Origin: Janibacter sp. A1S7
GTDB lineage: Bacteria; Actinomycetota; Actinomycetes; Actinomycetales; Dermatophilaceae
Direction: 5' to 3'
DNA: 64,000 nucleotides
NCBI RefSeq assembly: GCF_037198315.1
Contig: NZ_CP144913.1
Coordinates: 1-64,000 of the forward strand
Below the pieces are notes generated by a model that did not search any database, had not been told where the DNA came from, and saw nothing but the letters and a program-made list of their open reading frames with translations. The position numbers and the translations under genes are program-made. Below, piece by piece: positions 1-64,000 of this stretch. Numbering within the stretch: the stretch's first letter is position 1; each line of letters begins with the position of its first letter.

Positions 1-1544
1 GAGCGCACGTCGGAGATGTCCTGGCCGACGTAGTCCTTCAGCTCCACCTGGCCGCTGGCGATGACGAGGTCGACCGACGCTCCCTTCGACACCGTCTCGG
101 ACACCGACGGCGAGGCGGAGATGACCTTGCCCGGCCCCTGCTCGGCGGAGTCCTCCTCGGTGACGCCGCCGACCTCGAGACCGACGTCCTCGAGGGCTCC
201 GGTGGCCTCGGACCGGCTCATCCCCACGACATTGGGCACGCTGACGTCCGCAGGACCGGCGGAGACGACGAGGGTGATCTCGTCACCCTCGTGCGCCGTC
301 GATCCCTCGCGTGGGTCCTGGGCGGTGACCTGGCCCGCGGTCTCGTCGCTGGGCTCGCTGCGGGTGTTGACCTCGAGTCCCAGGTCGGTCAGCGTGGCGG
401 TGGCCGACTCCTCGCTGGTACCGACCACCTTGGGCACGGTGACCTCCGGCGGCCCCTGGCTGGCGGTCCAGGCGAACCAACCGAGCAGGGCGAGCGGGAT
501 CAACAGCAGTGCCGCGAAGAGCCAGCCGAGCCGCGAGCCGCGCCGTCGCTCGGCCGTGGCGGGGATCGACGCGGTCTCGGGGTCGTTGCGGGGGTTCGTC
601 ACCGCCTCGGCACGCGGAGCAACGACGACCGGCAGGGTGCTGGTCACGTCCTCGAGCCGGGAGGTGGCCACCGGGCTGATCGGTCGTCCGTTGGCGAAGG
701 CCTCCAGGTCCTGTGCCATCGCCCGGGCATCCGGGTAGCGCTCGTCGCGGTCCTTGGTCAGCGCGTGGACGATCACGGCGTCCAGCTCGGAGGGGACCTC
801 GGAGTTGACCGACGACGGGAGGGGGATGTCGGCGTTGACGTGCTGGTAGGTCAGGGAGATGGGCTCGCCCGTGTACGGGGTGCGCCCGGTGAGCAGCTCG
901 AAGAGCAGGCAACCCGTGGAGTAGACGTCGCTGCGCTTGTCGACCGTCTCCCCGCGGGCCTGCTCCGGCGAGATGTACTGCGCGGTGCCGATGACGGCCT
1001 GGGTCTGGGTCATCGTGGCCTGGGTGTCGGCGATGGCGCGGGCGATGCCGAAGTCCATGACCTTCACATCGCCGGCGTGCGTGACCATCACGTTGCCGGG
1101 CTTGATGTCCCGGTGCACGATCCCCATGTCGTGGCTGTAGTCGAGTGCCTCGAGGACGTGCTGGACGATGCCGGCGGCTTCCTTCGGATCGAGCGTCCCC
1201 GACTCGGAGTCGTTGAGCAGCTCCCGCAGGGTGAACCCGTCGACGTACTCCATGACGATGTACGGGATGTCGATCGTCGCGCCACCGGACTCGCGGACGT
1301 GCTCCTCGCCGGAGTCGTAGACGGCCACGATGGAGGGGTGGTTCAGCCCCGCCACCGACTGCGCCTCACGCCGGAAGCGTGCGAGGAAGGCCGCGTCCCG
1401 GGCGTGGTCGGTGCGCAGGATCTTGATCGCCACGGGACGCCCCAGACGAGCATCGTGGCCGAGGTGGACCTCGGCCATGCCGCCGCGACCGATGAGCTCT
1501 CCGACCTCGTAGCGTCCGCCGAGCAGGCGAGGTGACGTGCTCAT
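1..1544 (-). CDS. pknB: PASTA-domain Ser/Thr protein kinase (PknB), 3' part cut by window edge
   Basis: Membrane-anchored eukaryotic-type kinase that senses peptidoglycan fragments through PASTA repeats and phosphorylates division and wall proteins. The reading frame runs from an ATG at 1544 off the left edge. Seen in order: glycine-rich loop (IGRGGMAEV), VAIK lysine, HRDIKPGN catalytic loop, DFG, an activation loop rich in Thr (TMTQTQAVIGT), an SPEQARG segment, one transmembrane helix (WLFAALLLIPLALLGWFAW), then PASTA repeats, at least two complete and one cut. It is the last gene seen of the operon and lies 49 bp after pbpA. A separate pknA, which precedes pknB in mycobacteria, is absent. 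The C terminus is outside the window. Confidence 0.96.
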   Translation of the reverse strand, partial: MSTSPRLLGGRYEVGELIGRGGMAEVHLGHDARLGRPVAIKILRTDHARDAAFLARFRREAQSVAGLNHPSIVAVYDSGEEHVRESGGATIDIPYIVMEYVDGFTLRELLNDSESGTLDPKEAAGIVQHVLEALDYSHDMGIVHRDIKPGNVMVTHAGDVKVMDFGIARAIADTQATMTQTQAVIGTAQYISPEQARGETVDKRSDVYSTGCLLFELLTGRTPYTGEPISLTYQHVNADIPLPSSVNSEVPSELDAVIVHALTKDRDERYPDARAMAQDLEAFANGRPISPVATSRLEDVTSTLPVVVAPRAEAVTNPRNDPETASIPATAERRRGSRLGWLFAALLLIPLALLGWFAWTASQGPPEVTVPKVVGTSEESATATLTDLGLEVNTRSEPSDETAGQVTAQDPREGSTAHEGDEITLVVSAGPADVSVPNVVGMSRSEATGALEDVGLEVGGVTEEDSAEQGPGKVISASPSVSETVSKGASVDLVIASGQVELKDYVGQDISDVR

Positions 1545-1593
1545 GTGGCCTCCCTGGGCGTGCAGATGGCTGGCGTGGTGGTCTTCGTGGTGC

Positions 1594-3048
1594 TCACTCG
1601 AGGGCCGCCTTCATCACGGCGCTGCTGATCGGCCCGGCCACGGACCCGCCGAAGGCCTCGCTGCCTGCTCGGCCGCCGTCCTCGACGACGACCGCGACGG
1701 CGACCTCCGGGTTGTCCGCCGGGGCGAAGCCGGTGAACCACGCGTGCGGTGCGGCGTCCGGCGCGTGCTCTGCGGTGCCCGTCTTGCCGGCCACGCTGAC
1801 GCCGGGCACCGCCGCCGGTGTGCCGGTTCCGTTCGTGACGACGAGCTCCATCATCCGCGTGAGCTGGTCGGAGGTCTCGGCGTCCATGGCCTCGGAGAGC
1901 TTCTCCGGTTTCGTCTCGTCGATCGTCGACAGATCGGAGCCGAGGACCGACTCGATCATGTAGGGCCGCATGACGTCCCCGTCGTTGGCCACGGCAGCGC
2001 TGACCATGGCGACCTGCAGCGGGGTGACGCGCACGTCGTACTGACCGATTCCCACCTGTGCCTCCTGGGGCGGGCTCAGGTCCTTCGGGATGCTCGAGGG
2101 AGTGACGTCCATCGGGATCTGGAGGTCATCACCGAAGCCGAACTTGCTCGCCTGCTCGCGGATCTTCTTCCCGCCGAGCTCCATGCCGAGCCAGCCGAAG
2201 GCGGTGTTGCACGAGTTCTGCACCGCGATCTCGAGACTGACCTCGTCATTGGGCCCGCACGGCTGACCGCCGTGGTTGGGCAGGCCGACATCCGTCTGCG
2301 GCAGGTCGAGAATCGCCGGGCCGGGGAGCGTGGACTCCGGGTCCCACTCGCCGTCCTCGAGGGCCGCAGCGGCGGTGACGATCTTGAAGACCGAGCCCGG
2401 GGGGTAGAGGTTCCCCCCGATGGCCCGGTTGACGAGTGGGCGGGCGGGGTCAGAGTTGAGCCGCTCCCAGGCCTCCTTCTCGACGTTCGCATCGTGGCTG
2501 ACCAGGGCGTTGGGGTCGAAGTTGGGGTGCGAGACCATCGCGAGGATCGCCCCGGTGCGTGGGTCCAGCGCGACGACCGCACCGCGCTGGTCCCCGAGTG
2601 CCTGCTCGGCGGCCTGCTGCACCTTGGGCCGGACCGTCAGCTCGAGGCTGGCGCCCTTGGGCGTGCGGCCGGCGATGGTCCCGGTGATCCGGTCGTAGAA
2701 GAGCCTGTCGTCGCGTCCCGAGAGCAGCCCGTCGGCTGCACCCTCGACACCACCGCCGGGCCCGTAGGTGAACGAGTAGTAGCCGGTGACGTGGCTGTAG
2801 AGCTCGGGCTGGGTGTAGACGCGCTGCCACTGCAGGTCGTCGTGGGACGGCTCGGACGTGGCGATCGGCCGCCCACCGAGAAGGATCTGGCCGCGTTCGC
2901 GGGCGTAGTTCTCCAGCTGGGTGCGGCGGTTCCCGTCGGCGTTGTTGATGTCCTGGGCACCGAGCACCTGGATCCAGGTGCTCGAGGCGAGGATCGACAC
3001 GAACATCAGGGCCACGAGCATGGACAGCCGGCGGATCGGTTGGTTCAT
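1594..3048 (-). CDS. pbpA: Penicillin-binding protein 2-type transpeptidase (PbpA)
   Basis: Class B PBP that cross-links peptidoglycan, 484 aa. An N-terminal transmembrane anchor (about residues 8-28) is followed by the dimerisation region and the transpeptidase domain with all three active-site motifs: SVFK (nucleophile Ser in PPGSVFK), SCN (QNSCNTAF) and KTGTAE. Its ATG overlaps the stop of the upstream SEDS gene by 4 bp (ATGA), so the transglycosylase partner and the transpeptidase are translationally coupled. Length and order match the mycobacterial PbpA of the fhaA-pknB cluster. Confidence 0.95.
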   Translation of the reverse strand: MNQPIRRLSMLVALMFVSILASSTWIQVLGAQDINNADGNRRTQLENYARERGQILLGGRPIATSEPSHDDLQWQRVYTQPELYSHVTGYYSFTYGPGGGVEGAADGLLSGRDDRLFYDRITGTIAGRTPKGASLELTVRPKVQQAAEQALGDQRGAVVALDPRTGAILAMVSHPNFDPNALVSHDANVEKEAWERLNSDPARPLVNRAIGGNLYPPGSVFKIVTAAAALEDGEWDPESTLPGPAILDLPQTDVGLPNHGGQPCGPNDEVSLEIAVQNSCNTAFGWLGMELGGKKIREQASKFGFGDDLQIPMDVTPSSIPKDLSPPQEAQVGIGQYDVRVTPLQVAMVSAAVANDGDVMRPYMIESVLGSDLSTIDETKPEKLSEAMDAETSDQLTRMMELVVTNGTGTPAAVPGVSVAGKTGTAEHAPDAAPHAWFTGFAPADNPEVAVAVVVEDGGRAGSEAFGGSVAGPISSAVMKAALE

Positions 3049-4421
3049 CGCGTCTTCACCACCTGGGTGGGGGCGTCCATCGACGCCGGGTCGAACTCCG
3101 GCTCCGGACGGCGTGCGTGGTCACTGATCCGCAGCAGGATCGCGATGAGTGTCCAGTTCGTCAGCAGTGATGAACCGCCGTAGGCGACGAAGGGCAGGGT
3201 GAGGCCGGTCAGCGGGATGACCCGGGTGACGCCGCCGATGACGACGAAGACCTGGATGGCCAGCACGAAGGTCAGCCCGGTGGCGAGCAGCTTGCCGAAG
3301 CCGTCGCGCAGGCCGATGGCCGAGCGCAGTCCCCGCTCGATGAGCAGGGCGTAGAGCATGATGATCGCGAAGACCCCGATCAGACCGAGCTCCTCGGCGA
3401 GGCTGGTGAAGATGAAGTCCGACTCCGGCAGCGGCGTCATCCACGGCCGTCCACGACCCAGGCCGGTGCCGGAGACCCCGCCCGCGGCCATGCCCATGAT
3501 CCCGGTGGCCAGCTGGCCGCACTGCTCGGCGCCCGCCTGGGAGAACGTGTCGGTCCAGCACAGGATGCGCGTCTGGATGTGGCTGGCGAACTGGTAGGCG
3601 ATGAGTGCACCGATCGCGGCGAAGCCGAGCCCGAGGACGATCCAGGAGATCCGCTCCGTGGCGACGTAGAGCATCGCGACGAAGAGGCCGAAGACCAGCA
3701 GGGTCGTGCCGAAGTCGTTCTCGAGCACGAGGACGAGCGCAGCAGCGACGCAGGCGATGAGCAGCGGGCCGAGGTCCCGGGCCCGGGGGAAGCTGATCCC
3801 CATGATCTTCCGGCCCGCCAGGGCGAGCATGTCCCGGGTCTGCACGAGGTACCCGGCGAAGAAGATCGCCAGCAGGATCTTCGCGACCTCGGCGGGCTGG
3901 AAGGTGAAGGAGCCCAGCTTGATCCAGATCCGCGCGCCGTACACCTCGTGGCCGAACGGGGTCAGCGGCAGCGCGATGAAGACGAGCGCCAGCAGTCCCG
4001 AGGTGTAGGTCAGTCCCCGCAACGTCCGGTGGTCGCGCAGGGTGACGAGGACCACGAGCGCGATCACCACACCGAGGGCCGTCCACAGCACCTGCCGCGA
4101 TGCCAGCCCTGACGTGAAGTCATTGCCCGCGGCGAGGTCGAGCCGATGGATCATCACCAGCCCGATTCCGTTGAGCAGGGTGACGATCGGCAGGATGATC
4201 GGGTCGGCGAAGCTCGCCCGCCAGCGCAGCACGAGGTGCACCCCGAGCGCGATGAGGCCGAGGACACCGGCATGCCCGAGCAGGTCCGGCGGGATCTCGC
4301 CGTCCTGGGCCACGGTGACGTTCGCGTAGGCGATGACGACGACCCCGAGCGCCAGTGTGATGAGCAGCAGCTCGATGTTGCGGCCGCGAGAGGGGGTGAT
4401 GGTCGTGATCGCTCGACTCAT
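3045..4421 (-). CDS. rodA: SEDS-family peptidoglycan glycosyltransferase (RodA/FtsW type)
   Basis: Polytopic membrane glycosyltransferase that polymerises lipid II; 458 aa with about ten hydrophobic helices and the SEDS signatures near the C terminus (VIPLTGLTLPFVAYGGSS). The start is the ATG at 4421, giving MSRAITTITPSRGR; an upstream in-frame extension only reads the antisense of the phosphatase gene. It overlaps pstP and pbpA by 4 bp each. Position between pstP and pbpA argues for the RodA role (elongation) rather than FtsW (division), but sequence alone does not separate them. Confidence 0.93.
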   Translation of the reverse strand: MSRAITTITPSRGRNIELLLITLALGVVVIAYANVTVAQDGEIPPDLLGHAGVLGLIALGVHLVLRWRASFADPIILPIVTLLNGIGLVMIHRLDLAAGNDFTSGLASRQVLWTALGVVIALVVLVTLRDHRTLRGLTYTSGLLALVFIALPLTPFGHEVYGARIWIKLGSFTFQPAEVAKILLAIFFAGYLVQTRDMLALAGRKIMGISFPRARDLGPLLIACVAAALVLVLENDFGTTLLVFGLFVAMLYVATERISWIVLGLGFAAIGALIAYQFASHIQTRILCWTDTFSQAGAEQCGQLATGIMGMAAGGVSGTGLGRGRPWMTPLPESDFIFTSLAEELGLIGVFAIIMLYALLIERGLRSAIGLRDGFGKLLATGLTFVLAIQVFVVIGGVTRVIPLTGLTLPFVAYGGSSLLTNWTLIAILLRISDHARRPEPEFDPASMDAPTQVVKTR

Positions 4422-5647
4422 CGGCCGCACGGCTCCCCGGAGGCGCGCAGGTCGCTGCACTTCTGCGCGGCGACCCGCAGGCTGTCGACCCGCTGCTCGG
4501 CCTCGCTGCGCGAGCCGACGGAGATCGTCTCCTGGACCTCGCTGCGGTAGAAGGAGGGCAGCTCGTGCAGCTCGATGTCGGTCTGCTCGACGACGGTGTG
4601 CAGGGAGATCGGCCCCAGGTCCTGGGCCACGCCGCGGTAGAGCGTGACGTTGTCGTCCTGGACACCGACGAAGTACTGCGTCTGGGTCCAGGCGTACCCC
4701 GCGTAGGCGATCGCTCCCAGGAGGAGCACCGTGATGCCTGCCCCGATGATGCGACGCACCCATCGACGGCCGGAGCCGCTCTGCTCGTCCAGCTCCACCC
4801 CTTCGTCCTCGTCGGTGCTGGTCAGGGCAGCCGCCCGCGAGGCCGGCGAGTCCTGGGTGCGCTTGCCGGGCCGCCGCAGCGCCGCCGAGCCCACGACCTG
4901 GGGCTGGGTGGACGGCGTGGTGGTGGCATCGACGACGTCCGCGACGATGACGGTGACGTTGTCGGGCGCGCCGGCGCGCAGGGCGAGGGCGACGAGGTCG
5001 TCCGCGGCCTGGCCGGGGCGGGAGTCCTCGGTGAGGATCTCCTCGATGGTGTCGAGGGCGACGAAGCCGGACAGACCGTCGGAGCAGAGCAGGTACCGGT
5101 CGCCGCGCCGGGCCTCGCGGGCACCCAGGTCGGGCTCGTCGTCGTCGGCGCCGGTGAGGACGCGGGTGACCACGGACCGCTGGGGGTGGGTGCTCGCCTC
5201 CTCCTCGGTGAGCCGTCCCTCGTCGATGAGGGTCTGGACGAAGCAGTGGTCCTTGGTCATCTGCGACAGGCGGCCCTCCCGCAGCAGGTAGGCACGGGAG
5301 TCGCCGATGTGGGCGAGGATCAGCTTGTTGCGGGCGCGCAGCAAGGCCGTGACCGTCGTGCCCATGCCCTCGAGCTCATCGTTGTCGGCGTAGGTCCGCG
5401 CGATCTCCTCGTTGGCTGCGGTGATCGCCTTGCCCAGCTGGAGGGAGGCCTCGGCCGCGGTGAGGGAGTCGTGGTCCATCTCGACGAGCTCGGTGATGAC
5501 GGTCGCGGAGGCGATGTCACCACCGGCGTGCCCGCCCATGCCGTCGGCGACGGCGAGCAGGTGCGGGCCGGCGTACCCGGAGTCCTGGTTGTCCTTGCGC
5601 ACGAGCCCGACGTCGGAGCGGGCGGCGTAGTGGAAGGTCAGCGCCAC
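4418..5647 (-). CDS. pstP: PP2C-family Ser/Thr phosphatase (PstP)
   Basis: Metal-dependent phosphatase that reverses PknB phosphorylation; 409 aa. The PP2C domain fills about residues 1-235 with metal-binding motifs (RKDNQDS, VADGMGGHAGGD, HIGDSRAYL, CSDGLSGF, PDNVTVIVADV). A Ser/Thr/Glu-rich linker follows, then one transmembrane helix (IIGAGITVLLLGAIAYAGYAW) and an extracytoplasmic tail of about 100 residues. It sits 1 bp after fhaB and overlaps rodA by 4 bp. Confidence 0.95.
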   Translation of the reverse strand: MALTFHYAARSDVGLVRKDNQDSGYAGPHLLAVADGMGGHAGGDIASATVITELVEMDHDSLTAAEASLQLGKAITAANEEIARTYADNDELEGMGTTVTALLRARNKLILAHIGDSRAYLLREGRLSQMTKDHCFVQTLIDEGRLTEEEASTHPQRSVVTRVLTGADDDEPDLGAREARRGDRYLLCSDGLSGFVALDTIEEILTEDSRPGQAADDLVALALRAGAPDNVTVIVADVVDATTTPSTQPQVVGSAALRRPGKRTQDSPASRAAALTSTDEDEGVELDEQSGSGRRWVRRIIGAGITVLLLGAIAYAGYAWTQTQYFVGVQDDNVTLYRGVAQDLGPISLHTVVEQTDIELHELPSFYRSEVQETISVGSRSEAEQRVDSLRVAAQKCSDLRASGEPCGR

Positions 5648-5648
5648 G

Positions 5649-6146
5649 TCAGTTCCTCAGCTCGATGACGGTGCGCCCGATGCGGATCGCCGTCCCCGTC
5701 TCGACGGGGACGGGGTCACCGACGCGGTACTGCCCCAGGAAGGTGCCGTTGGTCGAGCCGAGGTCCTCGACGTACCAGCCGTCCTCGGCCCGGATGATGC
5801 GGGCGTGCCGCCCGGAGGCGAACTCGTCGTCGAGGACGAGCGAGCACTCGGGGTTGCGGCCGATGAGCACTCCGGAGTCGCGCAGCGGCAGCGACGTGCC
5901 GGTCAACGGCCCCGTCGTGAGCACCAAGTGGGTCGGCACCCGCGGGTTGCGTTGCGGGCGGGGACCGGCCGGTGCCGTCGCGGCGCCGCGTGATCCCTTC
6001 GGCTTCTTCTTCGCCGGGGCCGGGCGGCGGTTGACCACCCGGGTGCCGAAGAGGTCGGTGCGCAGCACCGAGGCGACCGACAGCACGAACACCCACAGGA
6101 GCACGAGCAGGCCGAGACGCAGGACGGTTACCGTCAACTCGCTCAC
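5649..6146 (-). CDS. fhaB: FHA-domain protein FhaB (FipA-like)
   Basis: 165 aa. An N-terminal membrane helix (about residues 8-28) and a basic linker precede a C-terminal FHA phosphothreonine-binding domain, with the conserved IGRNPE, GRHARI and DLGSTNGTFLG segments. In mycobacteria the equivalent protein is a PknB substrate that links kinase signalling to the division machinery. It lies 27 bp downstream of fhaA. Confidence 0.93.
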   Translation of the reverse strand: MSELTVTVLRLGLLVLLWVFVLSVASVLRTDLFGTRVVNRRPAPAKKKPKGSRGAATAPAGPRPQRNPRVPTHLVLTTGPLTGTSLPLRDSGVLIGRNPECSLVLDDEFASGRHARIIRAEDGWYVEDLGSTNGTFLGQYRVGDPVPVETGTAIRIGRTVIELRN

Positions 6147-6173
6147 GTCGCTGCTCCGTTCGGGTGGGGACCG

Positions 6174-7085
6174 TCAGCGACGGCCGGCATGGAAGGTGGC
6201 GTGGGTACGACCGACGGTGACCTGATCACCCTCGGACAGGCGGACGGCATCGGTTGCCTCACCGTTGACGTAGGTCCCGTTGGTCGAGCCGAGGTCACGC
6301 AGGTGAGCGACGAATCGTGGGCCGTCCCGGGTGACGCGGACCTCGCAGTGTCGCCGCGAGATGCCGGGGTCGTCGAGCACGACATCGGCACTCTCGTCGC
6401 GGCCGAGCACGGTCATGGCGCCGATCAGCGGGTAGCGCTCGCCGGAGACCTCCAGCCACGGCCGCTCGTCGACGGAGGCGGCCGAGGGGGTCGGGCCCGG
6501 CGGGACCGCGCGCTGGACGGAGGTGGGTGCCTCGTCGTCGGCCGGCACGGAGCGCGGCGGGGGTGGGGACGAAGGAGGGTTCTCCCGGGCGTGACCGGGC
6601 GCCGCCGGCGCCGCGGGCTCGGGATCGAACTCCCAGCTGTCGGAGTACTCGTCGTAGCCGTCGTCGTCGACCTCGGGGGCGGTGTGGGCGCGCACCTCGG
6701 CACGGTCGACCCGCTGGCGTGCGGTCGCGGGGCGAACCCGGAAGACCCCGGTCTCCAGCTCCTCGTCCCGGTCGAAGAGAACCTGCAGGGGGCCACCGGG
6801 TTGGTACCGCTGGGACTCGGCGTGCTCCTGGGCGGCGGCGACGAGCTCGTCCTCGAGCTCCTCGTCGAACTCGGTGAGGCGGTCGTAGTCGTCGGGTGCG
6901 AGCTCGACCGTGAAGAGGTTGGGCACGACCGTGCGACCGCGGCCGAGGACCGTCGCGCGGTCGTCCATGGCGCGTCGCAGGGCGGAGGCGAGCTCGAGCG
7001 GCTGGACCTGTGCCCGGAAGGCGCGCGCGAAGACACCGTTGACGGTGCGTTCCAGCTTGCGCTCCATGCGCTCGAACAGGCTCAC
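6174..7085 (-). CDS. fhaA: FhaA: DUF3662 plus FHA-domain protein
   Basis: 303 aa from a GTG start at 7085, chosen because it is preceded by a good AAGGGAGGAG ribosome site and gives the family N terminus (VSLFERMERKLERTVNG). The N-terminal DUF3662 domain (about 1-125) is joined by an acidic/proline-rich linker to a C-terminal FHA domain (LGRDESADVVL, ISRRHCEV, DLGSTNGTYVNG). The mycobacterial homologue binds phosphorylated MviN and adjusts lipid II export. First gene of the minus-strand signalling operon. Confidence 0.93.
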   Translation of the reverse strand: MSLFERMERKLERTVNGVFARAFRAQVQPLELASALRRAMDDRATVLGRGRTVVPNLFTVELAPDDYDRLTEFDEELEDELVAAAQEHAESQRYQPGGPLQVLFDRDEELETGVFRVRPATARQRVDRAEVRAHTAPEVDDDGYDEYSDSWEFDPEPAAPAAPGHARENPPSSPPPPRSVPADDEAPTSVQRAVPPGPTPSAASVDERPWLEVSGERYPLIGAMTVLGRDESADVVLDDPGISRRHCEVRVTRDGPRFVAHLRDLGSTNGTYVNGEATDAVRLSEGDQVTVGRTHATFHAGRR

Positions 7086-7340
7086 GCGCGGGCTCCTCCC
7101 TTCGCTCGGTCGATCGGCTCCGCCCACACAGTGTGCGTTGCGGATGGCACAGGTTGGTCGATCCTAACGGCGCAGCCTGACCGAACGCTGGACCCCCATG
7201 GCGTATCCGCTCTCTGGCACACCGATCGCGACACCCTCGGGACCGTGGACGCAGGGAGGTGACCGCTCACTTTGGGAATCGGGCCGGTCATGGGGCACAA
7301 TGAGACGGCTCACGCGCCGATGCTGGCGGGTGGTGCACAC
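7086..7340. other. Intergenic region between fhaA and tRNA-Leu
   Basis: About 255 bp between two divergently read units. It must hold the promoter of the fhaA-pknB operon (minus) and that of the tRNA (plus). No clear -35/-10 pair or palindrome was recognised; apparent reading frames here are antisense shadows of the tRNA. Confidence 0.5.
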
Positions 7341-7426
7341 GCGAGAGTGGCGGAATGGCAGACGCGCTGGCTTCAGGTGCCAGTGTCCGCAAGGGCGTGG
7401 GGGTTCAAGTCCCCCCTCTCGCACCA
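7341..7426 (+). tRNA. tRNA-Leu(CAG)
   Basis: Full cloverleaf: acceptor GCGAGAG (7341-7347) pairs with CTCTCGC (7416-7422), discriminator A, and CCA is encoded (7424-7426). The anticodon stem CTGGC/GCCAG encloses loop TTCAGGT with anticodon CAG. There is a long variable arm typical of class II tRNAs and a T loop GGTTCAAGTCC. The same tRNA neighbours fhaA in mycobacteria. Confidence 0.97.
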
Positions 7427-7467
7427 CTGGGGTGTTGACGAAATCAAGGCCTAGTCGTTGACGAAAT

Positions 7468-7497
7468 GCCGCTCGGAGTGAATTCCGGGCGGCTTTT
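7468..7497 (+). terminator. Rho-independent terminator after tRNA-Leu
   Basis: GCCGCTCGGA (7468-7477) pairs with TCCGGGCGGC (7484-7493) in a 10-bp stem with one wobble pair, a 6-nt loop and a TTTT tail. It lies 41 bp after the tRNA and would end its transcript. Confidence 0.75.
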
Positions 7498-7630
7498 CGG
7501 CGTTTGGGGGCTTGTTGGGGCGGCAAATTGGGGTGGGGTTCGTGCCCTGGACGTGCGCATCGCGTCGCGGAGCGGCCGGTGACTAGCCGTGGCGTGCCTC
7601 GTGCCCAGGGTCGCCGGCGCGTGGGTATCA

Positions 7631-7688
7631 CGAATGGCCCGTCAGGCGATGCCTGCGGGCTGTTCGTGGGTGCTATTCGGTTGCCGTG
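7631..7688 (+). repeat. 58-bp dispersed repeat, copy A
   Basis: Matches 24483-24539 at about 83% (9 mismatches and one 1-nt gap by eye), including the shared blocks GCCTGCGGGCT and TTCGGTTGCCGTG. Same orientation as copy B, 17 kb away. Here it lies just downstream of the transposase remnant. Confidence 0.55.
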
Positions 7689-7709
7689 CTGTTGGGGTGT
7701 GGCCGATGT

Positions 7710-8702
7710 CTACGGTTTTGGCGGTGGTGGCGGATTCTCGAGGAGTGGTTGGCCGTGCTCGTCGAGCTCGACGAATCCGTAGGACGTGGTGTCCATCGTG
7801 GTCAGCGGGTCACTGGTGTTTCCGGTGCGCTGCGACCACAGCAGAAGTTGGGTGAGGTTGACGGTGGCCACGGCCAGGACGAGGGCCAGGCCCGTCTTGA
7901 CCAATCCCATTTGGCGGATCCACCCTCGCCGGACACCTCCTGTTGAGAAGTGCTTCATCCTGCCGAAGGAGCCCTCGACGCGGGTGCGCTGGGAGTACTC
8001 GCTGATCCATTCCGGGCTGCCCCAGTAGAGACGTTGACGCAGCTTCAGCCCTACCTCGGACTTGAGGGACATGGTTTCGTTGGCACACGCGGAAAGCACC
8101 TTCCCCTCTGGCGGGGTCATCTGGGGCTTGCTCGCGGCTTCGGGGTGCAACTGGGAGAGAGGGCACTGGGAGCAGACGATCTTCCCTGCTCGGGCGGGGC
8201 AGACGTAACGCTGAGCACCCGAGGCGGCCTTGCCGTTCTTCTCGAACCGGTACTGCCGGCGGTCCGCGATCTTCGCTGAGAAGTTGTCCAGCTCCTTTTG
8301 GTGCTGGGCGTTGAGGGCGAGGACCTCCGGACGAGGGCGCGCTTTGCTGTCGGAGTCGGGGGGTTTCGGCACGGAAAACCGCGTTGGTCGGGAGATGACC
8401 TTCAGCTCAGCGGGCATGGATGGGCAGTGCGGCCAGCCATCGACCATCAGGTAGCCGTGTTCGGTGTGCAGTGTGGCTCCGTGGTCGTTGGGATGGATGT
8501 CCATGACCTGCTCGACCTGTCGATCTGCCAGAGGGCGGGCCCACTTGTCGACATCTCCGTAGGAGAACCCACGATCGGCGAGGATTTCCCGCACCGGGGC
8601 GCCGCTGTCGGCGAGCGTGTCGACGACCTCGATGGACTCCTGGAGCCGCAGCGCAGACTTGCGAACAGAGAGCCTCGAACGCTCCGGCCGAAGCGCGAAG
8701 TC
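7710..8702 (-). pseudogene. 5'-truncated DDE-type transposase (IS remnant)
   Basis: The open frame runs from just inside a TGA at 8703-8705 to the stop at 7710 (about 330 codons). It reads like the C-terminal two thirds of an actinobacterial DDE transposase: ADRGFSYGDVDKWARPL, a Cys-rich segment (YVCPARAGKIVCSQCPL) and a basic RTRVEGSFGRMKH block containing the usual terminal Glu of a DDE triad. No ATG lies near the 5' end; the first in-frame alternative start is a GTG at 8594, which would discard upstream sequence that still reads as protein. No full terminal repeat pair was found. Probably inactive. IS family not assigned with confidence. Confidence 0.7.
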
Positions 8703-8722
8703 TCAGAAGTCTCATCGAACCG

Positions 8723-8753
8723 TTGACATGAGACGTAGTTCACCCTCTATTCT
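8723..8753 (+). promoter_or_regulatory. Sigma-70-type promoter of the catabolic operon
   Basis: A perfect TTGACA -35 at 8723-8728. The -10 could be TCTATT (8746-8751, 17-bp spacing) or TATTCT (8748-8753, 19-bp spacing). Transcription would start around 8758-8762, directly at the palindrome that follows. Confidence 0.6.
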
Positions 8754-8761
8754 GTTCGCAG

Positions 8762-8781
8762 ATGCGGAATGGGTTCCGCAT
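8762..8781. promoter_or_regulatory. Palindromic operator, probably for the IclR regulator
   Basis: Perfect dyad ATGCGGAA-TGGG-TTCCGCAT, with 8-bp arms and a 4-bp spacer, placed between the promoter and the first gene. IclR-family operators are commonly palindromes of this size, and an IclR gene lies inside the operon (13205-14002). Pairing the two is inference. Confidence 0.6.
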
Positions 8782-8805
8782 AACGGAATATTGAGGAGAA
8801 TCTCT

Positions 8806-9936
8806 ATGGCATCGACAATGGCCCGTCGTGCAACCGTCTTGATCTCGGGGACAGCCGTAGCTGCCGTGGCGCTCAGTGCGTGCGGCTCAGGCTCGGCTGC
8901 CAGTGAGGGTGACGTGAAGTTGGGATTGATCGCCGCTGAGCAAGGTCCCTTCGCCTTCGCCGGCTCCTCCTACGCGCAGGGGGCCGAGTTGGCCGCTGAG
9001 CTCGAGGACGTCGAATTGGTCACCGAAGAAGGCTCGGAGGACCCGGCGAAGAGCATTACCGCGTTCAACAAGTTGGCGCAGGATGATGTCAACGCCATCG
9101 TCTGCTGCATTTCGAGCTCAGTCGCGGGCGCTATGAAGCCGTTGGCCACCGAGCAGGAAGTTCCACTCGTCGTGTACGGCGCGACTACGCCGGGCATTCA
9201 GAGTCCTCCATACGTGCTGCGTCCAGCGCTTCTCCCGCAGCAGGGCATCGCCCCAGTGTCCGCCCAGCTGGTTGAAGAACTGGACATCGAGAGCGCGGTC
9301 CATGTCACGGCCAGCGATAACGACGGTCTAGTCGCCCAGAGCGAGGCGGCCCGCACGTCCACGGAAGAGGCGGGAGCCAAGAACCTCGGCACGGTGAAGA
9401 CGCTCGTTGCCGACACCAACTTCAGCGGGGCTGTTACTGAGATCCTGTCCAAGGATGCTGACCTGGTCACCGTCTACACACTTGGGGAAGCGGCGGCCAC
9501 CATCACGAAGTCTCTGCGCGAAAAGGGCTACGACGGCGTCATTCTGGCCAACAACGCGGTCGCCACCGCGCCGTTGCTCAAGTCCTTCGGTAAGACCCTG
9601 GCTGAGACCTACTACTCCGTCGAGTACACACCGGCCAGCACCATCCCAGAGGCCGAGGACTTCACCCAGGCCTATGAGGAGAAGTACGACGAGAAGCCGG
9701 ATGTCTTTGCCTCCCAGGGTTATGTAGCGGTGAAGTATGCGGCGCAAGGCGCCAAGGAGGCAGGAGACGGAGCCGACGCCGCAGCCACTGCCGAATCGCT
9801 TGCGGAGATCTCCACGATGCAGTCGCCGTGGGGCGAGTTGACTTTCGACGACGGTCAAGCAGAAAGCGAGAACTTCCAGATCGTGCAGATCGACGACCAG
9901 GGCGTGCCAGAGCTGTGGAAGGCAGCCAGCAAGTGA
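8806..9936 (+). CDS. Branched-chain-type ABC transporter substrate-binding lipoprotein
   Basis: 376 aa, type I periplasmic binding protein (Peripla_BP_6/LivJ-like). The start is ATG 8806 behind GAGGAGA. The N terminus is a lipoprotein signal with lipobox LSAC followed by GSGS. The mature part has the Rossmann-like start VKLGLIAAEQGPFAFAG and the AGAMKPLATEQEVPLVVYGATTPG segment that shapes the ligand pocket in this family. First gene of the liv-like operon; the ligand could be an amino acid or a carboxylate, and the downstream enzymes favour an organic acid. Confidence 0.9.
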   Translation: MASTMARRATVLISGTAVAAVALSACGSGSAASEGDVKLGLIAAEQGPFAFAGSSYAQGAELAAELEDVELVTEEGSEDPAKSITAFNKLAQDDVNAIVCCISSSVAGAMKPLATEQEVPLVVYGATTPGIQSPPYVLRPALLPQQGIAPVSAQLVEELDIESAVHVTASDNDGLVAQSEAARTSTEEAGAKNLGTVKTLVADTNFSGAVTEILSKDADLVTVYTLGEAAATITKSLREKGYDGVILANNAVATAPLLKSFGKTLAETYYSVEYTPASTIPEAEDFTQAYEEKYDEKPDVFASQGYVAVKYAAQGAKEAGDGADAAATAESLAEISTMQSPWGELTFDDGQAESENFQIVQIDDQGVPELWKAASK

Positions 9937-9975
9937 CCGGGTTGAACCTCGACCTAAGTCGATGGAGGTATTGAC

Positions 9976-10872
9976 GTGGACCTGTTGATCCAACAGATCT
10001 TCAACGGCCTCTCTCTTGGCGCGATCTACGCGGTGTTTGGCGTGGGTTTCGGCCTCATGCTCGCCACGCTTGGCGTGCTAAATGCCGCGCACGGCACCTT
10101 CGCCACTTGGGGAGGTCTGATCGTGCTTTACCTGGTCAACGACATGGGGCTCGGGCTCTGGCTCAGCATCCTCATCGGCGTCATTGCTGCTGGGTTGTTG
10201 GCTGTGGCGGTCGACTTCATCGCCTTTCAGCCCATTCGCAGCCGGAGCGGAGACCTTCTTCCCGCCCTGATCACGAGCATCGGCGTTTGGATCTTCCTGC
10301 TCGCCGCCGCACAGATAGCGACTGGTGCAAAGACCTCACGTTACGCACCGGAGGCGACCCCCCAAGGATCCTTCACCCTGCTAGGGCTGTCGATAGGGCG
10401 GGCCCAACTCATCAGCATCGCTGCGTTGATCATCGTCGGCTTCGGTCTCCACGCCCTTTTGCACCGCACGAAGGTGGGGGCAGCCATGCGCGCCGTAGGC
10501 ACCTCCCCGATGGCCGCTTCACTGGGCGGGGTCAACCCGGTTCTCATTGTCGCCATCACGGCATTCCTATCCGGAGCCATCGCTGGTCTTGCTGGAATCA
10601 CCATGGGATTGAGCACCAGTACGGTCAACTTTCTCCTCGGAGAGGCACTCCTCCTCAAGGGCTTCGCAGCCGTGATCATCGGTGGGTTCGGTGATGTGCG
10701 AGGAACCATTCTCGGCGGCCTACTGATCGGCGTAGCTGAGGTCCTCACGGCCCAGTACGTATCGGGCAGCCTGCGAGACGCCATAACCTTCGGCTTGCTC
10801 TTGGCCTTCTTGGTCTTCAGGCCACGTGGGCTCTTTGGCTCCGCAACCGCGATGAAAACAGCGAGGGCATGA
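9976..10872 (+). CDS. ABC permease, LivH type
   Basis: 298 aa from GTG 9976 (GGAGG at 9964-9968). Polytopic inner-membrane permease of the LivH branch: NGLSLGAIYAVFGVGFGLMLATLGVLN at the N terminus (quoted in part) and the conserved cytoplasmic loop RAVGTSPMAASLGGVN that docks the ATPase. Overlaps the LivM-type gene by 4 bp. Confidence 0.92.
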   Translation: MDLLIQQIFNGLSLGAIYAVFGVGFGLMLATLGVLNAAHGTFATWGGLIVLYLVNDMGLGLWLSILIGVIAAGLLAVAVDFIAFQPIRSRSGDLLPALITSIGVWIFLLAAAQIATGAKTSRYAPEATPQGSFTLLGLSIGRAQLISIAALIIVGFGLHALLHRTKVGAAMRAVGTSPMAASLGGVNPVLIVAITAFLSGAIAGLAGITMGLSTSTVNFLLGEALLLKGFAAVIIGGFGDVRGTILGGLLIGVAEVLTAQYVSGSLRDAITFGLLLAFLVFRPRGLFGSATAMKTARA

Positions 10873-11756
10873 TGACTGAACTCTGGGACCAGTACCGATC
10901 GGTCATTGAATTCGCTATGGCCAACGCGCTCTTCGCCCTGGCCAGCTGGATCGCCATGTGGGCCGGCGTCTTCAGCCTCGCAGGCGCTAGTTTCGGCGCA
11001 GTCGGGGGCTTCAGCGCCGCTTATCTCGATCAAACGATGCAGGCCGGGATCATCGTGCAACTCCTCGTCGGCGCGATCTTGGGCCTCCTCACGGCAGCGA
11101 TCCTGTCGGTGCTCTTGCTCAAGTTGGAGAGCCATTGGATGGCCATGGCAACCGTAGCCTTGGTCCTTATCACCCGAGTCATCATCCTCTCGGCCGAGAA
11201 GTACACCGGCGGCAGCGTCGGTACGAGCATTAGTCGACAGATCGACCTCTTCGTTGTCCTGGTTCTCGTCGCCGGCGTCTGCTACGCCCTCGCTCGCCTG
11301 CGGCGCTCGCGGTACGGCTTGGCGGCACACGCCGTTCGGGAGGACGCAGCTGTCGCCGCGGCCTTGGGGGTCAATCCCTTCCAAGTTCGTGCCATTGCCT
11401 TCATCGCCAGTGGCCTCGTGGCCGGCATCGCGGGCGTCGTTCTGGCCAATTTGCTGCGCTACATCGGTCCTGACACGTTCTTCATCACGCTGGCCTTCAC
11501 CATGGTCGCGGCGATGGTGCTCGGCGGGACCTACCACTGGGCGGGCCCCATCGTTGGCGCGTTGGTTTTCGTCGGCTTGCCCGAGGTCGTCAAGTCCTAC
11601 GTTCAAGGAATTGACGAGCTCATGACTGGAGCGTTGCTAGTGGCCATCATGGTCTTCATGCCCCGAGGGCTGATTGATCCTCGGCGACGACGACGCAAGG
11701 AAACACCTACACCCGACGACGCCGAGGCGACCAGTCGAATGGAGGTGGCGCGATGA
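10869..11756 (+). CDS. ABC permease, LivM type
   Basis: 295 aa; ATG overlaps the previous stop (ATGA). Second half of the membrane channel, with the LivM coupling region (RYGLAAHAVREDAAVAAALG), the IASGLVAGIAGV helix and a GGTYHWAGPIVGALVF segment. Ends in a charged Arg-rich tail and overlaps the LivG-type ATPase by 4 bp. Confidence 0.92.
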   Translation: MMTELWDQYRSVIEFAMANALFALASWIAMWAGVFSLAGASFGAVGGFSAAYLDQTMQAGIIVQLLVGAILGLLTAAILSVLLLKLESHWMAMATVALVLITRVIILSAEKYTGGSVGTSISRQIDLFVVLVLVAGVCYALARLRRSRYGLAAHAVREDAAVAAALGVNPFQVRAIAFIASGLVAGIAGVVLANLLRYIGPDTFFITLAFTMVAAMVLGGTYHWAGPIVGALVFVGLPEVVKSYVQGIDELMTGALLVAIMVFMPRGLIDPRRRRRKETPTPDDAEATSRMEVAR

Positions 11757-12532
11757 GCGACGATCTGCTGACCATCAGTGACCTGTACAAGCGCTTCGGT
11801 GGTGTCACCGCTGTCGACGGTGTCTCCATGACCGTTCCGCAAGGCAAGGTCATGGGCCTCATGGGCCCCAACGGCGCAGGCAAGACCAGCCTTGTCAACC
11901 TCGTCACCGGCTTCTACACCCCAGATCAAGGGGCGGTGGATTTCGCGGGGACCGACGTAGCCGGCTTAGCTCCCCACCTGATCAGTCGAAAGGGGATTAC
12001 GCGGACCTACCAGAACGTTCGTCTGTTGAGTGGGTTCAGTGTCCTCGAGCAGGTTGTCGCCGGGATGTACTCCTCGCGCAAGGCGTCCTCCTTGTCCAGT
12101 CTCTTCTTTTCTCCTGGTGAGCGAAGGGAGCGACGAGCCTGTACAGAGCGAGCAGAGGACCTGCTGGATCGCGTTGGGGTCAGCGAGCGTCATGAACTCG
12201 CCGAAACCCTGCCCTACGGCACCCAACGCAGGGTGGAGATCGCCCGAGCGTTAGCCACCGACCCACAGCTGGTCCTCCTTGATGAGCCCACTGCAGGCAT
12301 GAACACCGAGGAAACCGTGGCGGTAGGAGAACTCATCATCTCGCTCCGCGCTCAGGGACTGACGGTCTTGGTCATCGAGCACAACATGCGACTGATCCTC
12401 GACTACTGCGATCTGGCGTACGTGATGAGCTTCGGACGAGTCCTCCACCAGGGCACCCCTCAGGAGTGTGTGGACGACCCGGAGGTCCAACGGGCCTACT
12501 TCGGAAGGGAAAGCGATGCTTCAGGTATCTGA
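11753..12532 (+). CDS. ABC ATPase, LivG type
   Basis: 259 aa. Walker A GPNGAGKTS, a LivG-type ITRTYQNVRL Q-loop, a degenerate signature segment (LPYGTQRRVEIARAL) and Walker B LVLLDEPTAGMN. The second position of the signature is Pro and the usual Ser is Tyr-Gly, as is common in the LivG family. Overlaps the LivF-type gene by 17 bp. Confidence 0.92.
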   Translation: MSDDLLTISDLYKRFGGVTAVDGVSMTVPQGKVMGLMGPNGAGKTSLVNLVTGFYTPDQGAVDFAGTDVAGLAPHLISRKGITRTYQNVRLLSGFSVLEQVVAGMYSSRKASSLSSLFFSPGERRERRACTERAEDLLDRVGVSERHELAETLPYGTQRRVEIARALATDPQLVLLDEPTAGMNTEETVAVGELIISLRAQGLTVLVIEHNMRLILDYCDLAYVMSFGRVLHQGTPQECVDDPEVQRAYFGRESDASGI

Positions 12533-13208
12533 ACTGAGCGCGAGCTATGGGGCTATTCGTGCGGTTCGCAACATCAGTCTGCACGTTCCCGAAGGCTCCC
12601 TCGTTGCGGTCCTCGGAGCCAACGGCGCGGGCAAATCCACACTCGTTCAATCGATTGCAGGGGTTCACAGGGAAAAGACAGGCTCTGTTCGGCTTGGGGG
12701 TCGAGCAATCCAAAAACTTCCTCTGCATCGAATTACGCGGATGGGCTTGGCATTGGTGCCAGAAGGACGTCACGTGGTGACTTCCCTAACAGTTGCTGAG
12801 AACTTGGGCCTGAGCGCTTTCTCTGGCCGATCCCGCCCCGACCTGTTGGATCGCGTTTATAGCCTTTTTCCCCGCCTGGCGGAACGGCGTGCACAAGAGG
12901 CGGGACTGATGAGTGGCGGCGAGCAGCAGATGCTCGCGATGGGTCGCGCTCTCATGACGGATCCCAAGGTGCTTCTCTTGGATGAACCTTCCATGGGGCT
13001 GGCCCCGAGCATCATTGACATCATCTACACAGCAATCGCTGCACTACACCAAGAGGGGCAGAGCATTCTGCTCATCGAGCAGGACGCAACCCGAGCCCTC
13101 CAGGTGGCCGACCACGCCCACCTGCTTCAGCGCGGCGAAGTACACATGTCCGGAAGCCCTGCCGAGCTGGCGAACAGCGAGGACATTCGGAAGGCCTACC
13201 TCGGATGA
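12516..13208 (+). CDS. ABC ATPase, LivF type
   Basis: 230 aa from ATG 12516, which gives the family start MLQVSELSASYGAIRAVRN; longer in-frame starts only extend into livG. Walker A GANGAGKST, signature MSGGEQQMLAMGRAL, Walker B KVLLLDEPSMGL, and an H-loop replaced by Gln (LLIEQD), which is normal for LivF. Completes a five-component Liv-like importer. Confidence 0.92.
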   Translation: MLQVSELSASYGAIRAVRNISLHVPEGSLVAVLGANGAGKSTLVQSIAGVHREKTGSVRLGGRAIQKLPLHRITRMGLALVPEGRHVVTSLTVAENLGLSAFSGRSRPDLLDRVYSLFPRLAERRAQEAGLMSGGEQQMLAMGRALMTDPKVLLLDEPSMGLAPSIIDIIYTAIAALHQEGQSILLIEQDATRALQVADHAHLLQRGEVHMSGSPAELANSEDIRKAYLG

Positions 13209-14002
13209 CCACGGAGGTGGAGCACGACGGCAGCGACCGCCGCAATTATGTCGCGTCGGTCATCAAAGCGTGCACCGTCGTCGAGGCGCTCGCGGGAGGA
13301 GAAGCCGAGTACACCCTGGCTGAGGTCGCCGAAAGTAGTGACCTGGGCAAGACTACGGTCCACCGTTTACTGGCGTCATTGCAGCGGGTCGGCTGGGTCG
13401 AGCGCGGACCCCGGAACGGATATCGGCTAAGCCTTCGCATGGCACGGCTAACCCACGCGTCGCTGAAGCAATTCAGTGTCCGCCACGAAGCACTGCCGCA
13501 CCTGCGGACCTTGGCCGGAGAATTCGGCGATACCGCGTTCTTGCTCGTGCCGGCAGGAGATGATGGGGCCCTGGTCGTAGAAATGGTTGAAGGCAACAAC
13601 CCACTGAAGGTCAATACGGTGACCATCGGTGCGACCCTCCCATACCACGCAGGCGGCGGCCCAGCGGTGATGGCAGCGCTGGATGACTCCTTGCGCGAAC
13701 GGGTCCTGAATGGACCACGTCAGGCGTTCACCGAATTCACGGACACCTCACGTGCCGCATTAGAAGAGAAGTTCTCCCGAATTCGCGAGCAGGGATATGT
13801 CTTTGCCAAGGACGACCTGAACATCGGGGTGGCCGTAGTGAGCGGCCCAGTCTACGGCCCCGACGGAGCCGTCACGTGCACACTCAGTCTCGGCGGTGCC
13901 GCTGACCATTACGACGGCGACCAACTGGAAAAGATCATCACCGGAGTGCGCGCAGCCTGCGCAGCACTATCTGAGCGCCTCGGCGCCCCAGCCTTGCGGT
14001 GA
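13205..14002 (+). CDS. IclR-family transcriptional regulator
   Basis: 265 aa; ATG overlaps livF by 4 bp. N-terminal winged helix-turn-helix (about residues 15-75; TLAEVAESSDLGKTTVHRLL) and C-terminal IclR effector domain (about 95-260; YHAGGGPAVMAAL, GVAVVSGPVYGPDGAV). Located between transporter and enzyme genes, so it likely senses the transported acid or a breakdown product and acts at the palindrome at 8762-8781. Confidence 0.92.
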   Translation: MTTEVEHDGSDRRNYVASVIKACTVVEALAGGEAEYTLAEVAESSDLGKTTVHRLLASLQRVGWVERGPRNGYRLSLRMARLTHASLKQFSVRHEALPHLRTLAGEFGDTAFLLVPAGDDGALVVEMVEGNNPLKVNTVTIGATLPYHAGGGPAVMAALDDSLRERVLNGPRQAFTEFTDTSRAALEEKFSRIREQGYVFAKDDLNIGVAVVSGPVYGPDGAVTCTLSLGGAADHYDGDQLEKIITGVRAACAALSERLGAPALR

Positions 14003-14021
14003 CCCACGGAAAGGAACAGAG

Positions 14022-14888
14022 ATGAACACTTTTAGGGAAACGTTATCGGAGGGCTTGGTGTACGCACCAGGCGTCTGGGATGGATTGACCGCCCGACTGG
14101 CCGATCAAAGTGGCTTCTCTGCACTATGCGCGTCAGGTTTTGCGATTTCAGCATCGCTCGGCCTCCCAGATGCCGAGATGTATTCCATGACAGAGAACCT
14201 TGAGGCAGTACGCCGCATTCGCGGCGCATCTCGTCTTCCGATCGTGGCCGACATTGACACCGGGTACGGCAACGCCGTCAACGCGGCGCGAACAGCACGG
14301 ATGTTTGCCGACTCAGGGGTCTCGGCCGTATTCATGGAAGATCAACTCGCGCCCAAGCGCTGCCCTGTCGCCACAAGCGACGCGCCCACCCTGCTACCCG
14401 TCAAGGAAGCGGCAGGAAAAATCCGCGCGGTGCGCGACTCAGTGGGAGACGAGGTCGTCCTCATTGGCCGCACGGACGGCATCGGGGAAGACGCGATACG
14501 ACGGGCAGAGGCCTACGTCGAGGCTGGTGCAGAGCTCATCATGCCGATCTCACGGGGCTTCCCGACCGCCGAAGCATGGGCAGATCTTCATACCCGGGTC
14601 GGAGTCCCCCTAATGTGCTCGCTCACCGCGTGGACGTGGACCGCGGAGGAGTTCACCCCCGAAGTTCTCGAACAAATCGGCGTACGTCTCGCCCTTTTGC
14701 CCACACAGATCCTGCTCGCCGCCAGCACCGGCATTAGGGATTCCTTGCAACGTCTTTCTGCGGGCGAACCACCCGCAAAGGTCAGCAGTGACTACATGGA
14801 ACACACTGAATTCTTGCAACTTATCGGCTTCGACGAGGTCATGAAACAGCAAGAAACGTACCTCCCCCAAGCAATCGAGGAGTCGTGA
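14022..14888 (+). CDS. Isocitrate lyase/PEP mutase-superfamily C-C lyase
   Basis: 288 aa from ATG 14022 (AAGGAAC upstream). TIM-barrel enzyme with superfamily metal and substrate residues: Asp77/Asp79 (ADIDTGYGN), Glu106-Asp107 (FMEDQ) and a mobile-loop Lys112-Arg113-Cys114. The loop continues P-V-A rather than the G-H of isocitrate and methylisocitrate lyases. Known relatives cleave methylisocitrate or 2,3-dimethylmalate, or decarboxylate oxaloacetate. Next to a two-subunit aconitase-like enzyme, the arrangement recalls the dimethylmalate dehydratase/lyase pair of anaerobic nicotinate degradation, so cleavage of an alkyl-malate to pyruvate or glyoxylate plus a short acid is the best guess. 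Substrate not provable here. Overlaps the next gene by 4 bp (GTGA). Confidence 0.82.
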   Translation: MNTFRETLSEGLVYAPGVWDGLTARLADQSGFSALCASGFAISASLGLPDAEMYSMTENLEAVRRIRGASRLPIVADIDTGYGNAVNAARTARMFADSGVSAVFMEDQLAPKRCPVATSDAPTLLPVKEAAGKIRAVRDSVGDEVVLIGRTDGIGEDAIRRAEAYVEAGAELIMPISRGFPTAEAWADLHTRVGVPLMCSLTAWTWTAEEFTPEVLEQIGVRLALLPTQILLAASTGIRDSLQRLSAGEPPAKVSSDYMEHTEFLQLIGFDEVMKQQETYLPQAIEES

Positions 14889-16159
14889 CAAAAATGGGAC
14901 AAACCATCACACAGAAGATACTTTCGCGCGCAGGAAGTGTAGACGCCGCCCAGGTCGGCGAAAACTACCCCGTTCGCCCAGACTACATGGTCGCGTACGA
15001 CTTCCCTGGATACACCGATCGGTTCTTCCGTCAGATGAAGGAAGACTTCGGTGTCACGAAGGTCGCAGAACCGGATCGGTACGTGCTCTTCATCGACCAT
15101 TTGCTTTCGAACAAGAACGAACATGAGGCAGAGGTCCACAAGGTCACCCGTGACTGGGCCCACAAGAATGGTGTCCATTTCCACGAAGGTGAAGGCATCG
15201 GACACCAGGTCGCGGCGGAACTTGGGTACGCGCTACCCGGATCCTTTCTGATTCATTTCGATGGCCACATCTCCAGCTTGGGGGCCTTTGGTTCGCTCGG
15301 GATGGGCGTGCGTCGCGACCTGCTCGAAGGCTGGGTCACCGGCGGAATCAACCTCGACATCCCCGACACCACGCGCTTCCATCTGACGGGCTCACTCGCC
15401 CCCGGTCTGGAGAGCCGTGACCTAATCCACAAGATCATCTCCGACATCGGTGCCGATGGCGTTGCATTCCAAGTCATGGAGTACACCGGCCCTGGCGCTC
15501 AGGCGATGCCTCTGGGACAGCGACAGGCGTTGTGTGGCATGGCGATGTTCGCTGGCGGAGTCTCGGCGATCTTCAATCCCGATGAGCTGAGCCTCGAGTA
15601 CAGCCGTAAGGTCGCCAAAAAGGACTTCGAGCCCCTCTACAGCGACCCGGACGCCGAGTACGCAGCACGTTACGACATCAACTTGAACGACCTAAGTCCG
15701 CAAATCGTCCTACCCGGCTCCGCCCGCGCTGCCAACACTCACGATGTGCGAGAGGTCAGCGGTCAAAAAATCCAGCGTGCGTTCATCGGTTCCTGTGCCA
15801 GCGGGCGGATCGAGGACATCCGGGCAGCCGCCCAGATTCTCGAAGGTGAGCGGGTCGCATCCGGCGTCGAGTTGAATGTTGTCCCAACCTCCAAGCGGAT
15901 TTACGACCAGGCTGAAAGCGAAGGCCTACTCGACACGTTGCGTACCGCAGGAGCGCACGTCGTGGAGTCATCCTGCGATTTCTGTTTCGGTTACGCCAAG
16001 CCGCTAGCGCCAGGTGAGGTGTGCGTTTCAACCGGTGTGCTGAACATCGCAGGCAGGATGGGCAGCGCCGATGCTGACATCTTCATGGGATCGGCAACGA
16101 CAGTTGCGGCCAGCGCATTGACGGGTTCATTGACTGACCCCCGTGAGGTGGTGAACTGA
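14885..16159 (+). CDS. Aconitase-family hydro-lyase, large (Fe-S) subunit
   Basis: 424 aa from GTG 14885, LeuC-like. Three cluster-ligand cysteines are present: Cys304 (IGSCASGR) and Cys364/Cys367 (SSCDFCFG), followed by the LAPGEVCVST segment. An FIDH motif lies at 69-72. Active-site variations compared with isopropylmalate isomerase: GSCTNSR becomes GSCASGR, and CGDSHTSTHGAFG becomes HFDGHISSLGAFG. It should add or remove water on a malate/maleate-type substrate. The genome context lacks leucine-biosynthesis genes, so a catabolic role (DmdA-like) fits better than LeuC. Overlaps the small subunit by 1 bp. Confidence 0.85.
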   Translation: MTKMGQTITQKILSRAGSVDAAQVGENYPVRPDYMVAYDFPGYTDRFFRQMKEDFGVTKVAEPDRYVLFIDHLLSNKNEHEAEVHKVTRDWAHKNGVHFHEGEGIGHQVAAELGYALPGSFLIHFDGHISSLGAFGSLGMGVRRDLLEGWVTGGINLDIPDTTRFHLTGSLAPGLESRDLIHKIISDIGADGVAFQVMEYTGPGAQAMPLGQRQALCGMAMFAGGVSAIFNPDELSLEYSRKVAKKDFEPLYSDPDAEYAARYDINLNDLSPQIVLPGSARAANTHDVREVSGQKIQRAFIGSCASGRIEDIRAAAQILEGERVASGVELNVVPTSKRIYDQAESEGLLDTLRTAGAHVVESSCDFCFGYAKPLAPGEVCVSTGVLNIAGRMGSADADIFMGSATTVAASALTGSLTDPREVVN

Positions 16160-16692
16160 TGACTGCGCTCCCACAAGTCCTTCCTGATGTGTTGACCGGA
16201 CGGGTTGCATGGATCTTCGGAGATGATCACGACATCGACTTGATGATCGGCGTGGAGAACATCAAGTACACGGACCCTGACCATCTGCACAGCGTGTGCA
16301 TGAAGGCCTATGAGGAAGACTTCACCGATAAAGTAAGGGAGGGCGACTGGCTCGTTGGTGGACGAAACTTCGGATATGGTCACCCTCACTACGTCGCTAT
16401 GACTGCAATGCGCAATGAAGGCATCGTCGGGGTCATAGCTGAATCGTTCGCGCCGGGTTTCTGGCGAGGCGAGGTAAGCAACGGGATGCCGTTACTCACG
16501 GTTCCAGGGGTCTCATCCGCCGTTGAACGGTGGGACGAGCTTGAGGTGAATTGGCGCGAGGCGACTGTCAAGGTTGCGTCGAAGGGACTTGAGCTACAGG
16601 GGCAGCCGCTAAATGAGAGAGGACAAGAAATGATCGCAGCTGGTGGGAGGTACGCTTTGCTTCTCGCCGAGCACGGGACGAAAGTCAACTAA
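16159..16692 (+). CDS. Aconitase-family hydro-lyase, small (swivel) subunit
   Basis: 177 aa, LeuD-like swivel domain. The family motif NFGCGSSREHA is replaced by NFGYGHPHYVA (residues 70-80), removing the Ser-Ser-Arg-Glu group that contacts substrate carboxylates in LeuD and aconitase. IGVENIKYTDP at 30-40 occupies the place of the substrate-specificity loop, and the C-terminal half keeps the IAESFAPGFWRGEVSNGMPLL fold (shown in part). Last gene of the operon. Confidence 0.85.
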   Translation: MTALPQVLPDVLTGRVAWIFGDDHDIDLMIGVENIKYTDPDHLHSVCMKAYEEDFTDKVREGDWLVGGRNFGYGHPHYVAMTAMRNEGIVGVIAESFAPGFWRGEVSNGMPLLTVPGVSSAVERWDELEVNWREATVKVASKGLELQGQPLNERGQEMIAAGGRYALLLAEHGTKVN

Positions 16693-16835
16693 CAAGCAGA
16701 CAGCGACCGCCCCGTGCCTCTCCGGCCCAAATCTTCCATCGCGTTCCCGCCATAACAGCGGTCAATGAGGTCCCAGGCAGGTCCGCGTTGAGAGTCAACC
16801 GTCCAGCCAGTGAGCCTCCGAAGGGCGCTTGCCAG

Positions 16836-16871
16836 AACTCGCCCTGACCCACCTGCGGGTCAGGGCGAGTT
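16836..16871 (+). terminator. Strong terminator hairpin ending the catabolic operon
   Basis: Perfect 15-bp stem AACTCGCCCTGACCC (16836-16850) / GGGTCAGGGCGAGTT (16857-16871) with a 6-nt ACCTGC loop. There is no long T run, as is usual in actinobacteria. It lies 144 bp after the last enzyme gene. Confidence 0.8.
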
Positions 16872-17505
16872 TGGTGGGTAACAGTTGCGGTCAGTCACCA
16901 AGGCGGCTGGGACCAGCATGACCGTCCCCTATGAGTGCGAGCTGCGTACCTACACCTGTGGCGAAGACCGGCCCGAGGGCACGCCCGCCGGACACGAGAG
17001 TAATCCGGCTCGTCACAGATGAGGGTGTAGAGGCCGTTAGCGCGTCGGTGACAGGGTAGGTGTCGAGGTCTATTGATGAAGTGACCAAGCCCGCTTCGCC
17101 CATCCAGGCACGACCCGGCCCTGAGGACGAATGGGCTTCTCTCTTCGGGTTCAGCTGACCGCCCTCTGCTCCTAGGTGGAGTGGATAAGCCCGCAGCGCA
17201 GAGCGAGTGGCGCGCGGTTTGGCACGCCTACGACAGCTGGGGATGGGCTGAGGTGGAGCTCCGCCCGGCCGCGGGTACTGAGCACCTGGTAGGGCCTAGG
17301 TGAGAGGGCCAGGCCAGCAAAGAGGCCTCCGCCCTGGCCTCCGGGCCAAGGCCGGGAGTAGCGTGTTGGTCACGCTCTTCCAAACGTGTTGGGAGGCTGA
17401 ATCCAAGGCATCCGAGGCCCCCGGCACTGCTGGCCTGCGGCCTTTTCGTCAACACCCCACCACTACGGGTGTTGGCGACAGTCACCCGACGTCGACCGTC
17501 GTGCG
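16872..17505. other. Non-coding stretch with one end of a 15-bp inverted repeat
   Basis: No supported gene in this 630-bp region; a 70-codon minus frame at 16891-17103 has no recognisable motif. At 17444-17458 it carries the reverse complement of GGGGTGTTGACGAAA found at 7429-7443 beside the tRNA. The match resumes after a 3-nt gap with AGGCC. This may mark an end of the inserted segment. Confidence 0.45.
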
Positions 17506-18294
17506 TCAGGCGTTCATCGCCGTGACGAAGTCCTTCTTGACCGAGCGCCATTGCTCGTCGGACATCCCGCGCTTCCAGTAGGGCGAGCACGACAGGCTCG
17601 AGACGGCGACGCCACGTTCGCGGACCACGTGCTGCCGTAGATCCCTGGTCTCCTCGGCTTCCCCGTGGACAAAGGCGTGCACGGTGCCCTCGGGGAACGA
17701 CGCGGACTCGACAGCCGCCAACAAGGGGGCGGGGTTGGCCTCGGTGCGGTGTACCCATTGCAGATCCAGATGACCGGGGCTCTCGAGCGGGATCTCGTGC
17801 TCCGGGCCATCGCAGACCAAGCGCACCACTGCGCGCGCGTGCGGAGGCAGTCTTTCCACGGAGGCGGCGATGGCCGGCACGGCCGATTCGTCACCGACCA
17901 TGAGGTGCCAGTCGGCCCGGCTGTTCGGGTGGTATCCGCTACCGGGTCCGTTGAAGACCAGCACATCCCCCGGTCGGGCCGCCAGGGCCCACGGGCCGCC
18001 GGAGCCCGAGCCTGCGTGGACCACGAAGTCGAGCGTGAGTTGCTGTGCGTGCGCGTCCCACCGTCGAACGGTGTAGCGCCGTCGTGCCGGCCACAACTCG
18101 CGCGGCTGGGTCTCACGCACCGCGCGCGGGTCGAAGACCGGGCCATAGGTGGCCCCTCGTGGTGGCACTGCGATGTTGACGTAGGCGTCGGTGTCGTCTT
18201 CCGGCATCGCGAAGCCGTCCAGTCCCGCGCCCCCCAGGACGACACGGGTGAGGGACGGGGTCAGCTGGATGGTGGTCAGGACGTCGCCGTGCAC
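17506..18294 (-). CDS. Siderophore-interacting protein (ferric-siderophore reductase)
   Basis: 262 aa from GTG 18294. FAD-binding 9 and SIP domains: an RxYT(V/I)R flavin motif (RRRYTVRRWD) about a third of the way in, GPGSGYHPN, an NAD(P)-type WHLMVGDESAVPAI segment and the C-terminal CSPYWKRGMSDEQW typical of the family. It releases iron from imported chelates in the cytoplasm. No ATG exists in this frame upstream; a TTG further upstream is the only longer alternative. Divergent from the siderophore importer. Confidence 0.87.
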   Translation of the reverse strand: MHGDVLTTIQLTPSLTRVVLGGAGLDGFAMPEDDTDAYVNIAVPPRGATYGPVFDPRAVRETQPRELWPARRRYTVRRWDAHAQQLTLDFVVHAGSGSGGPWALAARPGDVLVFNGPGSGYHPNSRADWHLMVGDESAVPAIAASVERLPPHARAVVRLVCDGPEHEIPLESPGHLDLQWVHRTEANPAPLLAAVESASFPEGTVHAFVHGEAEETRDLRQHVVRERGVAVSSLSCSPYWKRGMSDEQWRSVKKDFVTAMNA

Positions 18295-18369
18295 AGATGT
18301 CTCGCTCTCAGGAGAGTGGATTGTCCGCCGGCCGCGCCGCAAGCGCGAGGACCGAGCATGACAAACATA

Positions 18370-18388
18370 ATAGGTAAGGCTACCCTCA
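18370..18388. promoter_or_regulatory. IdeR/DtxR-type iron box
   Basis: The 19-bp site matches the consensus TTAGGTTAGGCTAACCTAA at 15 of 19 positions and keeps the TAGG..AGGCT core. It lies between the divergent siderophore reductase and siderophore importer, so iron-loaded IdeR could repress both. Confidence 0.78.
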
Positions 18389-18457
18389 TCTAAGTTATGC
18401 GGTCCCGGGGTGCAGTGTCGCTCGGGCACCAGCCACTCCTGCGAAAGGACTCCACCC

Positions 18458-19438
18458 ATGCCGACCCGTCTGCGCTCTGCCGCGCTCCTGACCGGCCTCG
18501 CCCTCGCCCTGACTGCCTGCGGCTCCTCCGACGCCGACCCCGCCTCTGCTGCCGGGGGCGGTGACAGCGTGGAGGTCGAGGACAACAACGGCACCCAGTT
18601 GGTGCCTGCTGCCCCGACCTCGGTCGTGGCCACGGACAACCGGACGTTCGAGACGCTCGCGGAGTGGGACGTCGAGTTGTCGGCGGCCGCCGTGGCCTTG
18701 ATGCCGGAGTCGAACAAGTACACCGATGACGACTCGATCGTCGACCTGGGCATCCACCGGGAGCCCGACCTGGAAGCCGCCGTCGCCGTTGAGCCGGACC
18801 TGATCATCAACGGCCAGCGGTACGCCGACCACCACGACACGCTCGCGGAGCTGGTGCCCGAGGCGACGATCCTCGAGCTCGACCCGCGTGAGGGCAAGCC
18901 CTTCGACGAGGAGCTGAAGCGTCAGATCAGCGTTCTGGGTGAGGTCTTCGACCAGCAGGACGCGGCCCAGCAGCTCAACGACGACTTCGACGCCTCGATC
19001 GAGCGGGCCACCCGGGCCTACGACTCCGGCGAGACCGTCATGGGCCTGAACACCTCTGGGGGTGAGTTCGGCTACGTCGCCCCGGGTGATGGACGCGTCA
19101 TCGGGCCGATGTTCGACATCGTCGGGCTGGAGCCGGCGCTGGATGTCAAGGACGGCAGCGACGACCACCAGGGTGATGACATCTCCGTCGAGGCCATCGC
19201 CAAGGCCGACCCGGACTGGATCCTGGTCATGGACCGCGACGCCGCCATCGCCGCCGAGGATGAGGACTACACGCCGGCCAAGGACCTCATCGAGAACTCC
19301 GAGGCGCTCCAGGACGTCACCGCGGTCAAGGACGGCAACGTCCTGTACATGCCCGCCGACACCTATCTCAACGAGGGCATCCAGACCTACACCACGTTCT
19401 TCGACACCTTCGCCGACGCACTCGAGGAGAAGAGCTGA
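18458..19438 (+). CDS. Siderophore ABC transporter substrate-binding lipoprotein (FatB/YclQ-like)
   Basis: 326 aa from ATG 18458. Lipoprotein signal with lipobox LTAC followed by GSSDAD. Type III binding protein (TroA/FepB fold) with PTSVVATDNRTFETLAEW at the N-terminal lobe and DPDWILVMDRDAAI in the C-terminal lobe. The fit is to the FatB/CeuE/YclQ group that binds catecholate and mixed-ligand ferric siderophores; the exact siderophore is unknown. Downstream of the iron box. Confidence 0.9.
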   Translation: MPTRLRSAALLTGLALALTACGSSDADPASAAGGGDSVEVEDNNGTQLVPAAPTSVVATDNRTFETLAEWDVELSAAAVALMPESNKYTDDDSIVDLGIHREPDLEAAVAVEPDLIINGQRYADHHDTLAELVPEATILELDPREGKPFDEELKRQISVLGEVFDQQDAAQQLNDDFDASIERATRAYDSGETVMGLNTSGGEFGYVAPGDGRVIGPMFDIVGLEPALDVKDGSDDHQGDDISVEAIAKADPDWILVMDRDAAIAAEDEDYTPAKDLIENSEALQDVTAVKDGNVLYMPADTYLNEGIQTYTTFFDTFADALEEKS

Positions 19439-20421
19439 CGACTGCATCCACGCGCGCAGCCGCCCCGGCCAAGGGGCGGCTGCTCGACGGCAGGCTGGCC
19501 CTGGGAACGCTGGCCGTCGTCGCGCTGCTCGCCCTCTCCCTGGTCACCGGGGTCTATGACGTCTTCGGCGCCGAGGACGGTGCGCAGATGTTCGCCATCA
19601 CGCGGGTCCCGCGCACCATCGCCCTGGTCCTCGCCGGCGCGGCCATGTCGATGTCCGGACTGATGATGCAGCTGCTCACCCAGAACCGCTTCGTCGAGCC
19701 CACGACGACGGGCACGACCGAGTGGGCCGGCCTGGGTCTGCTCGCCGTGATGATCCTCGTCCCGACCGCCTCCCTCCTGGAGCGGATGGTCGGGGCGGTC
19801 ATCGCCGCATTCATCGGCACGATGATCTTCTTCCTCTTCCTGCGCCGGGTGTCGTTGCGCTCGTCGCTGATCGTCCCGATCATCGGCATCATGCTCGGCG
19901 CGGTCGTCGGCTCGATCTCGACCTTCATCGCTCTGCAGACCGACATGCTGCAGAACCTCGGCGTGTGGTTCGCGGGCAGCTTCACCTCGGTGCTGCGCGG
20001 TCAGTACGAGGTGTTGTGGATCGTCGCCCTGGTCGCGGTGGTGGTCTTCATGGTCGCCGACCGGTTCACCGTCGCGGGCCTCGGCGAGGAGATCGCGACG
20101 AATGTCGGGCTCAACTACAACCAGGTGCTGCTCGTGGGTACCGGCCTCATCGCGATCGCGACAGGTGTCGTCACGGTCGTCGTGGGCAATCTGCCCTTCC
20201 TCGGGCTGATCGTGCCCAATGTCGTCTCGATGTTTCGCGGTGACGACCTTCGCAGCAACCTGCCCTGGGTCTGCCTGCTCGGCATCGCGATCGTCACCGG
20301 GTGTGACCTGATCGGGCGGACGATCATCGCCCCCTTCGAGGTGCCGGTGTCGCTGATCCTCGGGGTCGTCGGCGCCGTCGTCTTCATCACTCTCCTGCTC
20401 AGGCAGCGCAGTCGTGGCTGA
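19435..20421 (+). CDS. FecCD-family iron-siderophore permease 1
   Basis: 328 aa if started at a CTG at 19435, which overlaps the preceding stop (CTGA) and follows GAGGAGAAG. The first ATG (19588) would remove the first membrane helix (LGTLAVVALLALSLVTGVY), and no ATG, GTG or TTG exists between. FecCD signatures: RVPRTIALVLAGAAMSMSG, QLLTQNRFVEP, and GNLPFLGLIVPNVVSMFRG near the end. Forms the channel with the next gene. Confidence 0.85.
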   Translation: MTTASTRAAAPAKGRLLDGRLALGTLAVVALLALSLVTGVYDVFGAEDGAQMFAITRVPRTIALVLAGAAMSMSGLMMQLLTQNRFVEPTTTGTTEWAGLGLLAVMILVPTASLLERMVGAVIAAFIGTMIFFLFLRRVSLRSSLIVPIIGIMLGAVVGSISTFIALQTDMLQNLGVWFAGSFTSVLRGQYEVLWIVALVAVVVFMVADRFTVAGLGEEIATNVGLNYNQVLLVGTGLIAIATGVVTVVVGNLPFLGLIVPNVVSMFRGDDLRSNLPWVCLLGIAIVTGCDLIGRTIIAPFEVPVSLILGVVGAVVFITLLLRQRSRG

Positions 20422-21472
20422 GGCACCCACCCGCGAACGACTCACCCCGCCGACGGGGTCCCTGCTGACGGAGCGGGCCTCGGGGCCATTGCCCACGGCC
20501 CGCGCACGCCGGCGCTACCGCATCGTCGTGACCACCCTTCTGGTGCTGGCCGTCGGCTTCGGCATCGGTCTGCTCGCCTGGGACAACCCGATGCCGGTCG
20601 GCTCCGACGGCTTCTGGCGGATCGCGCAGCTGCGCGCGACGATGGTCATGGTCATGCTCGTCGTCGCCTTCTGCCAGGCCGTGGCCACGGTGAGCTTCCA
20701 GACCGCCACGAACAACCGGATCGTCACCCCCTCGATCATGGGCTTCGAGGCCCTCTACGTCGCGGTGCAGACCGCCGCCGTCTACGTCCTCGGCGTCGCC
20801 GGCGCCGGGTTGCTCAAGGGCCTGCCGCAGTTCGTGCTCATGGTCGTGCTCATGGTCGGCCTCTCGTGCGCGCTCTACGGCTGGTTGCTCTCCGGGCGCT
20901 ACGGCAACATCCAGATCATGCTGCTCATCGGCATCATCATCGGTGGCGGACTGGCCTCCGTCGCCTCCTTCATGCGCCGCCTGCTCAGCCCGAGCGAGTT
21001 CGACGTGCTCACCGCCCGGATGTTCGGCTCGATGGCCAGTGCCGAGGCCTCCTACCTGCCCGTGGCGATTCCCCTGTGCCTCGCCGCCGGCGGTGCCCTG
21101 TGGTGGCAGGCCAAGCGGCTCAACGTCGTCGCCCTCGGCCGGGAAACCAGCACCAACCTCGGGCTGAACCACCGCCGCGAGATCATGCGGGTGCTCTTCC
21201 TCATCTCCATCCTCATGGCGGTCTCCACCGCGCTCGTCGGACCGATGACCTTCCTCGGCTTCCTCGTCGCGACGCTCGCCTACCAGTTCGCCGACACCTT
21301 CGACCACCATCACCTCTTCCCGGTTGCGGTGCTCATCGGTTTCGTCGTGCTCGCCGGGTCCTACTTCGTGCTGAAGAACGTCTTCTACGCCGAGGGGGTC
21401 GTCTCGATCATCATCGAGATGATCGGCGGATCCGTCTTCCTCTTCGTCATCCTGAGAAAGGGACGCCTGTGA
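20414..21472 (+). CDS. FecCD-family iron-siderophore permease 2
   Basis: 352 aa from GTG 20414, overlapping permease 1 by 8 bp. About ten membrane helices; a degenerate FecCD N-terminal motif (QLRATMVMVMLVVAFCQAVA), TPSIMGFEALYV, and GPMTFLGFLVATLAYQ near the C terminus. Partner of permease 1 and overlapped by the ATPase gene (GTGA). Confidence 0.9.
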   Translation: MAEAPTRERLTPPTGSLLTERASGPLPTARARRRYRIVVTTLLVLAVGFGIGLLAWDNPMPVGSDGFWRIAQLRATMVMVMLVVAFCQAVATVSFQTATNNRIVTPSIMGFEALYVAVQTAAVYVLGVAGAGLLKGLPQFVLMVVLMVGLSCALYGWLLSGRYGNIQIMLLIGIIIGGGLASVASFMRRLLSPSEFDVLTARMFGSMASAEASYLPVAIPLCLAAGGALWWQAKRLNVVALGRETSTNLGLNHRREIMRVLFLISILMAVSTALVGPMTFLGFLVATLAYQFADTFDHHHLFPVAVLIGFVVLAGSYFVLKNVFYAEGVVSIIIEMIGGSVFLFVILRKGRL

Positions 21473-22224
21473 TCACGCTGACCGGTGTCGGCAAGAGCTA
21501 CTCCAGCGAGGTACGGATCGGCCCGGTCGACCTGACGATCCCCGCTGGCGGCATCACCGCCTTCGTCGGGCCCAATGGCGCGGGCAAGTCGACCCTGCTG
21601 ACGATGATCGGCCGCCTGCTGGACATCGACGACGGGGTGATCGAGGTGGCCGGGTACGACGTCTCGAGCACCACGTCGAAGGACCTGGCGAAGATCCTGT
21701 CGATCCTGCGCCAGGAGAACCACTTCATCACCCGCCTGACAGTGCGCCAGCTCGTCGGTTTCGGGCGCTTCCCGCACTCCCGGGGACGACTGACGGTCGC
21801 CGACGAGCAGGCCATCTCCGCTTCGATCGACTTCCTCGACCTGACCGACCTGGAGAATCGCTACCTCGACGAGCTCTCCGGCGGTCAGCGCCAGCGCGCA
21901 TACGTCGCGATGGTCCTGACCCAGGACACCGAGTACGTGCTCCTCGACGAGCCGTTGAACAACCTCGACATGAAGCACTCGGCACACATGATGAAGCACC
22001 TGGAGCAGGCCGCCCAGCAGCTCGGGCGCACGATCATCATCGTCATCCACGACATCAACTTCGCCAGCCACTACGCCAGCCACATCTGCGCGGTCAAGGA
22101 CGGCGAGGTCGTGGCATTCGGCCCGCCCGAGGAGATCATGACCGACGACGTCCTCACCGCCGTCTTCGACACCGACGTCCAGGTCATCGACGGACCCAAC
22201 GGACGCCTGGCCGTCTACTACTGA
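21469..22224 (+). CDS. Iron-siderophore ABC ATPase (FepC/FatE-like)
   Basis: 251 aa from GTG 21469. Walker A GPNGAGKST, Q-loop RQENHF, signature LSGGQRQRAYVAM, Walker B YVLLDEPLNNLD, H-loop VIHDIN. Energises uptake through the two FecCD permeases. The start overlaps the permease stop by 4 bp, so all four transporter genes are translationally coupled or nearly so. Confidence 0.93.
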   Translation: MITLTGVGKSYSSEVRIGPVDLTIPAGGITAFVGPNGAGKSTLLTMIGRLLDIDDGVIEVAGYDVSSTTSKDLAKILSILRQENHFITRLTVRQLVGFGRFPHSRGRLTVADEQAISASIDFLDLTDLENRYLDELSGGQRQRAYVAMVLTQDTEYVLLDEPLNNLDMKHSAHMMKHLEQAAQQLGRTIIIVIHDINFASHYASHICAVKDGEVVAFGPPEEIMTDDVLTAVFDTDVQVIDGPNGRLAVYY

Positions 22225-22779
22225 TCCGCACGCCCGGCGCCTCCCACGCGCACTACCACCGGGAGTCCACCGATGGAGGCAGAAGTCGGGTGCGCCCGTG
22301 CGGCACTGCTGCTGCACCGAACACCGCCCCCGATTTCGCCTCGGTCCCCGGGGAACGCTGGCGGTAGGAGAGTCGGGTCGTGAACTCCTACGCGTAGGAC
22401 GAGCTCGCCGCGGACGTGTCCCGTCCGGACCCCGGAAAGCGCTTCGACGCCACGATCGAGGGGATGGATGTCTCGACGTCCAGGGCCCGCCCCGACAGGG
22501 CTCCCTCAACACGCGCCGGACACGGCTTCGGGCAACCGGACACACGCCGATGACAAGGCAGACGAGCGCGGATGCGCGCACAGCCCTTGTTGCCCACTCG
22601 AATCGGCATCTGACCGATCCCAGGGGGCGATGGACGGACCTCTGCGTATCTGCGCGCGGCCAGGACGAGTAGCAGCGGCAACACGACTGGGGCGTCACCG
22701 TGTGGGTTGACGCCCGACGGCTGGGGCAGCCCGTCGTCGGTCCGGCGCCTTGGTCAGCCCCCTGGCGTAACGTCGTCTC
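22225..22779. other. Non-coding 555-bp stretch
   Basis: No supported gene. Short frames on both strands have no motifs and no ribosome sites. No convincing terminator hairpin, repeat or RNA element was recognised. Confidence 0.5.
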
Positions 22780-23460
22780 ATGACAGCCAGCGTTTCCGAG
22801 CAGAACGCGAGGTCGTCGGACTCCGGCGCGAGGGATCGGGTGGGCGTCGGTGCAGCCCACGTGGCTGCGTGGGGTTTCGCCTTCCTGCTGCTGCGTGTCT
22901 TCGCCGTGTCCGACTACGAGTGGGAGACCGCGTTCCTCGTCAGTACCACCCTCGGGCTGGACGATGGGCTGGCGTTGGTGTTCGGATCGCTCATGGCCAG
23001 CTACCTGCTGACGGCCATCCTGCTGATCTGCGTGCTGCCGCCGTTGATCGCGTCCTCGGTGTGGGGGACCGGCGAGCATCGGCAGGGCATTACGATGCTC
23101 GCTGTCCTCGGCCTTCTCGTGCTCGGGGCGCTGACCACGAGTTACAACCTGTGGTGGCTTCCGCTGTCGACGTTCGCCGTCTTCATGACATTCTTCCTGA
23201 TCCGTCGTCTGCCTCCGCGCAACCGGTTGCGCCGGTCGGTCTCGACGGTCCTGGCGCGGGTGGGATTGATGACGGGGCTGGCCACGCTCCTGATCGCAGC
23301 GTTCGTCCAGACACCCTGGGTCCCGCAGGAACAGATCGAGACCACTGGCGGAACCATCACCGGGTACGTTCTCAGTGTCGACCCCGGATACCTCAACGTC
23401 CTCACAGACGATCACCAGTTCGTGATCCTGCTCAGCAACGAGGTGCTCTCCCGAAGGTAG
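22780..23460 (+). CDS. Uncharacterised multipass membrane protein
   Basis: 226 aa from ATG 22780. A polar N-terminal 25 residues precede about five hydrophobic helices (around residues 27-43, 62-90, 107-125, 128-142 and 164-182). A soluble C-terminal tail of about 45 residues (TITGYVLSVDPGYLNVL) could form a small beta domain facing outward. No family recognised. Stand-alone gene. Confidence 0.72.
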   Translation: MTASVSEQNARSSDSGARDRVGVGAAHVAAWGFAFLLLRVFAVSDYEWETAFLVSTTLGLDDGLALVFGSLMASYLLTAILLICVLPPLIASSVWGTGEHRQGITMLAVLGLLVLGALTTSYNLWWLPLSTFAVFMTFFLIRRLPPRNRLRRSVSTVLARVGLMTGLATLLIAAFVQTPWVPQEQIETTGGTITGYVLSVDPGYLNVLTDDHQFVILLSNEVLSRR

Positions 23461-23675
23461 AAGCACGTGCGATTGCGGATTGCACCCTCACGTGGCCAGT
23501 TCCGTCAACGATCCCCGGGCCGTTGTCGGGGTGCCAGTGCTCGACAGGTGTTGCGAAGCGCTGAACAGGACCGGGAAGCCGACTGATCGTAGAGTGCAAG
23601 CATGCGTCTGGAGCCAGCTCCAACGCCATCAGCCTGCTAGACAGTCCGGTAGGTCGACCAGGGGAAGGACCTGAC

Positions 23676-24479
23676 ATGGGCCGACTAGATGGACAGGTTG
23701 CGGTGATCACCGGCGCAGCAAGCGGAATCGGCCGCGCCGCAGCGGACCTCTTCGCGGCCGAGGGCGCAGCCGTCGTGCTTGGCGACTTGCGTGAGGAGGA
23801 CGCAGTCAACGCGGCAGCTGAGATCACCGATGCCGGAGGCAGCGCCATGGGAGTGGCCGTCGACGCCATGGAGGAGGACTCCCTGGCAGGGCTGATCGAT
23901 GCTGCCGTCTGCCGTTTCGGGCGACTCGATGTCATGTGCAATCACGTCGGTGGGAGCAACCCCGCACGTGACGTGGACGTGGTGGGCTTGGACATGGATG
24001 AGTTCGATCGGGTAATGCGGCTCAACGTCCGCAGTGCGATCGTCGGCTGTCGGCTGGCCATTCCACACCTGGCGCGGGCTGGTGGAGGATCGATCATCAA
24101 CACGGCGTCGGTCGGAGGGTTGAACGGCGACTTCGTCCAGATCGCCTACGGGACCGCCAAGGCCGCAGTGATCCGGCTGACGCAGTATGTCGCCACCCAG
24201 TACGGCCACCAGAACATTCGTTGCAACGCGATTGCTCCCGGCGCAGTGATGACGCCGGCCTTGGCCAACAACCTGCCAGCCGAGATGATCGAGGGGATCC
24301 GCACCCACAACGCTCTACCGTTCATCGGTGACCCGGTAGATGTGGCGCACACGATGCTCTTCCTCGCCTCGTCCGAGTCGCGGTACATCACCGGTCAGGT
24401 GCTTGTTGTCGATGGTGGCATGACCAGCCACCACCCGATCGCCGAGATTCGCCGTCCGACGGACGCGAAGGGGACCTGA
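23676..24479 (+). CDS. Classical short-chain dehydrogenase/reductase
   Basis: 267 aa. NAD(P)-binding TGAASGIG (about residues 12-19), an acidic residue ending beta-2 (LGDLREED) that favours NAD, NHVG in place of NNAG, catalytic Ser in NTASVGG, and the YxxxK pair in YGTAKAA. The C terminus has the FLASSESRYITGQVLVVDGG seal. Substrate unknown. Confidence 0.9.
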   Translation: MGRLDGQVAVITGAASGIGRAAADLFAAEGAAVVLGDLREEDAVNAAAEITDAGGSAMGVAVDAMEEDSLAGLIDAAVCRFGRLDVMCNHVGGSNPARDVDVVGLDMDEFDRVMRLNVRSAIVGCRLAIPHLARAGGGSIINTASVGGLNGDFVQIAYGTAKAAVIRLTQYVATQYGHQNIRCNAIAPGAVMTPALANNLPAEMIEGIRTHNALPFIGDPVDVAHTMLFLASSESRYITGQVLVVDGGMTSHHPIAEIRRPTDAKGT

Positions 24480-24482
24480 CCG

Positions 24483-24539
24483 CGAAGAGGCCGTCGGGCG
24501 ACGCCTGCGGGCTCTGCGCGGTGCTGTTCGGTTGCCGTG
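24483..24539 (+). repeat. 58-bp dispersed repeat, copy B
   Basis: Counterpart of 7631-7688 (about 83% match by eye), placed 3 bp after the SDR stop codon. Function unknown. Confidence 0.5.
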
Positions 24540-24611
24540 GTCTGAGGTCGCTCCCGGGGGTGGGTCCACGTTCAGTCAGGTGGTCGGACACGCGGCCACG
24601 GAGATGCTACG

Positions 24612-24704
24612 TTGGTCCCGCCTATCCAGAGCAGCCGAGAGACCTGGCTCGACGACGCTGCAGCAACCCCCCACATCGGGTGCGGGTGCTACCGCCGGGA
24701 CCGA
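24612..24704 (+). ncRNA. SAM-I (S-box) riboswitch
   Basis: P1 pairs TTGGTCCCG (24612-24620) with CGGGACCGA (24696-24704), 9 bp with one G-U. Inside are S-box landmarks in order: CCAGAGCAGCCGAGAGACCTGGC, where CAGAG..GCCGAGAGA and the downstream GGC match P2 and the kink-turn strand, then GACGACGCTGCAGCAACC, then GGGTGCTACCGCC, equivalent to the GGUGCcAAuuCC block. It ends 1 nt before the GGAGG ribosome site of the leader peptide. Predicted to sense S-adenosylmethionine and control the OsmC/symporter genes. Confidence 0.88.
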
Positions 24705-24714
24705 TGGAGGATCG

Positions 24715-24837
24715 ATGTTCTGTGCACCGTCATGGCGTGCCGTTGCGGACCACGCCAGCCTGCTCGTCGCCCGCCGGCACATCGACCTGTGCCGGGTGAC
24801 GGCCGACCGCTGTCGAATGCGCACTGAGCGCGGCTGA
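24715..24837 (+). CDS. Sulfur-type leader peptide (RRHIDLCRV motif)
   Basis: 40 aa from ATG 24715 with GGAGG at 24706-24710. The second half reads RRHIDLCRVTADRCR, closely resembling the RRHxDLxRVxxxxCR leader peptides found ahead of actinobacterial sulfur-assimilation genes, where cysteine codons are proposed to gauge Cys-tRNA supply. The stop codon lies in the loop of a hairpin, GCGCGGC (24828-24834) / GCCGCGC (24844-24850). It sits between the riboswitch and the OsmC gene. Translation is inferred. Confidence 0.72.
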   Translation: MFCAPSWRAVADHASLLVARRHIDLCRVTADRCRMRTERG

Positions 24838-24940
24838 CCCTTCGCCGCGCCCTCCTCCCCCGAGCGTCCACCGCGCTCACCCCCCTTCCTTGTCGGTGCC
24901 AAGGGATCCCTCTGGCGCCACGACGTCCTTGGAGTTCACC

Positions 24941-25441
24941 GTGCCCACACCCATGTCCTCGTCCCCCTCCACCACGCAGTCCACGCCGGCCCAGCTGAAG
25001 CGGGTTCGCGCCCGCAGCATCTGGGAGGGGGCGATGCGCGCCCGTCACCAGGTACGCAAGTTCGCTGCCTTCGAGACCGCCGAGCCCGTCCCGGTCGGTG
25101 GCGACGACAGCTCCCCGAGCCCCATGGAGTACGTGGTGGCGGCCCTCGGGGGGTGTCTGGCCGTGGTGGCCGAAACCGTCGCCGCCGAGCAGGAACTCGG
25201 GCTCACCGCACTGGAGATCGATACCCAGGCGACCATGGACACCCGCGGCTTCCTCGGGACCGCGGATGTCAGCCCCCACTTCCGGGAGGTGGTGGTGCGG
25301 GCCCGCTTCGGCCTGTCCGACCCCTCCGCACTCCCCGCACTGCAACGTGAGGTCGAACGCCGCTGCCCCGCGTTCAACCTGGTCAAGGACGCCGGTGTGC
25401 CGGTCACCCTCGACTGGTCGGTGACGGGGGGCCCGCGATGA
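24941..25441 (+). CDS. OsmC/Ohr-family protein
   Basis: 166 aa from GTG 24941 (GGAG 6 nt upstream; ATG 24953 is an alternative). OsmC fold with the two redox cysteines in ALGGCLAVVAE and RRCPAFNLVKDAG. Members reduce organic hydroperoxides or handle reactive acyl/thiol compounds; many are uncharacterised. It overlaps the symporter by 4 bp and shares the SAM-riboswitch/leader control region, linking it to sulfur metabolism rather than general peroxide stress. Confidence 0.85.
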   Translation: MPTPMSSSPSTTQSTPAQLKRVRARSIWEGAMRARHQVRKFAAFETAEPVPVGGDDSSPSPMEYVVAALGGCLAVVAETVAAEQELGLTALEIDTQATMDTRGFLGTADVSPHFREVVVRARFGLSDPSALPALQREVERRCPAFNLVKDAGVPVTLDWSVTGGPR

Positions 25442-27144
25442 CCACCGTCGGTGCGTGGACGATCGGCTTGGCCCTCACCTACACCCTCTTCCTCGTCGGT
25501 GCCGGACGCGTCGCCAAGCGCCGCGAGTCGGCCGGTCGGGACTTCTTCGCCGGAGGTCGGCGGTTCCGGCCGATCACGGTCGCCTTCTGCATCACCGGCC
25601 TGTTCTCGGGCTCGTCGTTCATCGCCATCCTGGAGCTGAGCTACCACACCGGTGTGTCCGCCCTCTGGTACGGCGTCGCGGAGTCGGTACAGATCCTGCT
25701 CATCGCGGGGCTGCTCGTCGTGCCCCTGCGCGAGCGGATGGTCGTGACCATCTCGGGCCTCATCGGCGAACGCTTCGGTCGGCTCGCGCTGGGCGTGGGG
25801 GGAGCCATCACCGCGTTCACCTTTCCGATGTGGTCGGTCGCCACCGCGATCGCCTTCGCCTCGGCGCTGCACGCCTTCACCGGTCTGTCGATCCAGGTGG
25901 CGATCGTGGGCACGGCGCTGCTTCTCCTGTTCTACCTGTGGTCCGGCGGCATGTGGTCCATCGCGTTCACCCAGACGGCCAACTGCGTGGTCTTCACCCT
26001 GATGCTCGCCCTGGGCGCCACCGCGTTCCTGATCGATCCCGGAGTGGGCGGGCTGAGGGAGCTGGCAGCATCGCGCCCGGAGATGCTCGACTGGTCAGGG
26101 GTCGGACTGCCGCTGGTGGTCGCGTGGTTCGGAACCTTCGTGGTCAACGTCATCCTCGCCCAGGCGGCGCTGCAGATGGCCCTGTCCTGCCGCACGCCCG
26201 AGGCGGGTCGCCGCGGTCTGGTGTATGCCGTCGGCTTCGGGGTGCCCTTCATCCTGCTGGGGGTGGTGTGCGGTCTGGCGGCAGCCCTCGTGGTGCCCGG
26301 CGAGGCGCTCGGTCTCGTCGGGGTGCCGCTCTACATCGCTCAGGTGCTGCCCGCCCCGCTGGCGGCGGTGTTCTTCCTCGGCATCTGGGCCTGTGCCCTG
26401 GGCTGGGGCGGGCCGTGCCAGTTCTCCGGAGCCACCAGCCTGGGCCGGGACGTCGGCCGGGCCCTTCGGCCCGGGGCGACCGAGGAGGACATGGTGCGCT
26501 ATACCCGCTGGTCGCTGGTCCTGCTCACCGCTCTGATGATCGCTTTCGGCTTCCTGCGTGCCGAGCAGTCGGCCTGGTGGAACGTGTTGGCATGGACGCT
26601 GCGCAACGGTGCCACCCTCGCCCCGGTCCTCGCCGCACTCTTCTGGCCGCTGGCCACGCGACGCGCCGTGGTCGCGGCGATGATCGTCGGCTTCGGCACC
26701 GGGCTGGCCTGGTACCAGCTCGGTGGGTGGCAGCCCGACCAGTTCCATCTCGGGGTCCATCCGGTGTGGGTGGGGATGAGCGTCAACCTCCTCGTCATGG
26801 TGGTGGTCACGCTGCTGGAGTCCCGGGGCGAGTGGGCCCTGCCCCTGGTCGGTGAACGCCGCCACCTCCGCGGACTCGGCACGGTGACGGCCGCGGTGGC
26901 GGTGGGCCTGATCACGCTGATCGCCTGGGACTGGCTCCAGGCTCACGGCCTGGGTGGACTGACCGGGTTCGCCACCGTGGCCCTGGCATCCGCAGCGGCC
27001 TTCCAGCTGATCACCCCGCGTCCCACCACCAGCCTCCCAGCGGACTCGCACCCGGGTAGTGGCCCCGGTCGTCACCCCGGCGACGACGAGGAGGCCGTGG
27101 GCCGAGCCCGGCCGGTGTCAGGCGGTGTCCCGGCAGGCCCATGA
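25438..27144 (+). CDS. Sodium:solute symporter family (SSS) transporter
   Basis: 568 aa; ATG overlaps OsmC (ATGA). About 13 hydrophobic helices. Features of the SSS family: AGGRRFRPITVAFCITGLFSGSS (partly shown) near the N terminus, GLIGERFGRLALGVGGAIT, and the SGGMWSIAFTQTANCVVF region corresponding to the sodium-site segment. The C-terminal tail of about 45 residues is hydrophilic and Pro/Gly rich. Regulation suggests a methionine-, sulfonium- or other organosulfur substrate; this is inference. Confidence 0.87.
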   Translation: MTTVGAWTIGLALTYTLFLVGAGRVAKRRESAGRDFFAGGRRFRPITVAFCITGLFSGSSFIAILELSYHTGVSALWYGVAESVQILLIAGLLVVPLRERMVVTISGLIGERFGRLALGVGGAITAFTFPMWSVATAIAFASALHAFTGLSIQVAIVGTALLLLFYLWSGGMWSIAFTQTANCVVFTLMLALGATAFLIDPGVGGLRELAASRPEMLDWSGVGLPLVVAWFGTFVVNVILAQAALQMALSCRTPEAGRRGLVYAVGFGVPFILLGVVCGLAAALVVPGEALGLVGVPLYIAQVLPAPLAAVFFLGIWACALGWGGPCQFSGATSLGRDVGRALRPGATEEDMVRYTRWSLVLLTALMIAFGFLRAEQSAWWNVLAWTLRNGATLAPVLAALFWPLATRRAVVAAMIVGFGTGLAWYQLGGWQPDQFHLGVHPVWVGMSVNLLVMVVVTLLESRGEWALPLVGERRHLRGLGTVTAAVAVGLITLIAWDWLQAHGLGGLTGFATVALASAAAFQLITPRPTTSLPADSHPGSGPGRHPGDDEEAVGRARPVSGGVPAGP

Positions 27145-27240
27145 GGTGGTGGGCATTGGCGCGTGTCCTCGACGATGTCGCCGTCCGGGCGAAGACCCGG
27201 ACGGCGGCATGCCGCGGCGGGGGTGGCCCGGGTTGTATGG

Positions 27241-27254
27241 TCAGCACATGCTGA
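27241..27254. promoter_or_regulatory. Dyad over the cmtR start, possible operator
   Basis: TCAGCA-CA-TGCTGA is a perfect 6-bp inverted repeat that includes the ATG of the metal sensor gene. It could be the binding site of that sensor in an autoregulated operon. It does not match the published mycobacterial CmtR site, so this is tentative. Confidence 0.4.
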
Positions 27255-27631
27255 ACAGTGCCTCACGCCTCGACGTGATCAACCGGCTGGGTCGGGCGAT
27301 GGCGGACCCGTCCCGAGCTCGGATCCTGCTGATGCTGCTGCACGAGGCGGGCTACCCGGCCCAGCTGGCTCGTGATCTCGATCTGAGTCGACCCAACGTC
27401 TCCAACCATCTGGCCTGCCTGCGTGGTTGCGGGATCGTCGTGGCCGCACCGGAAGGGCGTCGCACCCGCTACGAGATCGCCGACGTACACCTGACGCGGG
27501 CCCTGGAGTCGCTGCTGGAGGTGGTCCTGGCGGTCGAGGACGGGAACCCCTGCACGGACGAGGACTGCGATCTGCCGCTGTGCTGTGGCAGCACCTCCAC
27601 TGCCCTGCCGGATGCGCAGGTCATGCGATGA
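27248..27631 (+). CDS. cmtR: CmtR-like ArsR/SmtB metal-sensing repressor
   Basis: 127 aa from ATG 27248. Winged helix with recognition helix SRPNVSNHLACLRGCG. The Cd/Pb-binding cysteines of Mycobacterium tuberculosis CmtR are at the same numbers: Cys57, Cys61 and Cys102. The C-terminal tail adds Cys107, Cys112 and Cys113. Overlaps the metal ATPase by 4 bp, as expected for an autoregulated detoxification pair. Confidence 0.92.
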   Translation: MLNSASRLDVINRLGRAMADPSRARILLMLLHEAGYPAQLARDLDLSRPNVSNHLACLRGCGIVVAAPEGRRTRYEIADVHLTRALESLLEVVLAVEDGNPCTDEDCDLPLCCGSTSTALPDAQVMR

Positions 27632-29595
27632 GCGATGCGTGCTGTGGCGGTGGCGACGAGGTCGTGACCGAGGAGCTCGCGCCGTGGTGGCGTGACCGCG
27701 CACTGCTCCTGCCGGCGACGGCAGGGGTGCTCTGGGTGACGGGCCTGCTGCTGGGCCGGGCCGGCGCCGGCAGCCTGGCCACGGTTGCCCACGCGGTCGG
27801 TCTGGCCGCAGGTGCGTGGACCTTCGCCCCGAGCGCGGTGCGCCGTCTGGTCGGCGGATCGGGGGGCGGCCGCCTGGGCGTCGGCCTGCTCATGACGATC
27901 GCCGGCACGGGCGCGGTGCTGCTGGGGCACGTGGGCGAGGCCGCCGCGCTGGCCTTCCTGTTCTCGATCGCCGAGACGCTCGAGGACCGCGCGATGGACC
28001 GCGCACGGCACGGCTTGCGCGCGCTGCTCAGCCTGATCCCCGAGACCACGGTCGTGTCACGACCGGCAGGTGAAGAGCGGATCCCGGCCGAGCAGGTCCG
28101 CCGCGACGACGTCCTCGTCGTCGGGGCCGGCGACCGCGTCAGCACGGATGGTGTCGTCACGGTCGGGCACTCGTGGCTGGACACGTCGGCGATCACCGGC
28201 GAGTCGATCCCGGTCGAGGTCTCTCCCGGTGACACGGTGGCGGCCGGGTCGGTCAACACCTCGGGCACGCTGCGCATCACGGCGGTCGCCGATGGCCGCG
28301 ACAACTCCCTGACGCGGATGGTCGAGCTGGTCGAGCAGGCGCATGCGGACAAGGGCGAGCGCGCCCGGTTGGCCGATCGGATCGCCCGACCACTGGTGCC
28401 CCTGGTGCTGCTCGCTGCCGCGCTCGTTGCCGCCTTCGGCTTCGTCGTGGGCGACCCGCAGACCTGGGTGGAGCGTGCCCTGGTCGTGCTGGTCGCAGCC
28501 TCTCCCTGCGCGTTGGCGATCGCGGTCCCGGTCACGGTGATCTCGGCGATCGGCTCCGCCAGCAGGTTCGGGGTGATCATCACCTCCGGAGCGGCCTTCG
28601 AGCAGCTCGGCACGATCCGCACGGTCGCCTTCGACAAGACCGGCACCCTCACCCGCAACGATCCCGAGGTGGTGGCCGTCCACGCGGCCCCCGGCCACAC
28701 CGACACCGAGATCTCGGCCCTGGCGGCCGCACTCGAGGCCGCGAGCAGCCACCCCTTGGCGGCGGCCGTGGTCGCCGCCTCACCCGACCGGCCGGAGGCC
28801 GACGATGTCCAGGAGCACGCCGGCCACGGATTGACCGGAACGGTGGCCGGGCGTCGGGTGCGCGTGGGCAGCCCCGGCTGGATCAGCCCGGGTGGCCTGA
28901 CCGAGCAGGCCGAGGCGATGGCCGACCAGGGGATGAGCCTCGTGGTCGTCGAGGTCGACGACCGGACCTGCGGCCTGATCGGTATCCGCGACGAGCTGCG
29001 CCCCGAGGCAGCCGAGGCGATCGCTACCCTGCACCACCAGGGGATGTCCACCGTGATGTTGACGGGCGACAACACCCGCGCCGCGCACGCCTTGGCGGCG
29101 CAGGCCGGCATCCGCGACGTCCGCGCCGAGAGCCTTCCCCGGGACAAGGCCGATCACGTCCGACGCGCGATGGCCAGCAGCCCGACGGCGATGATCGGCG
29201 ACGGCATCAACGATGCTCCCGCGTTGGCTTCCGCAACCGTGGGCATCGCCATGGGTGCCGGTGGCTCCGCCGCGGCGGTCGAGTCCGCGGACGTCGCCTT
29301 CACCGGGCGCGACCTGCGGCTGCTTCCCCAGGCCCTTGCTCATGCCCGCCAAGGGCGGGCCATCATGACCCAGAACGTCCTTCTCTCGGTGGCGCTGATC
29401 GCGATCCTCTTCCCGCTGGCCCTGTTCGGGGTACTGGGGCTGGCGGCAGTCGTCCTGATCCACGAGGTCGCCGAGGTCGTCGTCATCGGGAACGGTCTGC
29501 GCGCGGTCCGCGCCCAAGGCCAGTCCCGGCGTGGGGACGAGGACGGCCCGCGCCAGCACCTCTCGACGGTCGGCACCGGGCGAGCACGCGTCTGA
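27628..29595 (+). CDS. ctpG: P1B-type heavy-metal exporting ATPase (CtpG-like)
   Basis: 655 aa from ATG 27628. The N terminus lacks a full heavy-metal domain but starts MSDACCGGG, a possible Cys-Cys metal site. Actuator TGES (ITGESIPVEV), the ion-site motif SPC (ASPCALAIA) instead of CPC, phosphorylation DKTGT, a distant HP of the nucleotide domain (SSHPLAAAV), and GDGINDAPAL. The last helix carries HEVAE. The SPC motif with the CmtR partner points to Cd/Pb/Zn/Co export rather than copper. Confidence 0.92.
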   Translation: MSDACCGGGDEVVTEELAPWWRDRALLLPATAGVLWVTGLLLGRAGAGSLATVAHAVGLAAGAWTFAPSAVRRLVGGSGGGRLGVGLLMTIAGTGAVLLGHVGEAAALAFLFSIAETLEDRAMDRARHGLRALLSLIPETTVVSRPAGEERIPAEQVRRDDVLVVGAGDRVSTDGVVTVGHSWLDTSAITGESIPVEVSPGDTVAAGSVNTSGTLRITAVADGRDNSLTRMVELVEQAHADKGERARLADRIARPLVPLVLLAAALVAAFGFVVGDPQTWVERALVVLVAASPCALAIAVPVTVISAIGSASRFGVIITSGAAFEQLGTIRTVAFDKTGTLTRNDPEVVAVHAAPGHTDTEISALAAALEAASSHPLAAAVVAASPDRPEADDVQEHAGHGLTGTVAGRRVRVGSPGWISPGGLTEQAEAMADQGMSLVVVEVDDRTCGLIGIRDELRPEAAEAIATLHHQGMSTVMLTGDNTRAAHALAAQAGIRDVRAESLPRDKADHVRRAMASSPTAMIGDGINDAPALASATVGIAMGAGGSAAAVESADVAFTGRDLRLLPQALAHARQGRAIMTQNVLLSVALIAILFPLALFGVLGLAAVVLIHEVAEVVVIGNGLRAVRAQGQSRRGDEDGPRQHLSTVGTGRARV

Positions 29596-29656
29596 GAGCG
29601 CTCGTCGCCGTGATCGTGGCGGTCCTCGCCATGGCATCACCACCGGGTGGTCGAGG

Positions 29657-29691
29657 AAACCCTCGCCGTGGACACTCCACGGCGAGGGTTT
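29657..29691. terminator. Bidirectional terminator
   Basis: Perfect 16-bp stem AAACCCTCGCCGTGGA (29657-29672) / TCCACGGCGAGGGTTT (29676-29691) with a 3-nt loop; T-rich on both strands. It separates the convergent metal-ATPase and aldo/keto reductase genes. Confidence 0.85.
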
Positions 29692-29715
29692 GCTCGTATC
29701 GGCGAACGCGTCGGG

Positions 29716-30561
29716 TCAGTCGGGCACGACGTTCATCTCGTCCGGGTTCGGGCCCCGGCGCCCGTCCTCGCCCTTGTCCAGGTTGCTGACCGCGGTCATC
29801 TGCTCGTCGGTCAGCTCGAAGTCGAAGATGGCGAAGTTGGCCTGGATGCGGCCGGGAGTCACCGACTTGGGGAAGATGATGTCGCCCCGCTGCAGCTGCC
29901 AGCGCAGCACCACCTGGGCGGGCGTGCGCTCGACGTCTCCGGCGATGCCCACCAGGACCGGGTCGTCCAGGACGGCGCCCTGCGCGATCGGGGACCATGA
30001 CTCGACCTGCGCACCGTGTCGCCGGGTGGCCTCGCGGGCGACGTCATTGGTGAAGTACGGGTGCACCTCGATCTGGTTGACCGCCGGGACCTCACCCGTC
30101 TCGGAGACGATCCGGTCCAGGTGGTCCGGCTGGAAGTTCGAGACCCCCACCGAGGTGGCCAGCCCGGCCTCCCGCATCTCGAGCAGCGCGCGCCAGGTGG
30201 AGACGTAGTCCCCGTCGTGGACCTGCGGCAACGGCCAGTGGATGAGGAAGAGGTCGACATGGTCCAGCCCGAGCAGCTCCAGCGACTCGCGCAACGAGCG
30301 CTTGGCGTCCTCGGGCAGGTGGTTGTTGTTGTTCAGCTTGGTGGTGATGTACAGGTCCTCGCGGGCCAGTCCGGACTCGGCGATCGCCTCGCCCACGCCC
30401 TTCTCGTTGCCGTACATCTGGGCGGTGTCGATGTGCCGGTAGCCGGCCTCGAAGGCCGTCAGCACCGCCTCCTTGGTGTCCTCGGGCGGGATCTGGAAGA
30501 CCCCGAAGCCGAGCTGCGGGATGGTGGTGTCGTCGTTGAGCTTCAGCGTCGGAACAGTCAT
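29716..30561 (-). CDS. Aldo/keto reductase
   Basis: 281 aa from ATG 30561. NADPH-dependent TIM-barrel oxidoreductase with the catalytic tetrad Asp and Tyr in DTAQMYGNE, Lys in ITTKLNNNN and His in LIHWPLP. Also the GVSNF strand, NQIEVHPY, and the cofactor segment IIFPKSVTPGRIQ. Close in style to 2,5-diketogluconate/methylglyoxal reductases of the AKR5 group. The true substrate is unknown. Confidence 0.93.
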   Translation of the reverse strand: MTVPTLKLNDDTTIPQLGFGVFQIPPEDTKEAVLTAFEAGYRHIDTAQMYGNEKGVGEAIAESGLAREDLYITTKLNNNNHLPEDAKRSLRESLELLGLDHVDLFLIHWPLPQVHDGDYVSTWRALLEMREAGLATSVGVSNFQPDHLDRIVSETGEVPAVNQIEVHPYFTNDVAREATRRHGAQVESWSPIAQGAVLDDPVLVGIAGDVERTPAQVVLRWQLQRGDIIFPKSVTPGRIQANFAIFDFELTDEQMTAVSNLDKGEDGRRGPNPDEMNVVPD

Positions 30562-30661
30562 TGCCACGTCAGCGTCGAGCGGTGCGGGTCCTATTCCGCC
30601 ATCGTGACGACCGGTCGGGTGGTGCGCCCGCCTTGCACCGGCGGCAGGTGACCCTCCAGCA

Positions 30662-30687
30662 TTAAACACGAGTGATTTGGTGTTTAA
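30662..30687. promoter_or_regulatory. 26-bp inverted repeat upstream of the flavohemoprotein
   Basis: TTAAACAC (30662-30669) and GTGTTTAA (30680-30687) are perfect 8-bp arms around a 10-bp spacer, in an AT-rich island 114 bp before the hmp start. Probably the operator of a nitric-oxide or stress regulator (NsrR-like), and it may also affect the divergent aldo/keto reductase. Confidence 0.6.
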
Positions 30688-30801
30688 GGATGGTCGGCGC
30701 GAGACTGGCCACCCGACGCCGGGACGGCCGCTCCACAGGGGAGGTGGCCGGGCGGAGGGAGCCGGAGACACGTGCGTGGCGTGTCCCGACAGGAGGTACT
30801 G

Positions 30802-32040
30802 GTGCTGTCCGAGACCGCTGCTGCAACCGTGCGCGCGACCCTGCCGGTGATCGGCTCGACGATCGGCGAGATCACCCCGATCTTCTACCGACGGATGTTC
30901 GCCGCCCATCCCGAGCTGGAGCGCGACCTGTTCAACCGGGGCAATCAGGCCCAGGGGGACCAGCAGCGCGCGCTCGCCGGGGCGATCGTGGCCTACGCGA
31001 CGCTCCTGGTCAGCCAGGAGAGGGCGGACGTGGACTCCCTGCTGGCCCGGATCGCGCACAAGCACGCGTCACTGGGGATCGCCCCGGACCAGTACCCGAT
31101 CGTGCACCGGCACCTCTTCGAGGCCATCGGCGAGGTCCTCGGCGATGCCGCCACCCCGGAGGTCGTCGCTGCCTGGGACGAGGTCTACTGGGACATGGCG
31201 CACGCGCTCATCCGGATCGAGAAGGGCCTGTACGCCGGCTTCGGGGTCTCCCCGCAGGAGGTCTGGCAGGACCTCGTCGTCGTCGAGCGGCGCCAGGAGT
31301 CCCCCGACACCGTCTCCTTCCGGGTCGGTCGTCGCGATGGTGGCGAGCTGGCGCAGGCCCGCCCGGGGCAGTACGTCTCCGTACAGGTCACCCTGCCCGA
31401 CGGCGCACAGCAGATCCGCCAGTACAGCCTGACCCGTGCGCCCCGGCGCACGACCTGGGGCTTCACGGTCAAGGCCGTCCCGGAGACCGAGGGGGACGGT
31501 GTTGCGGTGCCCGCCGGCGAGGTGTCGAACTTCCTGCACGACAACCTCTTCGAGGGCGACTCGATCCGCTGCTCCCTCCCCTTCGGCGATCTCGTCCTCG
31601 AGGACGGCCGCGACCCGCTGCTGCTCGTCTCCGCCGGTATCGGGTGCACCCCGGTCATCGGCATGCTGCACCATCTCGTGCGGACGGAGAGCGACCGGGC
31701 CGTCACGGTCCTGCACGCCGACCGTTCACCGGCCCGGCACCCGCACCGGCAGGAACTGGCGGAGCTCGTCGACCGGCTCGAGGGCGGCCGGCTGCACCAC
31801 TGGTACGAGGACCTCGGCGCGCGGCCGGCCACCGAGACCGTCCGGCGCGGTCTGATCGACCTCGACGCCGCGGACATCGATCCCGACGCGCAGGTGTACC
31901 TCTGCGGTCCGCTGCCCTTCATGGCGGTCGTGCGCGAACGCCTCGCCGAGCGCGGCGTGCCCGAGTCGCACGTGCACTACGAGGTCTTCGGCCCGGACAC
32001 CTGGGTGCCGCACGCCCTGCCGCAGCCGGCGACCGCCTGA
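30802..32040 (+). CDS. hmp: Flavohemoprotein, nitric oxide dioxygenase
   Basis: 412 aa from GTG 30802, chosen for the AGGAGG 5 nt upstream and the family start MLSETAAATVRATLP. The globin domain (about 1-135) has Tyr29 (FYRRMF) and the proximal His88 in AHKHASLG. The FAD domain has RQYSLTR and the NAD domain has SAGIGCTPVIGML and YLCGPLPFM. Converts NO and O2 to nitrate in the cytoplasm. Confidence 0.95.
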   Translation: MLSETAAATVRATLPVIGSTIGEITPIFYRRMFAAHPELERDLFNRGNQAQGDQQRALAGAIVAYATLLVSQERADVDSLLARIAHKHASLGIAPDQYPIVHRHLFEAIGEVLGDAATPEVVAAWDEVYWDMAHALIRIEKGLYAGFGVSPQEVWQDLVVVERRQESPDTVSFRVGRRDGGELAQARPGQYVSVQVTLPDGAQQIRQYSLTRAPRRTTWGFTVKAVPETEGDGVAVPAGEVSNFLHDNLFEGDSIRCSLPFGDLVLEDGRDPLLLVSAGIGCTPVIGMLHHLVRTESDRAVTVLHADRSPARHPHRQELAELVDRLEGGRLHHWYEDLGARPATETVRRGLIDLDAADIDPDAQVYLCGPLPFMAVVRERLAERGVPESHVHYEVFGPDTWVPHALPQPATA

Positions 32041-32076
32041 GCACGAGCGAAGGGGGGTGCCCACCCGGCGCCGCGG

Positions 32077-32508
32077 TCACCGCCCGCGGTGGCCGGGCAG
32101 CGCCCCCCTTCGCCACTGGCCGATCGCATCAGTGGCCCACAGCGCCCAGACGACCAGGACCGGCTGGAAGAACAGCCGGACGACCCGTCCTCGGTCGGTG
32201 TCGAGGCCGAAGGCGTCCCGGTGCTCGGTCAGCTGCGCGATGTTGCCCGGCAGGACCGCGACGAAGAGGACCGCGGCGGCCAGCCCCACGACAGCCCGGT
32301 ACGGCTGCCGCCAGGTCACGACCAGGGCCACCCCGAAGGCGATCTCGACCACTCCCGAGGCGAGGACGACGGTGTCCGCCTCCAGCGGCACCCACGGCGG
32401 CACCTGGGCCTGGAACTCGCGTCTGGCGAAGGACAGGTGGCCGGTGCCGGTGAAGACCAGCGCGGCCCCCAGCACGGCCTGGGCGATCGATCTCAGGGAT
32501 GCCTTCAT
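32077..32508 (-). CDS. DoxX-family membrane protein
   Basis: 143 aa with four hydrophobic helices; family features GAALVFTGTGHLSF near the N terminus and GVVEIAFGVALVV in the second helix. Role uncertain; mycobacterial DoxX partners with superoxide dismutase and a thiol oxidoreductase. Convergent with hmp. Confidence 0.82.
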   Translation of the reverse strand: MKASLRSIAQAVLGAALVFTGTGHLSFARREFQAQVPPWVPLEADTVVLASGVVEIAFGVALVVTWRQPYRAVVGLAAAVLFVAVLPGNIAQLTEHRDAFGLDTDRGRVVRLFFQPVLVVWALWATDAIGQWRRGALPGHRGR

Positions 32509-32543
32509 CTGCTGACCGTACGCGGATGCGGCAGAGTCGGGCC

Positions 32544-33428
32544 ATGACCTACACGACGATCAGCCACGACCTCGACGACGGCGTCCTCACCGTCACCCTC
32601 GACCGGCCGGACGAGCTCAACTCCTTCACCGTGACGATGGCCGAGGAGCTCGAGCGCACCTTCCGCGAGGTCAACGACGACGACGCGGTCCGCGCGGTCA
32701 TCGTCACCGGGGCCGGTCGGGCCTTCTGCGCCGGCATGGACCTCACCGCCGACGGCAACGTCTTCGGCCTGGACGAGACCAGGGACCCGGGGCTCGCCGA
32801 CATGGACGACCTCGACGACGAGACCCTGCGCGGGGTGCGTGACACCGGGGGCCGCGTCACCCTGGCGATCCACGACTGCCGCAAGCCGGTCATCGCGGCG
32901 ATCAACGGCGCCGCGGTCGGCATCGGCGCGACGATGACCCTGGCCATGGATGCCCGGCTCGTCTCCACGAAGGCCCGCATCGGCTTCGTCTTCGGCCGGA
33001 TCGGGATCGTCCCCGAGGCGGCCTCGTCGTGGTTCCTGCCGCGGATCGTCGGGCTGCCGACGGCCCTGGACCTCGTGCTGTCCGCCGACATCCTCGACGC
33101 GGACGCCGCCGTCGCGGCCGGGGTGGCCACCGGCCCGCACGAGAGCGACGACGTGCTGGGTGCGGCCCGCGCGCTCGCCGACCGCTGGACGAAGGGCAGG
33201 TCCCCGGTCGCGGTCGCCCTCGCCCGGCAGATGCTGCGCCGCAACGCCGCCCAGAGCCACCCGGTCGAGGCGCACCGGGTCGATTCGCTCGCGATGTTCC
33301 ACACGAGCATCGGCGACGGGAAGGAGGGGGTGGCGGCCTTCCTCGGCAAGCGCGCCCCCGAGTTCACCAGCCGGACGTCACGGATGCCGGCCTTCTACGA
33401 CGAGTGGATCGCGCGGGACGAGGGGTGA
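32544..33428 (+). CDS. Enoyl-CoA hydratase/isomerase family protein
   Basis: 294 aa from ATG 32544. Crotonase fold: oxyanion-hole segments AFCAGMDL and AAVGIGATMTLAMD; the position of the catalytic glutamates falls in RIGIVPEAASSWFLPR, where one Glu is kept. This resembles EchA-type proteins of fatty-acid or aromatic catabolism. CoA substrate not defined. Confidence 0.9.
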   Translation: MTYTTISHDLDDGVLTVTLDRPDELNSFTVTMAEELERTFREVNDDDAVRAVIVTGAGRAFCAGMDLTADGNVFGLDETRDPGLADMDDLDDETLRGVRDTGGRVTLAIHDCRKPVIAAINGAAVGIGATMTLAMDARLVSTKARIGFVFGRIGIVPEAASSWFLPRIVGLPTALDLVLSADILDADAAVAAGVATGPHESDDVLGAARALADRWTKGRSPVAVALARQMLRRNAAQSHPVEAHRVDSLAMFHTSIGDGKEGVAAFLGKRAPEFTSRTSRMPAFYDEWIARDEG

Positions 33429-33439
33429 CCCCCTTCGCC

Positions 33440-33988
33440 TCAGATGAACTCGAACGGGTCGAACTCGTCGATCTCGATGACCCGAACGCGCGGCAGGCGG
33501 CTGGTGAAGGCCGCGATGTCGTACTCGAGGTCGAAGAACTCCACGCCCGGCACGTCCCGCAGACCGCCCGCCATGAACTCGCCGAACCCGACGATGCCCA
33601 GGCGGCGTCCCTCGTCCTCGGCCAGCTTCTCCATCTGCGGGGTGAAGTCGTTGTCGTGGCTGACCAGCATGACGTCTGCATCACGCTCGAGGAGCGCCCG
33701 GGCAGTGCGTTGGATCGCGATGTCGACGACCTTGCCCTCGCCGCGCAGCGGCACCGGCCGGTAGCCCATCGCCAGCAGCGCCTGCACGAAGGACGCGGGC
33801 AGGTCACCCGCGACGGCGAGGAAGAACAGCCCCTTGACCGGCTGGCCCCACGCGGCCTCGGTGTACTCCAGGAGCGTGTTCCAGCGCGGGCGCTCCTCCG
33901 GCTGTGGGCGACGCCCCAGGACGGAGACCCCCAGCGTGGCGTCGATGTTCTCGCCGTCGACGAGGAGGTAGGTGCTGCGATCGGCCAT
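33440..33988 (-). CDS. NYN-domain (LabA/DUF88-like) putative RNase
   Basis: 182 aa. PIN-like NYN fold with the metal-binding acidic residues in LLVDGENID (N terminus), KVVDIAIQ (middle) and SHDNDFTP. Proteins of this family cleave structured RNA or tRNA. Convergent with the hydratase gene, 11 bp apart. Confidence 0.85.
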   Translation of the reverse strand: MADRSTYLLVDGENIDATLGVSVLGRRPQPEERPRWNTLLEYTEAAWGQPVKGLFFLAVAGDLPASFVQALLAMGYRPVPLRGEGKVVDIAIQRTARALLERDADVMLVSHDNDFTPQMEKLAEDEGRRLGIVGFGEFMAGGLRDVPGVEFFDLEYDIAAFTSRLPRVRVIEIDEFDPFEFI

Positions 33989-34016
33989 GGGGTGACCCTA
34001 TAGCGCCGGGCCGGCC

Positions 34017-34301
34017 TCAGAAGTCGCCGACGGTCTCCAGGGGGAGGTGCGCGACCCGCCCCAGGTGGACGCGTCGGGCCAGACGGATCGTCGGTCGGGC
34101 CACGAAGAGCACCGAGCCGATGACGAAGAGCCACGTCGCGAAGTGCGTCGTCGACTCCCAGAAGAAGAGGATGCTGCCGACGAGGAAGAGCAGGCCGGCG
34201 AGGAAGTCGTTGGCGATCGAGAGGGTCTCGTAGATCCCGCGGATGCGCAGTTCCTCGTGACCGATGCTCAGGGTGATGTTGCGGGGGGCTTCTCGAGTCA
34301 T
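34017..34301 (-). CDS. YrhK-domain membrane protein
   Basis: 94 aa with two transmembrane helices (about residues 30-48 and 54-70) and the YrhK pattern ...YETLSIANDFLAGLLFLVGS followed by FFWES. Function unknown in the family. Confidence 0.75.
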   Translation of the reverse strand: MTREAPRNITLSIGHEELRIRGIYETLSIANDFLAGLLFLVGSILFFWESTTHFATWLFVIGSVLFVARPTIRLARRVHLGRVAHLPLETVGDF

Positions 34302-34379
34302 CTGCCCATGATGCGCTTCTCGGGGCCGGGTGTGGGGCCACTACCCTTGGCGATGACGTCGACGAAGGGGAGACCCACC

Positions 34380-34511
34380 ATGTGTCAGCCCGCCCAGTGC
34401 GCGAACTGCGGCAAGATCACCTGGACCGGCTGCGGCGAGCACGTCGCCGAGGTGAAGGCGCAGGTCCGGTCGCAGGACTGGTGCACCTGCGCGGAGCCGG
34501 TCGCCCGCTGA
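34380..34511 (+). CDS. Small Cys-rich protein, possible zinc-binding
   Basis: 43 aa from ATG 34380, with GGGGAG 7-12 nt upstream. Six cysteines, including CANCGK, TGCGEH and WCTC, suggest a small zinc ribbon. Similar tiny proteins with CxxCGKxTWxGCGxH are widespread in actinobacteria without known function. Confidence 0.75.
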   Translation: MCQPAQCANCGKITWTGCGEHVAEVKAQVRSQDWCTCAEPVAR

Positions 34512-34520
34512 CGAAGGGGG

Positions 34521-35105
34521 TCACTCCCGGCGGCCGTGCAGCGTCACCGTGACGGTGGGAACCGCCGAGTCGGCCCCGGCGATGGTCCACAGCCGCGACA
34601 GGGTGGGCTGCAGCAGTCGGTGGCCGAGCTGCCCGACGAGCACGGCGACGGCCTGCTCCTCGACGGGTGCCCGGCTGCGGGCGATCCCGTGCTCGCGCAA
34701 CATCCGCGTCTGGACGATGGTCTCCGCGATGAGCTTGCGGGCCAGTCCCACGTCGCCCGGGTCCGGGGTGACGACGACCCGCCGCAGGTAGTCGATCGCC
34801 TCCGGGTGCGCCTCGAACATCCGCGTGATCGCCTCGTCCCGGGCTGCGGCGACCTCGGCGGTCGACCCGGTGAGCGGCGCCGAGTCGAGGGCCTGGCGGA
34901 AGAGGGCGACGACGTGGTCGTCCACGCAGCCGTGCAGACCCTCCTTGCCCCCGAAGTGGTGCACGACGAGACCCGGGGCCACCCCGGCGACCCGGGCCAC
35001 CTCGCGCAGGCTCGTCGCGGCGACGCCGCGCTCGCCGAAGAGGGCGAGGGCCACCGTGAGGATGCGTTCCTTGGCATCGACGGTGCCGTTCGCGCGCACG
35101 GTCAC
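34521..35105 (-). CDS. TetR-family transcriptional regulator
   Basis: 194 aa from GTG 35105. N-terminal HTH (GVAATSLREVARVAGVAPGLVVHHFGGKEGL, shown across its parts) and a variable ligand domain. Divergent from the thiolase/fadB operon with operator-like repeats between, so probably a repressor of beta-oxidation responding to an acyl-CoA. Confidence 0.9.
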   Translation of the reverse strand: MTVRANGTVDAKERILTVALALFGERGVAATSLREVARVAGVAPGLVVHHFGGKEGLHGCVDDHVVALFRQALDSAPLTGSTAEVAAARDEAITRMFEAHPEAIDYLRRVVVTPDPGDVGLARKLIAETIVQTRMLREHGIARSRAPVEEQAVAVLVGQLGHRLLQPTLSRLWTIAGADSAVPTVTVTLHGRRE

Positions 35106-35116
35106 GGTCCTCTCCT

Positions 35117-35144
35117 TGGTCGTGTACGTCTGGTCGTGTACGTC
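35117..35144. repeat. Perfect 14-bp tandem duplication
   Basis: TGGTCGTGTACGTC occurs twice head to tail at 35117-35130 and 35131-35144, just upstream of the TetR start. Each copy contains the palindromic core CGTGTACG-like GTAC. It may be a double regulator site or a replication slippage product. Confidence 0.6.
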
Positions 35145-35158
35145 ACAGTGGCGAGACT

Positions 35159-35176
35159 ATTGCACAGATGTTCAAT
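35159..35176. promoter_or_regulatory. Candidate TetR operator upstream of fadA
   Basis: ATTGCACA-GA-TGTTCAAT is an 18-bp dyad with one mismatch per arm pair, in the divergent TetR-fadA intergenic region. Size and position suit a TetR-family operator. Confidence 0.55.
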
Positions 35177-35234
35177 GGATGCGTAGGGTGCGAGACGAAT
35201 CGCCACATGTGCATCCGAGAAGGAGAACCGGTTC

Positions 35235-36455
35235 ATGCCCGAGCAGCCCCAGGCCGTCATCTACGACGCCGTCCGCACACCCCGAGGGAAGGGCAAGTCG
35301 TCCGGCTCCCTCCACGAGGTCAAGCCGATCGACCTGACCGTCGGTCTCCTCGATGCCGTCCGTGAGCGCAATCCCGGTCTGGACGCCGCCCGGATCGACG
35401 ACCTCGTCATGGGCATCGTCTCCCCGGTCGGCGACCAGGGCGCCGTCCTGCCGCGGATCGCCGCCCTCAAGGCCGGCTACCCCGAGCCGGTCGCGGGCGT
35501 GCAGCTCAACCGCTTCTGCGGCTCCGGTCTCGAGGCGGTCAACCAGGTGGCGGCCCGCGTCCGCTCCGGCTTCGAGGACCTCTTCCTCGCCGGTGGGGTC
35601 GAGTCGATGTCGCGCGTGCCGATGGCCAGCGACGGCGGCGCCTGGGCGATGGACCCCGCGACCAACCTCGAGACGGGCTTCGTCCCGCAGGGCATCGGTG
35701 CCGACCTCATCGCCACCCTCGAGGGCTTCGACCGCGCCGAGGTCGACCGCTTCGCCGCGCAGTCGCACGCCCGCGCCGCCGCCGCGTGGGAGAAGGGGTA
35801 CTTCGACAAGTCGGTCATCCCCGTCAGGGACGCCAACGGCCTGACGATCCTCGACCGCGACGAGACCATCCGCCCCGGCACCAGCGCCGACGCGCTCGCC
35901 GGGCTGAAGCCCTCCTTCGCCGCCATCGGTGAGCAGGGCGGCTTCGACCACGTGGCCCTGGAGAAGTACCACTCGGTCGACGGGATCAACCACGTCCACC
36001 ACGCCGGCAACTCCTCCGGCATCGTCGACGGCGCGTCCCTGCTGCTCATCGGCAACGAGAAGGCCGGCCAGGAGATGGGCCTGACCCCGCGCGCCCGCAT
36101 CATCTCCACCGCCGTCATCGGCTCCGAGCCGACCATCATGCTCACCGGCCCGGGCCCGGCCTGCCGCAAGGCCCTCGACCGCGTCGGCATGAGCGCCTCG
36201 GACATCGACCTCGTCGAGATCAACGAGGCCTTCGCCGCCGTGGCCCTCAAGCTCATCCGCGACATGGGATGGACCGAGGAGCAGACCAACGTCAACGGCG
36301 GCGCGATCGCGATGGGGCACCCCCTCGGCGCGACCGGCGCGATGATCCTCGGGACGCTCGTCGACGAGCTCGAGCGCCGCGACCTCGAGCGCGGCATCGC
36401 CACCCTCTGCATCGGCGGTGGCATGGGCATCGCCACCATCGTCGAGCGCGTCTGA
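35235..36455 (+). CDS. fadA: Acetyl-CoA acyltransferase (thiolase)
   Basis: 406 aa. Last step of beta-oxidation: cleaves 3-ketoacyl-CoA. Nucleophilic Cys in [13 protein letters not shown] (about residue 94), [10 protein letters not shown], His in [15 protein letters not shown] and second Cys in [10 protein letters not shown]. Leads the fadA-fadB-CoA transferase-dehydrogenase cluster, 27 bp before fadB. Confidence 0.95.
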
Positions 36456-36481
36456 ACCAGCGGACAGGAAGCCAGGAAGCA

Positions 36482-38659
36482 ATGAGCGAGAACATGATCC
36501 GTTACGAGCGCGACGACGAGGGCATCGTCACCCTGACGATGGACGACCCGAACGCGGGCGCCAACACGATGAACGACACCTACAAGGCCGCGATGGACGA
36601 GACCATCAACCGGCTCGAGGCCGAGCGCGAGGAGATCACCGGCGTCGTGCTCACCTCGGCGAAGAAGACCTTCTTCGCCGGTGGCAACCTCACCGACCTG
36701 CAGTCGGTCACCCCGGAGACGGCGGGCGAGTTCTTCGAGGAGATCGAGGGCATCAAGGCGCAGCTGCGCCGCCTCGAGCAGCTCGGCAAGCCGGTCGTCG
36801 CCGCGATCAACGGCGCCGCCCTCGGCGGTGGCCTGGAGATCGCGCTCGCGACCCACCACCGCATCGCCGTCGACGACCCGAAGATCAAGCTCGGCCTGCC
36901 CGAGGTCTCCCTCGGCCTGCTCCCCGGCGGCGGCGGCGTCACCCGCCTGGTGCGGATGCTCGGCATCCAGGAGGCCCTGATGGGCTGGCTGCTGCAGGGC
37001 CAGCAGCGCAACCCGGCGGCCGCGCAGGAGAAGGGCGTCATCGACCAGCTCGTCGGTACCCGCGAGGAGCTCGTCCCCGCCGCCAAGGCGTGGATCCGTG
37101 AGCACGCCGACGACGAGACCGCGGCCGTGAAGCCCTGGGACGTCAAGGGCCACAAGATCCCCGGTGGCACCCCGAGCACGCCGCGGTTCGCGGCCAACCT
37201 CCCGGCCTTCCCGGCGAACCTGCGCAAGACGCTCAAGGGTGCGCCGACGAAGTCGCCCCGTGCGATCATGTCGGCCGCCGTCGAGGGCTCGCAGGTCGAC
37301 TTCGACACCGCGAGCCGCATCGAGTCGCGCTACATCACCGAGCTGGCCGCCGGCCGTGAGTCGACGGCCATGATCCAGGCCTTCTTCTTCGACATGCAGG
37401 CCATCAACAGCGGCCGGCTGCGCCCCGAGGGCGTCGAGAAGTCCACCGTCGGCACGGTCGGGATCCTCGGCGCGGGCATGATGGGCGCGGGCATCGCCTA
37501 CTCGGCCGCCACGGCCGGTATCGACGTCGTCCTCAAGGACGTCTCCCTCGAGGGTGCGCAGAAGGGCAAGGGCTACTCCGAGAAGCTCTTGGCCAAGCAG
37601 GTCGAGAAGGGCCGCAAGACGCAGGCACAGGCGGATGAGATCCTCGACCGGATCACGCCGAGCGCCGACGCACAGGACCTCGCCGGCGTCGATGCCGTCA
37701 TCGAGGCCGTCTTCGAGGACTACGACCTGAAGAAGACGGTCTTCTCTGAAGTTGAAGCAGTGGTCGCGCCCGATGTGCTGCTGTGCTCCAACACCTCGAC
37801 GCTGCCGATCACGAGCCTGCAGGAGTTCACCTCCCGCCCCAAGGACTTCATCGGCCTGCACTTCTTCTCACCCGTGGACAAGATGAAGCTCGTCGAGATC
37901 ATCCGTGGTGAGCAGACCTCGGACGAGGCCACGGCCCGCGCGATCGACATCGTCCAGCAGATCCGCAAGATCCCGATCGTCGTCGGCGACGGCCGTGGCT
38001 TCTACACCAGCCGCGTCTTCGGCACCCTGATCCTCGAGGGGGCCACTGCGCTCGCCGAGGGCGTCGACCCGCAGTTCATCGAGCGCGCCGCGACCCAGGC
38101 CGGCTTCCCGGCACCGCCGCTGGCCATGCTCGACGAGGTCTCGCTGACCCTCACCCAGCACATCCGCGCCGAGGCCGAGAAAGCCGCCGCAGCGGAGGGC
38201 ACCACCCTGACCAGGGGGCCGGGCGAGGAGCTCATCGACACGATGGTCGAGCTGGGTCGCAAGGGCCGGGCAGCCGGCGCGGGCATGTACGACTACCCGG
38301 CCGAGGGGCCCAAGGTCCTGTGGCCGCAGCTGCGCGAGCGGTGGGGTACGGGCGCCGAGGTCCCCTTCGAGGACCTGCAGGACCGGTACCTGTTCATCAT
38401 GGCGCTGGAGACGGCCGGGTGCTTCGAGGACGGCGTCCTCACCGACGCCGTCTCGGCCAACATCGGAGGCATCTTCGGGATCGGCTTCCCGCCGCACACC
38501 GGTGGTCCGGCGACCTTCATGACCAACTACGAAGGGGGCCTGGCCGGCTTCGTGGCGCGCGCCAACGAGCTGGCCGACACCTACGGTGAGCGGTTCCGTC
38601 CGAGCGCGTGGCTGACCGAGCGTGCCGCCAAGGGCACCCTCGTGGACGTCTCCGCCTGA
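36482..38659 (+). CDS. fadB: Bifunctional enoyl-CoA hydratase/3-hydroxyacyl-CoA dehydrogenase
   Basis: 725 aa from ATG 36482. N-terminal crotonase domain (about 1-200; FFAGGNLTDL, GAALGGGLEIALATHH, LGLPEVSLGLLPGGGG). The NAD-binding domain starts near 320 (VGILGAGMMGAGIAY) and is followed by a 3HCDH domain with NTSTLPITSL, the catalytic GLHFFSPVDKMKLVE and DGRGFYTSR. Together with FadA it forms the trifunctional-type complex. It abuts the next gene (TGATG). Confidence 0.95.
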   Translation: MSENMIRYERDDEGIVTLTMDDPNAGANTMNDTYKAAMDETINRLEAEREEITGVVLTSAKKTFFAGGNLTDLQSVTPETAGEFFEEIEGIKAQLRRLEQLGKPVVAAINGAALGGGLEIALATHHRIAVDDPKIKLGLPEVSLGLLPGGGGVTRLVRMLGIQEALMGWLLQGQQRNPAAAQEKGVIDQLVGTREELVPAAKAWIREHADDETAAVKPWDVKGHKIPGGTPSTPRFAANLPAFPANLRKTLKGAPTKSPRAIMSAAVEGSQVDFDTASRIESRYITELAAGRESTAMIQAFFFDMQAINSGRLRPEGVEKSTVGTVGILGAGMMGAGIAYSAATAGIDVVLKDVSLEGAQKGKGYSEKLLAKQVEKGRKTQAQADEILDRITPSADAQDLAGVDAVIEAVFEDYDLKKTVFSEVEAVVAPDVLLCSNTSTLPITSLQEFTSRPKDFIGLHFFSPVDKMKLVEIIRGEQTSDEATARAIDIVQQIRKIPIVVGDGRGFYTSRVFGTLILEGATALAEGVDPQFIERAATQAGFPAPPLAMLDEVSLTLTQHIRAEAEKAAAAEGTTLTRGPGEELIDTMVELGRKGRAAGAGMYDYPAEGPKVLWPQLRERWGTGAEVPFEDLQDRYLFIMALETAGCFEDGVLTDAVSANIGGIFGIGFPPHTGGPATFMTNYEGGLAGFVARANELADTYGERFRPSAWLTERAAKGTLVDVSA

Positions 38660-39504
38660 TGGTCGCCACCGGCCCGCTCGACGGAGTGCGGGTCCTGTCC
38701 ATCGCGATCAACCTGCCGGGGCCGGCCGCGGTCGCGCGGCTGGCCCGGCAGGGCGCGAGCGTGACCACGGTGCTGCCGCCATCGGGAGATCCGATGGAGC
38801 AGTTCGCGAAGGACTACTTCGAGGAGCTGCACGTCGGTCAGGACATCGTGCGGGCCGACCTGAAGGACCCTGCCGGTCGGGCCGAGCTCGACGGGCTGCT
38901 CGCGCAGGCGGACATCTTCATCACCTCATCGCGTCCGTCGGCGCTGCGGCGTCTCGGGCTCGACTTCGCGACCGTGCACGCCGCGCACCCGCGGGTGTGC
39001 CAGGTCGACATCGTGGGCTACCCGGGCGAGCAGGCAGAGGTGCCCGGCCACGACCTGACCTACCAGGCCGGCACGGGGATGGTGCGCGACGGTCGACTCC
39101 CGGCCACGCTCGTCGTGGACCTCTCGGGTGCCGAGCGGGCCGCTGCCGAGGGTGCAGCGGCGCTCGTCCAGCGGGCCCGGACCGGGGAGGGGGTTCGCCG
39201 GGAGGTCGCCCTCTCGGACCTGGCCCACACCATGTCCCGACCGGTGGCCCATGGCCTGACCGCGCCCGGAGGGATGCTCGCGGGCGACCTACCGGTCTAC
39301 TCGGTCTACGCCGCGGCCGACGGCCACGTGGCGCTCGCCGCGCTCGAGCCGCACTTCACCGCGAAACTGCTCCATGTGCTCCAGCTGCCGGCCGAGGAGC
39401 TGAGCACCGACCGGCTCTCGCGGATCTTCGCGGAACGCACCGCCGCGGAGTGGGAGCAGTGGGCGAGCGAGCACGACGTCCCGCTCGTCGCCGTCGTCGA
39501 CTGA
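38659..39504 (+). CDS. CoA-transferase family III (CaiB/Amacr-like)
   Basis: 281 aa from ATG 38659, overlapping fadB by 1 bp. GVRVLSIAINLPGPAAVARLARQGASVT is the family start (shown in part). It is shorter than the usual 360-400 aa and the catalytic Asp region reads GHDLTYQAGTG, where Asp is kept. Could activate or racemise 2-methyl-branched acids for beta-oxidation, in line with its operon. Confidence 0.85.
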   Translation: MVATGPLDGVRVLSIAINLPGPAAVARLARQGASVTTVLPPSGDPMEQFAKDYFEELHVGQDIVRADLKDPAGRAELDGLLAQADIFITSSRPSALRRLGLDFATVHAAHPRVCQVDIVGYPGEQAEVPGHDLTYQAGTGMVRDGRLPATLVVDLSGAERAAAEGAAALVQRARTGEGVRREVALSDLAHTMSRPVAHGLTAPGGMLAGDLPVYSVYAAADGHVALAALEPHFTAKLLHVLQLPAEELSTDRLSRIFAERTAAEWEQWASEHDVPLVAVVD

Positions 39505-39531
39505 CCCCCTTCGTCCAAGGAGACACCCCCG

Positions 39532-40698
39532 ATGTCCGACATCCTCCAGCCCCAGCCCTACGTCTCGCCGTGGATGGACGACGCCGACGTCACGGATCTG
39601 CGCACGCTCGCCCGGACCTTCTTCGAGCGGGAGGTGACGCCGAACCTCGAGCGCTTCGCCGAGCAGCACCAGGTCGACAAGGAGACCTGGCTGGCTGCTG
39701 GTGCAGCAGGGCTGCTGTGCATCTCGATCCCGGAGGAGTACGGCGGCGGCGGCGGCAGCTTCGCGCACGAGGCGGCGGTGCTGTGGGAGCAGGGCAGGGC
39801 GGGCGATGACGCCTTCGGGTACTCCGTGCACTCCTCGATCGTCGCGCACTACCTGCTGGCCTACGGCTCCGAGGAGCAGAAGCAGCGGTGGCTGCCGCGG
39901 ATGGCCACCGGTGAGCTCGTCGGCGCCGTCGCGATGACCGAGCCCGGCACGGGCTCCGACCTGCAGAACATCAGGACCACCGCCACGCGCGAGGGCGACC
40001 ACTACGTCGTCAACGGTTCCAAGACCTTCATCACCAACTCCTCGCACGCCGGTCTCGTCGTCATCGTCGCGCGTACGGGCGGCGAGGGGGCACAAGGGAT
40101 CTCGCTCATCGTGGCCGAGGTCGAGGGGCTGGAGGGCTTCGAGCGCGGTCGGGTGCTGAGCAAGATCGGACAGCACGGTCAGGACACTCGTGAGCTCGCC
40201 TTCACCGACATGCGGGTGCCGACCGAGAACCTGCTCGGCACGCAGGAGGGTCAGGGGTTCTACCAGCTGATGATGCAGCTGCCGCAGGAGCGTCTGGTCA
40301 TCGCCGTGGGTGCGGTCGCCTCGGCCGAGCTGGCCTACGAGCTCGCGCTGGACTACACCAAGGAGCGCACCGCCTTCGGCAAGCCGATCGGCGCCTTCCA
40401 GAACACCCGATTCACTTTGGCCGAGGTGGGCACGGACGTGCTGGCCGCTCGCACCTTCCTCGACCACTGCGTGGGGCTGCACCTCGACAGCAGACTCGAC
40501 GCCGCGACCGCGTCCCGGGTGAAGTACTGGACGACCGACGTGCAGTGCGACGTCGTCGACCGGTGCCTGCAGCTCTTCGGCGGCTACGGCTACATGATGG
40601 AGTACCCCATCGCCCGCCTCTACGCCGGCGCCCGGGTGCAGAAGATCTACGGCGGGACGAACGAGATCATGAAGGAACTGATCTCCCGGACGCTGTGA
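39532..40698 (+). CDS. Acyl-CoA dehydrogenase
   Basis: 388 aa. FAD enzyme for the first step of beta-oxidation. AMTEPGTGSDLQNI (flavin-binding loop), TKTFITN-like SKTFITNSSHA, KERTAFGKPIGAFQNTRF, QLFGGYGYM, and the end YGGTNEIMKELISRTL. The position of the catalytic base fits the IYGGTNEI Glu. The last 32 bp overlap the convergent MFS gene. Confidence 0.94.
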   Translation: MSDILQPQPYVSPWMDDADVTDLRTLARTFFEREVTPNLERFAEQHQVDKETWLAAGAAGLLCISIPEEYGGGGGSFAHEAAVLWEQGRAGDDAFGYSVHSSIVAHYLLAYGSEEQKQRWLPRMATGELVGAVAMTEPGTGSDLQNIRTTATREGDHYVVNGSKTFITNSSHAGLVVIVARTGGEGAQGISLIVAEVEGLEGFERGRVLSKIGQHGQDTRELAFTDMRVPTENLLGTQEGQGFYQLMMQLPQERLVIAVGAVASAELAYELALDYTKERTAFGKPIGAFQNTRFTLAEVGTDVLAARTFLDHCVGLHLDSRLDAATASRVKYWTTDVQCDVVDRCLQLFGGYGYMMEYPIARLYAGARVQKIYGGTNEIMKELISRTL

Positions 40699-42037
40699 CG
40701 TCACTGCGCCCGTCCTGCTGCCTCTCGTGTCCCGGGCCGGTACGGACCGCCGCTGCGTCCACGGTGGTGCGCTCCCGCTCGGCGCGCAGGGCAGGCAGGA
40801 CGCACCACGCACCGCCCAGGCCGATGACCCCGGCCAGGACCATGGCCACCTGGATGGACGTGTGGTCGGAGAGCAGCCCCAGCAGCGGGCTGCTCAGGGT
40901 GAACGCGGCGAAGGCGACCATGGACGCCATCGACAGCACCGTCGCCCGGTTGTCCGCACGGGCCTCGCGGTGCAGCAGGGCGTTGTAGACCGGCCCGCCG
41001 AAGCCGTGCATCGAGTACGTCAGCAGGTGGGTCACGACGAGGGCGACCGGACCGAGGGCGAGCCCCATCGAGATCGCGCCCAGGCTGGTCAGGACCCGCC
41101 CGACGATCGCCGTGCGCGCCACACCGATCCGGCGGCTCAGCCACCCGGAGGCCCTGGCGCCCACGGCGAAGACGAGCCATGCCACGGCAGCGATCGGTCC
41201 GAGGACCACCGCGGCCTGCGCCTCGCCGCCGACGAGCTCGGACATCCGTGCCGGCATGAGCGCCTCGAAGCTGATCATCGACGTCGACCAGAAGAGCTCG
41301 ACGAGCACGAGGTAGCGCAGCACGCGGTTCTCGCGGAGCATTCGCAGCCCGGACCGGATGACGCCCGGTGCCTGGGCGACCGATGCGCGGGCCGCCGCGA
41401 AGCCCCGCTGGTCGAGCCGGGCGGGCTCGTGGAGCAGGAGCATGACGGCGACGAGGTGGACCACGTTGAGCCCGACGAAGACGAGGATCGGCAGCCACAG
41501 CGCCGAGTGGCCCTGGACGGGGTGCCACGCCACGAGCACGGACGAGGCCACGGCCCCGGAGCCCATCGACAGGCCCATGGTCGTGCCCATCCGGGAGAGG
41601 TCCTGGTCGACGTCGGTGCCCGGGTGGGTCTGGTGGACCGTGTCGACGAACCATGCCTCCAGCGGCCCGGAGTCCAGAGCCCGAAAGACTCCGAGCAGGG
41701 CCGCGGCCACGGCGAAGGTCACCAGCGAGTCCGCGACGAGGAAGGCCAGCGCCGCCCCGACGTTGACCACTCCCGCGACGACAAGGAGCGGCCGGCGGCC
41801 CAGGGCGTCGGCGACCCCGGAGGTGGGTAGCTCGAGGAGGAGGACGGCGGCGCCGGTGGCCGCGCTGGCCGCGAGCGCCTGGGTCAGGGTCAGCCCACGC
41901 TCGAGCATCCACAGCACGTGGAGCGAGACGACCAGGCCGACCGGCAGCCACCGCGTGACGGTCAGGAGCAGCAGGACGCGGCGGGCCGCGTCCGGGGAGA
42001 GGTGGGTCGCCCCCTTCGCCTCACGCACGGTCGTCAC
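40667..42037 (-). CDS. MFS transporter
   Basis: 456 aa if started at GTG 42037 (GTG 42028 is nearly as good). About 12 helices; an MFS-type loop with GVADALGRRPLLV between helices 2 and 3. Overlaps the preceding ArsR-type regulator by 17 bp, suggesting a regulator-efflux pair. The tail runs into the end of the convergent acyl-CoA dehydrogenase gene. Confidence 0.87.
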   Translation of the reverse strand: MTTVREAKGATHLSPDAARRVLLLLTVTRWLPVGLVVSLHVLWMLERGLTLTQALAASAATGAAVLLLELPTSGVADALGRRPLLVVAGVVNVGAALAFLVADSLVTFAVAAALLGVFRALDSGPLEAWFVDTVHQTHPGTDVDQDLSRMGTTMGLSMGSGAVASSVLVAWHPVQGHSALWLPILVFVGLNVVHLVAVMLLLHEPARLDQRGFAAARASVAQAPGVIRSGLRMLRENRVLRYLVLVELFWSTSMISFEALMPARMSELVGGEAQAAVVLGPIAAVAWLVFAVGARASGWLSRRIGVARTAIVGRVLTSLGAISMGLALGPVALVVTHLLTYSMHGFGGPVYNALLHREARADNRATVLSMASMVAFAAFTLSSPLLGLLSDHTSIQVAMVLAGVIGLGGAWCVLPALRAERERTTVDAAAVRTGPGHERQQDGRSDVTASGRSVPS

Positions 42038-42626
42038 CCCACGCGGCCTCGTCGGTGTCGACGAAGGTCGCGAGGACGACGTTGAAGCGACGCTCGCCCT
42101 CGGCGACCGGCCCGGGGGGGCCGCCGTGCTCGTCGATGACCTCCCACAGCAGCTGCTCGAAGCGGCGCTGGATCTGCGCCGCCTGGTCCGAGGTGACGGC
42201 CACGGTGACATCGCTGACCGAGGTCACCGCCCGCCACTGCTGGCTCTCCCCGCCCCGGCGCTCGGCCGCCGCCTGCATCCGCTGGGCCTGCTGACCGACG
42301 ACGACGTGGTGGAAGGCGTCGGTGGCGTCCCTCCCTTCGTCATCGGGGTCGACCGGCTCGGGCACGGAGGTCACCTGGCTGACCGCCTGCCACCAGCGCT
42401 CCCGCTTGCTGCCCAGCTCGGGGGCCTCCCGGACGAAACCGTGCTCGGCCAGCTGGCGCAGGTGGTAGCTGGTGGCCCCGGAGTTCAGGCCGAGGCGCTG
42501 GGCGATCAGGGTCGCGGTGGCGGGACCGAGCGTGCGCAGCAGCCCGAGGATGCGCATCCGCACCGGGTGCGAGAGCGCCTTCAGCTGGGTCACGTCGGGG
42601 AGTGCGGGATCGTCCATGCGCACCAT
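42021..42626 (-). CDS. ArsR-type helix-turn-helix regulator
   Basis: 201 aa from ATG 42626 (ATG 42617 also possible; a TTG at 42653 lies inside the palindrome and is unlikely). N-terminal winged helix: LKALSHPVRMRILGLL, LGLNSGATSYHLRQLAEHGFV. The C-terminal half (about 100 residues) is of the kind found in actinobacterial ArsR proteins paired with MFS genes. No metal-binding Cys. Probably regulates the MFS gene. Confidence 0.88.
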   Translation of the reverse strand: MVRMDDPALPDVTQLKALSHPVRMRILGLLRTLGPATATLIAQRLGLNSGATSYHLRQLAEHGFVREAPELGSKRERWWQAVSQVTSVPEPVDPDDEGRDATDAFHHVVVGQQAQRMQAAAERRGGESQQWRAVTSVSDVTVAVTSDQAAQIQRRFEQLLWEVIDEHGGPPGPVAEGERRFNVVLATFVDTDEAAWGDDRA

Positions 42627-42632
42627 GGTAGA

Positions 42633-42653
42633 TTGCAAAAGATCTGTTTGCAA
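42633..42653. promoter_or_regulatory. Palindromic operator between ArsR regulator and ATP-grasp operon
   Basis: TTGCAAA (42633-42639), 7-bp spacer, TTTGCAA (42647-42653): a perfect 21-bp dyad, 7 bp upstream of the regulator start. Likely its autoregulatory site, and close enough to affect the divergent five-gene operon (first ATG 42713). Confidence 0.65.
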
Positions 42654-42712
42654 AGAGATCTTTGGCGTCCGTGCGGCAGCTGGGCCGGGGATGGGGCGTT
42701 AGTGTCGGGCCC

Positions 42713-45316
42713 ATGTCCGTTTCGGCCCCCGGCGACCTCGGTCGCCCGAGCCCGCTCGACGAGTACCGCGACGAGGTCACGGTCACCGAGGGCATCGACG
42801 AGGTGGTCACGCTCGACGGGGTGCGTGAGGCGGCCGGGCCGCTCGCCGGGACGATCGACGCCGGAGGTCTGCCGGGCATGCTGGCCGCGCGTGCCGCGAG
42901 CCGCCGCTTCGTCGAGGACGAGGGCATCACCTACGGCGCGGGCATCCCCCCGGACGACGACGAGGTCACCGAGGGGCGCCGGGTGCCCACCGAGCCACGC
43001 ACCTGGGAGCTGGACCCGCTGCCGCTGACCCTCGGCGCGACGGAGTGGGCGAAACTCGAGCAGGGCGTGCGCCAACGGGCTGCGCTCCTGGATGGCATCC
43101 TCACCGACCTCACCGGCGAGCAGCGTCTGGTCCGCGACGGGATCCTGCCCGGCACCGCCGTGTACGGACACGAGGGGTGGCTGCCGCAGGCCGACGGCAT
43201 CAGGGTGCCCGGCCCCCGCCAGCTCGTCATGCCGGCGATGGACCTCGCCCGCGACCGCACCGGCACCTGGCGGGTCTTCGCCGACCGGACCCAGGCCCCC
43301 AGCGGTGCCGGCTATGCGCTGGCCAACCGCCGCATCACCGCCCGGGTGCTGCCCGACCTGCACCGCAGCGTGGACCTGGCCCGGCTGCGCGGCTTCTTCT
43401 ACCAGGTGCACAAGGCGCTGATGGCGACCGCGCCCCAGAGCGACGACGTCCCGCGCATCGTCATCCTCACCCCGGGTGCGCTCAGCGACACGGCCTACGA
43501 CGAGGCGCTGCAGTCGACCGTCCTCGGTGTGCCCGTCGTCGAGTCCGAGGACCTCGTCAGCCGGGACGGCCGGATCTGGATGCGCACGACCAACGGCCTC
43601 TCCCCGGTCGACGTCATCATGCGCCGGGTCGACGGTGGCGCCATCGACCAGCTCGACCTGCGCGGCGACTCCCGTCTCGGTCTGCCCGGGATGGTCGAGG
43701 CCGCCCGCCTGGGCCACGTCTCGCTGGTCAACCCGATCTCCTCGGGGGTGCTGGAGAACCCGGCGCTGATCCCCTACCTCCCGGCGATCTGTCGCCACCT
43801 GCTCGACGAGGACCTGCTCCTGCAGTCGACGCAGACGTGGTGGGCCGGTGAGCCGACCCACCTCAGCCACATCGTCACCAACCTCTCCAGCCTCGTCGTC
43901 AAGCCCGCCTCCCGGGGGGACGGCGCGGCCGGCGGCAACGCCGTCTTCGGGTGGGAGATCACGGCCGCGGAGCGCGAGGAACTGGCCCTGCGCATCCAGG
44001 GCGAACCGTGGAAGTGGACGGCACAGGACCCGTTGACGATGTCGACCGCACCCGTGGTCACCGCCGGCGGGCTCGAGCCGCGACACGTCGTGCTGCGCAC
44101 CTTCGCCGTGGCCGACGAGGACGACTACGCGGTCATGCCCGGTGGGTTGGGCCGAGTGGCGGTGCGCCCGGAGTCGGGAGCGATCTCGAGCCTCACCGGG
44201 GCGATGAGCAAGGACGTCTGGGTCCGTGACGACACCCGGACGGAGGACGAAGGGGAGGGCCTGGCCGTCCCCAGTCCGTTCGCCGGAGCAGCGGCCCTCG
44301 CCTCTGCCGCGCCACCGCCGCGCGTCGCGGCCGACCTGTACTGGATGGGCCGGTACAGCGAACGGGCCGAGTTCGCCGCCCGCCTGCTGCGTGTGGCCGA
44401 CAACCTCGTCGACGACCACGCCGCCCGCCCGGGCACGACCGGACACACCGCGATGCTCGCCCTGCTCGAGGCCGTCACGTCCGTCGTGGCCTCCCGGCCC
44501 GGATTCGTGGGGGAGGACGCGCGCGAGCGCCGCGAGGACCCGCTGCCGCACCTGCGTGCCCTCACCCTCGACCCGCGGGTCGTCGGCTCGGTCGCGTTCA
44601 GCACCCACCACGCCGTCATCGCCGCCCAGGCCGTGCGCGAGACGCTCTCGGTCGACACCTGGCTGGTGATGTCCCGCTTGGAGCGCACCCTGCGGCACGC
44701 CGTCCCCGACGACGACCTGCAGGAACTGCTCATGGAGACCATCGAAGGTCTCCTCGCGCTCGCGGGCATCGGCGTCGAGTCGCTCATCCGCGACCCCACC
44801 TGGGCCTTCGCGGACGCGGGCAAGCGCGTCGAGCGGGCACAGCAGACGATCCGCCTGATCACCTCGGTCCTCGCGGTCGAGCGCGCCCCGGTCGTCGAGG
44901 GCACGACGACCGAGTCGGCGCTCCTCGCCGCGGAGTCCGTCATCACCTACCGTCGCCGGCTGACCAGCGGTCTCGGCGGGTTGTCCCCCTTGCAGGCCGC
45001 GGTCGACCTGCTGCTGCGCGACGGTGCCAACCCGCGCTCGGTCGGCTTCCAGGTGGGCCGGTTGGTCGAGGACCTCGAGCTGCTGGAGGACGAGTCCGTG
45101 TTGCCGTGGGTCCGGGACCTCGCCGAGCGGATCGCCGGGGTCGATCTCGACGAGCTCTTCGCCGACGGACGCAGGCCCTTGTCCCGGGTGCTCACCGGCA
45201 TCGGTGCCGACCTGCGCCAGGTGCACCGGACCCTCGACGAGACCTACTTCCAGCGCAAGGCCGAGGGCCGCTCGGTGCAGTGGATGCAGTGGAGCAGCGG
45301 GGAGGGGTCCTGGTGA
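42713..45316 (+). CDS. Fused circularly permuted ATP-grasp type 2 and alpha-E domain protein
   Basis: 867 aa from ATG 42713. The N-terminal half (about 1-510) is a circularly permuted ATP-grasp ligase (GILPGTAVYGHEGWLPQ, MDLARDRTGTWRVFADRTQAPSGAG in part, NPISSGVLENPALI, VVKPASRGDG). The C-terminal half (about 535-867) is an alpha-helical alpha-E domain (ADLYWMGRYSERAEFAARLLR). These are usually two adjacent genes, next to a transglutaminase. The family is predicted to join peptide or amine groups with ATP, with no established substrate. Overlaps the transglutaminase by 4 bp. Confidence 0.9.
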   Translation: MSVSAPGDLGRPSPLDEYRDEVTVTEGIDEVVTLDGVREAAGPLAGTIDAGGLPGMLAARAASRRFVEDEGITYGAGIPPDDDEVTEGRRVPTEPRTWELDPLPLTLGATEWAKLEQGVRQRAALLDGILTDLTGEQRLVRDGILPGTAVYGHEGWLPQADGIRVPGPRQLVMPAMDLARDRTGTWRVFADRTQAPSGAGYALANRRITARVLPDLHRSVDLARLRGFFYQVHKALMATAPQSDDVPRIVILTPGALSDTAYDEALQSTVLGVPVVESEDLVSRDGRIWMRTTNGLSPVDVIMRRVDGGAIDQLDLRGDSRLGLPGMVEAARLGHVSLVNPISSGVLENPALIPYLPAICRHLLDEDLLLQSTQTWWAGEPTHLSHIVTNLSSLVVKPASRGDGAAGGNAVFGWEITAAEREELALRIQGEPWKWTAQDPLTMSTAPVVTAGGLEPRHVVLRTFAVADEDDYAVMPGGLGRVAVRPESGAISSLTGAMSKDVWVRDDTRTEDEGEGLAVPSPFAGAAALASAAPPPRVAADLYWMGRYSERAEFAARLLRVADNLVDDHAARPGTTGHTAMLALLEAVTSVVASRPGFVGEDARERREDPLPHLRALTLDPRVVGSVAFSTHHAVIAAQAVRETLSVDTWLVMSRLERTLRHAVPDDDLQELLMETIEGLLALAGIGVESLIRDPTWAFADAGKRVERAQQTIRLITSVLAVERAPVVEGTTTESALLAAESVITYRRRLTSGLGGLSPLQAAVDLLLRDGANPRSVGFQVGRLVEDLELLEDESVLPWVRDLAERIAGVDLDELFADGRRPLSRVLTGIGADLRQVHRTLDETYFQRKAEGRSVQWMQWSSGEGSW

Positions 45317-46329
45317 GCTCGACACCCGATCGTCCGCCCGCTCCCGAGCCGATGACGAACGACCCGGGGCCGACGCGCACACCGGAGCACCACACCCGGC
45401 GTCGGTACGAGGTGCGCCACCGCACGACCTACACCTACCAGGAGTACGTCACCGACTCCTACGGTCGGGCGATGCTGCGACCTCGGGAGACCCCGCAGCA
45501 GCGGCTCATCGAGCACGAGGTGTCGATCGTGCCGGAGCCGCACATCCACACCGTGCACGTCGACCACTTCGGCAACCACTCCAGCTTCTACGAGGTGCGC
45601 ACCCCGCACACCTCCCTCGAGGTGTGCAAGCACAGTCTCGTCGAGATCGACTGGCCGGCCCCGGACCTGGCGCGTCTGAACTCCTGGACCGTCGCCGAGG
45701 TCGCCGAGCGGATCGCGGAGGGCGAGGGCATCGACCGGGCCGAGGCCGCGCAGTACCTGCTGCCCTCGTCGCTCGTGGACGTCGCGCCCGAGGTGATCGC
45801 CTACGCCGCGGGCATCCTGCCGCCGGATCGTCCCTTCGGCAGCGCGCTGGTCGCCCTCTACGCCGACATCTACCGTGACTTCACCTACGCCAAGGGCACG
45901 ACGAGTGTGAAGACGACGCTGCCCCAGCTGCTTGACGGCCGCGAGGGGGTCTGCCAGGACTTCGCCCACCTCGCGGCCGGGTGCCTGCGGGCCGTGGGCA
46001 TCCCCGGCCGGTACGTCTCGGGCTACATCGAGACGCGTCCGCCGCCCGGTGAGAGCAAGCTCGAGGGCTCGGACGCCTCCCACGCGTGGGTCTCGGCGAT
46101 GACGCCGGAGGGCGACTGGGTCGACCTCGACCCGACGAACAACCACTTCGCCGACTCGCGCTACATCGTCACCGGGTGGGGGCGCGACTTCCGCGACGTC
46201 TCCCCGCTGAAGGGGATCATCTTCTCCACGGGCAACGGCTCCCGCCTGGACGTCGGCGTCGACGTCATCCGGCTGGGGGTGGGAGACCCCCGCGAGAGCG
46301 CCGCGCCGGACTCGGGAGCCAGCCAGTAA
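45313..46329 (+). CDS. Transglutaminase-like cysteine protease
   Basis: 338 aa from GTG 45313 (GGAGGGG upstream). N-terminal bacterial transglutaminase domain (YEVRHRTTYTYQEYVTDSYG), then the catalytic core with Cys in REGVCQDFAHL, His in ASHAWVSA and Asp in WVDLDPTNN. Conserved partner of ATP-grasp/alpha-E proteins, thought to cut or transfer the ligated product. Confidence 0.92.
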   Translation: MSSTPDRPPAPEPMTNDPGPTRTPEHHTRRRYEVRHRTTYTYQEYVTDSYGRAMLRPRETPQQRLIEHEVSIVPEPHIHTVHVDHFGNHSSFYEVRTPHTSLEVCKHSLVEIDWPAPDLARLNSWTVAEVAERIAEGEGIDRAEAAQYLLPSSLVDVAPEVIAYAAGILPPDRPFGSALVALYADIYRDFTYAKGTTSVKTTLPQLLDGREGVCQDFAHLAAGCLRAVGIPGRYVSGYIETRPPPGESKLEGSDASHAWVSAMTPEGDWVDLDPTNNHFADSRYIVTGWGRDFRDVSPLKGIIFSTGNGSRLDVGVDVIRLGVGDPRESAAPDSGASQ

Positions 46330-46339
46330 TCTGGCGCAC

Positions 46340-47161
46340 ATGCCCACGACCGCTTTCGTCCTCGGTGGAGGGGGCGTGCTCGGGGCCACCCAGGTCGGGA
46401 TGCTCCAGGCGCTCCTGGCCGCTGACATCACGCCCGACCTCGTCGTCGGCACGAGCATCGGCGCGGTCAACGGCGCCTTCGTCGCGGCGGACCCCACGGC
46501 GCAGGGCGTGGCGCGGCTCGAGGAGTTGTGGCGCGACGTCGTACGCTCCGGGGAGATGAGCGAGAGCCCGGTGCGTCGGGCGGCCCGCTTCGCCAAGTAC
46601 CGCACCCACGTGATGCGAAGGGGGTTGATCCCCGACCTCGTCGAGCGTCACCTCGGGGTCGAGACGTTCGAGCAGCTCGCCGTCCCCTTCCAGTGCGTCG
46701 CCGCGGAGATCGAGGGCTCCGCGTCCCGGTGGTTCACCTCCGGTCCGGTCGCGCAGGCCGTCGCTGCCAGCTGCGCGGTGCCGGGGCTCTTCGCCCCCGT
46801 CGAGATCGACGGCGCCCACTACTACGACGGCGGACTCGTGCACTCGATCCCGGTCGGACGAGCGATCGCCTTGGGCGCCACGCAGATCCACGTGCTCCAG
46901 GTCGGCCGGGTCGAGCAGCCACTCAGCGCGCCGAACAACCCGCTGGACGTCGGTCTCGTCGCCTTCGAGATCGCTCGCCGCCACCGCTTCGTCGAGGAGA
47001 TCGCCGAGGTCCCCGACGACGTGCGACTGCACGTGCTGCCCAGCGGGGTCGAGCGCACACCGGCGACTGCGCTCGGCCAGGGGTCCGTGGCCGCGGTCGA
47101 GGACCGCATGGTGCGCTCCTTCGACGCCGCGAGTGCCTACCTGGAGGGGACCACCTCGTGA
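46340..47161 (+). CDS. Patatin-like phospholipase
   Basis: 273 aa. Glycine-rich oxyanion loop VLGGGGVLGATQVG, nucleophile Ser in GTSIGAVNG and catalytic Asp in YYDGGLVHS. A lipid acyl hydrolase, cytoplasmic (no signal). 10 bp after the transglutaminase and overlapped by the acyltransferase gene. Confidence 0.93.
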   Translation: MPTTAFVLGGGGVLGATQVGMLQALLAADITPDLVVGTSIGAVNGAFVAADPTAQGVARLEELWRDVVRSGEMSESPVRRAARFAKYRTHVMRRGLIPDLVERHLGVETFEQLAVPFQCVAAEIEGSASRWFTSGPVAQAVAASCAVPGLFAPVEIDGAHYYDGGLVHSIPVGRAIALGATQIHVLQVGRVEQPLSAPNNPLDVGLVAFEIARRHRFVEEIAEVPDDVRLHVLPSGVERTPATALGQGSVAAVEDRMVRSFDAASAYLEGTTS

Positions 47162-48186
47162 AGATCACCTCGCTCCCTTCGCTCCCGGCGCCGCCGTACT
47201 GGTTGCGCCTGGTCCTGCAGGCGATCGTGCCCTTCGTCGGGATCTTCTTCTCGCTGGTCTTCGTCGTGGTCGCGCCCTTCATGCTCCTGCTGTGGCCGTG
47301 GGACCGCCACCTTGCCCTGCTGCGGTGCCTCTTCCTCGCGCTCTACATCATGTGGGAGGACATCGGGCTCGTCGTCGAGTGCTGGTACCTGCGGCTGCGC
47401 TCGCCGCGCGGCACCAGCCCGACGTGGGACGAGGACCACCTCGCCCTGATCCGCCAGGCGCTGAACAACGTGATGTTCACCGCCGGCAAGGTCGTCGGCT
47501 TCAAGATCGACGTCGAGGGGATGATCACGGTCGGCCGTCCGGGCCACCCGCTCGTGGTCATCTCGCGGCACGCCGGCCCTGCCGACTCCCTGGCGATCGC
47601 GTGGCTGCTCGCCTCGACCGCCGGCCGGATCCCGCGGATCGTCCTGGCCGACGTGATGCTGTGGGATCCGGGCATCGCGATGGTGCTGCAGCGACTGGAC
47701 TCCTACTTCGTCCCCTCGCGCTCCGGTGCCGGCGACGACCGGTCCCGTGGGGTCGCGGACCTCGCGTCGACGTTGTCGAGCAAGGACGCGATGCTGATCT
47801 TCCCCGAGGGCCGCAACTGGGCGCCCGACCGGCACGAGGACCTCGTGGAGCGTCTGCGGGCGCGCGGGGAGCACGCCCGCGCGGACCGGGTCGCCTCGCG
47901 CCCCTGGGTGCTGGAGGCACGCTCGCGCGGCGTGGCCGCCATACGGGACAACGCGCCCGACGCCGACGTCATGGTCGTCGCCCACACCGGTCTGGACATG
48001 CTCACCGGGCCGGGCCCGGTGATCCGGGCGGTCCCCTTCCGCAACCGGCTGCTCTTCCGCGGCATCACCTACCGCAGCGAGGACGTGCCGACCGACCCGG
48101 ATGAGGTCGCCACGTGGCTGGACGCCGAGTGGGACGAGGTCAACGACTGGGTGGACTCGCACGTCAGACGGCGTGAGAAGCTGTGA
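47158..48186 (+). CDS. PlsC-type lysophospholipid acyltransferase
   Basis: 342 aa from GTG 47158, overlapping patatin by 4 bp. Two N-terminal membrane helices (about 20-47 and 55-75). The acyltransferase motif I HxxxxD is present as SRHAGPADS and motif III as IFPEGRNW. Directly follows a phospholipase, so the pair could deacylate and reacylate one lipid. Confidence 0.88.
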   Translation: MKITSLPSLPAPPYWLRLVLQAIVPFVGIFFSLVFVVVAPFMLLLWPWDRHLALLRCLFLALYIMWEDIGLVVECWYLRLRSPRGTSPTWDEDHLALIRQALNNVMFTAGKVVGFKIDVEGMITVGRPGHPLVVISRHAGPADSLAIAWLLASTAGRIPRIVLADVMLWDPGIAMVLQRLDSYFVPSRSGAGDDRSRGVADLASTLSSKDAMLIFPEGRNWAPDRHEDLVERLRARGEHARADRVASRPWVLEARSRGVAAIRDNAPDADVMVVAHTGLDMLTGPGPVIRAVPFRNRLLFRGITYRSEDVPTDPDEVATWLDAEWDEVNDWVDSHVRRREKL

Positions 48187-49265
48187 CCGAGGGTGCGTCG
48201 GAGTGCAGTCCGCCGTCCGGGCCACGAGGTCCCGGGGCGCCGCGCGGCTCGGTCAGCCGATCTGGAGCGCGACGTGCGGCCACGATCAGCCCCGAGGCGG
48301 TGGTGGCGGCGGCCGAGGCGGACAACCGGGTCCACCGGTGGCCACTCACGCCGCGGATCACCCGGTGGCTGCGGTCGAAGGGCGCGTCGGCGCGGCGGGC
48401 CGGGTTCGAGGCGGACCGGAGTGCGGGCGGCGTGCAGGTCACCGAGCGCCCCGACGGCCACGTGCTGATGATGCGTCCTCCGTCGTCAGGTGGGCAGGGA
48501 GTCCCGGCCCAGCCGGATCGTGCCCGCCATGACGAAGGGGGTGACCCCGCCCACGACGTGGACGGCGCCTGGGTGCTGTGGATCCACGGTGGGGGCTTCT
48601 GCTGGGGCAGCGCTCGGGACGGGACGGCTCTGCGCCTGGCCGAGGGTCTGGGGATCACCGTGCTGTCGGTCGAGTACCCGCTCGCACCCGAGGCGCGCTT
48701 CCCGGTCGCGATCGATGCCTGCGTGGACGCCTACCTGCTGGGCGTCGCCGAGCGTGGACCACGGGTGCTGCTCGGCGGGGTGTCGGCAGGTGCCAACCTC
48801 GCCCTCGGTGTCCTGCAACGCATCCGGACCCGTCGGGCGGCCGGTGAGGACCTCTGCCTGCCCCTCGGGGTGGTGGCGCTGACCCCCTTCGGTGATCTGG
48901 CGGGTGCGGGTGACTCGTACCGGGTCAACGAGGGCCGCGACGCCTGGATCCGCTGGCGCGGTCAGCAGCAGAAGTTCGCCCGGGCCTATGCGGGCGGGGC
49001 CGACCTGCGCGATCCGCTCGTCTCACCCGTGCACGCGGACTGGGGTGGTGAGGCGCTGCCTCCGGCGTTCTTCTCCACCGGGACGCGGGACCTCTTCCTC
49101 TCCGACGCGGCCCGCATCCACACGGCCTGGCGTGCGGCCGGTGGTCGGGCCGAGCTCGATCTCGTCGAGGGCCTGTGGCACTCGTACCTGTCGGATCCGC
49201 GTCTGCCCGAGTCGCAGGCCCTGATGGCTCGGCTGATCACCTGGTGCCGGGAGCGCCTGACGTAG
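48183..49265 (+). CDS. Alpha/beta hydrolase (hormone-sensitive-lipase family esterase)
   Basis: 360 aa from GTG 48183, overlapping the acyltransferase. HGGGF oxyanion motif (WIHGGGFCWGS), nucleophile in GGVSAGANLAL, Asp in GTRDLFLSD and His in GLWHSYLSD complete the triad. Last gene of the five-gene operon. Confidence 0.9.
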   Translation: MTEGASECSPPSGPRGPGAPRGSVSRSGARRAATISPEAVVAAAEADNRVHRWPLTPRITRWLRSKGASARRAGFEADRSAGGVQVTERPDGHVLMMRPPSSGGQGVPAQPDRARHDEGGDPAHDVDGAWVLWIHGGGFCWGSARDGTALRLAEGLGITVLSVEYPLAPEARFPVAIDACVDAYLLGVAERGPRVLLGGVSAGANLALGVLQRIRTRRAAGEDLCLPLGVVALTPFGDLAGAGDSYRVNEGRDAWIRWRGQQQKFARAYAGGADLRDPLVSPVHADWGGEALPPAFFSTGTRDLFLSDAARIHTAWRAAGGRAELDLVEGLWHSYLSDPRLPESQALMARLITWCRERLT

Positions 49266-49275
49266 CCGTGCGCGA

Positions 49276-49367
49276 CACGAACTGCTGCAGGCTCTGGTTC
49301 GTATGGCCAGCAGCACCATGAGGTGCTGCCGACTCAACAAGGTGCAGCCAGCAGCACTTCGTTCGTG
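49276..49367 (-). repeat. ~90-bp hairpin repeat, copy 1
   Basis: The reverse complement aligns end to end with 60751-60840 (shared CGAACGAAGTGCTGCTGGC, TTGAGTCGGCA, CTGGCCATACGAA and GCAGCAGTTCGTG blocks). The two ends are inverted repeats of each other, so the RNA would fold back. Lies between the convergent esterase and pheA genes. Confidence 0.7.
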
Positions 49368-49379
49368 GGGCCGGTCGTG

Positions 49380-50327
49380 TCAGGCGTCCGGCGAGCCGAG
49401 GGCACGCAGGCGCTCCAGCCACCGGCGCGCCTCGAGGAAGGCCTCGTCGGTGGTGATCGGGTCGACGGTGATGTCGGCACCGGACGCCGCGGGGTAGGAG
49501 CCGAGGAAGCGCAGGTCCGCGCACACGCGGTGCAGGCTCATCAGTGCCGCTCCCACGCGCTCGTCCTGCACGTGCCCCTCGAAGTCGATCGAGAAGCAGT
49601 ACGAGCCCATCGAGTCCTTCGTCGGGCGCGACTCCAGACGAGTCATGTTGATGCCGCGCACGGCGAACTGCTCGAGCAGCTCCAGCAGGCCACCCGCGCG
49701 GTCCGAGCGTTGGTAGAGCACGACGGTCGTCTTGTCCTTGCCGCTGGGGCTCGGCTGACAGTCCGGGCGCGAGACGATGACGAAGCGCGTCACGGCGGTC
49801 GTCATGTCGCCGATGTCGTGGGCGAGGACCTCCAAGCCGAAGCGCTCGGCGGCCACCGGCGCGCAGACCGCGGCCTGGTAGCCGAGGTCGTCGGGGTGCT
49901 CGGCGAGGTCCTTGGCGGCGGAGGCGGTCGACAACGTCGGCACGTAGACCGCGCGGGGGAGCGTCTGGTCGGCCCAGCCACGCACCTGCGCCCAGGCGTG
50001 ACTGTGGGTGCCGATGGCCGTCACGTCCTGCAGCCGCGTCCCCGGCCGGGCACACGCGACGAAGGTGATCGGGACGAGCACCTCGCCGACGACCACGAGC
50101 GGGTCCCCGGAGGCGAGGGCGTCGAGCGTGGCCGAGACGCCCCCTTCGACGGAGTTCTCGATCGGCACGACCGCGGCGTCGACCTCACCGGAGCGCAACT
50201 TCTCCAGAGCGGCGTCGACGGACCCGCACGGCACCTGTGTGCCCCCGGACGACGGGCTCCACTGCATCAGCGCCTGCTGGGTGAAGGTGCCCTCGGGGCC
50301 GAGGTAGGCGTATGCGTAGCGGGTCAT
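49380..50327 (-). CDS. pheA: Prephenate dehydratase
   Basis: 315 aa. Converts prephenate to phenylpyruvate in phenylalanine synthesis. Type II-binding-protein-like catalytic domain with YLGPEGTFTQQAL, VVPIENSVEGGVSATLD (in part) and the TRF motif (AVTRFVIVS). A C-terminal ACT domain (GLLELLEQFAVRGINMTRLESRP, in part) gives Phe feedback. Confidence 0.95.
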   Translation of the reverse strand: MTRYAYAYLGPEGTFTQQALMQWSPSSGGTQVPCGSVDAALEKLRSGEVDAAVVPIENSVEGGVSATLDALASGDPLVVVGEVLVPITFVACARPGTRLQDVTAIGTHSHAWAQVRGWADQTLPRAVYVPTLSTASAAKDLAEHPDDLGYQAAVCAPVAAERFGLEVLAHDIGDMTTAVTRFVIVSRPDCQPSPSGKDKTTVVLYQRSDRAGGLLELLEQFAVRGINMTRLESRPTKDSMGSYCFSIDFEGHVQDERVGAALMSLHRVCADLRFLGSYPAASGADITVDPITTDEAFLEARRWLERLRALGSPDA

Positions 50328-50370
50328 GGTGCCTCCGGTGGACGCTGGATCGATGGCCGAGTACCGCAGG

Positions 50371-50778
50371 TCAGGCGTCGGCCGAGCCCGTGCGGGCCGC
50401 GGCGAGCGCCTGGCGCTCCTCGGGGGTGAGGGTGGCGTCGGCGTCGCCGCCGACGACGCCCTTGGCGTAGGTGCGGGACTCCCCGCGACCGTGGATGCTG
50501 CTCATCACGAGGCCGTCGCCGGTGTCGTCGATGATCGCGGCGGAGAAGGACAACCGTCCGCCCATGTCGCCGAAGGCGTCGTAGCGCACGACCGCCACGT
50601 GCCGCAGCGCCTGGCCGATGTCATGACGAAGGGAGGCCAGGTCGCCTTCGCCGACCGGGGACCGCTGCTCGAGCCGGACGACCCGGGCGGTGAGCGCGCG
50701 CAGGCGCAGCAGTGCCGGGACCGCGACGAGCAGCGCGACGACGAGCCCGCACAGCAGGGCGATCTCGATCACGGTCAT
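50371..50778 (-). CDS. DUF4446 family protein
   Basis: 135 aa. One N-terminal membrane helix (about 4-25), a short coiled segment, then the DUF4446 core HVAVVRYDAFGDMGGRLSFS and SSIHGRGESRTYAKGV. Function unknown. 43 bp upstream of pheA in the same direction, a recurrent actinobacterial pairing. Confidence 0.87.
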   Translation of the reverse strand: MTVIEIALLCGLVVALLVAVPALLRLRALTARVVRLEQRSPVGEGDLASLRHDIGQALRHVAVVRYDAFGDMGGRLSFSAAIIDDTGDGLVMSSIHGRGESRTYAKGVVGGDADATLTPEERQALAAARTGSADA

Positions 50779-50811
50779 GGGCTCACCCTAGCGACGCAGC
50801 GCCCCAGGACC

Positions 50812-50876
50812 CGCACGAGCCCAAGCAGGTACGAAGGGCTGGCCTGCGGAGTTCGCACGAGCCCAAGCAGGTGCGA
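50812..50876. repeat. Two copies of a 19-bp direct repeat
   Basis: CGCACGAGCCCAAGCAGGT occurs at 50812-50830 and 50854-50872, followed in both by a purine-rich CGA end. The period is 42 bp. It lies between two minus-strand genes. Confidence 0.75.
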
Positions 50877-50897
50877 CGGGAGCGGGCGAGTGCGGGG

Positions 50898-51779
50898 TCA
50901 GCGCAGGGTGACCTGGCGGGAGAGCAGGCCGTTGCGCGCGCGACGCTCGTCCGCGGTCAGGTCGTCGGTGGCCGCGAGCGCGTCGGCGTACCGGCTGGTG
51001 AAGTCGGCGATGACCCCCTCGTGGTCAGCCGCCTCCGTGTCGGCCGGGACCTCCCAGACCGGGACGAGCAGGCCTCCCGCACGGAAGGCCCCCAGCAGGC
51101 GGCGGTCCTCGCCGAGGTGCGCCTCCCCCTTCGCGTGGAGCCGGGCCAGGGCGGTCGTCGCCGCGTCCTCGTCGTCCGGGAGGACGAGGCGGATGTAGGT
51201 GCGCTCGCCGATCCGGCACCAGTACGCGGCCGGGGCGCTGGTGATCGGGGTGGTCGGGACGATCGACTCGTTGGCGCGCTCGAGCGAGTCGGCGGCCTCA
51301 CCGGTGACCTCCTGGCCGTCCAGCCAGAAGTCGAAGCCCTCGTGGATCGTCACGTCGAAGTCGGCGCTGGTGTCGATGAGGTCCTGCAGGCGCGGGGTCT
51401 GCGCGGTCGCGCGCGGCAGTTGGGTGATCGGCGCGCCCGGCTCGGCGGCGAGGGCGGTCAGCAGCGCCTGCGCGAGGTCACGACTCGGGTCGCCGCTCGT
51501 GGAGCCGGACTGGCTGGCGATGAGCACGCTGCCGTCGTCACGGCGCAAGGCGGGCCAGGCCATCGGCAGCACCGTGGCGAGGGTGACCGTCTCCGGGGAG
51601 CCCTCGGGGACCGCGTCCGCCTTGAGGGTGAGGGTGGCCGTCGCGGCCGGAAGGATCTCGTAGGCGGCGACCCAGTCGGGCTCGCCGGGCAGCCCCGCGA
51701 AGGGGCGTGCGGTGTATGGCGCGGGGGCGACCTTGGTCCTGCCCGCAGCGTCCTTCTTGCGTCGTGAAGCCTTTCCCAT
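50898..51779 (-). CDS. DUF5926 family protein
   Basis: 293 aa from ATG 51779, giving the family N terminus MGKASRRKKDAAG. Basic start, then YTARPFAGLPGEPDWVAAYEILPAATATL (in part). Actinobacteria-specific, no known function or catalytic motif. An upstream in-frame extension lacks coding character. Confidence 0.87.
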   Translation of the reverse strand: MGKASRRKKDAAGRTKVAPAPYTARPFAGLPGEPDWVAAYEILPAATATLTLKADAVPEGSPETVTLATVLPMAWPALRRDDGSVLIASQSGSTSGDPSRDLAQALLTALAAEPGAPITQLPRATAQTPRLQDLIDTSADFDVTIHEGFDFWLDGQEVTGEAADSLERANESIVPTTPITSAPAAYWCRIGERTYIRLVLPDDEDAATTALARLHAKGEAHLGEDRRLLGAFRAGGLLVPVWEVPADTEAADHEGVIADFTSRYADALAATDDLTADERRARNGLLSRQVTLR

Positions 51780-51862
51780 GGCGGTCAGCGTAGGCGTTCG
51801 GCGCGGCGGGAGTTGGGTCGGATCACCCTCGCAGGGACAATGAGGAGCGAAGGGGGATCGAC

Positions 51863-52369
51863 ATGACACGTGACGATGGGAGTTCGACGGTGGGCCAGGC
51901 ACGGACGGCAACGCCTTCGCCGGGCGGTCTCGACAGCTTCGGCGGGGAGATCGGTCGTGGTCAGGCGCGCACGATCCGCGCCCGGTGGGAGCTGCAGACC
52001 GTGACCCGGACCCGGCAGGCCGTGGCGCAGGACCTGGTGGCCCGCGGCGTCAGCGACGAGGTCGTCAGCGAGGCCGAGTTGGTCACCACGGAGCTGGTGA
52101 CCAACTCGCTGCGTCATGCCACGCCGCTCGCGGACCGGACCGTGCGCATCCACTGGAAGGCCCGCGGCAACTGCGTCGAGATCGAGGTCAGTGACGGCGG
52201 GGCCGAGACCGCGCCAGCGCCCGCCCCCCGGGCGATGTGGGCGACGTCCGGCCGCGGTCTGCGGATCGTGCGCAGCATCGCCCACGAGTGGGGCGTGCAG
52301 CGGGACGAGAAGCAGACGACGGTCTGGGCCGCCCTCGGTGGGCCCTCGCGCCGTCGGGTCGGCTCCTGA
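51863..52369 (+). CDS. Anti-sigma-type ATP-binding protein (RsbW-like)
   Basis: 168 aa. GHKL fold: N box ELVTNSLRHA, G1 box VSDGG, G2 box GRGLRIVRSIA. The first 35 residues are a polar extension. Such proteins bind anti-sigma antagonists or sigma factors in stress control; no partner gene lies next to it. Confidence 0.87.
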   Translation: MTRDDGSSTVGQARTATPSPGGLDSFGGEIGRGQARTIRARWELQTVTRTRQAVAQDLVARGVSDEVVSEAELVTTELVTNSLRHATPLADRTVRIHWKARGNCVEIEVSDGGAETAPAPAPRAMWATSGRGLRIVRSIAHEWGVQRDEKQTTVWAALGGPSRRRVGS

Positions 52370-52480
52370 GTCCGACCCCCGCCGGAGCGGGTCGGCTCGC
52401 CCTCCGGCTGGAGCGGCGCACCGGGCTGAGCGGAGGAAAACCAGTGGCCGCGACCCGGACGGCGGTGTCATCGTCGAGGG

Positions 52481-53569
52481 GTGAGCGCGACCTCCATCGA
52501 TCTGGCGTCCCTCGGGTGGGACGAGGCAGCCGCCGCGGCCTTCGACGACGCGGCGAGGCAGTCCCCCTTCGCCCTGGTGCCGGGGCGGGTCGGCCGTGTC
52601 GACCGCGGTCGGGTCACCGTCCACAGCGCTGACGGCCCGGGGGTCGCCCTGGTGCGGCTGCCCGCCGGGAGCGAGCGGGTGGACCAGCCGACGACCGGTG
52701 ACTGGGTCGGGCTGGAGCGACAGGACGACGGTGACGTCGTGCGCCGGGTCCTGCCACGGCGGAGCGCGATCGTGCGCAGGGTCGCCGGACAGCGGTCCGA
52801 TGCGCAGGTCATGGCGGCCAATCTCGACCAGGTCCTCGTGGCGATCTCCCTCGAGACCACGCTGAAGCTGTCCGCCGTCGAGCGCTACCTCGTCGTGGCC
52901 TGGGAGTCGGGGGCGCGGCCCCTCGTCGTGCTGACGAAGGCCGACCTCGCCTACGACCCGGAGTCCGCTCGCGACGAGGTCGCGGCCACGGCGCCCGGCG
53001 TCCCCGTGCTGGTCACCTCGGCAGAGACCGGCGAGGGCATGGGCGTGGTCGCCGCGGCGCTCGCCACCGGCACCACGGCCCTGGTCGGGCCGTCCGGTGC
53101 CGGGAAGTCGAGCCTGGTCAACGCTCTCGCCGGCCGAGAGGTCCAGGCGGTCGCCGACACCCGCCAGGACGGCAAGGGGAGGCACACGACGACGGCGCGC
53201 GAGCTGGTGCCCCTGGCCGGCGGGGGCGTCCTCGTCGACACCCCCGGCCTGCGGTCGATCGGTCTGCACGAGGACGGCGAAGGGGTCTGGCGCACCTTCC
53301 CGGACGTCGAGGAGTTGGTCGTGCGGTGCCGGTTCACCGACTGCTCCCACGAGTGCGAGCCCGGGTGCGCCGTGCAGGAGGCCATCGCCCATGGCCGGCT
53401 CGATGGACGACGGTGGGCCAGCTGGCAGAAGCTGCAGCGCGAGGCAGAGTGGATCGCCACCAGGGCGGACCCGGTGGCCCGCGCTGCCGCACGCAAGCGG
53501 TGGGCGGCCACGGGACGTGCCGGGAGGGCTCGGGCGGCGCTGAAGCATGGCCGGGACCCCTTCGCCTGA
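52481..53569 (+). CDS. rsgA: Ribosome small-subunit GTPase RsgA
   Basis: 362 aa from GTG 52481. OB-fold N terminus, then a circularly permuted GTPase: G4 LTKAD precedes G1 GPSGAGKSSLVN and G3 DTPGL. The zinc knuckle CRFTDCSHECEPGC lies before the C-terminal helix. Assists 30S maturation. Confidence 0.94.
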   Translation: MSATSIDLASLGWDEAAAAAFDDAARQSPFALVPGRVGRVDRGRVTVHSADGPGVALVRLPAGSERVDQPTTGDWVGLERQDDGDVVRRVLPRRSAIVRRVAGQRSDAQVMAANLDQVLVAISLETTLKLSAVERYLVVAWESGARPLVVLTKADLAYDPESARDEVAATAPGVPVLVTSAETGEGMGVVAAALATGTTALVGPSGAGKSSLVNALAGREVQAVADTRQDGKGRHTTTARELVPLAGGGVLVDTPGLRSIGLHEDGEGVWRTFPDVEELVVRCRFTDCSHECEPGCAVQEAIAHGRLDGRRWASWQKLQREAEWIATRADPVARAAARKRWAATGRAGRARAALKHGRDPFA

Positions 53570-53632
53570 CGGGAGGGATGGCACGCGGGCTCGCCATCGC
53601 CGCCCTCGACCGCGCGGTACCATGCGAAGGTC

Positions 53633-54256
53633 ATGCCCCACGTCCTCCGCACCGTCACGACCGTGATCGACTGGTCGCAGGTCGGGCATCGACTCTGGAT
53701 CGGGCCGAGCCACGGGCTCGCGGTCGCGCTCTCCGCGCTGGGGATCTACCTCGCCTTCATGGTGCTGGTGCGGATCTTCGGTGTGCGCGTGCTCACCGGG
53801 ATGGGCACCTTCGACGTCCTCGTGGTCATCACCGTCGGTGCCGTCGCGGGGCGCGTCATCCTGGGTGACCCACCGACGCTGGTGGCCGGTGTCATCGGGC
53901 TGACCTGTCTGTTCACGATGGAGGCCGCCTTCGGCGAGGCCCGCCGCACGGCCAGGGGTGCCCGGTGGATCAACTCGGGTCCGGTGCTGCTCATGGCCGG
54001 CGCGGAGGTGATCCCCCGCAACCTGCACCTCGCCCACGTGACCCAGCGCGAGCTGAACGCCGCTCTGCGGCAGGCCGGGGTGCGCCATCCCCGCGAGGTC
54101 GCGTGCGTCGTCCTCGAGTCCACGGGCCGGATCAGTGTCCTGCGTCGCGGGGAGCCGCTGGACCGCGAGCTCATCGCGTGGGTGCGGGACGCCGACCGCA
54201 TCCCCGAGGAATTCTTCGAGGACCCTCGGCGAGGGAGAGGTCAGAGCACGTCGTGA
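53633..54256 (+). CDS. DUF421 (YetF-like) membrane protein
   Basis: 207 aa with three hydrophobic helices in the first 105 residues, the first around residues 28-50, then the soluble DUF421 domain (PVLLMAGAEVIPRNLHLAHVTQRELNAALRQ, in part; REVACVVLESTGRISVL). Unknown function. Its last 16 bp overlap the convergent pirin gene. Confidence 0.86.
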   Translation: MPHVLRTVTTVIDWSQVGHRLWIGPSHGLAVALSALGIYLAFMVLVRIFGVRVLTGMGTFDVLVVITVGAVAGRVILGDPPTLVAGVIGLTCLFTMEAAFGEARRTARGARWINSGPVLLMAGAEVIPRNLHLAHVTQRELNAALRQAGVRHPREVACVVLESTGRISVLRRGEPLDRELIAWVRDADRIPEEFFEDPRRGRGQSTS

Positions 54257-55263
54257 CCCGGGTGTCCCCCCTTCGCCATGGCCTCGGCGATCTCGAGGGC
54301 GGGACGCACCCGGGGGGTCTTGGGGATGACGCCCAGGCGCCCGGCCTGGAAGTCCTCGAAGGCGGTGACCAGCTCGTCCCGGCTGTTCATGACGAAGGGG
54401 CCGTAGGCGGCGACGGGCTCGCGGATCGGACGTCCACCGAGCAGGACCACCTCGAGCGAGGGGCTGCGGGAGTCCTGGTGGTCGTCGGCCGCGATCTCGA
54501 GGGCGTCACCGGCACCGAAGTCGACGAGCTGCCCCTCGCGGACCGGTCGACGCTCGGGGCCGACGACCCCGCGCCCGGAGAGCACGTAGGCCAGACCGTT
54601 GAAGTCCGTCCGCCACGGCAGGTGCATGCGGGCGCCGGGCGCGATGGTCGCGTGGATCATCGAGATCGGGGTCGTCGTGATCCCCGGGCCCTGGTGGCCG
54701 TCGAGCTCACCGGCGATGACCCGGACGAGGGCGCCGCCGTCGTGGCTGGAGAGCAGGCCGACCTGCCCGGAGCGGATGTCCTGGTACTTCGGGTCGGTCA
54801 TCTTCTGGTGGCTGGGCAGGTTCACCCACAGCTGGAGGCCGTGGAAGATGCCGCCGCTGACGACGAGGTCCTCCGGCGGGGCCTCGATGTGCAGCAGGCC
54901 GGAGCCGGCGGTCATCCACTGGGTGTCGCCGTCGGTGATCAGCCCGCCGCCGCCGTGGGTGTCCTCGTGGGCGAAGGTCCCGTCGATGATGTACGTGACG
55001 GTCTCGAAGCCGCGGTGGGGGTGCCAGCTGGTGCCACGGGCCTCGCCGGGTGCGTACTCCACCTCACCCATCTGGTCCATGTGGATGAAGGGATCGAGCC
55101 GGGCCATGTCCACTCCGGCGAAGGCGCGGCGGACCGGGAACCCTTCGCCCTCGTGTCCCTGCGGCGCGGTCGTCACCGACCGGACCGGGCGCGAGACCGT
55201 CTCGGGCCGTGGCTGGCTCACGCGGGGGAGGGTGAGGATGTTCTCGACGGTCACGGCGGGCAT
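54241..55263 (-). CDS. Pirin-family cupin protein
   Basis: 340 aa. Two cupin halves. The N-terminal half has the metal-binding histidines in HPHRGFETVTYI and the HxE pair in LLHIEAPPE, plus the family phrase DPFIHMDQMGEVEYAPGEARGT (in part). Pirins are iron-binding proteins, some with quercetinase activity. The upstream region is AT-rich. Confidence 0.92.
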   Translation of the reverse strand: MPAVTVENILTLPRVSQPRPETVSRPVRSVTTAPQGHEGEGFPVRRAFAGVDMARLDPFIHMDQMGEVEYAPGEARGTSWHPHRGFETVTYIIDGTFAHEDTHGGGGLITDGDTQWMTAGSGLLHIEAPPEDLVVSGGIFHGLQLWVNLPSHQKMTDPKYQDIRSGQVGLLSSHDGGALVRVIAGELDGHQGPGITTTPISMIHATIAPGARMHLPWRTDFNGLAYVLSGRGVVGPERRPVREGQLVDFGAGDALEIAADDHQDSRSPSLEVVLLGGRPIREPVAAYGPFVMNSRDELVTAFEDFQAGRLGVIPKTPRVRPALEIAEAMAKGGHPGHDVL

Positions 55264-55380
55264 TGTGTGCTCCTTCGGTAGGCGGGATCACCACATCCAA
55301 CAGTAGTTGAAAATCAAACATTCCGCGAGGTGCTCTGGGCCGGAGTGTGCTCGTCGCACGCACCGTCTAGTCTCGCGACC

Positions 55381-56316
55381 GTGCCCCCACGTTCACCGCT
55401 CGCCGCGCGTCACGGACTCAGCGCGGCGTGGGTGCGCACGCCCGACCGTGACCCGCTCCGCCCGCCCCGGTGGGTGACGATGTCCGCCTGGCTGCGGGAG
55501 AAGATCCCCGACCGGGTGGACGTGCACCGGATGCTCGCCGACGCGCGATTCGTCTACGACGACGGCCGTCCCGTCCGGCCCGACGACGGGTACCGCCCGC
55601 ACACCTTCGTCTGGTTCCACCGGGACCTCCGCGAGGAGGTCGAGGTGCCGGGTGAGCTGACGATCCTCCATCGTGACGAGCGACTCGTCGTCGTGGACAA
55701 GCCGCCGTTCCTGTCGACCATCCCGCGCGGTCGGCACGTGCGGCAGAGCGTGGTGGTCCGGCTGCGCGACGAGCTGGGGCTGCCCGAGCTCTCCCCGCTG
55801 CACCGCCTGGACCGGGTGACGTCCGGGGTCCTCATGCTGGCGACGGAGCGCCGGTGGCGCGGGCCCTACCAGGTGATGTTCGAGCAACGGCGGGTGCGCA
55901 AGACGTATCTGGCACTGGCGCCCCGGCGCGACGACCTGGCCCTACCCGTCACCGTCCGCAACCACATCCGCAAGACGCGCGGGGTGTGGCAGGCGCAGGT
56001 GGTGCCGCAGGCAGAGGTGAACGCCGTCACCGTCGTCGAGATGGAGTCCCGCGCGGGTGACCTGGCGGTCTACCGCTTGACGCCGCACACCGGGCGCACC
56101 CACCAGCTGCGGCGCCACCTCCACGACCTCGGTATCCCGATCGTGGGCGACCCGCTCTACCCGCAGGTGCAGGAGGTCTCGGTCGACGACTTCTCCCGAC
56201 CGCTTCAGCTGCTCGCCAGCACGGCGGAGTTCGTGGATCCGGTCGACGGCGACGAGCGGCGCTTCGTCAGCGCACGGCAGCTGCCGTTGTCCCCCTCCGG
56301 GGTCCGCGAGTCGTAG
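55381..56316 (+). CDS. RluA-family pseudouridine synthase
   Basis: 311 aa from GTG 55381. S4-like N terminus, then the catalytic Asp motif HRLDRVTSGVLML and the YLAL, HTGRTHQLR and GIPIVGDPLYP segments. Modifies uridines in rRNA or tRNA. A longer start at 55330 would add 17 unconserved residues. Confidence 0.92.
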   Translation: MPPRSPLAARHGLSAAWVRTPDRDPLRPPRWVTMSAWLREKIPDRVDVHRMLADARFVYDDGRPVRPDDGYRPHTFVWFHRDLREEVEVPGELTILHRDERLVVVDKPPFLSTIPRGRHVRQSVVVRLRDELGLPELSPLHRLDRVTSGVLMLATERRWRGPYQVMFEQRRVRKTYLALAPRRDDLALPVTVRNHIRKTRGVWQAQVVPQAEVNAVTVVEMESRAGDLAVYRLTPHTGRTHQLRRHLHDLGIPIVGDPLYPQVQEVSVDDFSRPLQLLASTAEFVDPVDGDERRFVSARQLPLSPSGVRES

Positions 56317-56418
56317 CCGCCCCGATCGCGAGGCAGTGCGGACACGGAGGTCGCGGGAGGACTCAGGTACGACCGCGGCCCCGTGTGCGCGTCCGGCGCC
56401 GGGCGAAGGGGTGGGTGG

Positions 56419-58059
56419 TCACCCCCGGTGGGGCGTCGCCAGGCCCTCGCGCCGGTGGATCTCCTCGTGGTGCTCGGGCGCCTCCGAGCCGTAGGCGTCG
56501 AGGACGTCCTGGCCGGCGTCCTGGACGGGGTGGTCGTGGGCGGACTCGCGCAGCGGCGTGTGCGGGATGAACCAGGTGGCGACGAAGACGACCGCGAGGA
56601 TCGGCAGGCCCAGCATGAAGGCGCTACCGAGCTGCTCGGCCAGACCCCAGCGCACGGCCTCGGCCACGGCCGGTGGCACGTTCGCCAGGGCGCTCGGGTC
56701 GAGCACGGCACTGGCGTCCATCTGGCTGGCCGCCCCCTTCGGCATCCCGGCGGGGAGGTGGCCGGCGATGCTCTGGCCCAACCCCGTGGCCATCACGGTC
56801 CCGTAGATCGCGATGCCCACGGTCGAGCCGACGTTGCGGAAGAACTGCGTCGACGCGGTGGCGACGCCCATGTCCGCGCGGGTGACGACGTTCTGCACGA
56901 CGAGGGTGTACTGCTGCATGGCCATCCCGAGGCCGATACCGATGACGACCATCGCCAGGGTCAGCTGCGTCGCGGTGGCGTCGTGGTCCAGCCGGGTGAG
57001 CAGGAAGACGCCCCCGGACATGATCGCGATGCCGGCGAGCATGAAGGGGCGGTAGTGACCGGTCCGGGTGATGGCCAGCCCGGTGAGGATGCCGCAGGTG
57101 ATGAAGCCGAGCATGAGCGGCATGAGGATCAGCCCGGAGTTGGTCGCGTTCACCCCGATGACGCCCTGGGCGTAGACCGGGATGTAGATGATCGAGCCGA
57201 ACATGACGATGGCGATGCCGAAGGAGGCGATCAGGCTCAGCGAGATCGTGCGGTCGGCGATGAGGCGCAGCGGCAGCAGCGGCTCGACGGCGCGCAGCTC
57301 GATGGCCACGAAGGCGATCGTCGAGACCAGGCTCAGACCGAACAGGCTCAGCGAGGTCGTCGACCCCCAGGCCCACGAGGTGCCGCCCGAGGAGACGGCG
57401 ATGAGCAGCGCGACCAGGGCGGTGGACAGGGTCGCGATGCCCGGGTAGTCGATGACCGCCTTGCGCGGCTGGTGCGGCAGGTGGAGGAACTTCACGATGA
57501 AGGTCAGGGCGAGCAGACCGATGGGCAGGGTGACGAAGAACAGCCAGCGCCAACCCAGGTGGTCGGTGACCAGCCCACCGGCAAGCGGCCCGGCGACCGA
57601 GGTGACACCGAAGACGGCTCCCATCAGGCCCTGGTACTTGCCCCGCTGCCGTGGCGGGATGATGTCGCCGATGATGGTCTGCGACAAGGGCATCAGCGTG
57701 CCCATGCCCAGTCCCTGGACGCCGCGCGCGATCACGAGCATCCAGAAGCTCTGTGCGAAGCCGGCGAAGACCGTACCGACCATGAAGACGATGATTCCGC
57801 CGATGTAGAACTCCCGGCGGCCGTAGAGGTCGGAGAACTTGCCGACGATCGGGACCGTCACCGCGGAGACGAGCATCGCGGCGGTGGCGACCCAGCTGTA
57901 GTGGCTCATCCCGCCGAGCTCGGCGACGATCCGTGGCAGCGCGGGGCTGACGATCGTCTGGCTGATCGAGGCGACGAGCATGCCGAGCATGAGGCCGATG
58001 AAGACCCGGCGGTGCTCGGCGCTCATCCGGTAGGCGGTGGGAGTGGCGGGGGCGCTCAT
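56419..58059 (-). CDS. DHA2-family multidrug efflux MFS transporter
   Basis: 546 aa with about 14 helices from ATG 58059. Motif A GKFSDLYGRREFYI and motif C VTSVAGPLAGGLVTDHLGWRWLF (in part). The C-terminal tail is His-rich. The gene is 2 bp after the marR stop, forming a regulator-exporter operon. Confidence 0.93.
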   Translation of the reverse strand: MSAPATPTAYRMSAEHRRVFIGLMLGMLVASISQTIVSPALPRIVAELGGMSHYSWVATAAMLVSAVTVPIVGKFSDLYGRREFYIGGIIVFMVGTVFAGFAQSFWMLVIARGVQGLGMGTLMPLSQTIIGDIIPPRQRGKYQGLMGAVFGVTSVAGPLAGGLVTDHLGWRWLFFVTLPIGLLALTFIVKFLHLPHQPRKAVIDYPGIATLSTALVALLIAVSSGGTSWAWGSTTSLSLFGLSLVSTIAFVAIELRAVEPLLPLRLIADRTISLSLIASFGIAIVMFGSIIYIPVYAQGVIGVNATNSGLILMPLMLGFITCGILTGLAITRTGHYRPFMLAGIAIMSGGVFLLTRLDHDATATQLTLAMVVIGIGLGMAMQQYTLVVQNVVTRADMGVATASTQFFRNVGSTVGIAIYGTVMATGLGQSIAGHLPAGMPKGAASQMDASAVLDPSALANVPPAVAEAVRWGLAEQLGSAFMLGLPILAVVFVATWFIPHTPLRESAHDHPVQDAGQDVLDAYGSEAPEHHEEIHRREGLATPHRG

Positions 58060-58061
58060 TG

Positions 58062-58571
58062 TCAGGCCTTTCCGGTGGCGTGGGCGACGGGCGACGGGGG
58101 CTGCCCGGCGGACCGGGCGCCGGTGGCCAGGTCCTCGCTCAGGCGGGTGAGCAGGCGGTCGAGGTCGACGAGGTCGGCGCGCGGCCAGTCGGTGAGGACG
58201 GCGCCGATCAGGTCGGTGCGGGCGGTGCGCTCGCCGGCCAGGGCGGTGCGGCCCGCCGGGGTCAGGCGCACCGTGGAGGCGCGGCCGTCGCTGGGGTCGG
58301 CCAGGCGCTCGATGTGACCCTGCGCCTCGAGCTGGCCCAGTCGCCGGCTGACGGTGGACGCGTCCTGGCCCTGGGTCTCCGCGAGGCGGGAGGTACGCAT
58401 CCCCGCCTCGTGGTGGCAGTGCTCGAGCGTGGCGAGCAGGGAGTAGTCGGTGCGCGACATCGCGGTCGGGTCGAGTGCCTGGCGGCGGGCGATCAGGCGG
58501 GAGAACTGGCCGAAGACGCGTCCCAGGGTCTCCTGCAGGTGGGGCCCGACCGGACTGATAGTTGTGTGCAC
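58062..58571 (-). CDS. MarR-family transcriptional regulator
   Basis: 169 aa from GTG 58571. Winged helix with SRLAETQGQDASTVSRRLGQLEAQGHIERL (in part) and the RASTVRLTPAGR wing. No ribosome site precedes the GTG; the promoter position predicts a leaderless message. Likely represses itself and the efflux gene. Confidence 0.88.
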   Translation of the reverse strand: MHTTISPVGPHLQETLGRVFGQFSRLIARRQALDPTAMSRTDYSLLATLEHCHHEAGMRTSRLAETQGQDASTVSRRLGQLEAQGHIERLADPSDGRASTVRLTPAGRTALAGERTARTDLIGAVLTDWPRADLVDLDRLLTRLSEDLATGARSAGQPPSPVAHATGKA

Positions 58572-58577
58572 CCAGCA

Positions 58578-58606
58578 AGTATATATCTGCGTGAGGCATG
58601 CATCAA
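58578..58606 (-). promoter_or_regulatory. Promoter of the marR-MFS operon
   Basis: On the minus strand TTGATG (58606-58601), a 17-bp spacer, then TATACT (58583-58578). The distance from the -10 to the GTG is 6 nt, which puts the start of transcription at the start codon. Confidence 0.75.
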
Positions 58607-58613
58607 ACGCGGG

Positions 58614-58692
58614 CGAGGCGAGGTGCTGCAGGCAGCAGTCCGTGTCGTCGGCACGACCTCGAGGTGCTGCCGGCAGGACGACGTGCTGCTGA
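58614..58692 (+). repeat. ~80-bp hairpin repeat, copy 2
   Basis: GAGGTGCTGCAGGCAGCAGT followed by CGTCGGCACGACCTCGAGGTGC aligns with the first 75 bp of the 60751 copy. It is more diverged than copies 1 and 3. Lies between marR and the VOC gene. Confidence 0.5.
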
Positions 58693-58711
58693 CTCTCCGG
58701 TCGGCGTCGGG

Positions 58712-59335
58712 TCAGGCGCTGGCGACGAGCAGCGTCGGGACGGCGAGGTGGGGGTCGCGGACCGTCGTCACGCGGGTGCCCGGCTTGCGGCCCTCGCGCA
58801 CCGGCGACAGCTCGACGCGCTTGGCAGCGAGGCGCGCGCGGGTCGCGTCCAGGTCGGCCACCCGCCAGGCCACCCCACCGAAGGTGTCCGGCCCCTCGTG
58901 AGGCTCGCCGGGCACGATGACCTCGACGACCGCGTTGCCGCACCGGAAGAACAGGCCCCGGAAACCGTGGTCGGTCTGCCGGTCCAACCGCAGGTCCAGT
59001 CCGAGGCGCGCGCCGTAGTCGGCGGCGGCGCGCTCGCCGTCACCGGTGCGCACGACGAGGTGATCAAGGGCGAGCTCGCCGGACTCGCCCTCGGTGGAGG
59101 GCGTCGGCCGCCAGGTCGTGCCGCCGAGGTCGAAGCCGGCGGCGTCCCCGACGAGCCCGCGGCGCCGCCACAACCGCTCGGTGGTGGCGACCTCGTCCAC
59201 GCCGAGGAGGACTGCGGTCAGGCCCCCTTCGCCCTCTTCGATGTGCACGTCCCGGTCGACCCCACCGAGCCGGCGCCACGCGGCCCGGGTGGCAGCGACG
59301 TCGGGGGTGGCGATGACGAGTCCGGTGATCCTCAC
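58712..59335 (-). CDS. VOC (glyoxalase-like) family protein
   Basis: 207 aa from GTG 59335. Two beta-alpha-beta-beta-beta modules; ALDHLVVRTGD starts the second and VVEVIVPGEPHEGPDTFGGVAWRV ends it (in part). Family members act on small metabolites or bind drugs; the metal residues are not obvious, so function is open. Confidence 0.82.
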   Translation of the reverse strand: MRITGLVIATPDVAATRAAWRRLGGVDRDVHIEEGEGGLTAVLLGVDEVATTERLWRRRGLVGDAAGFDLGGTTWRPTPSTEGESGELALDHLVVRTGDGERAAADYGARLGLDLRLDRQTDHGFRGLFFRCGNAVVEVIVPGEPHEGPDTFGGVAWRVADLDATRARLAAKRVELSPVREGRKPGTRVTTVRDPHLAVPTLLVASA

Positions 59336-59342
59336 CCGGCCA

Positions 59343-59921
59343 TCATGACGTGACCGGTTCCGGGGCCGACCACGGCTGCGCGAAGGGGGTGGCCGGCCGC
59401 CCCGTGTCGGCGAGCACCAGCTCCAGGGTTGTCGCCCCGTCGATCTGCTCGCGGATGATGTCGGCGTGACCGGCGTGCCGGGCCAGCTCCTCGATCAGAT
59501 GCCCGAAGGAGTAGCGCAGGCGGGCCGTCGAGGAGTTCATCAGGCCGTACCACGGAGCGGGCGGGACGGTGATCTCCGCGTCCGGGGCGCCGGAGCGGAT
59601 CCACTCGACGACACCCGTCCGCCGGCCGTCGAAGACCTCGAGCGTCCCGGCGAGGGTCTCGTCGTCGCGCAGGGCGAAGGTGTCCATGAACCCCGCGTAG
59701 GCGTCCTCGCTGATCGTTCCCCCCTCCTGGGGCCCGCTGGGCTTCTCGTCGGGCGGAGCGATGACGTAGCTCGTGTGCTTCAGGATCCCGCCGATCGACA
59801 GGGCGGATCGGGTCGGCGTCAGGCGCGCCTGCTCCTCGGTGAGTCCGAAGGCGCTGGCGCGCAGGGCCTCGAGCTGCTGGTCGACGTACTCCGCGTAGCC
59901 GGTGGTCTCGTCGTGGCTGGT
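59343..59921 (-). pseudogene. DinB-family (DUF664) protein that has lost its start codon
   Basis: The frame is open for 192 codons with good family sequence (ETTGYAEYVDQQLEALRASA in part, SALSIGGILKHTSYV, HLIEELARHAGHADIIREQIDG in part, with metal-ligand histidines). Directly before the first codons (TSHDE) stands TAG, where an ATG would be expected, and no ATG, GTG or TTG exists before 59687. Starting at 59687 would remove the first third. The breakpoint coincides with the truncated WYL gene. Confidence 0.75.
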
Positions 59922-59922
59922 C

Positions 59923-60741
59923 TACCCGATCGAGGCGACACCGGGAGTCGGGGGCGGGTACCGCTTCGGCGCCGGTGGGCACATGCCCCCGCTCCTGCTC
60001 GAGGAGGACGAGGTCGTGGCCGTGACCGTGGCGCTAGGTGTTGGGGCGCAGGGGATCTCGGCCATCGGTGAGCCAGCGGTACGGGCCCTGACCAAACTCG
60101 ACCAGGTGATGCCGCCCCGGCTGCGCGGGGAGGTCGCCGCGCTCGCCGACGCCACCGCCCTGCTGCCGGGGGCCACCGACGATGTCGACACCGGGGTGCT
60201 CGTCGTGCTGGCGCACGCCATCCGCGACCGGGTGCGGGCCCGGTTCGGCTACACCGGCCGCACCGGTGAGGACAGCGAGCGGGACGTCGAGCCGTACCGT
60301 CTCGTCGCGACCGGCCGACGGTGGTACCTGCTCGCGTGGGATCTGCGGCGGCAGGACTGGCGCACCTTCCGCCTCGACCGGATGTCGGGGGTGCGGGCGT
60401 CGACCTTCCGGTTCACCCCGAGGCCGACCCCGGACGCCGTCGAGCACGTGCGCCGGGCCGTGACCCGGTCCGGGTACGCCCACCGGGTCCGGGTCCGGCT
60501 GAGCGCGGACGCCGCGGACGTGCGCCGTCGGGTGCCGCAGGCGTACGGCACCGCGACGTCCCTCGGTCCCGGACTGACCGAGCTCGAGTCCTCCGCGGAC
60601 GACCTGGGCATGCTCGCCCGGCACCTGACCCTCGCGGCCTTCGACCTCGGCGCGCGGCTGACCGTGGTCGACCCACCCGAGCTCGCCGCCGCCATCGACG
60701 AGTTCACGACGCGGCTGGCCGACGTCCGCCGGGGCGGGTAG
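59923..60741 (+). pseudogene. WYL-domain regulator lacking its helix-turn-helix
   Basis: The sequence joins the family in YPIEATPGVGGGYRFGAGG, which normally follows a DNA-binding domain of about 45-50 residues. It then continues through the WYL domain (ERDVEPYRLVATGRRWYLLAWD in part; DWRTFRLDRMSGV) to the WCX end. Only a GTG at 59902, inside the antisense DinB sequence, could start it. Likely non-functional as a DNA-binding regulator, though a truncated protein might be made. Confidence 0.78.
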
Positions 60742-60750
60742 GTCAGGACC

Positions 60751-60840
60751 CGAACGAAGTGCTGCTGGCAGCAGTTCGTTGAGTCGGCACCAGCACGAGG
60801 TGCGGCTGGCCATACGAAGTGCAGCCAGCAGCAGTTCGTG
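60751..60840 (+). repeat. ~90-bp hairpin repeat, copy 3
   Basis: The best-preserved copy. Its ends CGAAGTGCTGCTGGC and GCCAGCAGCAGTTCG are inverted complements at 14 of 15 positions. Inverted in orientation to copy 1. Between convergent genes. Confidence 0.75.
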
Positions 60841-60871
60841 ACGGGAGGGGAGGCGCGGGTGCGCCGGAGGC

Positions 60872-61630
60872 TCAGAGCAGCTTGCGCACCACGGGCAGGG
60901 GCAGGGTCTTCATGGCGGCGCCGATGACGACCCACGGCTTCGCCGGCACGTAGGCCTTGGGCTTGCGGGCCTCGATCGCCTCGACCATCGAGCGGACGCC
61001 CACGTCGGTGTCGACCATGAACTTCGTTCGCTGCTCGACCTTCTCGTTCATCTCCGAGCGGATGTATCCCGGGTAGAGCACGCTCACGTCGATGTCGAGG
61101 TCGGGCTTGCCGAGCATCTCGGAGCGGATGCCCTCACCGAGCGAGGCGACGAAGGCCTTGCTCGCCCCGTAGGTCGTCATCGACTTGGGCATGCCACGCA
61201 GCGCGGTGATCGATGCGACGAGCACGAGGTGCCCGGCCTGCTGCTCGCGGAAGATCGCCATCGCGGCCTCGGTCTGCGCGGCGGCACCGAGGACGTTCGT
61301 CACCAGCGTCTCCCGGTTGGCGTAGTGGCTGCCCTTGCCGTACGGGGCGCCCTTGCCGAGGCCGGCGTTGACGACCACGCGGTCGAGGCGGCCGAGGTCC
61401 CCCTTCGCCTGCTCGAAGACCGCGGTGACGTCCTCGTCCCGGGTGACGTCGAGGGCGTAGGTCTCGACGCGACGCTGGGGGTGGGCCGTGGCGATCTCCG
61501 CCTTCAGCGCGTCGAGGCGGTCGGTCCGGCGCGCGGTGAGCGCGAGGTCGTGCCCGAGTGCGGCGAACTGGCGGGCCATCTCGGCGCCGAGACCGGAGCT
61601 GGCGCCGGTGATCAGGGTGGTGAAGGTCAT
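60872..61630 (-). CDS. Short-chain dehydrogenase/reductase
   Basis: 252 aa. TGASSGLG cofactor motif, RR after beta-2 (ALTARRTDRL) suggesting NADP, VVNAGLG, Ser in VASITALRG and YGASKAF. The C-terminal hydrophobic segment (KPWVVIGAAMKTLPLPVVRKLL, in part) resembles the DltE/FabG-like membrane-associated type. Substrate unknown. Confidence 0.92.
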   Translation of the reverse strand: MTFTTLITGASSGLGAEMARQFAALGHDLALTARRTDRLDALKAEIATAHPQRRVETYALDVTRDEDVTAVFEQAKGDLGRLDRVVVNAGLGKGAPYGKGSHYANRETLVTNVLGAAAQTEAAMAIFREQQAGHLVLVASITALRGMPKSMTTYGASKAFVASLGEGIRSEMLGKPDLDIDVSVLYPGYIRSEMNEKVEQRTKFMVDTDVGVRSMVEAIEARKPKAYVPAKPWVVIGAAMKTLPLPVVRKLL

Positions 61631-61782
61631 GGCCCGACGGTATCGCGTTGCCGGTCGGACCCCGCATCGCGCGCCGATGATCGGATCTATTATTCACGAT
61701 CAGAACCGTGTAAATTTAGTGGGACCAGCAGCACCCCGAAAGGACCCACGTCGCCAGGAGTGCACGAGCCAGGAGGCCCGCC

Positions 61783-62247
61783 ATGACAACCACACAGCAG
61801 CGATCGCAGACCACCGCGACGGACCACCGCGGTCTGGGGGTGCTGGACCACCAGGAGTGTCTGCGCCGGATCGCCTCGACGCCGATCGGACGGATCGCCT
61901 TCCACGACGCCGGGGAGACGGTCATCCTCCCGGTCAACCACGTCGTCGACGGCAGCTGCATCGCCTTCCGCGCCCGGTGGGACTCGGTGCTGGCGTCTGC
62001 GGTGAACCAGACCTCCGTCGCCTTCGAGGTCGACGAGTTCGACGCGCTCGAGGGGACCGGCTGGAGCGTGCTCGTCCGGGGTGTCGCGAGCACCGTCTAC
62101 GACGAGGAGACCAGCCGGCGCTTCGAGGACAGGCTCGGCGACCAGTGGGGCGAGCAACCGGACGGGACGTTCTGGACCTCCATCCGACCCGACGAGGTCA
62201 GCGGGCGCGAGATGAAGGCCACCCGGGGGGAGTGCGGCTGCTGTTGA
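61783..62247 (+). CDS. Pyridoxamine 5'-phosphate oxidase-like flavin/F420-binding protein
   Basis: 154 aa. Split-barrel protein: HQECLRRIASTPIGRIAFH, PVNHVVDGSCIAFRA, VAFEVDEFD, WSVLVRGVAS. Ends in a Cys cluster GECGCC. Precedes whiB with a 4-bp overlap (TTGA), so both are read from one message. The preceding 100 bp are AT-rich and likely contain the promoter. Confidence 0.87.
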   Translation: MTTTQQRSQTTATDHRGLGVLDHQECLRRIASTPIGRIAFHDAGETVILPVNHVVDGSCIAFRARWDSVLASAVNQTSVAFEVDEFDALEGTGWSVLVRGVASTVYDEETSRRFEDRLGDQWGEQPDGTFWTSIRPDEVSGREMKATRGECGCC

Positions 62248-62519
62248 ACCCCTTCACCCGACGGGCGGATGACGCCCGGCACTGGCGCCACGACGCCGCG
62301 TGCTTCGGCGAGGAGCTGGACCTGTTCTTCCCGGTCGGCGTCGCCGGCCCGGCCGTGTGGCAGATCAGCCAGGCCAAGGCGATCTGCGAGGACTGCCCCG
62401 TGCGGGCACAGTGCCTCGAGTACGCCCTGCGCACCGGGCAGGACCACGGCGTCTGGGGAGGGCTGACCCCGCAGGAGCGGCGTGAGCTGCGTCGCGCCGA
62501 CGACGCCCGCGGCGCCTAG
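62244..62519 (+). CDS. whiB: WhiB-family iron-sulfur regulator (WhiB1-like)
   Basis: 91 aa from TTG 62244, the only start near the first conserved residues. Four cluster Cys: AACFGEE, then CEDCPVRAQC; the LFFPVG, QISQAKAIC, TGQDHGVWGGLTPQERR order matches WhiB1, which responds to nitric oxide through a 4Fe-4S cluster. A divergent whiB of this type is usually essential. Its last 4 bp overlap the convergent kinase gene. Confidence 0.9.
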   Translation: MNPFTRRADDARHWRHDAACFGEELDLFFPVGVAGPAVWQISQAKAICEDCPVRAQCLEYALRTGQDHGVWGGLTPQERRELRRADDARGA

Positions 62520-63421
62520 GGGAGCCCCGTCCGTGCGGGTGCGCGCACGGACAGCGCATGCCGGATGCAGCGCACCTGCATCCGTCGGGCCGGCCCGATG
62601 ACATCACCGTCGAGCTGGATGTGCAGGGGGGTGGCGCTCGTGACCGTCAGCTCCGTCGAGGGCCGTGTCCGCAAGCCGGAGACGTTGCGCCGCCAGCCCA
62701 GCGCCCCCTTCGCCGCCACACCGACCCACTGGACCGGCCGGCGCACGATCACCTCGAGCACGTCGAGGAGCCCGTCGTCGACGAGCCCCCCGGGGACCAG
62801 CACCCCGGCGCGCACCCGGGTGCAGTTGGCCGCCAGGATGCTCCAGGCGAGGACCTCGCGCTCCGGCTCGTCGTCGTGGCGCACCCTCATCGGCACCGGC
62901 CGGCGCATCGCCGAGACCGCGGCAGGGGCCAGGTAGGCCGGCCAGCCGATGCGCTCCTTCAGCCCCGGCCGGGTGGCCGCGACCGTCGCCGCGTCGTGGC
63001 CCATCCCCGCCAGGACGACGAAGGGGTGGTCCTCCACCTCGTCGTCGATGCGGGCGAGCCCGAGATCGACCGGACGGGCGCTGCCGGTGACCGCGACCTG
63101 CGCGGCCGCGGCGACGGTCTCGGGCAGATCGAGGTTGTGGGCGAGGAGGTTGGCGGTCCCGATCGGGACCACGCCCAACTCGGTGCCCGTGCCGGCCAGG
63201 GCCTGCGCCACCGAGCGCACTGTGCCGTCGCCCCCGGCGGCGATGACCACCTGCGCGCCGGCCCGGACCGCGCTCATGGCCTGGGCGCGGCCGGTCTCGG
63301 CGCGCGTCGTCAGGTGCACCGTCGGGGCGGGCCAGCCGGCCGACAGCGCTCGCTCGGAGACCGCCTCGAGTGCTCGCTCCCATCCCCCCTTCGACGGGTT
63401 GACGACGAGCGCGGACCTCAC
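62516..63421 (-). CDS. Diacylglycerol/lipid kinase family protein
   Basis: 301 aa from GTG 63421. NPSKGG near the N terminus, AAGGDGTVRSVAQAL (nucleotide site), PIGTANLLAHNL, and a C-terminal beta domain with VPGGLVDDGLLDVL. Phosphorylates a lipid alcohol. Overlaps the upstream beta-propeller gene by 4 bp. Confidence 0.9.
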   Translation of the reverse strand: MRSALVVNPSKGGWERALEAVSERALSAGWPAPTVHLTTRAETGRAQAMSAVRAGAQVVIAAGGDGTVRSVAQALAGTGTELGVVPIGTANLLAHNLDLPETVAAAAQVAVTGSARPVDLGLARIDDEVEDHPFVVLAGMGHDAATVAATRPGLKERIGWPAYLAPAAVSAMRRPVPMRVRHDDEPEREVLAWSILAANCTRVRAGVLVPGGLVDDGLLDVLEVIVRRPVQWVGVAAKGALGWRRNVSGLRTRPSTELTVTSATPLHIQLDGDVIGPARRMQVRCIRHALSVRAPARTGLP

Positions 63422-64000
63422 TCGGTGGCCGTGCGGGAGTCGTCGAAGACGATGATCGACCCTCCGTAGCAGGCGACCCAGACCCGCTCCTGGGTCGGCT
63501 CGTAGGTGATGCCGATCGGGTGCGGGTCGGTCTCGACGGTCTGGATGACCTCGAAGTCGTCGGTGGCGACCTTGCTCATCGTGGCGTCGTCGTAGTTGAC
63601 GACGTACAGGGCGCCGCCGTCCGGACTCATCGTCATCGAGCGGGGCTGGGTGCCGACGGCGACCTCCCGGGTGACCTCACCCGTCGCGGTGTCGACCTCG
63701 CTGACGGTGCCGCTGTTGTTGTTGGTGACGTAGAGGTGCTCGCCCTCGGGGGAGAGCACCAGGTGCCGGGGACCGTCGCCGGTGTCGGTGAAGTCGGCAT
63801 CCACCGCACCCGAGTCCAGGTCGACGGCGACGGTGCGGTCGGCGCCCATGAGCGCGACATAGGCGGTGGAGCTGTCCGGGGAGACCTCGATGCCGCGGGG
63901 GTTGTCGCCGCCGAGCGGGATGGTCGAGGTGACCTTGCCCTTCGCGACGTCGATGACGCTGAGGTCCATCGAGCACCAGTTGGTCACCAGGACGTGCTTG
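63418..64000 (-). CDS. YncE-like beta-propeller protein, 5' part outside the window
   Basis: The frame stays open to the right edge; 194 codons are visible. Repeated blades of the YVTN type: PRGIEVSPDSSTAYVAL, PRHLVLSPEGEHLYVTNN, PRSMTMSPDGGALYVVNY, each followed by a VDLDSG or VDTATG strand. Secreted or surface propellers of this type are common next to lipid genes; no function can be assigned. Confidence 0.82.
   Translation of the reverse strand, partial: KHVLVTNWCSMDLSVIDVAKGKVTSTIPLGGDNPRGIEVSPDSSTAYVALMGADRTVAVDLDSGAVDADFTDTGDGPRHLVLSPEGEHLYVTNNNSGTVSEVDTATGEVTREVAVGTQPRSMTMSPDGGALYVVNYDDATMSKVATDDFEVIQTVETDPHPIGITYEPTQERVWVACYGGSIIVFDDSRTATE

Follow-up and report, generated by a model that had tools for sequence, protein, structure and literature searches.

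A predicted IclR-controlled operon of Janibacter sp. A1S7 pairing a divergent aconitase-like enzyme with an ICL/PEPM-superfamily lyase

Results

Nine adjacent genes in a 64,000-nucleotide stretch of the Janibacter sp. A1S7 genome (contig NZ_CP144913.1, positions 1 to 64,000, termed the window) appear to form a catabolic module, under IclR control, that acts on a carboxylic acid taken up from outside. The module would be a horizontally moving catabolic operon in which a new clade of the aconitase superfamily is associated with a matched lyase, and we assign this reading, as a whole, a probability of about 50%. The genes and their linkage, the operator-like site, the residues kept or replaced and the two clades can be read directly from the sequences; enzyme activity, a bound cluster, the order of steps, a 2-hydroxy-acid intermediate and binding of the site by this IclR protein are inferred. 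A Liv-type ABC importer would bring the carboxylic acid into the cell, a two-subunit [4Fe-4S] enzyme would add or move water to yield a 2-hydroxy acid, and a Mg-dependent, Cys-containing ICL-type lyase would cut the C2-C3 bond, releasing a 2-oxo acid together with a smaller product. In the aconitase-like enzyme another residue, perhaps the leading His of a GHPH motif, would serve as the base in place of the usual serine, and the IclR protein would act on the operon through a palindrome located before the first gene.

A sequence check of the window found nine intact open reading frames between 8806 and 16692 (Table 1), confirming the importer, IclR regulator, ICL/PEPM lyase and two-subunit aconitase-like enzyme listed in the initial annotation. 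The first start codon was taken at 8806, the earlier start of 8723 corresponding to the upstream region. Profile searches detected a complete Liv/HAAT importer set of one binding protein, two permeases and two ATPases. Gaps of 39 bp and 19 bp were present between the binding protein and LivH genes and between the IclR and lyase genes, respectively, and all remaining neighbors overlapped by 1 to 17 bp. Transcription of the nine genes as one message is plausible from this layout; a promoter scan did not find a sigma-70-type promoter for the operon. The GC content of the operon was 0.607 versus about 0.65 to 0.74 in segments away from it, consistent with the lower-GC DNA described previously.

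Table 1. Features of the operon and its flanks
Feature	Position	Strand	Evidence or remark
Perfect palindrome ATGCGGAA-TGGG-TTCCGCAT	8762..8781	none	Ends 24 bp before first start codon
Substrate-binding protein, Liv/HAAT-type ABC importer	8806..9936	+	PF13458, E 1.2e-50; PDB relatives
LivH-type permease	9976..10872	+	PF02653
LivM-type permease	10869..11756	+	PF02653
LivG-type ATPase	11753..12532	+	Best model NF008449, below cut-off
LivF-type ATPase	12516..13208	+	Best model NF008626, below cut-off
IclR-family regulator	13205..14002	+	PF01614 and PF09339
ICL/PEPM-superfamily lyase, KRCP loop	14022..14888	+	PF13714
Large subunit, divergent aconitase-like hydro-lyase	14885..16159	+	PF00330, E 8.1e-71
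Small subunit, GHPH at place of catalytic GSSR	16159..16692	+	PF00694, 23.6 bits, cut-off 22.8
Terminator-like hairpin, 15-bp stem, without T-run	16836..16871	+	AACTCGCCCTGACCC and its exact reverse complement

The IclR-family protein carried both the HTH_IclR and IclR_C domains in a profile search; its best model was NF045644 (BhcR), with a score of 110 bits that lies below the cut-off of 350. The upstream palindrome is probably an IclR-type operator. Among 15 actinobacterial loci, 13 had a similar palindrome, counted when at least 10 of 14 positions agreed, that started 34 to 43 bp before the first gene; none of four proteobacterial loci had one. No IclR gene was seen at two loci, L031 and L032, although L032 has an operator-like site. 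At the other end of the operon, the hairpin stretch folded as RNA with an energy of -41.7 kcal/mol versus a mean of -20.9 for shuffled sequences (z = -6.85). The 15-bp stem described initially was upheld as exact. TGGTGGGT follows the hairpin in place of a T-run, and a terminator scan did not list it.

All nine genes were syntenic in two Aeromicrobium genomes (L006 and L007), with identities of 71 to 88%. Across a set of 20 loci, one of which was interrupted by a contig end, the lyase gene was inside the cluster at all of the other 19, an IclR gene was present at 17, Liv genes were present at 14 and an MHS-type symporter cluster was present at 5. The set included nine class genomes having the hydratase, and in all nine the lyase gene was located at most 30 bp from it. 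The Aeromicrobium loci and this adjacency indicated that the genes co-occur in other genomes; accessory genes varied from lineage to lineage. Approximately 22 kb after a tRNA-Leu gene was variable relative to sister genome G005. Integration at this tRNA was rejected, there being no exact copy of at least 12 bp of the tRNA 3' end in the window, and no integrase was present among six ORFs read from the variable stretch.

The two subunits matched profiles of the aconitase fold (Table 1). Equivalents of the three Fe-S cysteines (358, 421 and 424 in mAcn) were retained, with the GSC and CxxC motifs present in 120/120 of the matches listed; the hydratase motifs DGH and STGVLN were likewise each present in 120/120. 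In the small subunit, GHPH replaced the catalytic GSSR, placing His at the position of Ser642, in 20/20 loci and 120/120 of the matches listed. Ser642 is the general base of aconitase and is reported, in PMC8184944, to be retained even in aconitase X. Alignment of the large subunit indicated loss of the Ser166, Asn258, Glu262 and Arg447 equivalents, Glu262 being Phe in 119 of the 120 matches listed (one was unparsed). Eight aligned positions around the active site were altered (Ser166, Asn258, Glu262, Asn446, Arg447, Ser642, Ser643 and Arg644). Due to loss of the Ser642, Glu262, Asn258, Arg447 and Arg644 equivalents, the pair may catalyze another reaction or none. The eight changes would suit a pair that has become a pseudo-enzyme, or that uses its Fe-S cluster for some other chemistry, with the lyase alone cleaving the imported acid. 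This alternative is distinctly unlikely, however, as the three cysteines and the His147, Asp165, His167 and Arg452 equivalents are kept and most of the replacement residues show little or no variation, which is what a functional site would be expected to show.

In the large-subunit tree, which carries a long-branch warning, the window's clade formed one side of a branch with support of 100/99. The next branch (94/98, long) comprised two Roseomonas loci (L041 and L075) that also lack the serine (NFGHHNHV) but, unlike the window, have no ICL/PEPM lyase annotated in the 8 to 9 kb examined and have a tripartite-type binding protein and a flavin reductase instead. A leucine-pathway LeuCD was rejected: the TIGR00170 score was 166.7 versus a cut-off of 560.25, the branch was apart from both the E. 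coli LeuC and the host's own LeuC, and ordinary canonical LeuCD genes are present elsewhere in this genome. The subunits thus fall outside this family, membership of which the initial annotation had listed as refuting its reading. Searches by title and abstract of open-access papers found no prior description of this aconitase-like clade.

Isopropylmalate/citramalate isomerase and homoaconitase (PDB 4nqy, 4kp1, 4kp2 and 3vba) share the fold family, subunit split and Fe-S cysteines with the window's enzyme but differ in gene context, and in the window's enzyme the catalytic serine is replaced, as are several residues that align with their active sites. Aconitase X is also a divergent branch of the superfamily, and its Pfam profile matched the window's enzyme weakly (26.4 bits versus a cut-off of 31.5); aconitase X has serine at the Ser642 place, according to PMC8184944, whereas the window has His.

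Equivalents of PrpB residues D58, D85, D87, E115, C123 and R158 were retained in 19/19 lyases, providing the Mg-binding acids, catalytic Cys and substrate Arg of the ICL/PEPM superfamily; catalytic roles were taken from PMC8184944, PMC7609661 and PMC11982470. The superfamily and Mg site are common to PrpB, phosphonopyruvate hydrolase and PEP mutase, and the catalytic Cys is common to PrpB. In contrast to PrpB, Pro was found at Gly124 (19/19), a mostly aliphatic residue at His125 and Lys or Arg at Glu188 (19/19), and Arg241 was lost. The methylisocitrate/dimethylmalate-type loop K[KR]CGH, a motif named in PMC11982470, was absent: among the matches listed, KxCP was present in 120/120 and KxCGH in 0/120. 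The window's clade formed one side of a branch with support of 100/100 in the lyase tree, which bears a long-branch warning and included no decarboxylase. An oxaloacetate decarboxylase, a grouping that the initial annotation had named as refuting its reading, was not favored: in a ranking of structures only, the PA4872 decarboxylase (82.1 bits versus 119.5 for the best) came after structures of phosphonomutase-like proteins, phosphonopyruvate hydrolase and methylisocitrate lyase. Phosphonate biosynthesis also unites an isopropylmalate-dehydratase-like pair with a PEP mutase (PMC7858074) but was not favored, the PEP mutase model scoring 116.9 against a cut-off of 319.55 and the C-C-lyase Cys being retained.

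Canonical hydratase-lyase pairs, with an SSR-type small subunit and a KxCGH lyase, were detected in relatives (L040, L074 and L077). 2,3-Dimethylmalate dehydratase (DmdAB) and dimethylmalate lyase belong to the nicotinate fermentation pathway and likewise combine a two-subunit aconitase-like enzyme with an adjoining ICL/PEPM lyase. With the plasmid-borne canonical pairs as stand-ins for authentic DmdAB, the window differs in that its operon includes an importer and that GHPH and KxCP take the places of GSSR and KxCGH, respectively. An alkyl-maleate or 2,3-dimethylmaleate-type acid could undergo DmdAB-like hydration and dimethylmalate-lyase-like cleavage to pyruvate and a short acid. The adjoining of the same two superfamilies fits such a route, as do the place of the canonical L040 and L074 in the large-subunit tree, where only the Roseomonas pair lies closer to the window's clade (fork 89/86), and a LeuD/DmdB model as the best NCBIfam match of the small subunit (107.5 bits, 1.45 short of the cut-off of 108.95). 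We nevertheless regard it as rather unlikely, since residues kept by canonical pairs were replaced simultaneously in both enzymes of the window's clade. The uptake, hydratase and C-C lyase module with its own regulator described initially is conserved as a unit, but an alkyl-malate/maleate substrate processed as in nicotinate fermentation is not supported. As both enzymes changed together, we think that, where malate-type substrates carry a carboxylate, this substrate has a different group at its end remote from the 2-hydroxy acid.

The genes present would also suffice for an isomerase-lyase sequence resembling aconitase and isocitrate lyase, converting a 2-substituted malate (e.g., 2-isopropylmalate or a longer 2-alkylmalate) to the 3-substituted form and then to glyoxylate and a carboxylic acid. 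Acyl-CoA ligase genes (cluster c6), present near the hydratase in several relatives, could activate this acid. This scheme is very doubtful, as Ser642 and other isomerase residues are lost and, in the window's genome, no malate synthase, no PF00463 match besides the operon lyase and no glyoxylate carboligase above the cut-off were found. For the preferred module, pyruvate or another 2-oxo acid is a likelier product than glyoxylate in this host, although one relative (L013) carries a neighboring gene that, as read from its sequence, resembles malyl-CoA lyase and would fit glyoxylate.

The binding protein of the window was only ∼33 to 37% identical to those of actinobacterial loci outside its clade. 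One pocket position was Asn in the window's clade (4/4) and Glu (n = 5) or Asp (n = 1) in six other aligned loci. Given this low identity and the variable position, different lineages may import different compounds. An amino-acid ligand was considered from this position, because several PDB binding proteins of amino-acid type have an acidic residue there that presumably has a role in ligand binding.

Discussion

A broader proposal, which we put forward tentatively and at somewhat less than even odds, is that an Fe-S hydro-lyase clade of Actinobacteria and Proteobacteria, with an invariant His-Pro-His for the serine base, a co-adapted lyase and a route for acids outside the known aconitases, would add a third branch to the chemistry of aconitases. 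An active enzyme would mean that aconitase catalysis can do without the serine base regarded as its defining feature, and the uptake-to-cleavage pathway would be directly testable via its own binding protein.

The names that sources usually give to these proteins are 3-isopropylmalate dehydratase, methylisocitrate lyase, PEP mutase and oxaloacetate decarboxylase; judged by residues, these database names are likely wrong.

Organization and conservation of the operon

A single 3.36-Mb contig makes up the genome, and the window spans its first 64 kb. Nine genes, arranged head to tail with intergenic gaps of no more than 39 bp, gave Pfam and NCBIfam profile matches to a periplasmic binding protein, two Liv permeases, two Liv ATPases, an IclR regulator, a PEP_mutase/ICL protein (the lyase) and the Aconitase and Aconitase_C domains (the large and small subunits of the putative hydratase).

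Positions of the operon and associated features
Feature	Position	Strand	Remarks
Operator-like site	8762-8781		palindromic, ATGCGGAATGGGTTCCGCAT; upstream of first gene
Nine-gene operon	8806-16692	+	head to tail
15-bp perfect stem	16836-16871		3' of operon
Transposase ORF	7710-8594	-	C-terminal part only of IS1182 model, below its cut-off
Operon behind tRNA-Leu(CAG)/fhaA neighborhood, L006	3571-11805		Aeromicrobium
Operon behind tRNA-Leu(CAG)/fhaA neighborhood, L007	2229-11805		Aeromicrobium
Serine-less small subunit, L041	5284-5817		Roseomonas plasmid, NFGHHNHV
Serine-less small subunit, L075	4954-5493		Roseomonas plasmid, NFGHHNHV

The initial annotation described these genes as an operon for uptake, hydration and C-C cleavage of a substituted malate or maleate. 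At an E value of ≤1e-100, the hydratase was detected in 9 of 394 class genomes (own genome counted), a subset of the 20 loci compared below, and the lyase lay within 30 bp of it in all nine. All nine operon genes were present in window order in two Aeromicrobium loci (L006 and L007; protein identity, 71 to 88%). The operon is real and conserved. Elsewhere the core travels with other accessories: in L008 to L012, from Actinoallomurus and Actinomadura, the core genes are rearranged and accompanied variably by genes for a KstD-like flavoprotein, an alpha/beta hydrolase, an acyl-CoA ligase and an OsmC or cyclase protein, and the core is also found, with different accessory genes, on Azospirillum, Variovorax and Comamonas plasmids. 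Among the 20 loci (window counted in; one, L010, cut), the lyase was within the cluster in 19, about 5 kb from the hydratase in L025, and the remaining locus starts at a contig end. An IclR gene was seen in 17 (all except L011, L031 and L032), Liv genes in 14 and an MHS-type symporter cluster, the type being assigned from one member, in 5.

In the search for the hydratase, only the window's own genome was positive among 58 relatives, so that the 15 other genomes of the genus were all negative (threshold, 1e-80); a phylum sample yielded 2 of 396 genomes, own counted (1e-100). Three further class genomes had lyase matches at 37 to 40% with a KxCGH loop, and no small- or large-subunit motif was present in the 3.8 kb covered.

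Active-site changes in the hydratase and lyase

In an alignment, the small subunit has NFGYGHPHY where its two closest PDB relatives have NFGCGSSRE, and this motif was invariant in all 20 loci and in the 120 matches listed of 759 homologues found. For the large subunit aligned with 5acn, Cys358, Cys421, Cys424, His147, Asp165, His167 and Arg452 are retained, while Ser166 is replaced by Gly, Asn258 by Gly or Ala, Arg447 by Leu, Asn446 by Val (Thr in four proteobacterial loci) and Glu262 by Phe (119 of the 120 matches listed, one unparsed). The host's own LeuCD is canonical (GDSH, NRNF, SSREHA). According to one report (PMC8184944), Ser642 is the general base of mitochondrial aconitase, the known enzymes have over 15 of 20 active-site residues in common, and aconitase X also has a serine at the Ser642 place (Ser70; Ser62 superimposes there), unlike the operon's small subunit.

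The lyase, numbered on E. coli PrpB, retains D58, D85, D87, E115, K121, C123 and R158 in 19 of 19 family members. G124 is Pro and E188 is Lys or Arg in all 19, H125 is mostly aliphatic, and N210 and R241 are lost. The KxCP loop was found in the 120 matches listed of 2143 homologues found; the PrpB motif is KRCGH (PMC11982470). Cys123 and Asp58 of methylisocitrate lyase correspond to Cys191 and Asp108, described as catalytic in another report (PMC7609661). The enzyme pair is more unusual than initially recognized.

In the large-subunit tree, the 20 family members fell on one side of a branch (100/99; 14 outside rows). The nearest outside rows were two Roseomonas proteins (94/98; long branches flagged), whose small subunits likewise lack the serine, followed by L040 and L074 (89/86), with canonical subunits and KxCGH lyases. 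The 19 family lyases were similarly separated from 7 outside lyases (100/100; long branches flagged). As loci L040, L074 and L077 have both an SSR subunit and a KxCGH lyase, the hydratase and lyase replacements occur jointly among the pairs compared (3 canonical and 19 altered), which suggests, but does not prove, an adaptation of both enzymes to a single altered substrate.

The canonical pairs are plasmid-borne and are candidates for a dimethylmalate-type route. The other serine-less, aconitase-like small subunit, on Roseomonas plasmids, adjoins an alpha/beta hydrolase and a flavin reductase; the annotation shows no ICL-type lyase in its vicinity.

Proposed cleavage product

Malate synthase was not found in the host genome, and PF00463 had no host match besides the operon lyase; a distant PEPM-type protein was present at 31%. 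Glyoxylate carboligase gave no host match above the cut-off and five weaker ones, the control search giving matches in all 14 control genomes but above the cut-off in one. These results lean toward pyruvate or another usable 2-oxo acid as the product. The general logic of uptake, hydration and cleavage is plausible, but a substituted malate or maleate as substrate was not established.

Operator-like site

The 14 consensus positions used for scoring were derived from the window site, which hence scores 14 by construction. Among 15 actinobacterial loci (L011 was left out), 13 had a site scoring at least 10 and starting 34 to 43 bp upstream of the first gene, and 9 scored at least 12; none was found in four proteobacterial loci. 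L031 scored 9 at the usual distance, L013 had its best site at another place, and L032 had a second, better site (score, 13) farther upstream. Among 3800 shuffled 300-bp upstreams, preserving base composition only, 415 reached at least 10, 54 at least 11 and 3 at least 12 at any position, and top scores elsewhere in the loci were 10 to 11; scores of 10 and 11 alone, therefore, tell little. What supports this putative operator is the constant spacing, together with the scores of 12 to 14. The site is retained whether the first gene encodes the binding protein or the lyase.

Flanking DNA

The operon lies after tRNA-Leu(CAG) and a transposase ORF, and has a GC content of 0.607 versus 0.716 in L006. 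The operon also lies behind tRNA-Leu(CAG) in L006 and L007, next to an fhaA-like gene. In the sister genome (G005), DNA matching window positions 29651-30000 begins 11 bp after this tRNA, indicating that about 22 kb of the window (7427-29650) is variable. This region additionally contains a siderophore-type importer and an SDR and, as read from the sequence, an OsmC-like protein, a solute symporter, an ArsR-like regulator and a P-type ATPase.
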